Positions 1 through 35,311 of a stretch of DNA of 35,311 nucleotides are shown piece after piece. This stretch comes from a virus: IMG/VR virus record IMGVR_UViG_3300036716_000397, positions 1-35,311 of that record; one strand, written 5' to 3'. Position 1 is the first letter of the stretch. Every line of letters begins with the position of its first letter. A model generated the notes under the pieces. That model saw only the letters and a list, made by a program, of their open reading frames with translations, did not search any database and was not told the origin of the DNA. The position numbers and the translations under genes were made by a program.

Positions 1-160
1 TCCAATTTTCTAATAAATGTTCTAATGAATTACTGACGTGGTCAGTTTCTACATAATCGACAATCGCCGCTCGGGCATAAGGACAAGGAGGGAATCCATT
101 TAATAATGGATTGGGTTGGGTTACAAATTCATCCAGCCATTTTTGTATCTCGTTTTTCAT
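1..160 (-). CDS. Conserved phage hypothetical protein, 3' part cut by window edge
   Basis: An open frame starts with ATG at 160 and runs without a stop off the left edge, giving 53 visible codons. The visible N-terminus contains the motif NGFPPCPYAR, which I associate from memory with uncharacterised proteins of T4-like marine phages; I can assign no function. There is no Shine-Dalgarno sequence before the ATG. Instead a perfect late promoter octamer (TATAAATA) ends six bases upstream, so the message is predicted to be leaderless. The gene lies just downstream of spoVR but has its own promoter, so it is probably a separate late unit. Confidence 0.7.
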   Translation of the reverse strand, partial: MKNEIQKWLDEFVTQPNPLLNGFPPCPYARAAIVDYVETDHVSNSLEHLLENW

Positions 161-164
161 GGTA

Positions 165-173
165 GTATTTATA
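165..173 (-). promoter_or_regulatory. T4-type late promoter TATAAATAC
   Basis: On the minus strand the sequence reads TATAAATAC, an exact match to the T4 late octamer TATAAATA. It overlaps the spoVR stop codon. Five bases separate the octamer from the ATG at 160, so T4 spacing would place +1 on the A of that ATG. Confidence 0.75.
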
Positions 174-1695
174 TAAGGATATCAGAGCCTACTTTAGAAT
201 TAGATTCTTGTTTACATTCATATACATCTAATAATGTATCACCATGCATTGTGTATAGTTTTACTTTATAGCCCCACAACTTTTGTACATGAGATAAAAC
301 TTGATTTGCTGTTTTTTCGTCTAATCTTTTTCCTTTGTAACTTTCATGTAATAATGTTAAGTCACGGTTGCCTGTGATATCAGCATTCGTTATTTGAATA
401 TCTGGTATCATTGCGGCTGTCTCATAACTAGAACTTAAACTTTTACGAATATTTTTATATCCTCTATCATTGTGTATTGACGTAACTCTGTAATCATCAT
501 AATGTACTTCATCGTGTAGATTAAACATCCCTTGGTCACGAATAACTTTTGGTCCTAGAAACTGTAAAATAGCACTTTCATCTCTGTAGTTTGCGACTAT
601 ATCTTTAATCGTAATACGCCAATCAGTGTCTACCAGATGCGGAAACCAGTGTTTGTCTTCCTCGTCTGGCTCTGAGCATACTCTTTGAATATCTTTCAAA
701 ATAGCGAAGCCTAGTGCGTATGGATTGAATCCACTGTAGTTAGGTGAGTCGAAAGATGGTTGATATAATACAGAACTGTGTAATTTAAAGAATTCGAGCA
801 TAGCACCATCATCAACTTTACCTTCATCATACAATTTATTAAAGATATAATGATGGGTGAAACTCGCAAAGCCCTCATTCATTACTTTTGTTTGATATTG
901 AGGATAAAAATATTGTGCTACTCGTCTAACAATTCTACACATTTCACGTTGCCATGATGTTAAAACTGGTGAGTGTTTTTCTAAGAAATATAATAAGTTT
1001 TCTTCTGGCTCTGATGGCCAAGTTTTTTCCTCTTTTTTCTCTTCTTTTTTAGTTTCAGGTAATGTGCGCCATAAGTCATTTACTTGTGACTGTAAGTATT
1101 CACTTCTTGTACGTTGTTGTTCCATCTCCTCACGGGCAGATATCTTATTAGGTCTTTTGTACTTATTGATACTCTGATACTGAATGGCGTGGCATGCATC
1201 TAGTGTTTCTTCTACTATTTCTACACCATACTTTTCTTCACATTCTCTTATGTATCGTTTTGCGAACAATAAGTAGTCTACAATCGCATCTGGTGATGTC
1301 CATTGTTTGAATAGATAATTATTTTTAAAGAAGTGATTGTGTCCAAAGGCCGCATGAGCAATCACAAGAGACTGTGTTGTCATTGAGTTTTCTTCCATAA
1401 GATAGTTGATACAAGGATTAGAGTTAATTACTAACTCATATGCTAATCCCATTTCACCCCTGGAATACTGTTGTTTATTACCAATGAAACTTTTGCCGAA
1501 ACTCCAATGATTGTACATCAATGGCATACCGACGCTTGAGTAAGCATCTAACATTTGCTCTACGGTAATGATTTCAATCTGATTTGGGAAACAATCAAGT
1601 CCCATATCGTTGACTGCTATTTCTTCACACGCATCCATCATACGATACAGTTTATCGAAATTCCAACTAGAACCTGTATATATTAAATTACTCAT
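169..1695 (-). CDS. spoVR: SpoVR/YcgB family protein
   Basis: A 508-aa protein, very close to the 510 aa of E. coli YcgB. The SpoVR family is needed for spore cortex formation in Bacillus and is linked to stationary phase in enterobacteria; its biochemical activity is unknown. The N-terminal region has the family-like stretch HAAFGHNHFFKNN (residues about 114-126), with several His that could bind metal. I chose ATG 1695 (MSNLIYTG) over an upstream ATG at 1743 because AAGGGC precedes it, the product has family length, and it overlaps the yeaH stop by only 8 bases, which suggests translational coupling. It is the last gene of the kinase-GT-prkA-yeaH-spoVR cassette. No frameshift or truncation is visible. 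Confidence 0.93.
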   Translation of the reverse strand: MSNLIYTGSSWNFDKLYRMMDACEEIAVNDMGLDCFPNQIEIITVEQMLDAYSSVGMPLMYNHWSFGKSFIGNKQQYSRGEMGLAYELVINSNPCINYLMEENSMTTQSLVIAHAAFGHNHFFKNNYLFKQWTSPDAIVDYLLFAKRYIRECEEKYGVEIVEETLDACHAIQYQSINKYKRPNKISAREEMEQQRTRSEYLQSQVNDLWRTLPETKKEEKKEEKTWPSEPEENLLYFLEKHSPVLTSWQREMCRIVRRVAQYFYPQYQTKVMNEGFASFTHHYIFNKLYDEGKVDDGAMLEFFKLHSSVLYQPSFDSPNYSGFNPYALGFAILKDIQRVCSEPDEEDKHWFPHLVDTDWRITIKDIVANYRDESAILQFLGPKVIRDQGMFNLHDEVHYDDYRVTSIHNDRGYKNIRKSLSSSYETAAMIPDIQITNADITGNRDLTLLHESYKGKRLDEKTANQVLSHVQKLWGYKVKLYTMHGDTLLDVYECKQESNSKVGSDILI

Positions 1696-3013
1696 TTTTG
1701 CCCTTGATTTTAAATATCTCTCTAAACACTGGATATATATCAAATGTATCTTCTATATGTTTCGTTATAATATTTTTATGATTTGCTTGTAATTTTATAT
1801 ATTCTTGTAATAGATTTCCACTATTGTAATAACCATGACGTTTTGTACCTACTTGGATGTAACTAAAATATTGAGTTATTGGCAAAATATCATTAGAAAG
1901 AACCTGTAAGAGTTCTTCATTGTCATTATCCCAGTTGTCGCCATCACTTGCTTGAGAGAAGTATAAATTCCATTCATTCGGTGAATATCGGTCATCTATA
2001 ATTTCTTTTGCAAGTTTGAATGCACTTGATACTATTGTACCGCCATTTTCTTTATTATTAAAGAAGTCATGTTCATCACACTCTGTTGCTAGAATATGAT
2101 GTCTAATGAATACACAATCTACTCTTTTATACTTACGAGACACAAATAGATTGAGTAACATAAAGAATCGTTTTGCTAAATCTTTATGGTCTTGTGTCAT
2201 ACTCGCACTTACGTCCATTACAAAGAATACAACTGCTTGGGATATTGGTGCTGGTTTCTTGCTGAAATTGTTATATCGTAAATCTACTGGGTCTACAAAT
2301 GAGATAGCATTTGCTCTAATACGCAACTTACGAATTTCTTCTTCAATTTCTTGGTATCTTACCCATTCTTCTGTTGCTTCTTTTTGTTCTTTTGTTGTCT
2401 TATAAAAGAACTTATCAAGGTTAGCAAGTTCTTCTTCTAGTTCTTTAATCTTTTTTAGTTTTGGAGTTTTTAAAGCAATCTTACGACCAAGAGAATTGAC
2501 CATGCTTTTTTCTAAATTCATTTGTGATGGATTACCATCGTTTGTATAACCACTACGAGTAAGTTCAAATCTTTCGACTGCTTTGTTTTCTTTAGAAATC
2601 ATGTGAGGTAGTTCTAAGTCTTCGAACAAGATGTTAACAAATTCGTCATTACTTAACGCAAAACCAAATTCATCTTCACCTATGCCTTCATTACTTGCTT
2701 CACCTTCGCCACCACCTTGTCCTTGTCCGCTTTTTGGTTTCTGTAATAAATCGCCCTCGACAAAATCTTTATTGCCAGGGAGAACAATATCACGTGAACC
2801 TGATTGTGGATTATGATTGAATTGTGGCTCATCAATACCTTTTCGATTGATGACTACATCTTGGGCATCGCCAGAACCTTTGATGCTACGTTTACCTAAA
2901 GTATCATGTATACTTTTACGTATTTCTTTTTTAGTTCTTTTGATAAATTTTTGTCGATTGTCAGAAGACTTTGAACCTGGATTCTTTCTTCTATCAATAA
3001 TTGTATTTGCCAT
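1688..3013 (-). CDS. yeaH: YeaH/DUF444 family protein with VWA domain
   Basis: A 441-aa protein of the YeaH (DUF444) family; E. coli YeaH is about 427 aa. In bacteria its gene sits beside prkA/yeaG, and it is regarded as the partner of that kinase. A basic N-terminus (residues 1-45) is followed by a Gly-rich low-complexity linker (about 95-112), a charged helical region (about 185-235) and a C-terminal von Willebrand A domain. The metal-site motif DVSAS is at 267-271, and the family signatures NGGTIVSSA and QASDGDNW follow. The start is preceded by a strong AGAGGAAGG. It lies 12 bases after prkA and overlaps spoVR. All key VWA residues appear intact, so it is probably functional. Confidence 0.95.
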   Translation of the reverse strand: MANTIIDRRKNPGSKSSDNRQKFIKRTKKEIRKSIHDTLGKRSIKGSGDAQDVVINRKGIDEPQFNHNPQSGSRDIVLPGNKDFVEGDLLQKPKSGQGQGGGEGEASNEGIGEDEFGFALSNDEFVNILFEDLELPHMISKENKAVERFELTRSGYTNDGNPSQMNLEKSMVNSLGRKIALKTPKLKKIKELEEELANLDKFFYKTTKEQKEATEEWVRYQEIEEEIRKLRIRANAISFVDPVDLRYNNFSKKPAPISQAVVFFVMDVSASMTQDHKDLAKRFFMLLNLFVSRKYKRVDCVFIRHHILATECDEHDFFNNKENGGTIVSSAFKLAKEIIDDRYSPNEWNLYFSQASDGDNWDNDNEELLQVLSNDILPITQYFSYIQVGTKRHGYYNSGNLLQEYIKLQANHKNIITKHIEDTFDIYPVFREIFKIKGKNE

Positions 3014-3025
3014 GAAAGCCTTCCT

Positions 3026-4960
3026 CTAGTTAGACTTCTGTACTCGCATATACCATTCAACTAATCGTTTAACTTGTCGTGTTGTGTAACCTTTTGCTAC
3101 CATTCTATCAATGAAATCATCATGTTTAGATTGGTCTTCTTTAGATTTCTTGCTACCAAATGAAATAACTGGAAGTAGTTCTTCTGTTCCTGCAAACATC
3201 TTGTGTTCGATTACCTCTTTCATTTTTTCATAAGCAGTCCAAGGTGGATTCTTGCCTTCGTAGTTACTTCTTGCTCGTAATACCCAATTCACAACTTCAT
3301 TTCTAAAGTCTTTTGGATTGGCAATACCTGCAGGCTTTTCAATCTTCTCAAGTTCTTCGTTAAGAATAGAACGGTCAAATAAGTTACCTGTGTCAGAATC
3401 TTTATAATCTATATTCTGAATCCAGTGGTCAGCGTAATCTAAGTATCTGTCGAATAGATTTTGTCCATATTCGTTATAACTCTCTAGGTATGCTTTTTGA
3501 ATTTCTTTACCTACTTGTTCGCTGTACTTTACACTTAGATGGTCTTTGATAAAACCAAGTAGTTCATTTTCTGCTTCTTCTGGAAATTGTTCACGTTTAA
3601 TTGCAGTTTCTAACACATACATTAAATGTACTGGGTCAGCCGCAATTTCTTCTGGGTCAAAGTTGAATGTTTGTGAAAGAATTTTGAATGCAAAACGAGT
3701 ACTCATTCCATTCATTCCTTCATCGACACCAGCCGTATCTCTATATTCTTGCATTGTCTTTGCTTTAGGGTCTACATCGTGTAGATTTTCACCATCATAA
3801 ACTCTCATCTTGGCAGCCAAGTTTGAGTTCTTATGCTCTTTTAGACGTGAAAGGACTGAGAACTGTGACAACAAATCTAAAGTATGAGGCGCACATTTAC
3901 TACTGTCTAGGCCTGATGAATCTAACATCTTCTTATAGATAGATGTTTCTTCAGTGGCTCGTAAACAATATGGCACTTTAACAATATATACTCTGTCTAA
4001 GAATGCTTCGTTGTTCTTGTTGTTTCTGAATGTTTCCCATTCACTTTCATTTGAGTGTGCAACTACGATACCATTAAATGGAATTGCTGAAATGCCTTCA
4101 GTTCCCATATAGTTACCTTCTTGTGTTGCTGTTAATAATGGATGTAAGACTTTAATTGGTGCCTTAAACATCTCTACGAATTCCATAATACCTTGGTTAC
4201 CTCGACATAATGCACCAGAGAATGCGTATGAATCTGGGTCATTTTGTGAGAAGTATTCTAATTTACGAATATCAGTTTTACCAACTAATGCTGAAATGTC
4301 CTGATTGTTATCATCACCTGGTTCAGTCTTCATAATACCGATTTGCTTCAACTTAGATGGGTACATTTTCACAACACTAAATTGCGAAATATCTCCTTCA
4401 AATTCTTCTAATCTCTTTACTGCCCACGGTGATAATAGACCTGTAAGATAACGAGGTGGAATACCAAATTCTTTTTTAGCATCTGCACCAAATTCTTTAG
4501 GGTCAAATAGTCCTAGTGGTGATTCAAATACTGGTGAAATTTCATCACCTGCTTTTAGCACATACATTGGGTGCTTTTGCATTAATTCTTTTAGACGTTC
4601 TGCTAATGATGATTTACCACCGCCAACTGGTCCTAATAGATATAATACTTGTTTCTTTTCTTCAAGTCCTTGTGCTGATTGTCTGAAGTACGCAACTAAT
4701 CTCTCAATTGCTTCTTCCATACCATAGAAATCCGAGAATGCTGGATATACTTTAATTGTACGATTTAAAAAAACACGACTCAATCTAGCATCGTTACTAG
4801 TATCAACTATATCAGGTTCTCCAATAGCCGATAATAGTCTTTCGGCCGCTGATGCATATGCTAAAGAATCTTTCTTACACAATTTGAGATAATCAGTAAG
4901 TGACATCTCTTCGTGTTCTTTACTAGCATATGATTTTTCAAACTTTTTAATTAAACTCAT
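3026..4960 (-). CDS. prkA: PrkA/YeaG AAA+ serine protein kinase
   Basis: A 644-aa protein, the same length as E. coli YeaG. PrkA proteins are cytoplasmic AAA+ type serine kinases tied to starvation and stationary phase, and to sporulation in Bacillus. The Walker A motif GPVGGGKS is at about 110-117. The central block contains EFVEMFKAPIKVLHPLL and AHSNESEW, strong hallmarks of the PrkA AAA domain, followed by the PrkA C-terminal domain. An in-frame ATG at 4972 exists, but GAGGAAA falls inside those first codons and is correctly spaced for ATG 4960, so I use 4960. The glycosyltransferase is 39 bases upstream and yeaH 12 bases downstream. Conservation of the motifs argues for an active enzyme; the substrates are unknown. 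Confidence 0.96.
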   Translation of the reverse strand: MSLIKKFEKSYASKEHEEMSLTDYLKLCKKDSLAYASAAERLLSAIGEPDIVDTSNDARLSRVFLNRTIKVYPAFSDFYGMEEAIERLVAYFRQSAQGLEEKKQVLYLLGPVGGGKSSLAERLKELMQKHPMYVLKAGDEISPVFESPLGLFDPKEFGADAKKEFGIPPRYLTGLLSPWAVKRLEEFEGDISQFSVVKMYPSKLKQIGIMKTEPGDDNNQDISALVGKTDIRKLEYFSQNDPDSYAFSGALCRGNQGIMEFVEMFKAPIKVLHPLLTATQEGNYMGTEGISAIPFNGIVVAHSNESEWETFRNNKNNEAFLDRVYIVKVPYCLRATEETSIYKKMLDSSGLDSSKCAPHTLDLLSQFSVLSRLKEHKNSNLAAKMRVYDGENLHDVDPKAKTMQEYRDTAGVDEGMNGMSTRFAFKILSQTFNFDPEEIAADPVHLMYVLETAIKREQFPEEAENELLGFIKDHLSVKYSEQVGKEIQKAYLESYNEYGQNLFDRYLDYADHWIQNIDYKDSDTGNLFDRSILNEELEKIEKPAGIANPKDFRNEVVNWVLRARSNYEGKNPPWTAYEKMKEVIEHKMFAGTEELLPVISFGSKKSKEDQSKHDDFIDRMVAKGYTTRQVKRLVEWYMRVQKSN

Positions 4961-4999
4961 CTTTTTCCTCATTGTTAATAATTTGTCTTACTACAGTAG

Positions 5000-5851
5000 T
5001 TAGGCTTTTAAATCTTCGTTTTTGGTGGAAGAAGCGTAGAACATCTTACTGATATTACCCTTAAATGTATAATGACCAACATGGTCTAATTTTACAAGTG
5101 GGTCTAACCAAATTTCTCCACCTAATGCCTGCCATCTACGGCAAAACGCATAGTCTTCACTTAGATATCTCTTTGTGCCTTCTTCGTGCATCGTATCAAA
5201 AAATAAATATGTCCATTTAGCAAATTCTTCTTCAAAATGTAAATCGTTATTGAAATACAATTCAGGATATGATTCTATCATCTTCTCAATGACACTTCGT
5301 TTTATTAACATAAATCCAGTGCCTGCATCTTTAAGTTTAACTAACCCGTCTTGGATATCTAATCTACGAGTTTTTGTTTCTTCATTATAATCCCAATCTG
5401 GATTCATGGCATAATTTGCTCCAGTATCTTTAAGAATGCCAACATCTAAACCTTTTTCTGATGCGTCTTTGATAGATGACCAGTCTAATTCTTTTTTAGG
5501 ATATGCACCAACGATTACATCTTTATCGTGTTGTAGCATATGTAATATATCTATAGCATCGAAATTTATATCTGCGTCAATAAACATCATATGTGTTGCT
5601 TCTGGATTAGCCATAAAATATGCAACCATATGGCATCTTGCCCGTGATATCAAACTTTCATTCGCTGAAGTTGTTAATGTATATGGAATATTATATTTTG
5701 TGAACATCATGTGACCTTTAGTCCATGACCTAAAATATGGTTCTGAAATTTGTCCAGCGTAACAGGGTGTACAATAATGGACATGTGTTTTTTTGATGAA
5801 ATCTAAGTCGATATCTTTTCTATATTCAGCCAACTTATCTACTATTGCCAT
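5000..5851 (-). CDS. GT-A type glycosyltransferase (Anp1-like)
   Basis: A 283-aa protein that looks like a cytosolic GT-A glycosyltransferase. It has an N-terminal SLISRARCHMVAYF block (about 67-80) and a DxD-type motif in FIDADI (about 90-95) expected to bind a metal and nucleotide sugar. An acidic stretch including YLSEDYAFCRRW toward the C-terminus is typical of this fold. No signal peptide or membrane segment is seen. The donor and acceptor are unknown; possible targets are phage DNA, virion proteins or host surface sugars. It lies 3 bases after the P-loop kinase and 39 before prkA, so it is probably co-transcribed with the stress cassette. Confidence 0.82.
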   Translation of the reverse strand: MAIVDKLAEYRKDIDLDFIKKTHVHYCTPCYAGQISEPYFRSWTKGHMMFTKYNIPYTLTTSANESLISRARCHMVAYFMANPEATHMMFIDADINFDAIDILHMLQHDKDVIVGAYPKKELDWSSIKDASEKGLDVGILKDTGANYAMNPDWDYNEETKTRRLDIQDGLVKLKDAGTGFMLIKRSVIEKMIESYPELYFNNDLHFEEEFAKWTYLFFDTMHEEGTKRYLSEDYAFCRRWQALGGEIWLDPLVKLDHVGHYTFKGNISKMFYASSTKNEDLKA

Positions 5852-5854
5852 ATT

Positions 5855-6622
5855 TTACTCATTCTCGTCTGATGTTGGAGTTATAGTAGCAGGTGTATCA
5901 GTGTTTTTTAAATCAGGTGATGAAACACGTCTAACCTTGTTTTGTCTCTCATTTTCTATCCACTCTTTAGCAAAACGGTTTGTAACTGGAGCATTCACAA
6001 ACGCTGTAACATACTTCTGAACTGTTTCAAAGTTTTTCTTTCTATCTGGGTCTTCTAAGTCACCATTGTTGTCAACAACTTGAAACCTGATTTCTCCGAA
6101 TATTTGTTGATACTTCTTCATATTGTTCTGTGCTTCATTCCACATCTTTGAAACTTCTTCTGGCTTTAGAGTTCTTTTTCTATTAAGGTTTCTTTCTTGT
6201 GCGACATCCAAACTTGTATTCACAAAAACCATCATACATTGATAACCCATTTGTGTTAGTTTTTCTTTGGCACCCACTATCTTACTAACATCTCTTCCTG
6301 TTCCGTCAATAATAACACCTAATCTACCATTTAAGTACATTTGTTCTCTTTTAGCAGTTACTTCTTTTGCTCTGCCACGAATTTCTTGACCTTTGTCAGA
6401 ATAGACAACATCTGGGTCACCATAATCTAGTCCTTCTTTGCCCATCTTGTATTCGTATATATCGTCTGAATTAACGACTCTTAGGCCGCCGCCTTTTAAA
6501 ATAGGTGAATTTACGATACGACTTTTGCCACTTCCTGGACCACCAGCCATAAACACTGCTTTAAAGATATGAGGGTCATCGACACCTTCTTCTACACTAC
6601 TAATTATTTCATTTACTCTCAT
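5855..6622 (-). CDS. Zeta-toxin-like P-loop kinase
   Basis: A 255-aa P-loop protein resembling the zeta toxin/UDP-GlcNAc kinase-like fold. Walker A GGPGSGKS is at 27-34, an acidic VNSDD follows at about 51-55, and VIIDGTGRD near 108-116 resembles the second conserved block of zeta kinases. The tail after about residue 230 is polar and probably disordered. No epsilon-type antitoxin gene is adjacent, so a stand-alone kinase role is more likely than a toxin-antitoxin pair. The start has GGAAA upstream. It is the first gene of the left-end operon, behind both a sigma70-type promoter and a late promoter. Whether it phosphorylates a sugar nucleotide, a nucleic acid end or something else is not visible. 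Confidence 0.78.
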   Translation of the reverse strand: MRVNEIISSVEEGVDDPHIFKAVFMAGGPGSGKSRIVNSPILKGGGLRVVNSDDIYEYKMGKEGLDYGDPDVVYSDKGQEIRGRAKEVTAKREQMYLNGRLGVIIDGTGRDVSKIVGAKEKLTQMGYQCMMVFVNTSLDVAQERNLNRKRTLKPEEVSKMWNEAQNNMKKYQQIFGEIRFQVVDNNGDLEDPDRKKNFETVQKYVTAFVNAPVTNRFAKEWIENERQNKVRRVSSPDLKNTDTPATITPTSDENE

Positions 6623-6650
6623 AATATATTTCCAAAACTATCACTTTGTA

Positions 6651-6659
6651 GTATTTATC
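6651..6659 (-). promoter_or_regulatory. T4-type late promoter GATAAATAC
   Basis: Minus-strand GATAAATAC lies in the gap between the 585-aa gene and the P-loop kinase. Predicted +1 is near 6646, giving a leader of about 24 bases containing GGAAA before the ATG at 6622. It probably drives the kinase-GT-prkA-yeaH-spoVR unit late in infection. Confidence 0.75.
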
Positions 6660-6686
6660 TTAAAGTTTGTGATTATCTTACTGAAT

Positions 6687-6715
6687 AGTATAACATTAAT
6701 ACAACGGACTGTCAA
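6687..6715 (-). promoter_or_regulatory. Sigma70-type promoter TTGACA-N17-TATACT
   Basis: On the minus strand TTGACA (6710-6715) is followed by exactly 17 bases and TATACT (6687-6692), and TG one base before the -10 makes it an extended -10 element. It overlaps the 3' end of the 585-aa gene and points at the kinase-prkA cassette. It fits host RNA polymerase and thus early expression. Confidence 0.7.
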
Positions 6716-8453
6716 TACTATTCCATTCGGTTTTTATAGAATTCATGGAAGTTACTGCATTATTGTATATGCGAGTTTGTGCTGGTTGAATACGAGCAAT
6801 GTATATGTGTCGAATCTTTGCTTCTGTTACTCGACTTGGTATACCGCCTTCAGTCCAGTACTTGAATGAATCCATATACTGGTTTGTCAGGTTTGCTACA
6901 TTTTGATGATTACTATATTGAAGGTCTAGTAATTGTGTGATTCTGTTCTTTATTGCTGTTTTGTTTATAAAGTTCTTAGTATTTAAGGCTTCACGCATTT
7001 CATTCATTAATGTTTGAGAATCTCTTGTGTAGTTCAATTGTCTTTGTTGCCATTCTCTTACCATCGCTCTGGCTCTTAGTGAAACTACTTCTCGTTTCTT
7101 CATTGCTTCTGATTCTTTTTCTTCGGCTGTTGCTTGTCTTGTTGCACCAATACGCTTCATAAATTCGTCCATAGTTTCGCCATCTCTTCTTTCCGGCATT
7201 GCATCTTCATCAAAACTATCAGATGGTCTTGCTTTCGGACGAATACTTTCATTTGGTGCTGAAGAATGTAAAACAGAGTCATGGGTAGTGTATGTTTTTG
7301 CCGCTTCTGTGAATGGTGATTGAGGGACACCAGCCTTTAGTAATGCTTCGGCTTTAGCCGCATCTAGTTTCTTAGTTACTTGACTTGCATCTACCCTAGA
7401 ATCTGCAGATGTTTCTATAGAATTAGGCATACTCGTGCCTAAAGGTTGATTTAGTTGAGCAATAGCACCTTGCATGGCTGGTGAGCCTGTATTATTCAGT
7501 ACGTTTACTTTACAAGGGTCAGTTGCCGCACTTCCTATAAGTAGAGCCATCGCTTTTCTAAGTAATTCGGCTGCCATATCAGCAAGAGAACTAATCTCTG
7601 TAGAGATTTGTGTGGTCATATCAGCCATAGCATTCATAATTTTTCCAACTAGAGGTGATAATGTTTGTAAGATTGTTGCTACTCCGCCAGCAATTAATCC
7701 AACTACTCCTGCAATTGCTGTAGCAACTACGCCGCCGGCACCTGTTAATGCTGAAAGAATACTTGATAATATTGCCGGAATACCAGTCTTGTTCACTAAT
7801 GACGAAATATCACCAACTGCTGTTTCGATAAAATCTAAAGTACCATCAAATACCCCTCCTAGAATTCCCATCAATTGATTGAAATATCCACATGGGTCAC
7901 CAGATTCTCCGAACTGTTCATTCATTGCTGACAAAGAACTCGCATCTTCTAGTGTTTTTGGTATATCTGCTGTTTGACTGTTTGTGTGATTAGCCAAAGA
8001 TGTGTACATTGTGTTGCCTAATGCCATCAATCCCGCAATCTTTATAATTTTTTCTAAATCTACGCCTGTTGCTGATAAAACTCCTGCAACAACTAATGCC
8101 CTATTGGCATCACTAAACCCACTAAAACCACCCTCAAGTAATCCTGCATTGATAGAACCAGTTGTACCATTCAGTGCAGAAAATAGAGAATTAGCATAAA
8201 CTGCCCTAGAAGCATAAGGATTAGTAAACGCATTAGTGTCTAATTCAGTTGATATTACGTTTAACGCCTTCTGTCTATTATATTGGTGTTGCCTTGCTTC
8301 TAATTGTGCCATCTGTAATGGTGTTAAATTAGAGGTAGAAACTGCATCAGAATACTGCTTAGGAGTTAAATTTGCGCCAGAAAAGGTAAATGCTCCACCA
8401 CCATTAGTGACAAACAGTTGATATAGTCGTTCTAATTCTGCTTCACTAGCCAT
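6696..8453 (-). CDS. Large putative structural protein downstream of PAAR tip
   Basis: A 585-aa protein that I do not recognise by family. The N-terminal part (1-180) is helical and polar. A long hydrophobic Gly/Ala-rich stretch covers about 225-270 and could form membrane-active helices. The C-terminal half is charged and helical. The start overlaps the PAAR gene by 8 bases, and the unit Sm-like, PAAR, this gene shares upstream promoters, so it is probably a virion or baseplate-hub component made late. By analogy with PAAR-linked effectors it could be delivered with the tail tip, but this is only an inference. A scaffold or tape-like role is also possible. Confidence 0.8.
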   Translation of the reverse strand: MASEAELERLYQLFVTNGGGAFTFSGANLTPKQYSDAVSTSNLTPLQMAQLEARQHQYNRQKALNVISTELDTNAFTNPYASRAVYANSLFSALNGTTGSINAGLLEGGFSGFSDANRALVVAGVLSATGVDLEKIIKIAGLMALGNTMYTSLANHTNSQTADIPKTLEDASSLSAMNEQFGESGDPCGYFNQLMGILGGVFDGTLDFIETAVGDISSLVNKTGIPAILSSILSALTGAGGVVATAIAGVVGLIAGGVATILQTLSPLVGKIMNAMADMTTQISTEISSLADMAAELLRKAMALLIGSAATDPCKVNVLNNTGSPAMQGAIAQLNQPLGTSMPNSIETSADSRVDASQVTKKLDAAKAEALLKAGVPQSPFTEAAKTYTTHDSVLHSSAPNESIRPKARPSDSFDEDAMPERRDGETMDEFMKRIGATRQATAEEKESEAMKKREVVSLRARAMVREWQQRQLNYTRDSQTLMNEMREALNTKNFINKTAIKNRITQLLDLQYSNHQNVANLTNQYMDSFKYWTEGGIPSRVTEAKIRHIYIARIQPAQTRIYNNAVTSMNSIKTEWNSIDSPLY

Positions 8454-8748
8454 TGATAATCACCTTACTTGAACCCGATACTATCGTTACTCCACAAGAA
8501 TGAGCATCGCCCACTCTACCCGCTGGCTGATTGTTTATTCGAACATTATGAGAACCTTTTACTAATGGTGTAACATGTGGCACACATCCTCTTGCAGGTT
8601 GTGGAACACCATGTGGTTCTGTCTTATCAGTTACACGATATGCCGGTAATCCTTGAATAATCACATTGTCACTTCCAGGTCCACATTTTTCAGCCCCACA
8701 AGAGGCATGTGCTGTAATAGGGTCAGTTGTTCTAGCGGCCTGTGGCAT
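8446..8748 (-). CDS. PAAR-domain tail-tip protein (T4 gp5.4-like)
   Basis: A 100-aa protein, close to the 97 aa of T4 gp5.4, which caps the membrane-piercing spike of the baseplate. PAAR proteins form a small metal-stabilised cone at the end of the gp5/VgrG-type spike. Repeating turns with Gly-Asn/Asp are visible (SDNVIIQGLPAYRVTD, SHNVRINNQPAGRVGD, SSKVIING). His14, Cys17, Cys22, His46, Cys55, His58, His83 and Cys85 are candidate metal ligands. It overlaps the downstream 585-aa gene by 8 bases and touches the upstream Sm-like gene by one base, so the three form one operon. Confidence 0.93.
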   Translation of the reverse strand: MPQAARTTDPITAHASCGAEKCGPGSDNVIIQGLPAYRVTDKTEPHGVPQPARGCVPHVTPLVKGSHNVRINNQPAGRVGDAHSCGVTIVSGSSKVIING

Positions 8749-9059
8749 TACGTTATCAAGCCTCCTTTCTCTGGAGTTATAATTGTTGATGTTGCTTGAA
8801 TATATGAATCTGCTGTATCTTTTCTAGTCTTTAACACTGAAATGATTTTGTCAGACTTAAAATGTACATTGTTCTCACTATCACCTGTTACAGTAAAAGT
8901 TTGAAATGCGGCACCTTTTGGTCCCATAGCAATCGTTAATGGCTTTGTAATAACTACACTAACATCGTCTTCAGAATCAAATTTTCCTAAGATTTCTTGA
9001 CCTGTTTGTAAGTATAAAGTTACGATATCACCTTTTTCATATTTATTTTCTTTTAGCAT
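8748..9059 (-). CDS. Sm-like small protein
   Basis: A 103-aa protein with an Sm/LSm-like beta-barrel look: the N-terminus reads DIVTLYLQTGQEILGKFDSE, then VVITKPLTIAM, and VHFKSDKIISV near residue 70 resembles the second Sm motif. Proteins of this style recur in marine T4-like phages, though I cannot name a function; RNA binding or a virion role near the tail tip are both possible. A leader with AGGTAA follows a late promoter at 9084-9092, and a consensus sigma70 promoter lies further upstream. It is the first gene of the PAAR operon. Confidence 0.7.
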   Translation of the reverse strand: MLKENKYEKGDIVTLYLQTGQEILGKFDSEDDVSVVITKPLTIAMGPKGAAFQTFTVTGDSENNVHFKSDKIISVLKTRKDTADSYIQATSTIITPEKGGLIT

Positions 9060-9083
9060 TTTATTTACCTGTTTTTATTATAT

Positions 9084-9092
9084 GTATTTATT
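9084..9092 (-). promoter_or_regulatory. T4-type late promoter AATAAATAC
   Basis: Minus-strand AATAAATAC lies in the short gap before the Sm-like gene. Predicted +1 is near 9079, giving a leader of about 20 bases with AGGTAA before the ATG at 9059. It would drive the Sm-like, PAAR and 585-aa genes. Confidence 0.68.
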
Positions 9093-9114
9093 TAGTCAGA
9101 AACTTCGCACTTAA

Positions 9115-9558
9115 TCATTTTCTATTCTTAAGATACGGTTCTATATCATTATACGTTGTTCGTTCCATAATGTCAATATCATTCTTAATATCTTCATATT
9201 TGTCTACCTTGCCATTTAATCTGTTCAGAACATAACCGTCCATATGGGCAACTAAGTATATTTCACCGCCTTCCGTTAGGTCTAATATTAGCCATATTTC
9301 TGGGTTATGTTCTGGGTAGGAGTGGTATAGAGTATAGAAACATCCTAATCCATTACCACTATTCGTATAGAATTCTTCGCTGATGTATTCCCATACATCT
9401 GGCCAAGTCTTCACATCATCGTAATTAAATCCGTTTGCTGAATAAGGGAAGTCTTTCCACCAATTTACGATTTCTTGTAGTGTTGATTGTGTTAATTCTT
9501 TTTGTAGTTTTAATCGTAATTGTCGCCACTCATAAAGCAATATTGCTTTATCTCGCAT
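9115..9558 (-). CDS. Conserved phage hypothetical protein, 147 aa
   Basis: A 147-aa protein that I recall only as a family of uncharacterised proteins in T4-like phages. It has a WW-containing block EIVNWWKDFPYS (about 29-40), then WPDVWEYISEEF (about 52-63) and a GLGCFYTLYHS stretch (about 70-80), followed by a beta-rich half. No catalytic motif, signal peptide or membrane segment is seen. Its start abuts the stop of the 853-aa fibre gene, so it is probably co-transcribed with the fibre and may be a fibre-related or late protein. A consensus sigma70 promoter is embedded in its last 60 bases. Confidence 0.75.
   Translation of the reverse strand: MRDKAILLYEWRQLRLKLQKELTQSTLQEIVNWWKDFPYSANGFNYDDVKTWPDVWEYISEEFYTNSGNGLGCFYTLYHSYPEHNPEIWLILDLTEGGEIYLVAHMDGYVLNRLNGKVDKYEDIKNDIDIMERTTYNDIEPYLKNRK
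9148..9176 (-). promoter_or_regulatory. Consensus sigma70 promoter TTGACA-N17-TATAAT inside a gene
   Basis: On the minus strand TTGACA (9171-9176), 17 bases and TATAAT (9148-9153) match the sigma70 consensus at all 12 positions. It lies within the 3' coding part of the 147-aa gene and points to the Sm-like/PAAR operon, where a late promoter follows about 60 bases on. Confidence 0.65.
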
Positions 9559-12120
9559 TTACATCGTCCATCTTTTTACTGTGTATGAAATTTCTGTTGT
9601 GAAGGTATCAGATTGTGTATAATTAATCTCTAAGTCGTTTCCTTGAAGTCCCACATTAAATGCAATATTTGAAAATTCGTTTGCGTCTTGTACCGAGTCG
9701 CTGTTTAAGTCGTCCCATACTTCTGTGTTCTCATCTGTTATACTAGTCTTCTGTATTCCTTGTGGTACACCATTGATAACTCTAAGTGTGCCGACACGAA
9801 CAAATGTATTTGTACCGTCTGTTTGTTTTAATGAATAATCTATAAAGAATGATGTGCAATCTAATTTAGGATATTTTAAGAATGTGCCTAATTGTTCTAC
9901 AGTACCTGTTCCTAATGGTGTTACTGAATTTGCAAAAAATTTAGTACCAACATTGCTATCTGCCGCACCATTCAATGTAAAGTCTGTTGTTCCTGCTGTT
10001 ACGATTTGATATTGTTTACCTTCTACAATAGCAGTAGCATTAATTGTTGCTTGTGTTACTGGTAGTGTTTTCTTGTATAAGTCAGAACGTAAACCAGTCG
10101 AGGATGCATATGACTTTAAATGTTGATTTGCAAATAACTGATTTCTTGATTCTTCAGTAAGAACTTCAACATGTAATCTCTTATGTCCAAATAATCCAAT
10201 CTTAGTGTCTGTCAGACTGCCAGTAACTGATGTTGATTCAACTGATGGGTCTAATGTTGCATAATTAGGTGTACTAGGAGTACCAAAATGAAAATAAGGA
10301 CTATTGTCTGGTGCATTTGAATAAGGCTTTGAAGTCACACCTTCTTGTTGATAATTAAAATAATCTGAGTTCTCTGAAACTTCTACAACTACTGTAGTAT
10401 TGCCACCGGCTTGTGTTGCTGTTTTTATTTTTCCGTTAGCATAAACATTATATCCTGTTATTTCTGCAACTGTATTATTTCCATTGTCATAAGTTGCTAT
10501 GCCATTTCCTTGTCCAGCGCCTGTTGCCGTAAATGTTGTGCCAACTATAACTGAAGTTGCTACACCTGTACCTTGATAGTTTGCAAAACCAGTTCCTGAA
10601 CCTACACCCGAGGCTGTAAATATAGTACCAACATTGCTATTCAATGAACCAATTGTTGTAAAGTCCGTATCACCAACAGTACTAATTGTATATTGTCTAC
10701 CAATGGTAAAGTCACCAGCACCTACTTCTTGTATACCTACATTAGTTGCTGTAAACGTTTCACCTACTGACCATGAATTTCTTTTTGCCGTGCCTGTTCC
10801 TGTGCCTACACCAGTTGCCGTAAATACTGTACCAACATTGCTATCTGCCGCTCCAATTAAAGTGAAGTTTGTTGTTCCTGCTGTTGCAATTGTATATTCT
10901 CTTCCAACTATAAAACTTCCAGAAGTTATTGGTTCTGCGAAGTATGTAAAAATGGTTGTTCCTAACGACACGATTGAATATTGTTTTCCGACTACAAAAG
11001 AACCCGCGGCTGTAACTGGTGGTGCGCCTGCGGCCTCCCAGTTTGCTTGAACTGTTGTTGCTACTTCGTCTGAAGTGGAGTTTGCTGTGCCATCACCAAG
11101 ACCAGTAGTAGAATTTTTTGTAAATACTGTTCCTACGACACTATCTGCCGCTCCGAGTGCCGTAAAGTCTGTTGTGCCTGGCACTAATATTCTATATTCT
11201 TCGCCCTCTACCAAAGTTTGTGCTGTAAAAGTCTCAAAAGTAGTTACAGTACCTGTTCCTGTGCCAACACCTGTTGCTGTAAATATTGTTCCAACATTGT
11301 TATTCGATGAACCAACTGTTGTAAAGTCTGTGTCACCTACTGTTAATATTTTATATTCTCTTCCACTGACAAGTGCTGTTGCTAAATTAGTTACAAGAGT
11401 ATCTGTTCCTAATGTTGATATTGTATAATCAGTTCCAGTCACAAAAGCACCTGCGTTCACTTCTAATACACTCTGAGTGAAACCTAACGCATGTGCATCG
11501 CCGGCTGTTGGAAAAGTAATATTCAATTCTTTACCATCAATTTTTGTAAATATAATTCTACTTACATCAGTATTTGAAGAGACAATCACATTGGCAGCCG
11601 AAATAGCCGCGTTTGCTTGTAGTGTACTAACCAATGAAGAAGAAGTTACTCCACTCACTGAAATAGTTTCTCCCTCAACTGTAAATATTGAAGTAATTGA
11701 GTTTATATTTGGAATTAAATTTGGAGACTGAAGTTCTGTTGCTATCTTTTTATATTGAGTTAAAAGTTCGCCTTCATTAAAGGTAGCAACATCCGTATTA
11801 AATACTACACTTTGGGAGTATGTATTTAACGCATTCATAATATTATCTATTTCACCAGCAGGAATATCAGCAATAATTAAATCTTCATCTACTGTTAAAT
11901 TTGGAACTGGACAATCAGAACTATCTAACCAAGTCTGAATAGTTGCATGTGCATTTGTAAAAGGGTCAAATTGAATTTCGTTAACTGCAGGCTCTACTAG
12001 ACCAATATATAATTGATTGGTGTCAGTAGTATAACCTAGTTCTCCGCCAGATAATGTATCACCTGAGTTTAACTCAGCACGTTTGCCTCTTCTTAATAAT
12101 ATTTTTACGTTTGTTGCCAT
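9559..12120 (-). CDS. Tail fibre / adhesin with Mtd-like N-terminus and repeats
   Basis: An 853-aa virion protein. Residues 1-40 (KILLRRGKRAELNSG then LGYTTDTNQLYIG) match the short N-terminal domain found in phage tropism determinants and tail fibres. Residues about 225-545 hold imperfect repeats of about 45 aa (pattern GREYTIxTxGTTDFTxxGAADSNVGTxFTATG), with one more copy at about 697-743. The C-terminus (about 745-853) is a separate beta-rich domain. It probably binds a host surface receptor. A late promoter 22 bases upstream and GGGAG before the ATG indicate strong late expression. No diversity-generating reverse transcriptase or template repeat is seen here, despite the Mtd-like N-terminus. 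Confidence 0.85.
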   Translation of the reverse strand: MATNVKILLRRGKRAELNSGDTLSGGELGYTTDTNQLYIGLVEPAVNEIQFDPFTNAHATIQTWLDSSDCPVPNLTVDEDLIIADIPAGEIDNIMNALNTYSQSVVFNTDVATFNEGELLTQYKKIATELQSPNLIPNINSITSIFTVEGETISVSGVTSSSLVSTLQANAAISAANVIVSSNTDVSRIIFTKIDGKELNITFPTAGDAHALGFTQSVLEVNAGAFVTGTDYTISTLGTDTLVTNLATALVSGREYKILTVGDTDFTTVGSSNNNVGTIFTATGVGTGTGTVTTFETFTAQTLVEGEEYRILVPGTTDFTALGAADSVVGTVFTKNSTTGLGDGTANSTSDEVATTVQANWEAAGAPPVTAAGSFVVGKQYSIVSLGTTIFTYFAEPITSGSFIVGREYTIATAGTTNFTLIGAADSNVGTVFTATGVGTGTGTAKRNSWSVGETFTATNVGIQEVGAGDFTIGRQYTISTVGDTDFTTIGSLNSNVGTIFTASGVGSGTGFANYQGTGVATSVIVGTTFTATGAGQGNGIATYDNGNNTVAEITGYNVYANGKIKTATQAGGNTTVVVEVSENSDYFNYQQEGVTSKPYSNAPDNSPYFHFGTPSTPNYATLDPSVESTSVTGSLTDTKIGLFGHKRLHVEVLTEESRNQLFANQHLKSYASSTGLRSDLYKKTLPVTQATINATAIVEGKQYQIVTAGTTDFTLNGAADSNVGTKFFANSVTPLGTGTVEQLGTFLKYPKLDCTSFFIDYSLKQTDGTNTFVRVGTLRVINGVPQGIQKTSITDENTEVWDDLNSDSVQDANEFSNIAFNVGLQGNDLEINYTQSDTFTTEISYTVKRWTM
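10486..11448 (-). repeat. Imperfect ~45-aa coding repeats in the fibre gene
   Basis: Several copies of a module with the pattern (V/I)GREYTIxTxGTTDFTxxGA(A)DSNVGTxFTATGVGTGTG occur in a row, some shortened to the last third. The DNA copies are diverged, so the array is old rather than freshly expanded. A further copy lies apart at about 9890-10030. Confidence 0.8.
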
Positions 12121-12135
12121 TTTGGACTCCCATTA

Positions 12136-12825
12136 TTACATGTATTTATCAAAATACGCTTGGACCTTGCCAGCCCATAGTCTTGCATAATGTTCATACT
12201 CATCAGTGTCAACAACAAATTCTTGGTAGTTACCCATATTATCCGCTTCTTCATCCCAGCCAATCATCATTATAACAATTGTTTTGATATCAGTGCCATA
12301 AATTTCATTATGGGCTTCGGCATATGCCGCACCTTGTAAGAAGTAATCATCAATCCATTCTCGTTTCTTTGGTTTACGAGTTGTTTTGAAATCGATGATT
12401 GCTGGTTTGCCTTCGTATACACCAACACAGTCTGTTGTGCCTGCATATAGTCCGGGATAATATAGAGGTACTTCTGTTCCCCATACTTCATCTACTTTAG
12501 ATAGACCTTTATCAATAACAATCTCTGACAATTCTCTTGCCATCTGATGTATCAGATTTGAACCATTAGGTCGGTCTTCTTCTAGTATATATTTTTCTAA
12601 ATGTAAGTGAACTTGTGTTCCGATACCAGTAGCAAGTCGCATGATTCTATCTGCCTCTTCATTGCCGACACGTTTGCGCCATTCAAATAAAGCAGTTTTA
12701 TCTTTTAATGCGTCAAGTACAGTAGTAACACTTGGCAAAGGCTGTCCGTCAGGCGTTTGATAATGCCGACTGCCTTTAATGTTTACTCGTTCTAAGGGAT
12801 TATAGGTAAATTTTTCTTTAAGCAT
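12136..12825 (-). CDS. PD-(D/E)XK (RecB/Cas4-like) nuclease
   Basis: A 229-aa probable exonuclease of the PD-(D/E)XK superfamily. The arrangement GTQVHLHLE (His73, Glu77), then Asp132 in AGTTDCVGV, IDFKTT (Asp145, Lys147) and QGAAYAE (Gln164) is the RecB-type order of catalytic and supporting residues. The N-terminal LPSVTTVLD block is common in phage members of this family. It may process DNA ends in recombination or degrade host DNA. A near-consensus sigma70 promoter lies directly upstream, so it is probably an early gene, unlike the late fibre gene that follows. Its last codons (DKYM) contain the late promoter of that fibre gene. Confidence 0.85.
   Translation of the reverse strand: MLKEKFTYNPLERVNIKGSRHYQTPDGQPLPSVTTVLDALKDKTALFEWRKRVGNEEADRIMRLATGIGTQVHLHLEKYILEEDRPNGSNLIHQMARELSEIVIDKGLSKVDEVWGTEVPLYYPGLYAGTTDCVGVYEGKPAIIDFKTTRKPKKREWIDDYFLQGAAYAEAHNEIYGTDIKTIVIMMIGWDEEADNMGNYQEFVVDTDEYEHYARLWAGKVQAYFDKYM
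12142..12150 (-). promoter_or_regulatory. T4-type late promoter GATAAATAC
   Basis: Minus-strand GATAAATAC encodes Asp-Lys-Tyr at the end of the nuclease gene. Predicted +1 is near 12137; the 17-base leader has GGGAG before the ATG of the 853-aa fibre at 12120. Confidence 0.75.
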
Positions 12826-12831
12826 AGCATT

Positions 12832-12860
12832 ATTATACTATACTTTAGACCAGAAATCAA
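12832..12860 (-). promoter_or_regulatory. Sigma70-type promoter TTGATT-N17-TATAAT
   Basis: On the minus strand TTGATT (12855-12860), exactly 17 bases, and TATAAT (12832-12837) lie in the gap before the nuclease gene. The start codon at 12825 is only six bases after the -10 box, so transcription would begin about at the ATG unless the real start is an internal Met. Confidence 0.65.
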
Positions 12861-12866
12861 GTGCTT

Positions 12867-13274
12867 TTAAAGATTTTCTTTGATTTCTTCGATTAGTTTT
12901 GCTTTAGTGTGGCGTCTGTCTAATTGAATACCTAGATTTTCTTCAGCCCACATATCAATTTGCTTTTTAGTCATTGATTCGAAATTTACTTCAGGTAATT
13001 CAGTTTTTTCTGATACAGTCTTTACTGTTTCACCTACAGCAATTGATACGATTTCGCTAGTTGCTACTGTGTTTGCTAAATCTCTTGCTTCGTTGTCTGC
13101 AACACGGCCCATAAATTCACGATGTCTTTTTGCAGACTGAACTTCTTTTCTCATCTGCTTCTTTGCATCGGAAAGACCTTGCAATGGGTCTGACTTCTTA
13201 TTTAAATTTTCCATGTGTTGTTTCATCTCTTTCTTAGTGAGATTAACCATGCCGCCTTTAACTATAAATGCCAT
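12867..13274 (-). CDS. Hypothetical protein with C-terminal SAP/HeH-like motif
   Basis: A 135-aa, mostly helical and charged protein. Its last 35 residues (MTKKQIDMWAEENLGI through KAKLIEEI) resemble the small HeH/SAP-type helix-extended-loop-helix fold seen in DNA-binding or Rho-N-like domains of phage proteins. The start codon overlaps the stop of the preceding gene (TAATG), so translation is probably coupled. It is the last gene of a run of conserved phage proteins that begins with the late promoter near 14708. Function unknown. Confidence 0.72.
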   Translation of the reverse strand: MAFIVKGGMVNLTKKEMKQHMENLNKKSDPLQGLSDAKKQMRKEVQSAKRHREFMGRVADNEARDLANTVATSEIVSIAVGETVKTVSEKTELPEVNFESMTKKQIDMWAEENLGIQLDRRHTKAKLIEEIKENL

Positions 13275-13594
13275 TATTTTTTCACCTTTTTCTTTGCTGT
13301 TTTGACTGCCAGTTTGCGTACTGAGTCTTTATCAGCCTTGTCACTTTTATTATATTTAGAATCTAACTCTATAACATCTACTGTGACTTTAGATATATAT
13401 TTACTATTAGATAATAAATTAACCATTGATTCTGCATCAACTGTGTATCCCATCCCATTTAACTCACGAACCATCATATCCATCTGAATTGATGGAATAT
13501 CATTGGCTTTTAGAGATATGAGATAAGCATTAATATCGCCCATTAATTGGGCATCGTAGTTCGCTTTCTCTTGCAATAATGCAGAGACTTTCAT
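13274..13594 (-). CDS. Conserved phage hypothetical protein, 106 aa
   Basis: A 106-aa protein with an N-terminal and central helical region (IQMDMMVRELNGMGYTVDAE, about 36-55) followed by LLSNSKYISKV and a very basic tail ending in KKKVKK. The first 75 residues resemble in layout a small conserved protein I recall from T4-like marine phages, of unknown function. It sits one base after the 151-aa gene and overlaps the next one by one base, so it belongs to the same late operon. Confidence 0.72.
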   Translation of the reverse strand: MKVSALLQEKANYDAQLMGDINAYLISLKANDIPSIQMDMMVRELNGMGYTVDAESMVNLLSNSKYISKVTVDVIELDSKYNKSDKADKDSVRKLAVKTAKKKVKK

Positions 13595-13595
13595 A

Positions 13596-14051
13596 TTAGG
13601 CTCTTTCTTCTCTACCTAAAGGATTATCTTCTTCACCTGATGCTGATTCATCACCACCCATATCTGCTTCGATATCATTTGCAAAGTCATCACCCATATC
13701 GCCACCAAGTTCAACATCACCCATGTCATCAGAAGATTTCTCACCTGATAGAACTAGTGTTGCATCTTGTACCGCATCTTTAGCCGAACGTGCTTGTCCT
13801 AGTAGACCATTAATTGCATCATCAACTGAACCTTTAAACGTTGACGCTTGGTCAGGACCGTGTGAGTATGCCATTTCGTCTGCTAATGGACCGATTTGGT
13901 CATTTTGAATTTTGCCTAGTTTCTCAATTACGTCTTGTAATTCATCAACAATGCCTCTGGCAGCCATTGTGATTTCCGCCTCAGCCGCATCAACTTCAAG
14001 TAGAGCGTTTAACTCTTCCATTAAAGTCTTTTCTAAGTTAGTTTTTTCCAT
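13596..14051 (-). CDS. Conserved phage hypothetical, acidic C-terminal tail
   Basis: A 151-aa protein in two parts: a helical domain (1-100) with MAARGIVDELQDVIEKL, and an acidic Gly/Asp-rich tail (about 105-151) that is probably disordered. I associate the helical part from memory with an uncharacterised family in T4-like marine phages; a virion or assembly role is plausible given the late operon. It follows the 203-aa gene by 26 bases. No catalytic motif is visible. Confidence 0.75.
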   Translation of the reverse strand: MEKTNLEKTLMEELNALLEVDAAEAEITMAARGIVDELQDVIEKLGKIQNDQIGPLADEMAYSHGPDQASTFKGSVDDAINGLLGQARSAKDAVQDATLVLSGEKSSDDMGDVELGGDMGDDFANDIEADMGGDESASGEEDNPLGREERA

Positions 14052-14077
14052 TTTATTTCCTTGGTTATTAAATTTAA

Positions 14078-14689
14078 TTACATTCCGTAATATTCGGTAT
14101 TTTCATCCCAGTTATCATACACTGCTTGTAGTTTGTCAAGCATACTATATAAGTCACCAGTACCTGCTTTGTCACCACCTCTTAATAGTAAGTGACTGTG
14201 TTCTGCTCTATATTCTATCGCAGATTTTAAATCCTCTATAGAGGATTCTAATCTGTCTTTAGCGATAGATAATTGTGAGTCATTCTTCCATCTGTAATGG
14301 TCAGGACCTTTTTCTTCATCTTCTGCTACTTGTTCTGTCTCTGGACTAGCGTCACTGGTAGTTGTATCGCCAGTCTCTGGTAAGTCCAATTCTTCAGAAA
14401 CCACTTCTTGCTCGTATGAAGATGTTGTCTTTTCCCCATGGGCTTTTAATAATGAAGTGATTGTTTCAATCATAAGCATGTTTTCCATATACTGCTTAGA
14501 CATATATGAATTCTTTTTTAATTCAACTTGTTCTGCTTGTAATGAATGTTTTGCTTCTTCTAAAGTTTCAAAGTCGCCCTCAACTGCATATCCAAAGTTC
14601 TTCTTCAAGTATTCATTCATACGAGAAGACACATGGATGTCTGTCGAGTTAAAAAATTTGTTGTCGTTTAAATTCATAATAAATCCCAA
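14078..14689 (-). CDS. Hypothetical late protein, 203 aa
   Basis: A 203-aa protein, not recognised. The N-terminal 85 residues are helical (long charged stretch ESLEEAKHSLQ-like region at about 38-60), residues about 90-125 are acidic and low in complexity (probable linker), and the C-terminal part contains YRWKNDSQLSIAKDRLE (about 131-147) and a helical end. The first ATG after the late promoter is used; GGGAT lies before it. It heads the operon that continues to 12867. Confidence 0.7.
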   Translation of the reverse strand: MGFIMNLNDNKFFNSTDIHVSSRMNEYLKKNFGYAVEGDFETLEEAKHSLQAEQVELKKNSYMSKQYMENMLMIETITSLLKAHGEKTTSSYEQEVVSEELDLPETGDTTTSDASPETEQVAEDEEKGPDHYRWKNDSQLSIAKDRLESSIEDLKSAIEYRAEHSHLLLRGGDKAGTGDLYSMLDKLQAVYDNWDENTEYYGM

Positions 14690-14707
14690 TATTAATACAT
14701 ATTACAT

Positions 14708-14716
14708 GTATTTATC
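14708..14716 (-). promoter_or_regulatory. T4-type late promoter GATAAATAC
   Basis: Minus-strand GATAAATAC is intergenic, with predicted +1 near 14703 and a 14-base leader carrying GGGAT before the ATG at 14689. Confidence 0.75.
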
Positions 14717-14733
14717 TTTTTAACACATAAATC

Positions 14734-14741
14734 TATTTATG
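14734..14741 (-). promoter_or_regulatory. Possible second late promoter CATAAATA in a palindrome
   Basis: Minus-strand CATAAATA lies 18 bases upstream of the main late promoter and is part of the short palindrome CATAAAT-N2-ATTTATG (14726-14741). The same octamer is used by the plus-strand gene at 31355, so it may be a weak tandem promoter. Confidence 0.35.
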
Positions 14742-14759
14742 CATTAATTTAATTCTGTA

Positions 14760-15380
14760 TTAAAGGATTATATTTTCGTAAAGATGAGTTATTTTACGCT
14801 TGGCTTTTGAAGCCTCATGCTTTGATTGTGAGAATCTTGCTTGAGCGATATCCATTCTACCTTCATTGACTGCTCGTTTGGCAACTTGATATGAATTCTT
14901 GTGTTGAACTGCATTACTATAATGACGGTCAAATAATTCATTAATTCTAATTATTTCCATAATTTCTGACGAATTAATTGTTTTGCCTTCGTTAAGATGG
15001 TTTGCTATACAACAAACTGTCTCATATAACTGAATATCTTCAAATAATATAGAATCACTACGAGTATCAATTATATTGTATCTATCTTCATTATTCTTTT
15101 CTACTGAAAATGCGCCGACTTTAACACCTTTATCAGTTTTAGTAGATTCAGTAATTGTTTTCTTAACTTTATAGGCTACACTTGTAGTCGCCTCATTGAA
15201 ACCTTTCATAATTTTCGCCATAGCATCAACATCTGCACGTTTTACGCCAGGTGTGGTGTCTATTGGTTGTGATGAATTAGGTTCAGAAGATGCTTCTTCT
15301 TGTAATTTAACAGTTTCGCCATTCATAACTTTCATTAGATTAGCCATCATGTTTACATCTTTTTGACTTGGTACTGACAT
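14760..15380 (-). CDS. Conserved phage hypothetical protein, 206 aa
   Basis: A 206-aa protein. Two similar short helical segments (VNMMANLMKVMNG at about 9-21 and VDAMAKIMKGFNE at about 51-63) flank a polar linker, suggesting an internal duplication. A middle beta-rich part (VGAFSVEKNN to SILFEDIQLYE) and a helical basic C-terminus follow. I recall this layout from uncharacterised proteins of T4-like marine phages. A SD (AGGAG) precedes the ATG. It lies in the operon that starts at the late promoter near 16881. Confidence 0.74.
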   Translation of the reverse strand: MSVPSQKDVNMMANLMKVMNGETVKLQEEASSEPNSSQPIDTTPGVKRADVDAMAKIMKGFNEATTSVAYKVKKTITESTKTDKGVKVGAFSVEKNNEDRYNIIDTRSDSILFEDIQLYETVCCIANHLNEGKTINSSEIMEIIRINELFDRHYSNAVQHKNSYQVAKRAVNEGRMDIAQARFSQSKHEASKAKRKITHLYENIIL

Positions 15381-15397
15381 TTTAGAACTCCTAGTTG

Positions 15398-15592
15398 TTA
15401 AACAGTTTTATATCCACGCAACGTAGCAACTAGCACACCTTTATGTGTTAATTTATCTGCTAGTTCGCCTTCTCTTTCTGACAATTGCGATTCGTTTACA
15501 TAATCTCCATCTGAGAAATGATTTGTTATCAAATCTTCCTCTTCCTCGGTAATCATCACATATAATCCACCTAATATTTCTTTTAACTTCAT
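15398..15592 (-). CDS. Small hypothetical protein, 64 aa
   Basis: A 64-aa acidic protein, not recognised. It contains an EEEEDL cluster followed by SERGELAD-like helical sequence and ends with LVATLRGYKTV. Its start overlaps the upstream 237-aa gene by 4 bases and the next gene follows within 20, supporting a real coupled gene. Nothing suggests an enzyme or a membrane protein. Confidence 0.62.
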   Translation of the reverse strand: MKLKEILGGLYVMITEEEEDLITNHFSDGDYVNESQLSEREGELADKLTHKGVLVATLRGYKTV

Positions 15593-16302
15593 TCGCTACC
15601 CTGCTCTGATTTTCTAAGTTTATTAAGTAAATTTCTAAACTGCATTCTAGTATCTTTATTCATTGCTAGATTATCTAAGTTAGCGGCTTGATGTGCCAAT
15701 GCTTGTCGCTGTATAGGAGTCAATACTTTTCCTTGTTCTGCGTTATCAATTGCATTTGCGGCCATCTGTGCTGTTGCACCGCCTAAATTATCTCTGCCAA
15801 GTCTTTGCATGGCTTGTGTTCTTTGTGTCTTTAATTTGTTGTTTGCGGCTTTAATATCTACTGCTGAAGGTTCCTCTTCGTCAGGAACTTGATTTTGACC
15901 TTGCGACCCCATTTTATAGTCTTCATCTAATTCTTTCCACTCACTGTGTGTCAAATAGATATCAGTATCTGGGTCATAATAACTGCCCTCTTTCGGGTCA
16001 TAGTATACAACCTTACCAGATTTAGTCATAATTGGACCTTCTAGTCCATCTCTTGCTATATATTTGTCTGGCATAGCAGGAAGTTCATAGTATCCTTCTG
16101 TTAATCCCATTATGTCTTTAATTGAGCCCGCATCATTAGCCTTATAGGCAGACATTAATTTAATATAATCAGAAAAAGTTAAAGTCTTCATTCTTTTTTG
16201 TATGTCTTCTACTGGAGAATCAACAAGAGAAGCAATATCTTGGATTCTATCCTCGATACCCTCTTTAAACATTGTTTTTTCTATTTCATTCTTTAATGTC
16301 AT
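15589..16302 (-). CDS. Conserved phage hypothetical protein, 237 aa
   Basis: A 237-aa protein with a helical N-terminus (ERIQDIASLVD-like, then TFSDYIKLMSAYKAND at about 42-57), a middle section rich in Tyr, Gly and Asp (YYDPKEGSYYDPDTD at about 100-114) and a helical, Gln/Ala-rich C-terminus. Such proteins are known to me only as uncharacterised members of T4-like marine phage genomes. It overlaps the 64-aa gene by 4 bases and follows the basic 92-aa gene by 11. A late role is likely from its operon. Confidence 0.73.
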   Translation of the reverse strand: MTLKNEIEKTMFKEGIEDRIQDIASLVDSPVEDIQKRMKTLTFSDYIKLMSAYKANDAGSIKDIMGLTEGYYELPAMPDKYIARDGLEGPIMTKSGKVVYYDPKEGSYYDPDTDIYLTHSEWKELDEDYKMGSQGQNQVPDEEEPSAVDIKAANNKLKTQRTQAMQRLGRDNLGGATAQMAANAIDNAEQGKVLTPIQRQALAHQAANLDNLAMNKDTRMQFRNLLNKLRKSEQGSE

Positions 16303-16313
16303 TATATTCTCCG

Positions 16314-16592
16314 TTATCGTCTATTTAGTGTCTTTAAACGCTTACTCGCTGGATTCATTCTACGAGTCATTTTCGCTTTACGTTTCATTCTAGCACCCAT
16401 TTTTGCTTTTGTTCTTGCTAATGTGAAACGTTTCTTCATATTAACTGGTTTAAAACAAGCGCCAGGTGTTGAGACTGTTTTACCTTTGAGTCTTCCAGAG
16501 CCACATCTATATTTACGAACAATACTTCTGCCTTTACGGGCATAAACAAGTTTCGCTTCATATATATCTTGTGAAATCTCTTCAAATAACAT
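16314..16592 (-). CDS. Small very basic conserved phage protein
   Basis: A 92-aa protein, extremely rich in Arg and Lys in its second half (RTKAKMGARMKRKAKMTRR at about 59-77). A middle YRCGSGRLKGKTVSTPGAC block (about 28-46) with two Cys precedes a FKP motif. It resembles a conserved small basic protein of marine T4-like phages that I recall without a function. Nucleic-acid binding or packing into the virion is a reasonable inference from the charge. It lies between the coiled-coil membrane protein and the 237-aa protein in one operon. Confidence 0.74.
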   Translation of the reverse strand: MLFEEISQDIYEAKLVYARKGRSIVRKYRCGSGRLKGKTVSTPGACFKPVNMKKRFTLARTKAKMGARMKRKAKMTRRMNPASKRLKTLNRR

Positions 16593-16601
16593 CGTAATCT
16601 C

Positions 16602-16850
16602 TTAAAATATCTTAAACATCTGTGCAAACAAGGCAATAAGCATGGTTGAAAATAAAGTTGATGCTGACCATATTAACATTCTCTTTACTTCAGTAAAACC
16701 CTTTTCCATCTCTTTTTCATTTTTATCAATCTTATCATTAATATCTTTTAATGATTTATTAAAATGATGGTATCTTTCATAGCATACTGCCACATGTGTC
16801 TCTAAACTCTCTGCTTCCAGATGTGCTAATTTTGGTTCTTTATCTGACAT
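16602..16850 (-). CDS. Coiled-coil protein with C-terminal membrane helix (holin-like)
   Basis: An 82-aa protein with a charged helical or coiled-coil segment (about 25-58, DINDKIDKNEKEMEKGF) and one hydrophobic C-terminal helix (MLIWSASTLFSTMLIALFAQM, about 58-78). This layout resembles the XhlA-type accessory lysis proteins and other single-span phage membrane proteins. A holin or holin-partner role is possible, but no endolysin gene lies nearby. It is the first gene after the late promoter at 16881, with GGAG before its ATG. Confidence 0.68.
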   Translation of the reverse strand: MSDKEPKLAHLEAESLETHVAVCYERYHHFNKSLKDINDKIDKNEKEMEKGFTEVKRMLIWSASTLFSTMLIALFAQMFKIF

Positions 16851-16880
16851 CGTAGAATCTCCTAAATTAAATTACTAATT

Positions 16881-16889
16881 GTATTTATC
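16881..16889 (-). promoter_or_regulatory. T4-type late promoter GATAAATAC
   Basis: Minus-strand GATAAATAC lies between the terminator at 16923-16944 and the ATG at 16850. Predicted +1 near 16876; the leader includes GGAG. It probably drives the operon 16850 to 14760. Confidence 0.76.
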
Positions 16890-16922
16890 ATTTGGTGCCA
16901 GAAATTATGTCCAAGCAAAACG

Positions 16923-16944
16923 AAAAAAGAGGACAATGTCCTCT
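16923..16944 (-). terminator. Rho-independent terminator after the 129-aa gene
   Basis: On the minus strand a perfect 7-bp stem AGAGGAC/GTCCTCT with a 3-base loop is followed by six T. It lies 30 bases after the stop of the 129-aa gene and before the next late promoter, so it separates two late transcription units. Confidence 0.85.
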
Positions 16945-16973
16945 CTTTGTTAAATTAATTAAATTAAATTAGT

Positions 16974-17363
16974 TTAAAGTATGTCAGACATTACAAATTC
17001 TACATTTGATGAGTCTAAATCAACTAAATTTATTGTAATACCATGAATTAATTCTTTTAGAATAGCAACATTGTCTGAATTACGTTCAAAAACATCTGCG
17101 TGTTCTACTGCGAATTTAAAAACAAATCCTGCACCCGTTAATGTTGGTGCTAGACCGCCTAACGTGACTGCTAAAGGATTATTCATAATAACAGGTTGTG
17201 CTACCAATGATACGATATTAACGATATCATCTAAATTTTGTTGTGACTGGTCTAATATATCACCAGTATGCGTGATATCCAAATCTTTTATATACATTGT
17301 GTAAAAGTTAATATTACCTGAAACTGTTTCAGTTGCCGATGCGGCACCGTGTATTCTTGCCAT
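16974..17363 (-). CDS. Putative small virion-associated protein, 129 aa
   Basis: A 129-aa protein, not recognised. Beta-rich ends flank a hydrophobic middle (LVAQPVIMNNPLAVTLGGLAP, about 53-73) with no charges. It has its own late promoter (17391-17399), GGAG before the ATG, and its own terminator directly after it. This indicates a strongly expressed single-gene unit, which is usual for virion proteins. It follows the 449-aa fibre, so a fibre-related role is possible but unproven. Confidence 0.74.
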   Translation of the reverse strand: MARIHGAASATETVSGNINFYTMYIKDLDITHTGDILDQSQQNLDDIVNIVSLVAQPVIMNNPLAVTLGGLAPTLTGAGFVFKFAVEHADVFERNSDNVAILKELIHGITINLVDLDSSNVEFVMSDIL

Positions 17364-17390
17364 AATTATTTCTCCGAACTCTTGTTAATA

Positions 17391-17399
17391 GTATTTATC
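17391..17399 (-). promoter_or_regulatory. T4-type late promoter GATAAATAC
   Basis: Minus-strand GATAAATAC lies in the gap between the 449-aa fibre stop and the 129-aa gene. Predicted +1 near 17386 with GGAG in the leader. Confidence 0.77.
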
Positions 17400-17415
17400 T
17401 AAATTTACAGTATAA

Positions 17416-18765
17416 TTAAACTGTATCACTGTCACTTACAAGACCTCTATCTAAAGTATATGATTCTGTATCAGTATCAGTAATAGAACCATAGTTCGCA
17501 TTAAAGACTTCATTATCAGTAATTAAACCATTATCTCTGGAATCATTTGATGGAGTCATACCACCAAGTTTAACCCAAGATGCGCCATTGTAACCTTCAA
17601 AAGCATCTATGTCAGAATTAAAACGCATCATGCCAACAACTGCTGTTCCTGGTCTTTGTGCTGTTGTGCCAACTGGCATAACGACAGCACCAGTACTTGA
17701 AACTTCTAAATCACCATTTATTGTTACTTCGTTAGTTGCAAAATCGCCATAAATTAAAGGAGTTGATGTATCAGTATTATCAATATACAACTTGTCTGAA
17801 ATCGAAGTTTGTCCTTTACCTGCATTATGTCCTATGAAAATATTCCTTGAGCCAGTTACCGTATCACCCGCATCTACACCAAGTGCTGTATTTTCATTTC
17901 CTGTTACGTTTTGGTCTAATGCACCGACACCAATTCCTGTGTTTGAGTAGCCCGTTGTAGTTGAATATAATGCACCGGCACCAACACCAGTATTGTAACT
18001 ACCCTCGGTCAGTTGCCATAACGCATACCTACCTAGTGCTACGCCCCTAGTTGCTGATGTAACATTATTTAATGTATTGTCACCAAGTCCAACATTTTCT
18101 AAAGTTGTATCATCTTTAATATTAATTGATTCAATTCTTTTAAGATTATCACTTCCATCTTTAATGGTAATATCACCGTTAGTATCCTTAGAAAGTTTTG
18201 TACCACCAATGTCAACTGTGCTACCAGCAAGATAGATGTCATTAAATCGATTTGTACTTGAACCCAAGTCATATGTAGTATTAGCACTTGGTATAAGATT
18301 GCCACTGACTGAAATTGTGCCGCCTAATACCGGAGAAGTTAGTGTCTTATTAGTTAATGTATCTGTTGTATTTTTAGCAACTAAAGTATCAGTTGTATTT
18401 GGAATAGTAACAGTATTATCTTGTGTTGGGTCAACAACTGTTAAAGTTGTTTCGTAATCATTTGAAGTAGAACCTTCAAACTTTAAAGTATTTTGAACTT
18501 GTATCTCTGTTGAGTTTACTGTTGTAGTTGTGCCTTGAACTGTTAAGTCACCAGTTACAGTTAAATCGGAAGCAGTTGTAATTCCAGACCAAGCGTTTGA
18601 TACACGAAACTTTATCGTGTTGTTTGAAGTATCAAACCAAATGTCGTTTGTGTTTATTGTGTATGTACTACTCGGGTCTGCATCTCCTTGATAGAAGGTG
18701 GTTCCAGATTTTCCAATTTTAAAGTAAGGGACACTGGTCCCTTTCGCATTAATCGTTACAGCCAT
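17416..18765 (-). CDS. Tail fibre with trimeric-adhesin head-like repeats
   Basis: A 449-aa predicted tail fibre. The N-terminal segment is beta-rich and ends in the module GDLTVQGTTTTVNSTEIQVQ (about 70-89), also found twice in the neighbouring giant fibre. Further on is a run of NTGVGAGAL/NTGIGVGAL/NTALGVDAG repeats (about 250-310) that resembles the YadA/Hia-type head of bacterial trimeric adhesins, so the protein is probably trimeric. The C-terminus includes SWVKLGG, common at the end of phage fibre domains, and then an acidic tail. GAGGAACG precedes the ATG. A late promoter lies 77 bases upstream. It probably takes part in host attachment. Confidence 0.86.
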   Translation of the reverse strand: MAVTINAKGTSVPYFKIGKSGTTFYQGDADPSSTYTINTNDIWFDTSNNTIKFRVSNAWSGITTASDLTVTGDLTVQGTTTTVNSTEIQVQNTLKFEGSTSNDYETTLTVVDPTQDNTVTIPNTTDTLVAKNTTDTLTNKTLTSPVLGGTISVSGNLIPSANTTYDLGSSTNRFNDIYLAGSTVDIGGTKLSKDTNGDITIKDGSDNLKRIESINIKDDTTLENVGLGDNTLNNVTSATRGVALGRYALWQLTEGSYNTGVGAGALYSTTTGYSNTGIGVGALDQNVTGNENTALGVDAGDTVTGSRNIFIGHNAGKGQTSISDKLYIDNTDTSTPLIYGDFATNEVTINGDLEVSSTGAVVMPVGTTAQRPGTAVVGMMRFNSDIDAFEGYNGASWVKLGGMTPSNDSRDNGLITDNEVFNANYGSITDTDTESYTLDRGLVSDSDTV

Positions 18766-18841
18766 TTTCGTTCCTCAACGTCGGTTATTTCATGTCAGCC
18801 CTAATAAATTAAGTCTGTCGTTAAAGATTTTAGTTCTGTAA

Positions 18842-18850
18842 GTATTTATC
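18842..18850 (-). promoter_or_regulatory. T4-type late promoter GATAAATAC
   Basis: Minus-strand GATAAATAC lies between the giant fibre terminator and the 449-aa fibre. The predicted leader is about 70 bases, longer than for most late genes here; no strong stem was found in it. Confidence 0.73.
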
Positions 18851-18893
18851 TAATATGCGAATATTACTCTATTAACAATTTGGCTATACGAAT

Positions 18894-18921
18894 AAAAAGG
18901 GGAACAATTAAGTTCCCCTTT
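18894..18921 (-). terminator. Rho-independent terminator after the giant fibre
   Basis: On the minus strand a perfect 10-bp stem AAAGGGGAAC/GTTCCCCTTT with a 6-base loop ends in TTTTT. It is about 45 bases after the stop codon of the 1593-aa gene. Confidence 0.92.
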
Positions 18922-18965
18922 CAATATCACCATGATGGTAACAGTTACATATGATTACTCACAAA

Positions 18966-21900
18966 TTAGATTTGCTTGTATTCTGCTGTAACAATTATCG
19001 CACCAGTAGTAGGTGAAGCAGATGCGCCGCCATTCTGTAAAGTACCAGTAATAGTTGCACCACCTGTTGTTGCATTTTCAAAACCTAAATCAACAATATA
19101 TAAACCGCCCTCAGAAAGGTCAGCATCAGTTGTTGTCATTAGAGTATTTGTACCGTCAGAAACGACTAGTTCGTCACATCCAACAAACGCAGTAGTAACT
19201 TTTGCAAGAACACGACTTACGTAGTAAGTTTTTCCTGCAATGTTAGCCATTGTGCCAATTGTAAATGAAGATGAACCGTTTGCTGAGAAAGAAACACGTC
19301 TAGTACCAGAAGAACCTGAAGTAGCCGATTGGCTATCAACATATTCTTTAGTTGCTAGGGCTTCATCTGCCGCAGATGACATGTCATAGTTCGAAGGAGC
19401 AAGAATAATACCTGAACCTTTTGGAGCCAATGTCATGTTGACGTTTGTACCACCAGCCATTGCTAGTTCTACACCGCCAGTTCCGTTAGTTACAGTCAAA
19501 GAGTCAGTTGCACTTGCAGTCTCTACGAAAGTAGCGATTGCTGTGTCATCTGCACCTTTAATTTGAACGTTTCCGTCTGCTGAGCCACCGTTACCGCCTT
19601 TAATGACAACTGAACCTGAAGCGTTACCGCCAGTTCCATTACCACCTTTAACGATTAAGTCACCAGCACCACCACCAGAAGCATCACCACCAGATACTGT
19701 TAAGTCTGTATCGTCTTCACCTTGAATTAAGGCTTCGCCAGATTGACCAACAATAAATACGTCACCACCATCTTGGCCTTGTAGATACATATCTACAGCA
19801 CCTGATGCCGCTGAGTTTTTAGCAGTTAATGTTACTTTACCAGTAGCATTAGTAATTGCAACATATTCACCAGAACCTGAAGTAACGCCAGTACCGTCAA
19901 TAGCAACAACACCAGATGTATTACGTAGATGACCTACATATTCCATACCGAATGCTGAACCATCAGACATCATAACTTTGTTATCAGAACCTGCTGATGT
20001 GATTCCTGTGCCACCATTCGCAATAGGAAGAGTGCCAGTTATGTCAGCAGTCAAATCGACTTTAGCATAACCAAGAGAACCATTTGAAGCAACTTTTAAT
20101 ACAGTTGAATTTGAACCTTTAGCAAGTTCAGAAACGCCTGCAGAACCACTCATTAACATAATTGAGTTAGCCGCATATGATGAAGTATCAGTATGAGTAC
20201 CACCCATGTTTAGAGGAAGGTCGTTTGCTAGAGTGATTTCATTAACAGTTAAATCATTAATCGTTAGGTCGGCTTTAGAAACGCCTACGTTAAGTTCAAA
20301 TGCATCTGAAGTTTCATTCCAGTTAATTGCCGCGTCATCATCGTTACCACGTTCAATAGAAATACCAGCGTCTTGTGAAGCCGCGCCAGTATGATTAGAG
20401 TTAAGAACGATAATGTTATCTTCGATATTTACTATCTCAGATAAAGTTGTTGTTACTGACCCAGATACAGTTAAGTTTCCTGTAATAGCCGCATTACCAG
20501 TTACACTTAGTGAACCAAGTGTAGCCGCGCCAGCGTCTAGGTCGTTAGCACCAAAGTCACCAGCAACACCAAATGTTGCAGTAGTGTCAGAAAGTGTTAA
20601 CTTTGTTGCAGTAGCGTTATCATCAATACCAGTTGAAGCGAAAGTAGAAATAGTTCCACCATCAATCTTGTCACCAGAAATTTGATTAGCCGCTAATGTT
20701 AGAGTACCCGAAGATACGTCTATTGTACGACCTGCACCCACAGTAATATCATAACCAGACATCGTGTCAGCAGAACCTGCCAATGATGCACCAGAAATAG
20801 TACCGTTGTGAATTACGTCACCAGAGATTTGGTCATTATTTAGAACCAAAGTACCTGAAGACATGTCAACGTCTGTACCCGAAATAGCACCACCAGTTAT
20901 AGTAGCGTTACCTGAGTTTAGGTTAGTTGCTGTCGCTGTTGTCAATGACGCAGTACCACCAGTTATGGCCGCACTTGCTGTTGTCATTGTTGAGAAAGTA
21001 CCGGCAGCCGATGTATTAGCACCGATTGTAGTACCATCAATAGCACCACCATTTACATCAATAGATGAAAATGCTGAACTACCTGTTGATGTTATGTTAC
21101 CAGTTACATTACCAGTTACATTACCAGTTACTGCACCAGTATGTGTACCAGCAGAGTCACCAGTTAAATCACCAGTTACATCACCAGTTACATTACCTGT
21201 TACTGCACCAGTATGTGTACCAGCAGAGTCACCAGTTAAATCACCAGTTACATTACCTGTATGTACACCAGCAGAGTTACCAGTTAAGTTACCAGTTACA
21301 TTACCAGTGTGAACACCAGCACTGTTACCAGTTAAATCACCAGTTACATCACCAGTTACATTACCTGTTACTGCACCAGTGTGAACACCAGCAGAGTTAC
21401 CAGTTAAGTTACCAGTTACGTTACCTGTATGAACACCAGCACTGTTACCAGTTAAATCACCAGTTACATCACCAGTTACATTACCTGTTACGTCACCAGT
21501 TAAATCACCAGTTACGTCACCAGTTAAATCACCAGTTACGTTACCAACAACTGCGCCAGTATGAGTACCAGCAGAGTCACCAGTTAAATCACCAGTTACA
21601 TTACCAGTTACATTACCAGTTACATTACCAGTTACATTACCAGTTAAAGTACCTTCAATCGCATCTGCTTTAAGGTCAGCGTATGCTGTACCTACTTTTA
21701 GTTCAAACAAATCGCCAGTATCGTTCCAAAGAACAGTAGCGTTGTCTGAAGTACCACGGTCAATTTCAATACCTGATGTACCTGAAGTAACAGCCGCACC
21801 TGATTCACCACTGTTTAAAACAATCGTGTTATCAGTAATAGCAGTGTTAGTAGTTTCAATTGAAGTTAAAGTACCTTCAACTGTTAGGTTACCAGCAACT

Positions 21901-23747
21901 GTTACTGCACCAGCAAATGAAGCCGACTCATCAGCACCTAAAGTTAGGACTGTTTGGTCTGAACTATCAGTAATACCAGTTGAAGTAAAGTTTGAATATG
22001 TACCACCGTGAAGTTTATCACCAGAGATTTGGTCAGCCGCAAGTGTTAAAGTATCACTTGAAACATCAACCGAACCAGTATGAGTACCAGCAGAGTTACC
22101 TGTTAAGTTACCTGTTACATCACCAGTTAAATCACCAGTTACATCACCAGTTACCGCACCAGTGTGAACACCAGCAGAGTTACCTGTTAAGTTACCAGTT
22201 ACATTACCTGTTACTGCACCAGTGTGAACACCAGCAGAAGCACCTGTTAAATCACCAGTTACATTACCAGTTACATTACCAGTTACATTACCAGTTACGT
22301 TACCAGTTAAAGCACCAGTTACAACACCGTCTTTAAGTACAACACTATCAATAGTAACACCAGCCGCGCCAGTTCTTTCACTAATTGTGTCTGTAATCAT
22401 TGAAGTTGTAGCAGTAACTGAACCAGTTACACCAACATCACCAGTAATATCCATTGGAGCCGAAACTGCAATGTTAGTACCAGAGTAGTTGTCTAACGTA
22501 TCTGTCTTCAGAGTACCTGAAGCATCAATGTTAGTACCAGAAATAGCACCTGCAACAGCACCACCAATAGTAACGCCATCAATAGCACCACCGTTAATGT
22601 CAACTGAACCAGATGTCATAGTTGTAAATGTACCAGCCGCTGAAGTTGTACCACCGACAGCAACGCCATCCATGTTACCACTTGAAGCATCGATATCAAC
22701 AATACCGTCAACGTCTAACGTCTTACCAGCACCAATAGTAATATCGTATGCAGAGATAGTTTTTGAAACACCACCTGAAAGGTTAGCGCCATCAATTGTA
22801 CCACCAGAAACTTTATCACCAGAGATTTGGTCGTTTGCTAGAGTTAATGTACCACCCGAAATGTCAATTGAACCACCAGTGATTGAAACACCAGTAGAAG
22901 CCTGAACAGCCATTGAATCCAAACCTAGGTTTGAACGAGCAGTAGTTTTACCAGAGGCATCAGATGCGTCAACACCTAAACCACCGTTTGTTAATGGTAA
23001 AGCACCAGTAACTGCGTCTGAAGATGTCAAGTTAACCGCGCCATAAGCCACGCCACCTGAACCGTCTGAACGAAGTACTTGACCAGTAGTCGTAGTACCT
23101 TTGATAGTTAAATCATCTGAACCATCAATTTTCACATATGTATCGTCAACATTAACATTAAACGTGTTACCTGATTTAGATAAACCGTTACCTGCTGTCA
23201 ACTGACCAGTACCAGTGAATTGTGTAAAAGCAATTGAAGTTGAACCAACAGTGATTGCACCGTTAGTAGAACATACAAAGCCTTGGTCTGAGTTTACTGT
23301 ACCTTCTTCAACAAAGAAGAAAGCGCCAACGAACTCATCGGAACCGTCCATGTCAGTTGCACGTGTCATTGCTGACGCCGCACCTGTCCATAGATAGATA
23401 CCGTTTTCTGAACCAGTAGACTGGTTCTTAAGTAGTACACGGTCACCCGCTACCATAGTTACGCCATCAATTGTCGCACCAGGTCCACTTACAGTTACTG
23501 TTGCCGTTGAAGCCGCACGAACTGAATCTTTTACATCCAATCCTGAAGCAACAGAGTCAACATAACTTTTGTTTGCCGCATGGTTATCAGACGTTGGTGT
23601 TAAAACTGAAAGTTTTCCCAACGTTGTACCGTCTGTCGTTACTTTGAAAAGTGAATTACCTGAATCGTATACGACTCGGCCACCCGACTTACCAAACTGA
23701 ACGTCAGCACCAATACCTTTGATACCAAAGTTTTTTATATCAGCCAT
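18966..23747 (-). CDS. Giant repetitive tail fibre, 1593 aa
   Basis: A 1593-aa predicted long tail fibre. Residues 1-190 carry a typical phage fibre N-terminal domain (DGVTMVAGDRVLLKNQ, NGIYLWTG). Then come several copies of a DQISGDKxxGGT module, two blocks of four-residue repeats of the TGNV/TGDL type (about 473-558 and 698-886), and a duplicated domain of about 130-145 aa (about 566-692 and 1016-1160) containing GNLTVxGT and IVLNS motifs. A Gly-rich stretch with KGGNGTGGNASG and a C-terminal beta domain (about 1480-1593) complete it. The repeats probably form a long shaft between attachment and receptor-binding ends. GGAG precedes the ATG; the leader from the late promoter is about 200 bases. 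Confidence 0.88.
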   Translation of the reverse strand: MADIKNFGIKGIGADVQFGKSGGRVVYDSGNSLFKVTTDGTTLGKLSVLTPTSDNHAANKSYVDSVASGLDVKDSVRAASTATVTVSGPGATIDGVTMVAGDRVLLKNQSTGSENGIYLWTGAASAMTRATDMDGSDEFVGAFFFVEEGTVNSDQGFVCSTNGAITVGSTSIAFTQFTGTGQLTAGNGLSKSGNTFNVNVDDTYVKIDGSDDLTIKGTTTTGQVLRSDGSGGVAYGAVNLTSSDAVTGALPLTNGGLGVDASDASGKTTARSNLGLDSMAVQASTGVSITGGSIDISGGTLTLANDQISGDKVSGGTIDGANLSGGVSKTISAYDITIGAGKTLDVDGIVDIDASSGNMDGVAVGGTTSAAGTFTTMTSGSVDINGGAIDGVTIGGAVAGAISGTNIDASGTLKTDTLDNYSGTNIAVSAPMDITGDVGVTGSVTATTSMITDTISERTGAAGVTIDSVVLKDGVVTGALTGNVTGNVTGNVTGNVTGDLTGASAGVHTGAVTGNVTGNLTGNSAGVHTGAVTGDVTGDLTGDVTGNLTGNSAGTHTGSVDVSSDTLTLAADQISGDKLHGGTYSNFTSTGITDSSDQTVLTLGADESASFAGAVTVAGNLTVEGTLTSIETTNTAITDNTIVLNSGESGAAVTSGTSGIEIDRGTSDNATVLWNDTGDLFELKVGTAYADLKADAIEGTLTGNVTGNVTGNVTGNVTGDLTGDSAGTHTGAVVGNVTGDLTGDVTGDLTGDVTGNVTGDVTGDLTGNSAGVHTGNVTGNLTGNSAGVHTGAVTGNVTGDVTGDLTGNSAGVHTGNVTGNLTGNSAGVHTGNVTGDLTGDSAGTHTGAVTGNVTGDVTGDLTGDSAGTHTGAVTGNVTGNVTGNITSTGSSAFSSIDVNGGAIDGTTIGANTSAAGTFSTMTTASAAITGGTASLTTATATNLNSGNATITGGAISGTDVDMSSGTLVLNNDQISGDVIHNGTISGASLAGSADTMSGYDITVGAGRTIDVSSGTLTLAANQISGDKIDGGTISTFASTGIDDNATATKLTLSDTTATFGVAGDFGANDLDAGAATLGSLSVTGNAAITGNLTVSGSVTTTLSEIVNIEDNIIVLNSNHTGAASQDAGISIERGNDDDAAINWNETSDAFELNVGVSKADLTINDLTVNEITLANDLPLNMGGTHTDTSSYAANSIMLMSGSAGVSELAKGSNSTVLKVASNGSLGYAKVDLTADITGTLPIANGGTGITSAGSDNKVMMSDGSAFGMEYVGHLRNTSGVVAIDGTGVTSGSGEYVAITNATGKVTLTAKNSAASGAVDMYLQGQDGGDVFIVGQSGEALIQGEDDTDLTVSGGDASGGGAGDLIVKGGNGTGGNASGSVVIKGGNGGSADGNVQIKGADDTAIATFVETASATDSLTVTNGTGGVELAMAGGTNVNMTLAPKGSGIILAPSNYDMSSAADEALATKEYVDSQSATSGSSGTRRVSFSANGSSSFTIGTMANIAGKTYYVSRVLAKVTTAFVGCDELVVSDGTNTLMTTTDADLSEGGLYIVDLGFENATTGGATITGTLQNGGASASPTTGAIIVTAEYKQI
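21090..21660 (-). repeat. 12-bp tandem coding repeats, block 2 (TGNV/TGDL)
   Basis: About 47 units of a 12-bp repeat, plus-strand pattern ACCAGTTACATT with variants, encode four-residue units TGNV, TGDL and related ones. Eight-residue insertions such as NSAGVHTG break the run at intervals. The near-identical DNA suggests recent expansion by slippage or recombination. Confidence 0.9.
22075..22330 (-). repeat. 12-bp tandem coding repeats, block 1 (TGNV/TGDL)
   Basis: About 21 units of the same 12-bp repeat as in block 2 encode TGNV/TGDL, interrupted by SAGVHTG-type units. It lies nearer the N-terminus of the fibre, separated from block 2 by one copy of the duplicated domain. Confidence 0.9.
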
Positions 23748-23778
23748 TATTATCTCCTATAATTAGCCATTGTTATTA

Positions 23779-23808
23779 ATTACTTCACGGACCATTCCAT
23801 GAAATAAC
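23779..23808 (-). promoter_or_regulatory. Leader hairpin before the giant fibre gene
   Basis: In the minus-strand RNA a 13-bp stem (including four G-U pairs) closes an AUGG loop, about 30 bases upstream of the start codon. The gap 23748-24036 (289 bases) otherwise holds only the late promoter, the terminator of the upstream gene and no convincing small gene. The hairpin may affect stability or translation of the fibre mRNA. Confidence 0.55.
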
Positions 23809-23949
23809 ATACATAACGTTTATTTTACTTATTTTTATTTTTTATACATCGGAAGGATTCTCAATGTACTGCACGGAAAAGTCTCATGCATCTGATTGGT
23901 CGGAAGATATCTCAACCATCGTAAGTGTTTTTCTTTATCACTTACATAT

Positions 23950-23958
23950 CTATTTATA
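23950..23958 (-). promoter_or_regulatory. T4-type late promoter TATAAATAG
   Basis: Minus-strand TATAAATA followed by G lies about 200 bases upstream of the giant fibre start, just after the terminator of the 87-aa gene. Predicted +1 near 23945. Confidence 0.68.
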
Positions 23959-23988
23959 CAAAATATAAAAAAAGATATGTTTAGACAT

Positions 23989-24015
23989 AAAAAAAGCCCT
24001 CATAAAGAGGGCTTT
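23989..24015 (-). terminator. Rho-independent terminator after the 87-aa gene
   Basis: On the minus strand a 9-bp stem AAAGCCCTC/GAGGGCTTT with a 5-base loop runs into seven T. It lies about 20 bases after the stop codon at 24037. Confidence 0.92.
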
Positions 24016-24036
24016 CTCACTTAATTAAAAGTTTTA

Positions 24037-24300
24037 TTAGTTGTTAAAAGTACAAACTGCTGAAAGCGCCTGACCCATAACTTCTGCCGCGTAACCTGAA
24101 GCATCTGGTCCACCTTGAACTGCGAAATGCATTACTGCCGCTAGTGCGCCATCAATACCTACAACAGTGTGACCTGCTGTTTGAAGTGCCGCCGAAATTG
24201 CGTCTAATGCCGCTTGGTCAGCCACTACTGCGTCTGAATCAAGAATTGTTGTAATTGAACCTAGTCCGTTACCTGCTTTTGTTATTGCATTACTTGCCAT
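24037..24300 (-). CDS. Small Ala-rich protein, probably abundant late product
   Basis: An 87-aa protein rich in Ala, Gly and Val, not recognised. Helical segments (ADQAALDAISAALQTAGH, about 27-44, and YAAEVMGQALSAVCTF, about 70-85) flank a middle hydrophobic part. It lacks a clear membrane span or signal peptide. A late promoter lies 86 bases upstream and a strong terminator directly follows, so it is a single-gene late unit. A small virion component such as a decoration or fibre-associated protein is the simplest inference. Confidence 0.72.
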   Translation of the reverse strand: MASNAITKAGNGLGSITTILDSDAVVADQAALDAISAALQTAGHTVVGIDGALAAVMHFAVQGGPDASGYAAEVMGQALSAVCTFNN

Positions 24301-24385
24301 GTTATTTCTCCTTAAAGAGTGTTAATTTAAACTTTGAGATGATATCTCTTAGTCTTTTCTGTTAGGGTTTTAGTACCCTACACAC

Positions 24386-24394
24386 TTATTTATC
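24386..24394 (-). promoter_or_regulatory. T4-type late promoter GATAAATAA with leader hairpin
   Basis: Minus-strand GATAAATAA lies upstream of the 87-aa gene, with predicted +1 near 24381. At the very start of the predicted leader a 6-bp stem TAGGGT/ACCCTA (24363-24380) could protect the 5' end of this message. Confidence 0.62.
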
Positions 24395-24434
24395 AAAAAA
24401 CGAGGAATATTATGATGTTTGTTAACTAATTTAG

Positions 24435-25184
24435 TTAAAATAGTTTCCTATCTTTAGTATACGTTGTTTGACCGAATTTTCTTCCTAATGCCCTTGCGGC
24501 TTGTATACCACCAATTACTGTCGCCGCCTTAACTATTGGTTTATCCCATAACGACTTAACTGTATCTTTAGCCCTTTTGCTATCGTCAACGACATAGTTG
24601 CCACGTTTTTGTAATTTCAACAAGGCAGGCATAATTTCTGCCAATCTTGCTCTTCTACGCATCCATTGAACTAATCGTGTAACAACTAGTGCTTTTTGAT
24701 TTTGACTTAAATTATCCCAATCTCCGACTAGTCTACGAATAGATTTCAACATGCCATCTTGGACATTAAGATTTCTTTGATATCTCAATAGATATCTCTG
24801 TTCGAATGATGCATCACTTCTATTATTAGAATAATGAAGTAAAAATCTCAAAACATCTGCTTTCTGTAATGAGAGTCTGCCTCTTGCTATCTCATCTTTC
24901 TCACTGTCACCGATATCATTATCTTTGCCCATTAAACGATTAAGAGCCATATACATATCTGTGCCATTAGTTCTGAAGTAATCAAAGTTTCTATAAACCA
25001 TAGTACGAGATGCTATATCACCTGCCAGAGGGGCGAAATCATAATCTTTGTTAAATATATTCAATATAAGAAAGTGAACGAAAACCAACTCAGCGGCGTC
25101 ATCTATATTGACATCACTAGCCATCTTTTTCGTTCTGAATAATCTGCTTTCAGATAAAGTATTTACAAGTTTTAAGTCTTCCAT
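24435..25184 (-). CDS. Conserved phage hypothetical protein, 249 aa
   Basis: A 249-aa basic, mostly helical protein. I chose ATG 25184 (MEDLKLVNTLSE) because GGAAA lies just before it and because an upstream ATG at 25241 would overlap the DUF6356-like gene more. Visible blocks are DAAELVFVHFLILNIF (about 29-44), YFRTNGTDMYMALNRLMG (about 69-86) and basic VQWMRRRARLAE (about 173-184). I recall this general sequence from marine T4-like phages as an uncharacterised protein, possibly structural. The C-terminus ends with an Ala-rich then basic segment. Confidence 0.72.
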   Translation of the reverse strand: MEDLKLVNTLSESRLFRTKKMASDVNIDDAAELVFVHFLILNIFNKDYDFAPLAGDIASRTMVYRNFDYFRTNGTDMYMALNRLMGKDNDIGDSEKDEIARGRLSLQKADVLRFLLHYSNNRSDASFEQRYLLRYQRNLNVQDGMLKSIRRLVGDWDNLSQNQKALVVTRLVQWMRRRARLAEIMPALLKLQKRGNYVVDDSKRAKDTVKSLWDKPIVKAATVIGGIQAARALGRKFGQTTYTKDRKLF

Positions 25185-25381
25185 TTTCCGTTCTCTTTTG
25201 CTATCGCAACACAAGTATCGGTTGCTGTAGATTTTAACCATCTAGGAGCAAATGCATGTATTAATACGGCAATTGAACCTATAAACAAACGCATAGATAT
25301 ACCTATCGCATGCCTGAAATGTTGCCATCGAGTCATATTTACTTGTTCTAAATGTAATTTACACTCTTTGCTATACATCAT
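25172..25381 (-). CDS. Small membrane protein, DUF6356-like
   Basis: A 69-aa protein with a polar N-terminus, a WQHFRHAIGISMRLF segment (about 19-33) and a hydrophobic helix (FIGSIAVLIHAFAPRWL, about 33-49) ending in a short polar tail. The W..H..HA and LIHA.xP pattern resembles the DUF6356 family of small membrane-associated proteins seen in bacteria and phages. GGAAG precedes the ATG and a late promoter lies just upstream. It overlaps the next gene by 13 bases. Function unknown. Confidence 0.68.
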   Translation of the reverse strand: MMYSKECKLHLEQVNMTRWQHFRHAIGISMRLFIGSIAVLIHAFAPRWLKSTATDTCVAIAKENGKWKT

Positions 25382-25393
25382 TTCTTCCTTATT

Positions 25394-25402
25394 GTATTTA
25401 TC
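25394..25402 (-). promoter_or_regulatory. T4-type late promoter GATAAATAC
   Basis: Minus-strand GATAAATAC lies directly after the stop codon of the 45-aa gene. Predicted +1 near 25389 with GGAAG in the short leader of the gene at 25381. Confidence 0.75.
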
Positions 25403-25540
25403 TTATGTTCTTGCGCCGCTAGTAACACGTTTACTGTTTGGATGTCTTTTTACTACAAAAGTAGAGTGTGACATATCTTTCTTAATTGGTTTCTGCCCTC
25501 TTTTTCTTGGTTGGCAGTGTGGTATTGTTCTTTTGCCCAT
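25403..25540 (-). CDS. Possible small basic protein, 45 aa
   Basis: The 180-base gap between two larger genes holds an open frame of 45 codons (ATG 25540, TAA 25403-25405). The product begins MGKRTIPHCQPRKRGQ and is very basic throughout. There is no good Shine-Dalgarno sequence, which keeps confidence modest. In favour, the frame fills the gap, follows the upstream gene by 24 bases, and its stop abuts a late promoter just as other genes here do. It could be a small nucleic-acid-binding or virion protein. Confidence 0.45.
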   Translation of the reverse strand: MGKRTIPHCQPRKRGQKPIKKDMSHSTFVVKRHPNSKRVTSGART

Positions 25541-25564
25541 TGTCTTATTATTAGTAGTTGAAAA

Positions 25565-26773
25565 TTATCTCTCTTGCCTCATGTTTGCCGCTGTGAATCC
25601 TGCTCTATTTACCAGTTTCACATCTTTATCTATTACATAGCCTTCTCCACCTTTCTGGCCATTTGTACTGGCTTCGATATCTGCTGGTTGAGAATCTAAC
25701 GTTTTAATAATTTTGTTCTTTGTAGTCATAACACCATTAATGAATTGAAAGATTGCTTCGAAGCCATCACTATTTTGTCCTACCCACTGAACTACTCGTT
25801 CTTTCTTAGGTCCACTTAGTTTTGATGAGTCTACCCATTCACTGAAATTCTTTCCTAGTTTATCTAGGTTGCCTGCTTTCACACTATTATTAATATAAGT
25901 GTAAAGAATATTACCAAAGTCTGCCATTTTTAATTCGGCTGGGACTGCCAATAGTTTATCAATTGAATTAGCATTAGATTTTAAATAACTTTCTAATCTG
26001 TCTACTTCTGGTAAGTCAACACCTGGAGATTTAGTAACATAAACAGGTGGCATAATCCATGTTTTACCTGTTCTAAGTTGTCCCATATCTACATTGCTTT
26101 TGTTGCCTTCTAAGTCTAACACTACATGCACTACGATACCTACATCATAATTAATTATCTTTTGACCGATATCACTTTTAGCATCTACTGAGTATGTTGT
26201 TACGTTTGGCTTGAATATAAGTCTGCCGTCTTTTGCCTGTGGTGTTGAGAACCATAACAAGTCTCCGTGTAAATATCCTCTAAAATCTTCAGGTATTACA
26301 CTCTCTACTTTGTCCCATATGGTTTTCATATTTTGAACAAATTCTTTTTTGCCTGCTACTTTCTCTGGCGTTGGGTCTTTCATCTTACGATTATTAAACA
26401 TATCGCCTAGTTCATCAGCACTTGTTACTCTGCCGTTATAACCTTTAGCACTGAATCCACTCTTATCTGTAAGTACGAATTCGCCATTCTCATTACGACC
26501 AAAGATAACGGCTGGTGAGCCATCCCATTTGATACTAATTGATTTTGGAGAAGTTTCTACTTGATGTAATTTAGCGATTGCTTTTTGACCGCCAACTGAA
26601 CCATCCCAGATAATTAAGTCTTCTAAATGCTGAATTCTAGCACCTTCTTCATTAAGTGCTTTATCCAGAAGTTTCTTCATCTTCTGATGAAAACCAACTT
26701 GCTTATTACGAGGCTTTCTTGGACCTCTAAATCTTCTCTCTAAGCCTGCGCCTAATATATCCCTAACCTTCAT
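25565..26773 (-). CDS. KxDG nucleotidyltransferase-like protein (DUF6267-like)
   Basis: A 402-aa protein with a ligase-like motif KWDGSPA (Lys at about 82) near its N-terminal third. This is the KxDG signature of the covalent nucleotidyltransferase fold shared by DNA ligases, RNA ligases and capping enzymes. A second block GYLHGDLLW (about 167-175) could correspond to motif III. I recall uncharacterised phage proteins with KxDGSP of this kind (DUF6267). I chose ATG 26773 over 26800 because AGGAA lies before it and it does not overlap the upstream gene. A full set of ligase motifs is not obvious, so activity is uncertain. Confidence 0.72.
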   Translation of the reverse strand: MKVRDILGAGLERRFRGPRKPRNKQVGFHQKMKKLLDKALNEEGARIQHLEDLIIWDGSVGGQKAIAKLHQVETSPKSISIKWDGSPAVIFGRNENGEFVLTDKSGFSAKGYNGRVTSADELGDMFNNRKMKDPTPEKVAGKKEFVQNMKTIWDKVESVIPEDFRGYLHGDLLWFSTPQAKDGRLIFKPNVTTYSVDAKSDIGQKIINYDVGIVVHVVLDLEGNKSNVDMGQLRTGKTWIMPPVYVTKSPGVDLPEVDRLESYLKSNANSIDKLLAVPAELKMADFGNILYTYINNSVKAGNLDKLGKNFSEWVDSSKLSGPKKERVVQWVGQNSDGFEAIFQFINGVMTTKNKIIKTLDSQPADIEASTNGQKGGEGYVIDKDVKLVNRAGFTAANMRQER

Positions 26774-26774
26774 A

Positions 26775-27008
26775 TTATTCCTTGCCGTATGGGTTTTCAC
26801 CTGTCAAATAAGGTTTTGAAAACCATAACTTGAACCACTCTTTTGTTCCTGGTTCTACTTTATGTTTCTTTTGATACTTAGATTTCTCTGTACCAGTATA
26901 GGAAATATTCTCTTGTGCTGTATCTTCCATTTGGTATGGTTTATAGATACCCGCCAAGACTTTTAATTCTTCTAGTTGTTGATTAAGATTCATCTTTTCG
27001 TTTCGCAT
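26775..27008 (-). CDS. Small hypothetical protein, 77 aa
   Basis: A 77-aa protein, not recognised. A helical N-terminus (LNQQLEELKVLAGIY, about 8-22) precedes a polar middle and an aromatic C-terminal stretch (EWFKLWFSKPYLTG, about 57-70). GAGGAA lies at a fair distance before ATG 27008. It overlaps the upstream gene by 26 bases and ends one base before the KxDG gene, so it is part of a three-gene late operon. Confidence 0.65.
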   Translation of the reverse strand: MRNEKMNLNQQLEELKVLAGIYKPYQMEDTAQENISYTGTEKSKYQKKHKVEPGTKEWFKLWFSKPYLTGENPYGKE

Positions 27009-27243
27009 GAGTTATTCCTCTTTTGAATTTTCTCATGTCACCCGTACGAATGCTGTTAACAAGACGCTTGGTTAAGTCCACAGCAACAGCATCATCGAAC
27101 TCACGGTGAATGAATTCAATCAGATTTATTGCACCCGAAATGATATGTTCGCCTTTTTGTTCGACAAATCTTTCTGGCTCATTTTTAGAAATCGCCATCG
27201 AGTTTAATTCTTCAAATAGACTTCTACGTGGTTTCTTAGTCAT
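26983..27243 (-). CDS. Conserved phage hypothetical protein, 86 aa
   Basis: An 86-aa helical protein with SLFEELNSMAI near the N-terminus and RLVNSIRTGDMRKFKRGI toward the end, a pattern I recall from small conserved proteins of T4-like marine phages. No function is known to me. AGGAG precedes the ATG, and a late promoter that overlaps the helicase stop codon lies about 20 bases upstream. Confidence 0.74.
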   Translation of the reverse strand: MTKKPRRSLFEELNSMAISKNEPERFVEQKGEHIISGAINLIEFIHREFDDAVAVDLTKRLVNSIRTGDMRKFKRGITHAKRKDES

Positions 27244-27261
27244 AAAATAATTCTCCTAACA

Positions 27262-27270
27262 GTATTTATC
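27262..27270 (-). promoter_or_regulatory. T4-type late promoter GATAAATAC
   Basis: Minus-strand GATAAATAC overlaps the TGA stop of the helicase gene (27269-27271). Predicted +1 near 27257 with AGGAG before the ATG at 27243. It separates late small genes from the early replication genes. Confidence 0.76.
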
Positions 27271-28681
27271 AATTATCATCAAATGGAGTAGCCTTTTTAG
27301 ACTTAACCATTGCACGAAGGCTAATTGCAGATTCTGATTTCTCTGGTGGGATAGCAGAATCACTATCAGAACTAGATACAGTTGTCTTTCTCTTTAATAT
27401 ATCTGTTACCTTAGACGCATCTTGTGTTCCTACTGCTAAATCATCATCTTCTAAGTCTGAATCACTAATTCTAAGACTATCTCTGTCAAATACTAGATTT
27501 ATTTTAGAACCAACACCACTTGAACTTCTTGTTTTTAGTAGTTGGAGTTGATACTGACCACGTTCTCTCATTGCGTTACTTGTAAAGATGCCGATAACAT
27601 TATCAGCAGTTTGAATTTTAGAGATACCGCCAGCGATATGAGAGTGGTCAAACTCAATTTCTTCTACTGCTGAACGATTTAACTGTGAGGCGGTCACTAC
27701 AACTGTTTGAGATTCCATCGCAAAGTTACGAATTTCTTCTGTGACATACTTGTCTTTGATGAACAAGTCACCTGGATTAACTTTCTTCGTTGCAGGCATC
27801 AATAGGTCTAAGTAATCAATACAAATACAATCAACTGTTTTACCTGTAACGATTTGAAGTTCTTTTAGATAAGCACGGACATCATTGATTGTCGAACCTG
27901 AAGACATATACTTAATTCTAAGCATACCAGATTTCTTACCGATAGTCTTAACTTTCAACTCAACATCATCTAGTTCTTTAAAGATACGTCTAGTACTCTT
28001 ATCTGTTGCCATCGCATCGATACGCATTGCTGATAATTCTTCTGACAATTCTAAAGTAAGATAGACAACATTCATACCGGCTTCTGCCCAGTTCAATGAC
28101 ATATTCTGCATAAACAAAGATTTACCAGAACCAGAACCACCAGCAAAGATAGTTACTTCGCCTCGATTAATACCACCGTAAAGTTTATCATCTAAGTCTT
28201 TCCAACCGGTAGTGATTTGTCCGTTATTGTCTTTGAGCATCTCAAGTCTTTTTCTCGGGTCATCAAAATAATCAGTACCCAAAGACCTCGCTAAACCAAT
28301 CTGAACTGCTTCTTTGATAGTTGTTTCTACTTCACCATATTTGCCTTCTTCAAGCAAGTCAGCACTATTAACGATTGCTCGTTCAATTGCTTTGTGTCTA
28401 CAGAATGTTTCAAACTCATCTACAAACCAGTCACTATGCTTTGCTATGTCTTCTAGCAATTCAATGTCTTGGCCAGTTTCTGCTTTAATCTGTTCAACAG
28501 TTGGCATAGTTGAATATTCTTCACTATAGTTGATTAGATAACCAACAATATCACGGGTTGGTCTATCAAAATGTCTATTATCAATAATACCCATTACTCT
28601 AGTAAACAACTGAGGGTCCGTCAACATAAATTGAACAAACAATTTCTGTAAGTCGGGTGAGTAGTTTTTGACTTCTGACAT
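27269..28681 (-). CDS. gp41: Replicative DNA helicase, DnaB-like (T4 gp41)
   Basis: A 470-aa helicase; T4 gp41 is 475 aa. The N-terminal domain (about 1-150) is helical and the RecA-like C-terminal domain carries Walker A GGSGSGKS (181-188), Walker B DYLDLL (289-294) and a VVTASQLNRSA stretch that fits the sensor motif. A polar Ser/Asp-rich tail ends the protein. It unwinds the fork ahead of the phage polymerase as a hexameric ring, together with the primase gp61. A perfect consensus sigma70 promoter lies in front of it and AGGAAA precedes the ATG, so early expression by host polymerase is likely. Confidence 0.95.
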   Translation of the reverse strand: MSEVKNYSPDLQKLFVQFMLTDPQLFTRVMGIIDNRHFDRPTRDIVGYLINYSEEYSTMPTVEQIKAETGQDIELLEDIAKHSDWFVDEFETFCRHKAIERAIVNSADLLEEGKYGEVETTIKEAVQIGLARSLGTDYFDDPRKRLEMLKDNNGQITTGWKDLDDKLYGGINRGEVTIFAGGSGSGKSLFMQNMSLNWAEAGMNVVYLTLELSEELSAMRIDAMATDKSTRRIFKELDDVELKVKTIGKKSGMLRIKYMSSGSTINDVRAYLKELQIVTGKTVDCICIDYLDLLMPATKKVNPGDLFIKDKYVTEEIRNFAMESQTVVVTASQLNRSAVEEIEFDHSHIAGGISKIQTADNVIGIFTSNAMRERGQYQLQLLKTRSSSGVGSKINLVFDRDSLRISDSDLEDDDLAVGTQDASKVTDILKRKTTVSSSDSDSAIPPEKSESAISLRAMVKSKKATPFDDN

Positions 28682-28705
28682 TTAATTTCCTGGAAAGTTT
28701 ATATT

Positions 28706-28734
28706 ATTATACAAGTTTTTAGACACTTTGTCAA
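28706..28734 (-). promoter_or_regulatory. Consensus sigma70 promoter TTGACA-N17-TATAAT
   Basis: On the minus strand TTGACA (28729-28734), exactly 17 bases and TATAAT (28706-28711) match the consensus at all 12 positions, in the gap between the ClpP-like gene and the helicase. It is an early promoter for the helicase. Confidence 0.88.
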
Positions 28735-28737
28735 CAT

Positions 28738-29385
28738 CTAATATGTTTCAATTAGTTTATCAGCAATTCCGTGTTTGATTGCTTCTTCTGGAGTTAACCA
28801 ATGGTCAGTCTTTGGGGCTAACATATGTTTACGAATATAATTCTCTTTCTTTCCAGTACATTTCATATAATGTTCAAGTAATTTTTGATTTGTCCATTCC
28901 ATATGAGATTGAGCATCTAACATATCATGGTATTGTCCTCTAGTTCCGCCACTAAATTCGTGTGACATCACTGCTGTATTTTGTGTTAGATACCTATGTC
29001 CCTTAGTACCAGCCATCATAAGCATAACACCACAAGATGCAATAGAACCCATACCGTAAGTATAAACCGCAATGCGTGATTGTTTAATAACATCAATAAG
29101 ATGCATACAACTATCTACATATCCACCAGGCGAATTGATGTATAAGTGAATAATTTCTGGTGCATCTTTTTCTGGCATCAAGTTATATTCCATAATCATT
29201 TTAACTAATGGCATACAATTTTCCTGATTGAATTCTTTATCCATATGCAGTACACCGTTCTCTCTCAAAAATTCGCCAGGCTGTTTAGGTGGAGTTGGTG
29301 GTGCGGGCATTGGTGGCATTGGTGGTGGAGATGGTGCTTCCTTTGGTTCCGGTATTACGTTAATTCTAATTTCTTCGTTTTTCAT
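28738..29385 (-). CDS. ClpP-like serine protease
   Basis: A 215-aa ClpP/S14-type protease. The usual motifs are visible: YINSPGGYV (82-90), GSIASCGV with the catalytic Ser117, a His in MSHE (His142), and an Asp in KTDHWLTPEEA (Asp194). An additional Pro-rich N-terminal segment (about 11-36) is not part of the usual fold and could bind a partner. No ClpX or ClpA ATPase gene is nearby, so it may work with the host ATPase, form mixed rings, or act in head maturation. It lies between the primase and helicase genes; AGGAG precedes the ATG. Confidence 0.92.
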   Translation of the reverse strand: MKNEEIRINVIPEPKEAPSPPPMPPMPAPPTPPKQPGEFLRENGVLHMDKEFNQENCMPLVKMIMEYNLMPEKDAPEIIHLYINSPGGYVDSCMHLIDVIKQSRIAVYTYGMGSIASCGVMLMMAGTKGHRYLTQNTAVMSHEFSGGTRGQYHDMLDAQSHMEWTNQKLLEHYMKCTGKKENYIRKHMLAPKTDHWLTPEEAIKHGIADKLIETY

Positions 29386-29436
29386 TATAATATTGCTCCT
29401 ACGCTTTTTTGTGCGGTCGTTTGGTCCACCCGCTAA

Positions 29437-30435
29437 TTACATTAATCTTGTTTTTACACTTATCTTTGTACTATTACTTATGCGTCCATCAATAATCGAT
29501 TTCAGAGTATATAATTTTCCATATTCTTTTACTGAATCTGCCGCATCTTTAATATGTTCTTGCCAAGTTGGAAATGAAACACTCCAACCATTTTCTTGTG
29601 CCTGATGGACTAACTTCTTACCGGCGGTATCTCTATCAGGACATACGATAACTTCGCCTTTAAACTGATTAATATAATCAATTTGATTTTGTGATGCTTC
29701 GTTACTCATTATCGCAACACAGTCTAAGACTGCCGCATCAATTGTTCCTTCAACTACAATCAAAAATTCTTTATCTTCTTTAATCCTATCAGAACCATAT
29801 AAAAAATTCTTTGGTTGCTTTGTCATATATTTCGATTCAGATTTCTCTGTATAATCTCTTCCTGTATAACCAACAATTCTATCACCTTGTGTGAATGGAA
29901 ATATAATGCGATTCTTAAATCCAAATGCACTACTCCAATATGTATCTACAAAGTCATATACACCACGGTCAAGTAAATATTTCGCGGCCATTATTGCTCC
30001 CTCAGGTGGGACATCTCTATTTAGTATATCGTCAAGTGATTCTGAGTTTTCAGGCAATTTCATACCAGGAAATGATGGGATTCTAGTAGTTTGTGTTTTT
30101 GATGTGAACACCCATGGTCCTTCTGATAATTCTTTTTCTCTGATACTTTCAATCTGTAGTCTCTTTATCTCACTTTCAGGAACACCAAGTAATCTCATAA
30201 ACTTAACAAAATTCTTGTTTATGACTTGACCTTTTCTATGAGATGCTGTAATACCACAATTAAAACAATGATATGATACTAAATCACCCTCATTCTTTAA
30301 TCCACCTCTCATTCTCGTATCGGCACGAGATTCTCCTTGGTCGATACAGCACGGACAATTAAAACTCAGCCAACCGCCTGAACTTTGTCTTGTCTTACCG
30401 GGAATGAATTGATAAACAGTTTGTTGTAGTTCCAT
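29437..30435 (-). CDS. gp61: DNA primase (T4 gp61-like)
   Basis: A 332-aa primase; T4 gp61 is 342 aa. An N-terminal zinc-binding site is formed by Cys27, Cys30, Cys57 and Cys60 (CPCC and CFNC). The TOPRIM core is visible with FLIVVEGTIDAA (around 205-216) and VIVCPDRDTAG (around 253-263), which hold the acidic catalytic residues. It makes RNA primers for lagging strands with the gp41 helicase. A sigma70-type promoter directly precedes the gene, its -10 box only six bases before the start codon, so the leader would be very short. Confidence 0.93.
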   Translation of the reverse strand: MELQQTVYQFIPGKTRQSSGGWLSFNCPCCIDQGESRADTRMRGGLKNEGDLVSYHCFNCGITASHRKGQVINKNFVKFMRLLGVPESEIKRLQIESIREKELSEGPWVFTSKTQTTRIPSFPGMKLPENSESLDDILNRDVPPEGAIMAAKYLLDRGVYDFVDTYWSSAFGFKNRIIFPFTQGDRIVGYTGRDYTEKSESKYMTKQPKNFLYGSDRIKEDKEFLIVVEGTIDAAVLDCVAIMSNEASQNQIDYINQFKGEVIVCPDRDTAGKKLVHQAQENGWSVSFPTWQEHIKDAADSVKEYGKLYTLKSIIDGRISNSTKISVKTRLM

Positions 30436-30441
30436 CTAGTT

Positions 30442-30470
30442 ATAATACATTAATGGAGACCAAAAGTCAA
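30442..30470 (-). promoter_or_regulatory. Sigma70-type promoter TTGACT-N17-TATTAT
   Basis: On the minus strand TTGACT (30465-30470), 17 bases and TATTAT (30442-30447) lie in front of the primase. The -35 box is part of the hairpin at 30462-30484, so a terminator-like stem and the promoter are merged. Confidence 0.66.
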
Positions 30471-30484
30471 GTGGTAAACTTGAC
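30462..30484 (-). terminator. Probable weak terminator after the baseplate-like gene
   Basis: On the minus strand a 7-bp stem GTCAAGT/ACTTGAC with a 5-base loop is followed by TTTT. It lies about 16 bases after the stop at 30500. The short U-run makes it weaker than the other three terminators. Confidence 0.5.
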
Positions 30485-30499
30485 CTATGTCAAATTATA

Positions 30500-31303
30500 T
30501 TAGTTTCTTACTAATATCTTATCTATGGTTCCAGTTGCAGTATTTGGGTATGTAACTCTAAGCCAGTTAACATTTGCTTGGATAACATATCCTTGAACAC
30601 CTGTTTCATTATTAATTGTAATATTTGGGTCATACATAAGTCTAGGAGTCAAATCAAACCAATCGTTATCTGATGAACTTGCTTGTTCACTCAAATCACC
30701 TTCTATTTTTATAACTCCTGTAAAGCCTGTATAGTAAACAGCAAATGTATGTATTGACTTCGACTTGATAGTGTCGCCTGCTCCGTCAAACACCGTTGAT
30801 ATCATTCTTGTACCATCATCAAAAAAAGTGCTTGATGATTGTGAATCAGAAAATGTAGGATAAACGTCATCTAATACTTCAAGTACGCCGTGGGCATTGT
30901 CATTTGTATCTGTATATACAATCTGCTCTACGCCATTTTCAACTGTATACATCGCAAATTGATAGAATCCCTCTGGGAGTAGGATTGTATCTGATGTTGG
31001 AATTGAAACTGTTGCCATACCTTTTGTTGCGTTTGTGATTGTAAGATATCTAAAGAGAACATTCTCTCTGGAGTTTCGGTCATACATTTTCCATATAACT
31101 GTTTTTCCAGTAAGGTCTACAGACTTTCTGTCTGTGTCTCTAAATTTAAATCTAAGAGTATTATCAATACCCTTGTGTAGTTTGTGTGTAGTATCATACA
31201 TAGGCATATTCCCCAGGAATTGAGTCATAGTTGAATTGTTATCACCATCTTGTATAACAACTTCTATGTCTCGTGTATATTGGTATAAGTTAAAGTTCAT
31301 CAT
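30500..31303 (-). CDS. Putative baseplate or fibre-associated protein (BppU-like N-terminus)
   Basis: A 267-aa, beta-rich protein. Its N-terminal part (NTLRFKFRDTD followed by VDLTGKTVIWKMYD) resembles the BppU-type domain of baseplate upper proteins, which link fibres to the baseplate. The rest has Tyr- and Thr-rich beta segments with no catalytic motif. A longer frame to 31378 exists, but the late promoter at 31308-31316 lies inside it, so the start is at 31303 (or the next codon). T4 spacing puts +1 exactly on the A of ATG 31303, with no Shine-Dalgarno sequence, so the mRNA is predicted to be leaderless. Confidence 0.74.
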   Translation of the reverse strand: MMNFNLYQYTRDIEVVIQDGDNNSTMTQFLGNMPMYDTTHKLHKGIDNTLRFKFRDTDRKSVDLTGKTVIWKMYDRNSRENVLFRYLTITNATKGMATVSIPTSDTILLPEGFYQFAMYTVENGVEQIVYTDTNDNAHGVLEVLDDVYPTFSDSQSSSTFFDDGTRMISTVFDGAGDTIKSKSIHTFAVYYTGFTGVIKIEGDLSEQASSSDNDWFDLTPRLMYDPNITINNETGVQGYVIQANVNWLRVTYPNTATGTIDKILVRN

Positions 31304-31307
31304 GTAT

Positions 31308-31316
31308 GTATTTATC
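31308..31316 (-). promoter_or_regulatory. T4-type late promoter GATAAATAC, leaderless geometry
   Basis: Minus-strand GATAAATAC has five bases between its octamer and the ATG at 31303, so +1 falls on the A of the start codon. It is back-to-back with a plus-strand late promoter 25 bases away. Confidence 0.74.
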
Positions 31317-31340
31317 TTCCAGAAGATGATTTTCAGAAAG

Positions 31341-31348
31341 CATAAATA
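31341..31348 (+). promoter_or_regulatory. Plus-strand T4-type late promoter CATAAATA
   Basis: Plus-strand CATAAATA lies six bases before the ATG of the only plus-strand gene (31355). T4 spacing puts +1 at or one base before the A of the start codon. Confidence 0.66.
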
Positions 31349-31354
31349 TATTTT

Positions 31355-31747
31355 ATGATAGACGAAGACAAAATACAATGGCTACAGGATAACTATCCAT
31401 TCTTCTCTTGCGTTAAATACGGCAATAAAAAAGAATATACAGAATATCTTGGAATCATTATCAACAGTGATACGACAATAACATCAATGTATAACTTTGA
31501 AATGCTTGATACTGCGGAAGCAAGAAAGCATTTTATAGAACTTGGCGAACAATGGTGGTGGGAATCGAATAGACTAATTCCTATAAACTTATTTCTGCGT
31601 TCTCAAATTGAACCATTTAATGGTTGTATTCTAAATATGAATACTAAAGATACTGAAGTATTATGGGGTCCAGAAACGAGTTTAACGAATATTATTCAAA
31701 AGAGAATTAAGAGGCGCTCTGTTCAACTTGTTCGCAAAATAGATTAA
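31355..31747 (+). CDS. Conserved phage hypothetical protein, only plus-strand gene
   Basis: A 130-aa protein starting MIDEDKIQWLQDNYPFF. It has a central EQWWWESNRLIPINLFL block (about 65-81) and a basic C-terminus (IIQKRIKRRSVQLVRK, about 111-126). I recall a similar conserved protein from T4-like marine phages, without a function. It is transcribed against the rest of the window from its own late promoter. Its 3' end overlaps the last 41 bases of the convergent 199-aa gene. There is no Shine-Dalgarno sequence, in line with the leaderless geometry. Confidence 0.8.
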   Translation: MIDEDKIQWLQDNYPFFSCVKYGNKKEYTEYLGIIINSDTTITSMYNFEMLDTAEARKHFIELGEQWWWESNRLIPINLFLRSQIEPFNGCILNMNTKDTEVLWGPETSLTNIIQKRIKRRSVQLVRKID

Positions 31748-32306
31748 GTTGCACCACGATACTTACCGCATATGCAATCGCATGTGCTTTCTTAAAATAA
31801 TATGAACCGTCAGTTGGTTTTACCCATACTTCTTTTTTAATTTTTTCTTTACTCTCGTTTAAGAGAGGTCTCTTTGCTGGACGTATGATTGCAAGAACTT
31901 CAGCAAGTTCAATAATACTCTTAGGTTTTAATACCCTTAATACTTTGATATGAGCATGAACGTGTGCTAGATTTTTTACAACATCTTCGTGCTGTAACAA
32001 GTCCCATATTGGTTCTTGATTCGTTAGTTTGTCTAAATGGTCTTCGTCTCGTACACCTTCATATAAAGAATTGTTTAGAAAGTCTAACTTAAAATATCCT
32101 CTGTCTTCTGCTTCTTTATAATCAATTGATGAAAGACCGGTAAGTTGGTCAAATGGAATAGGCTGAAGATATACACCGCTGTTATGCTTATCATATGTAT
32201 TGTCTTTCTTTTTTATAATTGCTGGAATATGCTTGAGGTGTACAAGCAAATCATCTCTGCTTACTACATCAATATCAATATCAGTTTTTACTATATTCAT
32301 TTCCAT
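31707..32306 (-). CDS. Conserved phage protein with DnaE-like motif
   Basis: A 199-aa protein. The block IDYKEAEDRGYFKLDFLNNS (about 61-80) is reminiscent of the KFDFLGL region of bacterial DnaE-type DNA polymerase III alpha subunits. An MNIVKTDIDIDVVSRDDLL N-terminus precedes it. The protein is far too short to be a polymerase, and I recall it only as an uncharacterised protein of marine T4-like phages. It could be a fragment-like relative or chance similarity. It overlaps the preceding gene by 10 bases and the convergent plus-strand gene by 41. Confidence 0.72.
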   Translation of the reverse strand: MEMNIVKTDIDIDVVSRDDLLVHLKHIPAIIKKKDNTYDKHNSGVYLQPIPFDQLTGLSSIDYKEAEDRGYFKLDFLNNSLYEGVRDEDHLDKLTNQEPIWDLLQHEDVVKNLAHVHAHIKVLRVLKPKSIIELAEVLAIIRPAKRPLLNESKEKIKKEVWVKPTDGSYYFKKAHAIAYAVSIVVQLNLFCEQVEQSAS

Positions 32307-32617
32307 ACCAAAGCGAACATTGCCGCATCATTTTCATCTTCGAAATATATCTTATCACCTTTTCCTATAACATATATTCCATTACAATTGTCATCGCACC
32401 AATCAACTAGTTCTCCTAATCGACCTGCACCTCTTACTAATGGCTTCAATTCATAATCTATCTTATCAGAAGAGATAGCAGTCCATTTTAAATATTCATC
32501 ATTATCAAAATCAGAAGCAAAACGTCTTTTAGGGTTTTTCTCAGGACCTACAATTCTACGAAGCCTCATAAGACGTTCTTGTGTTCTAAGTGGGTTTCTT
32601 CTTATTAACTCTCCCAC
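32297..32617 (-). CDS. Hypothetical protein, 106 aa
   Basis: A 106-aa protein with a basic N-terminal half (TQERLMRLRRIVGPEKNPKR, about 12-31) and a mixed acidic C-terminal half ending in IYFEDENDAAMFALVWK. No family is recognised. Overlaps of 13 bases with the phosphoribosyltransferase gene upstream and 10 with the 199-aa gene downstream suggest coupled translation. Confidence 0.66.
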   Translation of the reverse strand: MGELIRRNPLRTQERLMRLRRIVGPEKNPKRRFASDFDNDEYLKWTAISSDKIDYELKPLVRGAGRLGELVDWCDDNCNGIYVIGKGDKIYFEDENDAAMFALVWK

Positions 32618-33096
32618 GGAAACTCCACCCAGAGTTCTTCATCATCTAAATCAATTTCTTCGTTACAGTAATCCATAGGAACTTTTGAATTAGGGTTATC
32701 AATTAGTGAAGCAAATCTTACGTTTGAATGCCACGATTCTGAATGATAGTTTGTCATACCCACTACATCTTGCCAATCATCAATAATCCAAGTGATTGCG
32801 TCACCGCCTCTATTGATATCGTCAATGATTAAAATCTTTTTATTATTTTTTAATGCATCTCTAGCCATCTGAGCATTACGTTCAGTATTCGCTTCTAAGC
32901 CATCTGATTCTAATTGAACGCATAATGTTTTCATTGGGATATCAGTAGCATGTGAAAGTAGAACTGCTGGTACTAATCCACCACGAGTTATACCTACAAT
33001 GTAATCTGGTCGCCATTCATCTTTAAACAGTTGCATAGCAATTGAATTGACTCCTTCTTGTACGCCTTCCCACGTATATTGTCTAGTATGTTTCAT
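32605..33096 (-). CDS. Phosphoribosyltransferase (type I)
   Basis: A 163-aa type I phosphoribosyltransferase. Such enzymes use PRPP and a base to make nucleotides (salvage). The PRPP-binding signature is visible as ILIIDDINRGGDA (about 88-100) with Asp92 and Asp93, and VGITRGGLVPAVLL (about 34-47) is the usual N-terminal loop that contacts pyrophosphate. The usual Thr-Gly of the PRPP loop is replaced by Arg-Gly-Gly, so the substrate class (xanthine, guanine, hypoxanthine or other) is unclear. It overlaps both neighbours slightly and probably helps nucleotide supply during replication. Confidence 0.85.
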   Translation of the reverse strand: MKHTRQYTWEGVQEGVNSIAMQLFKDEWRPDYIVGITRGGLVPAVLLSHATDIPMKTLCVQLESDGLEANTERNAQMARDALKNNKKILIIDDINRGGDAITWIIDDWQDVVGMTNYHSESWHSNVRFASLIDNPNSKVPMDYCNEEIDLDDEELWVEFPWES

Positions 33097-33365
33097 ACAA
33101 TCTCCGCATCTGGTCCAGAAAGCAATGCTTCTGCGGCCTTGTATTGTTTATAAATGTCCTGTAACACTTCATATTTTTCTAACATCTCTGTGTCTGGTTT
33201 AAGAATTGCTAAACGACTTTCAATAGTTGACAGTCTATCATTGATTGACTTGAAAGCCTCTTGGTCCCTAGGGTCATTCATATCATTCCATATATTGTCA
33301 TCTAATGTCACAGTTACATCATTATAATCAATACTATATGTTGTGTCTAAATCATCTGGATTCAT
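33093..33365 (-). CDS. Small acidic helical hypothetical protein
   Basis: A 90-aa acidic protein with a beta-rich start (SIDYNDVTVTLDD) and a helical or coiled-coil C-terminal half (SINDRLSTIESRLAILKP then MLEKYEVLQDIYKQY). Not recognised. It overlaps the phosphoribosyltransferase gene by 4 bases and the AbrB-like gene by 4, so it belongs to a tightly coupled operon. Confidence 0.7.
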   Translation of the reverse strand: MNPDDLDTTYSIDYNDVTVTLDDNIWNDMNDPRDQEAFKSINDRLSTIESRLAILKPDTEMLEKYEVLQDIYKQYKAAEALLSGPDAEIV

Positions 33366-33553
33366 TTCTTATTCTCCTTTTTGATTACTTGCCAACTTCC
33401 ATCTGGATTTTCTATCCACTCTAAATCATCGTCTTCTGTCCAACCCAACTTCGCCAAAGTATTCTTTGGTAACTCTATATATAATTCACCTGTTTCTGGG
33501 TCTTTCTGAATCACTAAACTTCCTACTAGTGATGTTTCTTTTTTAGTAGCCAT
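33362..33553 (-). CDS. AbrB/MazE-like small protein
   Basis: A 63-aa protein with a SpoVT/AbrB-type look: LVIQKDPETGELYIELP (about 13-29) followed by LAKLGWTEDDDLEW (about 33-46). This swapped-hairpin fold is typical of small DNA-binding regulators and of antitoxins. No toxin partner is evident next to it. It could regulate middle or early phage genes. It overlaps neighbours on both sides by a few bases. Confidence 0.7.
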   Translation of the reverse strand: MATKKETSLVGSLVIQKDPETGELYIELPKNTLAKLGWTEDDDLEWIENPDGSWQVIKKENKK

Positions 33554-34227
33554 TATACTCCCGCCTTCTTTAATATCATCTTAACAAACTGAACATCTTC
33601 TGTTCTTGCATTAAATTTTCTTGTCCAAAATGCTGGCTCTAAATAATCATTTATTAAAGTCAACTCGTGGTCAGAAAAACTATCAATTAGTTCAGCACCA
33701 TTATCACTATTAAAAATAACCCAAGGACTAATGCGTCCTGATTTGATATAATGTATAGCCAATGGTTTACTGACTTCTTTAAAAAATTTGTTATATGGTC
33801 TATCATATTCTTCGCCCCATTTCTGCATAAGTAATATACTTCGTTCTACTGCTCTGTCGGCTGATTCTTTTCTATTCAATTCTTGTATATAAGTTTCATA
33901 AACTGAATCAGATGTCCATTTATCTAATTTTACACTATTTCGTATAACAAAGTCAATATATTCTTCTGGATTTATTGCATTTATATTTATTATATGTTTG
34001 CCAAACTTAGTAAATCCCAGATAGAACTTACTTTTTACAAATGTATCAAACTCTATTGGTTTGCCAACTGCTTGTGTCATTTCATAAAAACGATTGAAGG
34101 CATAGAACGCTAACCTAGAATATTTTTCGTCTTTGTTCATATATCGTCTTTTAGGCTCACAGACGTGAACCAGTATAGTCCTTTCAGACTTAAACTTTTT
34201 TAAACAATATTGACATTCAAAACTCAT
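33553..34227 (-). CDS. C2HC-finger phage protein, possible replication accessory
   Basis: A 224-aa protein. The N-terminus carries a probable zinc finger: Cys5, Cys8, His21, Cys23. The rest is helical, with KFYLGFTKFGKHI near 67-79 and a HYIKSGRISPWVIFNS stretch toward the end. The layout of the helical part faintly resembles the T4 helicase loader gp59, but the similarity is too weak to name it. It lies directly after the clamp-loader subunit gene (4-base overlap), which fits a replication or transcription accessory role. Confidence 0.72.
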   Translation of the reverse strand: MSFECQYCLKKFKSERTILVHVCEPKRRYMNKDEKYSRLAFYAFNRFYEMTQAVGKPIEFDTFVKSKFYLGFTKFGKHIININAINPEEYIDFVIRNSVKLDKWTSDSVYETYIQELNRKESADRAVERSILLMQKWGEEYDRPYNKFFKEVSKPLAIHYIKSGRISPWVIFNSDNGAELIDSFSDHELTLINDYLEPAFWTRKFNARTEDVQFVKMILKKAGV

Positions 34228-34712
34228 TTACTTTTCTTTTTCTTTGCTTTCTTTTTGTCAAAAATTTCACTGACTTCTTTGTCAGACATACCCATATCAG
34301 TTGCCATTTGTTTCATATCTGAAACATTGTTCATTTTTAGAAACAATTCAACTTCAATACCATTCATTGTAGGATATGTTTCTGAAACAAATTGCGAAAT
34401 AGCATCTTTCTTTATTTTAGAGTTTGGTGCTTTAATCCATTCGTGGTACTGCTTCTTACCTGTTCCGGTCAAACACATTAACTTCCAAACTAATTCTTCG
34501 TGCTTATAGATATCTCCATAATGCTTGTTTACAAATTCATTCGTATTGAGCAACAAATCATCTCTATCTTTACCTTTCGTAGAACTCGCATAGCGTATAA
34601 ACAACCAACTACTCCATGCTTTCTTCTTTTCAGCATCCAGATTTGCATACCAATTGAAATCTCTTCTATCAATTGCACCCAATACATCAGATAGTGGTAA
34701 CTTAGCCGCCAT
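34224..34712 (-). CDS. gp62: Clamp-loader small subunit (T4 gp62-like), probable
   Basis: A 162-aa protein starting MAAKLPLSDVLGAIDRRDF. This start, the SWLFIRYASS block (about 34-43) and the LVWKLMCLTGTGKKQYHEWI region (about 71-90) match the pattern I recall for gp62 of marine T4-like phages. gp62 is the small subunit of the clamp loader that, with gp44, places the sliding clamp on DNA. I use ATG 34712 rather than 34787, because it gives the recalled family N-terminus and reduces the overlap with the upstream gene to 11 bases. The Lys-rich tail is typical. gp44 is not in the window and may lie to the right. Confidence 0.72.
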   Translation of the reverse strand: MAAKLPLSDVLGAIDRRDFNWYANLDAEKKKAWSSWLFIRYASSTKGKDRDDLLLNTNEFVNKHYGDIYKHEELVWKLMCLTGTGKKQYHEWIKAPNSKIKKDAISQFVSETYPTMNGIEVELFLKMNNVSDMKQMATDMGMSDKEVSEIFDKKKAKKKKSK

Positions 34713-34905
34713 TATAATACCTTCCACCAAATACAAACAAAAAGTTCTGAGCATGTTTTTCGTAATCAAAATAGAAAGACTCGTCATTGTTGCCAGTTTC
34801 TACTACCCAATCTGACCACGGAATATTTTCTACGCACCATTCATAGGCAGTACTAGATTTCTCATATGAGTCTATTACAATTCTATGATTTTTAAAAGAA
34901 GTCAT
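34702..34905 (-). CDS. Small hypothetical protein, 67 aa
   Basis: A 67-aa protein rich in aromatic residues (WCVENIPWSDWVVETG, about 23-38; FLFVFGGRYYNGG at the end). No family recognised. It overlaps gp62 by 11 bases and the upstream partial gene by 14, so translation is probably coupled. Confidence 0.64.
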   Translation of the reverse strand: MTSFKNHRIVIDSYEKSSTAYEWCVENIPWSDWVVETGNNDESFYFDYEKHAQNFLFVFGGRYYNGG

Positions 34906-35311
34906 AACTGCTCATTTGGTCTGGAATTCGATTTAAGTCTTTTACAAAATATGCACATTTCGGACTATCTCCATATTCTAATGGTATCGCAAGAATGTGT
35001 CCGTACTTCAATTTAGGGAAGAACCATTTCACATCTGCAAATACATTGTTAACTTTTATTGGTTGCCAATCCATTGTAAACCCTTTTAATGGATTTGTCA
35101 ATAGTGTATCAAATTTTCTTTCATTGATACTGGTTAGTGGAATAAATTCACACAATCCTAAGTCTGCTTCACCAATCATAATATTCCAGTCTATTGGCAT
35201 TTCAATCGTATGTGGGCCAATACTAATACTCATACTAGGCGCACTGAATGTTTCAATGAATACTAAAGGAATAAAAAAGAAATCTGGGTCGTCTTTGTCA
35301 GTCACATCCAT
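34892..35311 (-). CDS. Conserved phage hypothetical protein, possibly partial at window edge
   Basis: A 139-codon frame reaches the right edge of the window; an ATG lies exactly at the edge, so the true start may be further right. Blocks such as FIETFSAPSMSISIGPHTIEMP (shown in part), FIPLTSINERKF and KWFFPKLKYGHILAIPL are visible and resemble an uncharacterised protein of marine T4-like phages. It probably belongs to the replication gene region with gp62. Confidence 0.72.
   Translation of the reverse strand: MDVTDKDDPDFFFIPLVFIETFSAPSMSISIGPHTIEMPIDWNIMIGEADLGLCEFIPLTSINERKFDTLLTNPLKGFTMDWQPIKVNNVFADVKWFFPKLKYGHILAIPLEYGDSPKCAYFVKDLNRIPDQMSSYDFF
35073..35101 (-). promoter_or_regulatory. Possible sigma70 promoter TTGACA-N17-TACAAT inside a gene
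   Basis: On the minus strand TTGACA (35096-35101), 17 bases and TACAAT (35073-35078) match 11 of 12 consensus positions inside the right-end gene. It could provide early transcription of gp62 and the following genes. Confidence 0.42.

What the first reader, a model, noticed from the sequence alone, without database searches (positions are those of the whole stretch)
25565..26773. Uncharacterised KxDG nucleotidyltransferase-like phage protein
The KWDGSPA motif and a later HGDLLW block suggest the covalent nucleotidyltransferase fold of ligases and capping enzymes, but other ligase motifs are unclear. It could be a new RNA or DNA ligase, or an AMP-transferring enzyme, in a late operon.
Basis: partly seen in the sequence, partly recalled or inferred. 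Interest (0 to 1): 0.52.

Follow-up and report, generated by a model that had tools for sequence, protein, structure and literature searches.

The report
Phage ligase-like enzyme family (DUF6267)
A widespread marine and freshwater phage protein of unknown function looks like an enzyme that seals broken ends of DNA or RNA, and its close relatives are joined to a DNA-polymerase-like partner in a single protein.

Summary
The ORF is real. ATG 26773, stop 25565, minus strand, 402 aa; it is under purifying selection and belongs to Pfam DUF6267 (PF19782), a family without a function. The AlphaFold2 model (pLDDT 88.4) aligns to RNA/DNA ligase nucleotidyltransferase domains in all 50 listed PDB rows, though only at moderate Z (5.9-7.8). 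Lys91 (82 from ATG), Asp180, Tyr203, Glu386 and Lys395 are near-invariant, also in a set not selected on the KWDG motif. They fit ligase motifs I, III (Asp for Glu), IIIa, IV and V, with a helical insert before motif IV and no C-terminal OB domain.

New here: the family splits into two clades. In the window's clade DUF6267 is fused to, or next to, a DNA polymerase X-like domain (74 of 80 polymerase-selected loci are single-ORF fusions). The window's subclade lacks the polymerase but keeps a leader seen on such a fusion. In the other clade the partner is an HxGH nucleotidyltransferase, and many members start with a T4-type capsid targeting sequence. Best reading: an ATP-dependent polynucleotide end-joining ligase. 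DNA or RNA substrate is open, and no activity has been shown. 'Late operon' is not supported.

The parts
25565..26773 (-). DUF6267 protein, 402 aa from ATG (411 aa from GTG 26800)
   Evidence: ORF; Pfam PF19782 E 4.4e-32; start context; purifying selection
26645..26773 (-). N-terminal basic leader MKVRDILGAGLERRFRGPRKPR..., low-confidence in the model; the same leader opens a Pol-DUF6267 fusion (L091) and a separate Pol protein (L092)
26618..26629 (-). H58-L-E-D motif upstream of motif I, near-invariant, role unknown
   Evidence: H58 217/219, E60 217/219, D61 212/219
26519..26530 (-). candidate motif I K91-W-D-G with the nucleophile Lys
26252..26269 (-). candidate motif III H-G-D180-L-L-W (Asp where ligases have Glu)
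   Evidence: D180 219/219, 72/73
26192..26194 (-). candidate motif IIIa aromatic Y203
   Evidence: 219/219, 70/70
26126..26128 (-). invariant H225
   Evidence: 219/219, 69/69
25646..26116 (-). insert between motif IIIa region and motif IV, mostly helical (residues 229-385)
   Evidence: model secondary structure; the family member Syn9 gp183 is only 320 aa
25634..25645 (-). candidate motif IV E386-G-Y-V
   Evidence: E386 217/219 (2 gaps), 65/66
25604..25618 (-). candidate motif V K395-L-V-N-R
   Evidence: K395 216/219, 64/65
27269..28681 (-). gp41/DnaB-type replicative helicase upstream
28706..28734 (-). exact sigma-70 consensus TTGACA-17-TATAAT upstream of the helicase; possible promoter of the helicase-DUF6267 gene run
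   Evidence: consensus match only

Best explanation
The protein is a covalent nucleotidyltransferase of the ligase type. Lys91 (82 from the ATG) attacks a nucleotide cofactor, most likely ATP, to form Lys-AMP; Glu386, Lys395 and Asp180 hold metal and phosphate, and Tyr203 packs on the base. The AMP is then passed to a 5'-phosphate end and the strand is sealed to a neighbouring 3'-OH. The helical insert before motif IV takes the place of the C-terminal OB or helical domain of known ligases in binding the substrate. In most of its clade a family X polymerase-like domain in the same chain or the next gene fills or extends the end before sealing; the window's lineage works without it. Shown here: family, predicted fold, conserved residues, fusion, tree. 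Inferred: all chemistry. DNA or RNA as substrate is undecided.
For: All 50 listed VIA-align rows for the AF2 model (pLDDT 88.4) are polynucleotide ligases or ligase-containing NHEJ complexes: Naegleria RNA ligase Z 7.8 (5cou, 180 aligned, 4.0 A), T4 Rnl2 6.5 (2hvq), T4 Rnl1 6.2 (5tt6). Near-invariant residues lie in ligase motif order, also in loci not selected on KWDG. T4 records show the same K-x-D/H-G ... EGYV ... K-x-K order. Single-ORF fusion to a Pol X-like domain in 74 of 80 loci; the Pol model matches pol beta at Z 10.3 and the Pol sequences keep SGDxD in 80 of 80 ORFs and D58/D60/D133 in 18 of 18.
Against: Z under 8 can mean only a common arrangement (note). Foldseek finds no PDB match at E <= 0.001, and its top ten mix ligase chains with unrelated CorA, PurF and glucan-synthase rows. 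No ligase family scores in Pfam at E <= 1. HHalign against Rnl1 and Rnl2 is null, although its positive control Rnl1-Rnl2 is null too. Motif III has Asp not Glu, motif V lacks the second Lys of K-x-K, and there is no C-terminal OB domain. The motif Ia candidate K113 is V, G, N or D in 36 of 219. No activity is known.
Confidence: 0.62

Rival explanations
1. An RNA-repair ligase: it reseals host or phage RNA (for example tRNA) cut by antiphage nucleases, with the Pol X-like partner restoring lost nucleotides, as proposed for RlaP beside phage RNA ligases.
For: The best structural rows are RNA ligases and there is no C-terminal OB domain; jumbo-phage RNA ligases occur with Pol-beta NTases called RlaP (PMC7824862, passages).
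Against: The partner is closest to template-using DNA polymerases beta, lambda and mu in the listed rows, not to a known RNA NTase; the gene sits beside replication genes. No Pnkp or other repair gene was sought next to it, beyond a kinase 19 kb away in the window.
Confidence: 0.27
2. A DNA gap-filling and nick-sealing ligase for phage replication or repair, the single-chain counterpart of pol beta plus ligase III, or of LigD.
For: Family X-like polymerase fusion. Position after the gp41 helicase. 8 of 12 DUF6267-bearing records show no DNA_ligase_A_M and 12 of 12 no NAD-dependent ligase; six of the 12 records are fragments or of unknown completeness.
Against: A canonical ATP-dependent DNA ligase coexists in 4 of 12, including the 115-kb relative of the window, so it is not simply the replacement ligase. 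No OB domain.
Confidence: 0.3
3. A non-ligase nucleotidyltransferase that moves NMP to a protein, a sugar or another small molecule, using the same fold and Lys.
For: Motif III Asp and the missing OB or helical C-domain are atypical; the other clade has an HxGH nucleotidyltransferase partner (80 of 116 loci) whose virion-borne homologue is called an NMNAT homologue (PMC10665884, passages).
Against: The fusion to a Pol X-like domain points to nucleic acid ends.
Confidence: 0.15
4. A ligase-fold protein that has lost catalysis and serves as a structural or binding factor.
For: No activity reported; no paper held mentions DUF6267.
Against: Catalytic-motif residues stay fixed while the rest falls to about 21% identity.
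Confidence: 0.07

Closest known systems
Pfam DUF6267 (PF19782) / PHROG 455
   Same: the protein is a member
   Different: the family has no assigned function in either library
Naegleria gruberi RNA ligase and T4 RNA ligases 1 and 2
   Same: predicted nucleotidyltransferase core, motif order I-III-IIIa-IV-V
   Different: helical insert between IIIa and IV, Asp in motif III, chain ends 16 residues after motif V; no sequence-level match
LigD and pol beta plus ligase III systems (recalled; LigD also seen in a search listing)
   Same: polymerase and ligase-type domains in one chain or complex
   Different: LigD's polymerase is of the archaeal-eukaryal primase type (recalled), whereas here it resembles family X; the ligase domain has no OB fold
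RlaP, RNA-ligase-associated Pol-beta NTase
   Same: Pol-beta-superfamily NTase next to a ligase-like enzyme in phages (PMC7824862, passages)
   Different: here a single-chain fusion in 74 loci, and the Pol proteins tested score no RlaP family in Pfam
T4 internal proteins IPII, IPIII and Alt with capsid targeting sequences
   Same: many members of the other DUF6267 clade start with the same 10-residue pattern, in the same register
   Different: the window's own protein lacks it; no DUF6267 protein has been shown in a virion

Membership tests
Pfam DUF6267 (PF19782) | whole-protein score above the curated cut-off (27 bits) | tested here: met
   112.3 bits, residues 56-409
Covalent nucleotidyltransferase (ligase/capping) superfamily | fold of the nucleotidyltransferase domain | tested here: met
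   prediction only: all 50 VIA rows are ligases or ligase complexes, Z 5.9-7.8; Foldseek alone not significant
Covalent nucleotidyltransferase (ligase/capping) superfamily | motif I Kx[DH]G with invariant Lys | tested here: met
   K91 74/74 and D93 74/74 in loci not selected on this motif
Covalent nucleotidyltransferase (ligase/capping) superfamily | acidic motif III, usually Glu | tested here: inconclusive
   invariant Asp180 in HGDLLW (219/219): acidic but not Glu; no residue-level superposition was available
Covalent nucleotidyltransferase (ligase/capping) superfamily | motif IV E-G and motif V Lys | tested here: met
   E386 217/219, K395 216/219; second Lys of K-x-K absent
Covalent nucleotidyltransferase (ligase/capping) superfamily | covalent Lys-NMP intermediate | not testable with these tools
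   needs protein and labelled nucleotide
ATP-dependent DNA ligase (PF01068) | C-terminal OB domain with motif VI after motif V | tested here: not met
   16 residues follow K395; they form one helix in the model
ATP-dependent DNA ligase (PF01068) | Pfam family match | tested here: not met
   not among matches at E <= 1
RNA ligase Rnl1 (PF09511) or Rnl2 (PF09414) | Pfam or profile-profile match | tested here: inconclusive
   no Pfam match at E <= 1; HHalign null but so is its Rnl1-Rnl2 control
RNA ligase Rnl1 or Rnl2 | helical C-terminal domain after motif V | tested here: not met
   chain ends after motif V; the helical part is inserted before motif IV
Family X DNA polymerase (partner domain, not in the window) | pol-beta fold and three catalytic Asp | tested here: met
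   VIA Z 10.3, 164 aligned, 3.1 A; D58, D60, D133 in 18/18
T4-type head-packaged protein (capsid targeting sequence) | M..[FY]..[FY][LI].E at the N-terminus of the window protein | tested here: not met
   window starts MKVRDILGAG; pattern present in 24 of 149 family members

The most novel reading that the evidence does not exclude
DUF6267 is the sealing half of a new class of phage end-processing machine: a single-chain family X polymerase-ligase in one clade, and in the other a ligase carried inside the T4-like head by a capsid targeting sequence and injected with the DNA, beside a packaged NMNAT-like enzyme and a PD-(D/E)xK-like nuclease, to mend DNA or RNA in the first minutes of infection. 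The window's protein is a descendant that dropped the polymerase and kept its leader.
Probability: 0.25. Interest if true: 0.82.

Novelty: new variant of a known kind. Interest (0 to 1): 0.6.

Why it matters
A concrete, cheap biochemical test (Lys-AMP formation and nick sealing) would give the family a function. If the Pol X-ligase fusion is active it would be a compact gap-filling and sealing enzyme, of interest for repair biology and as a reagent. If the head-targeted branch holds, phages would carry a ligase into the cell, which bears on how incoming genomes or cleaved host RNAs are repaired against defence nucleases.

Tried and rejected
Sequence searches against solved structures: single sequence best E 1.2 to a P450 hydroxylase; profile best E 0.0076 to ribosomal protein eS8 and a handful of other rows, six of seven outside the ligase motifs in the helical part and one at profile positions 107-149. 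Judged chance.

HHalign of the family against T4 Rnl1, Rnl2 and DNA ligase, whole and with the insert cut out: nothing significant. The Rnl1-Rnl2 control is also not significant, so the test is uninformative.

'Late operon': no TATAAATA near the gene (2 in the window, fewer than the 4.7 expected); rejected as unsupported. No special RNA fold in the 184 nt downstream (z -0.66). The one terminator-like hit lies inside the gene (26524-26507) and was not pursued.

'It replaces the missing DNA ligase': weakened, since 4 of 12 records have both. An NAD+-dependent mode was considered because of the NMNAT-like neighbours, with no evidence beyond adjacency.

Polymerase partner elsewhere in the window: none found by the Pol profile in the window's ORFs or in four close relatives' records (G001-G004), which are fragments.

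Capsid targeting sequence on the window's own protein: rejected; the pattern is absent. DUF6267 as a virion protein: S-CREM2 gp87 is not in that phage's mass-spectrometry list, though gp87 also lacks the pattern.

Papers: DUF6267 in none of the held papers; no paper describing a phage Pol X-ligase fusion was seen in the listings (listings only, not read, except PMC7824862 passages). These searches depend on exact wording and most subscription papers are not held.

Full report
OBSERVATION. The codons evolve under constraint: 21 nonsynonymous against 64 synonymous differences to L004, dN 0.022 and dS 0.31; against L058 0.125 and 0.70. The protein belongs to Pfam DUF6267 at E 4.4e-32 and PHROG 455 at 1.5e-20, both of unknown function.

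FAMILY. By tblastn the window protein matches 31 phage records, all below 60% identity, mostly Synechococcus and Prochlorococcus phages plus Methylophilales phage Melnitz and Vibrio phage EniLVp02. A cyanophage member matches 468 records. In Prochlorococcus phage P-HM2 the gene is T4-like cluster GC 71. Scans of IMG/VR gave 284 full-length proteins (the few from fetched phage records included), 149 after thinning at 80% identity; 144 of these, from IMG/VR contigs or the window, form alignment A4.

CONSERVED RESIDUES. Across 219 domains K91, D93, G94, D180, Y203, H225, N304 and K361 are invariant, E386 is 217 (2 gaps) and K395 216. This set is biased, because the scans had KWDG in their pattern. 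The fair set is the 74 fusion ORFs that were found through their other domain: K91 74/74, D93 74/74, D180 72/73, Y203 70/70, H225 69/69, E386 65/66, K395 64/65, where the denominator leaves out rows that end earlier. The Trp of KWDG is not required: Syn9 gp183 has KYDG and S-CREM2 gp87 KIDG. The order fits ligase motifs I (K91xDG), III (GD180), IIIa (Y203), IV (E386G) and V (K395); T4 Rnl1 and Rnl2 in the public record read K99EDG...EGYV227...K240IK and K35IHG...VFGEF96...EGYV204...K225CK. The assignment of motif names is from general knowledge of these enzymes. Departures: Asp for Glu in motif III, one Lys in motif V, and K113 (a motif Ia candidate) replaced in 36 of 219.

FOLD. AlphaFold2 on A4 gave pLDDT 88.4 and pTM 0.82, 307 of 411 residues at 90 or more; the leader (1-50) is poor. 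VIA-align lists 50 entries, all polynucleotide ligases or, by entry title, NHEJ complexes that contain one: Naegleria RNA ligase Z 7.8 (rmsd 4.0, 180 aligned), trypanosome REL1 6.5, T4 Rnl2 6.5, human LigIII 6.5, T4 Rnl1 6.2. The aligned span runs from about residue 45-53 to 409, across the insert. Against this: Z is below 8, where the tool warns that only a common arrangement may be shared, and Foldseek's own PDB list has no E below 0.001; its first rows (0.11, 0.19) are a fungal tRNA ligase adenylyltransferase domain, but CorA, PurF and a glucan synthase follow closely. In the viral library the strong rows are cyanophage and uncultured-phage proteins, among them a 591-aa S-PM2 protein named cytidyltransferase-like; a named RNA ligase (Atu_ph07) appears at 0.022. 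The helical part (263-370) is inserted before motif IV; the family member Syn9 gp183 is only 320 aa long. Only 16 residues follow K395, so no C-terminal OB domain exists.

POLYMERASE PARTNER. In a sister group of the window's protein the gene just upstream encodes a protein with LG[ST].G...SGDxD...VQxDF (18 members, 15 at position -1 and 3 at -2); D58, D60 and D133 are invariant in 18 of 18. Its AF2 model (pLDDT 89.4) matches DNA polymerases beta, mu and lambda: Z 10.3, 3.1 A, 164 aligned, 50 of 50 listed rows; Foldseek best 4.5e-4. Pfam gives only a sub-threshold AbiEii hit, E 0.0034, for one of three tested. In 74 of 80 the polymerase-like domain and DUF6267 lie in one ORF, polymerase first, median 630 aa; in the other 6 the contig ends within 1 base of the polymerase match. 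In two of the 74, L443 and L458, a second DUF6267 ORF follows, as if the reading frame were broken. All 80 polymerase ORFs keep SGDxD, which was not part of the search pattern.

TREE. A 96-row tree of the DUF6267 domain splits 100/99 into clade A (45 rows: 19 fused, 18 with the polymerase adjacent, the window and five kin without it, and L111 and L113) and clade B (51 rows, no polymerase). The six-row window group is nested in clade A (100/99), next to L091 (leader-polymerase-DUF6267 in 682 aa) and L092 (adjacent) (99/96). L091 and the L092 polymerase protein start with the same leader as the window protein, MKVxDILG...RxRGPxRKPR. The simplest account is that the window's lineage lost the polymerase domain and the leader stayed on DUF6267; the reverse is not excluded. 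No polymerase was found in the window or in four close relatives' records, all fragments, the longest 115 kb.

CLADE B PARTNERS. An HxGH nucleotidyltransferase motif is found in one of the next three genes in 80 of 116 loci outside clade A and 0 of 24 in clade A; in six ORFs of about 597 aa it is fused behind DUF6267. The gene upstream often shows a PD-(D/E)xK-like motif (47 of 92 against 46 of 1152 other long ORFs), with a pattern written after seeing the sequences; no fold was tested.

HEAD TARGETING. T4 internal proteins IPII and IPIII start MKTYQEFIAEA in the record. A review says the first 10 residues suffice, that residues 4 and 7 target and 8 and 10 govern processing, and that gp21 cuts after L/I-X-E (PMC9026906, passages). 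The pattern M..[FY]..[FY][LI].E in that exact register starts 24 of 149 DUF6267 proteins, 16 of 204 in the HxGH-containing neighbour cluster (a loose cluster; 77 of 204 show the HxGH motif), 9 of 707 other neighbours and 0 of 17,566 internal Met positions. A slightly wider form gives 35/149, 43/204, 11/707 and 1/17,566. Calibration: in cyanophage S-CREM2, whose virion proteome is published (PMC10665884, section 18 read), the pattern marks 3 of 50 detected proteins tested, namely the SAM hydrolase, the APH-like kinase and the cytidylyltransferase, and 0 of 162 undetected ones. T4-GC190, the gene beside DUF6267 in P-HM2, was found in the S-SM1 virion (PMC3037559, section 26 read). Against: no DUF6267 protein is known in a virion; S-CREM2's own (gp87) was not detected, though it lacks the pattern; and the window's protein lacks the pattern, so this concerns its relatives.

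SUBSTRATE. The polymerase partner and the helicase neighbourhood speak for DNA; the best fold rows and the missing OB domain speak for RNA. Of 12 DUF6267-bearing records, 4 also carry a canonical ATP-dependent DNA ligase, one of them the 115-kb relative of the window, 1 carries Rnl2-type and 1 Rnl1-type RNA ligase (the same Vibrio phage), and none an NAD-dependent ligase. I leave the substrate open.

VERDICT. A member of a known unnamed family whose likely nature, a ligase-type covalent nucleotidyltransferase, is supported by prediction and conservation, and whose fusion to a family X-like polymerase is, as far as the searches named above show, not described. Activity remains to be shown.

Noticed in passing
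L091:5098-7146 and L386-L465: Single ORFs joining a family X polymerase-like domain to DUF6267; L091 carries the window's leader in front.
   Followed up: yes
clade B loci such as L130, L131, L147, L158: DUF6267 fused at its C-terminus to an HxGH nucleotidyltransferase motif (about 597 aa).
   Followed up: partly
clade B, gene upstream of DUF6267 (for example L226:4599-5930, L270:811-1641, L256:4474-5838): Several unrelated-looking protein clusters share a PADIW...GISLK-like motif reminiscent of PD-(D/E)xK nucleases.
   Followed up: partly
OR473000 (S-CREM2) gp12, L501:7704-10313: A Cas9-named virion protein starts MTSRWSNWSTGSDKKPLRFASFMAEAA, with a capsid-targeting-like stretch some 16 residues in.
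   Followed up: no
window 5855-6622 (-): P-loop kinase resembling zeta toxin (Pfam E 9e-10) and polynucleotide kinase (PHROG 505 E 8.8e-10); a possible end-healing partner, not tested.
   Followed up: no
window 28738-29385 (-): ClpP-family serine protease (Pfam E 2.7e-33) lying between the helicase and primase genes.
   Followed up: no
window 9148-9176 and 28706-28734 (-): Two exact TTGACA-17-TATAAT sites; 5 sites with at most one mismatch against 0.74 expected.
   Followed up: partly
L472 (Nonlabens xiamenensis contig, 188 kb) and other bacterial or archaeal MAG contigs L466-L494: 29 DUF6267 relatives in genome collections, mostly MAGs; probably phage contigs binned with hosts, not checked.
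   Followed up: no
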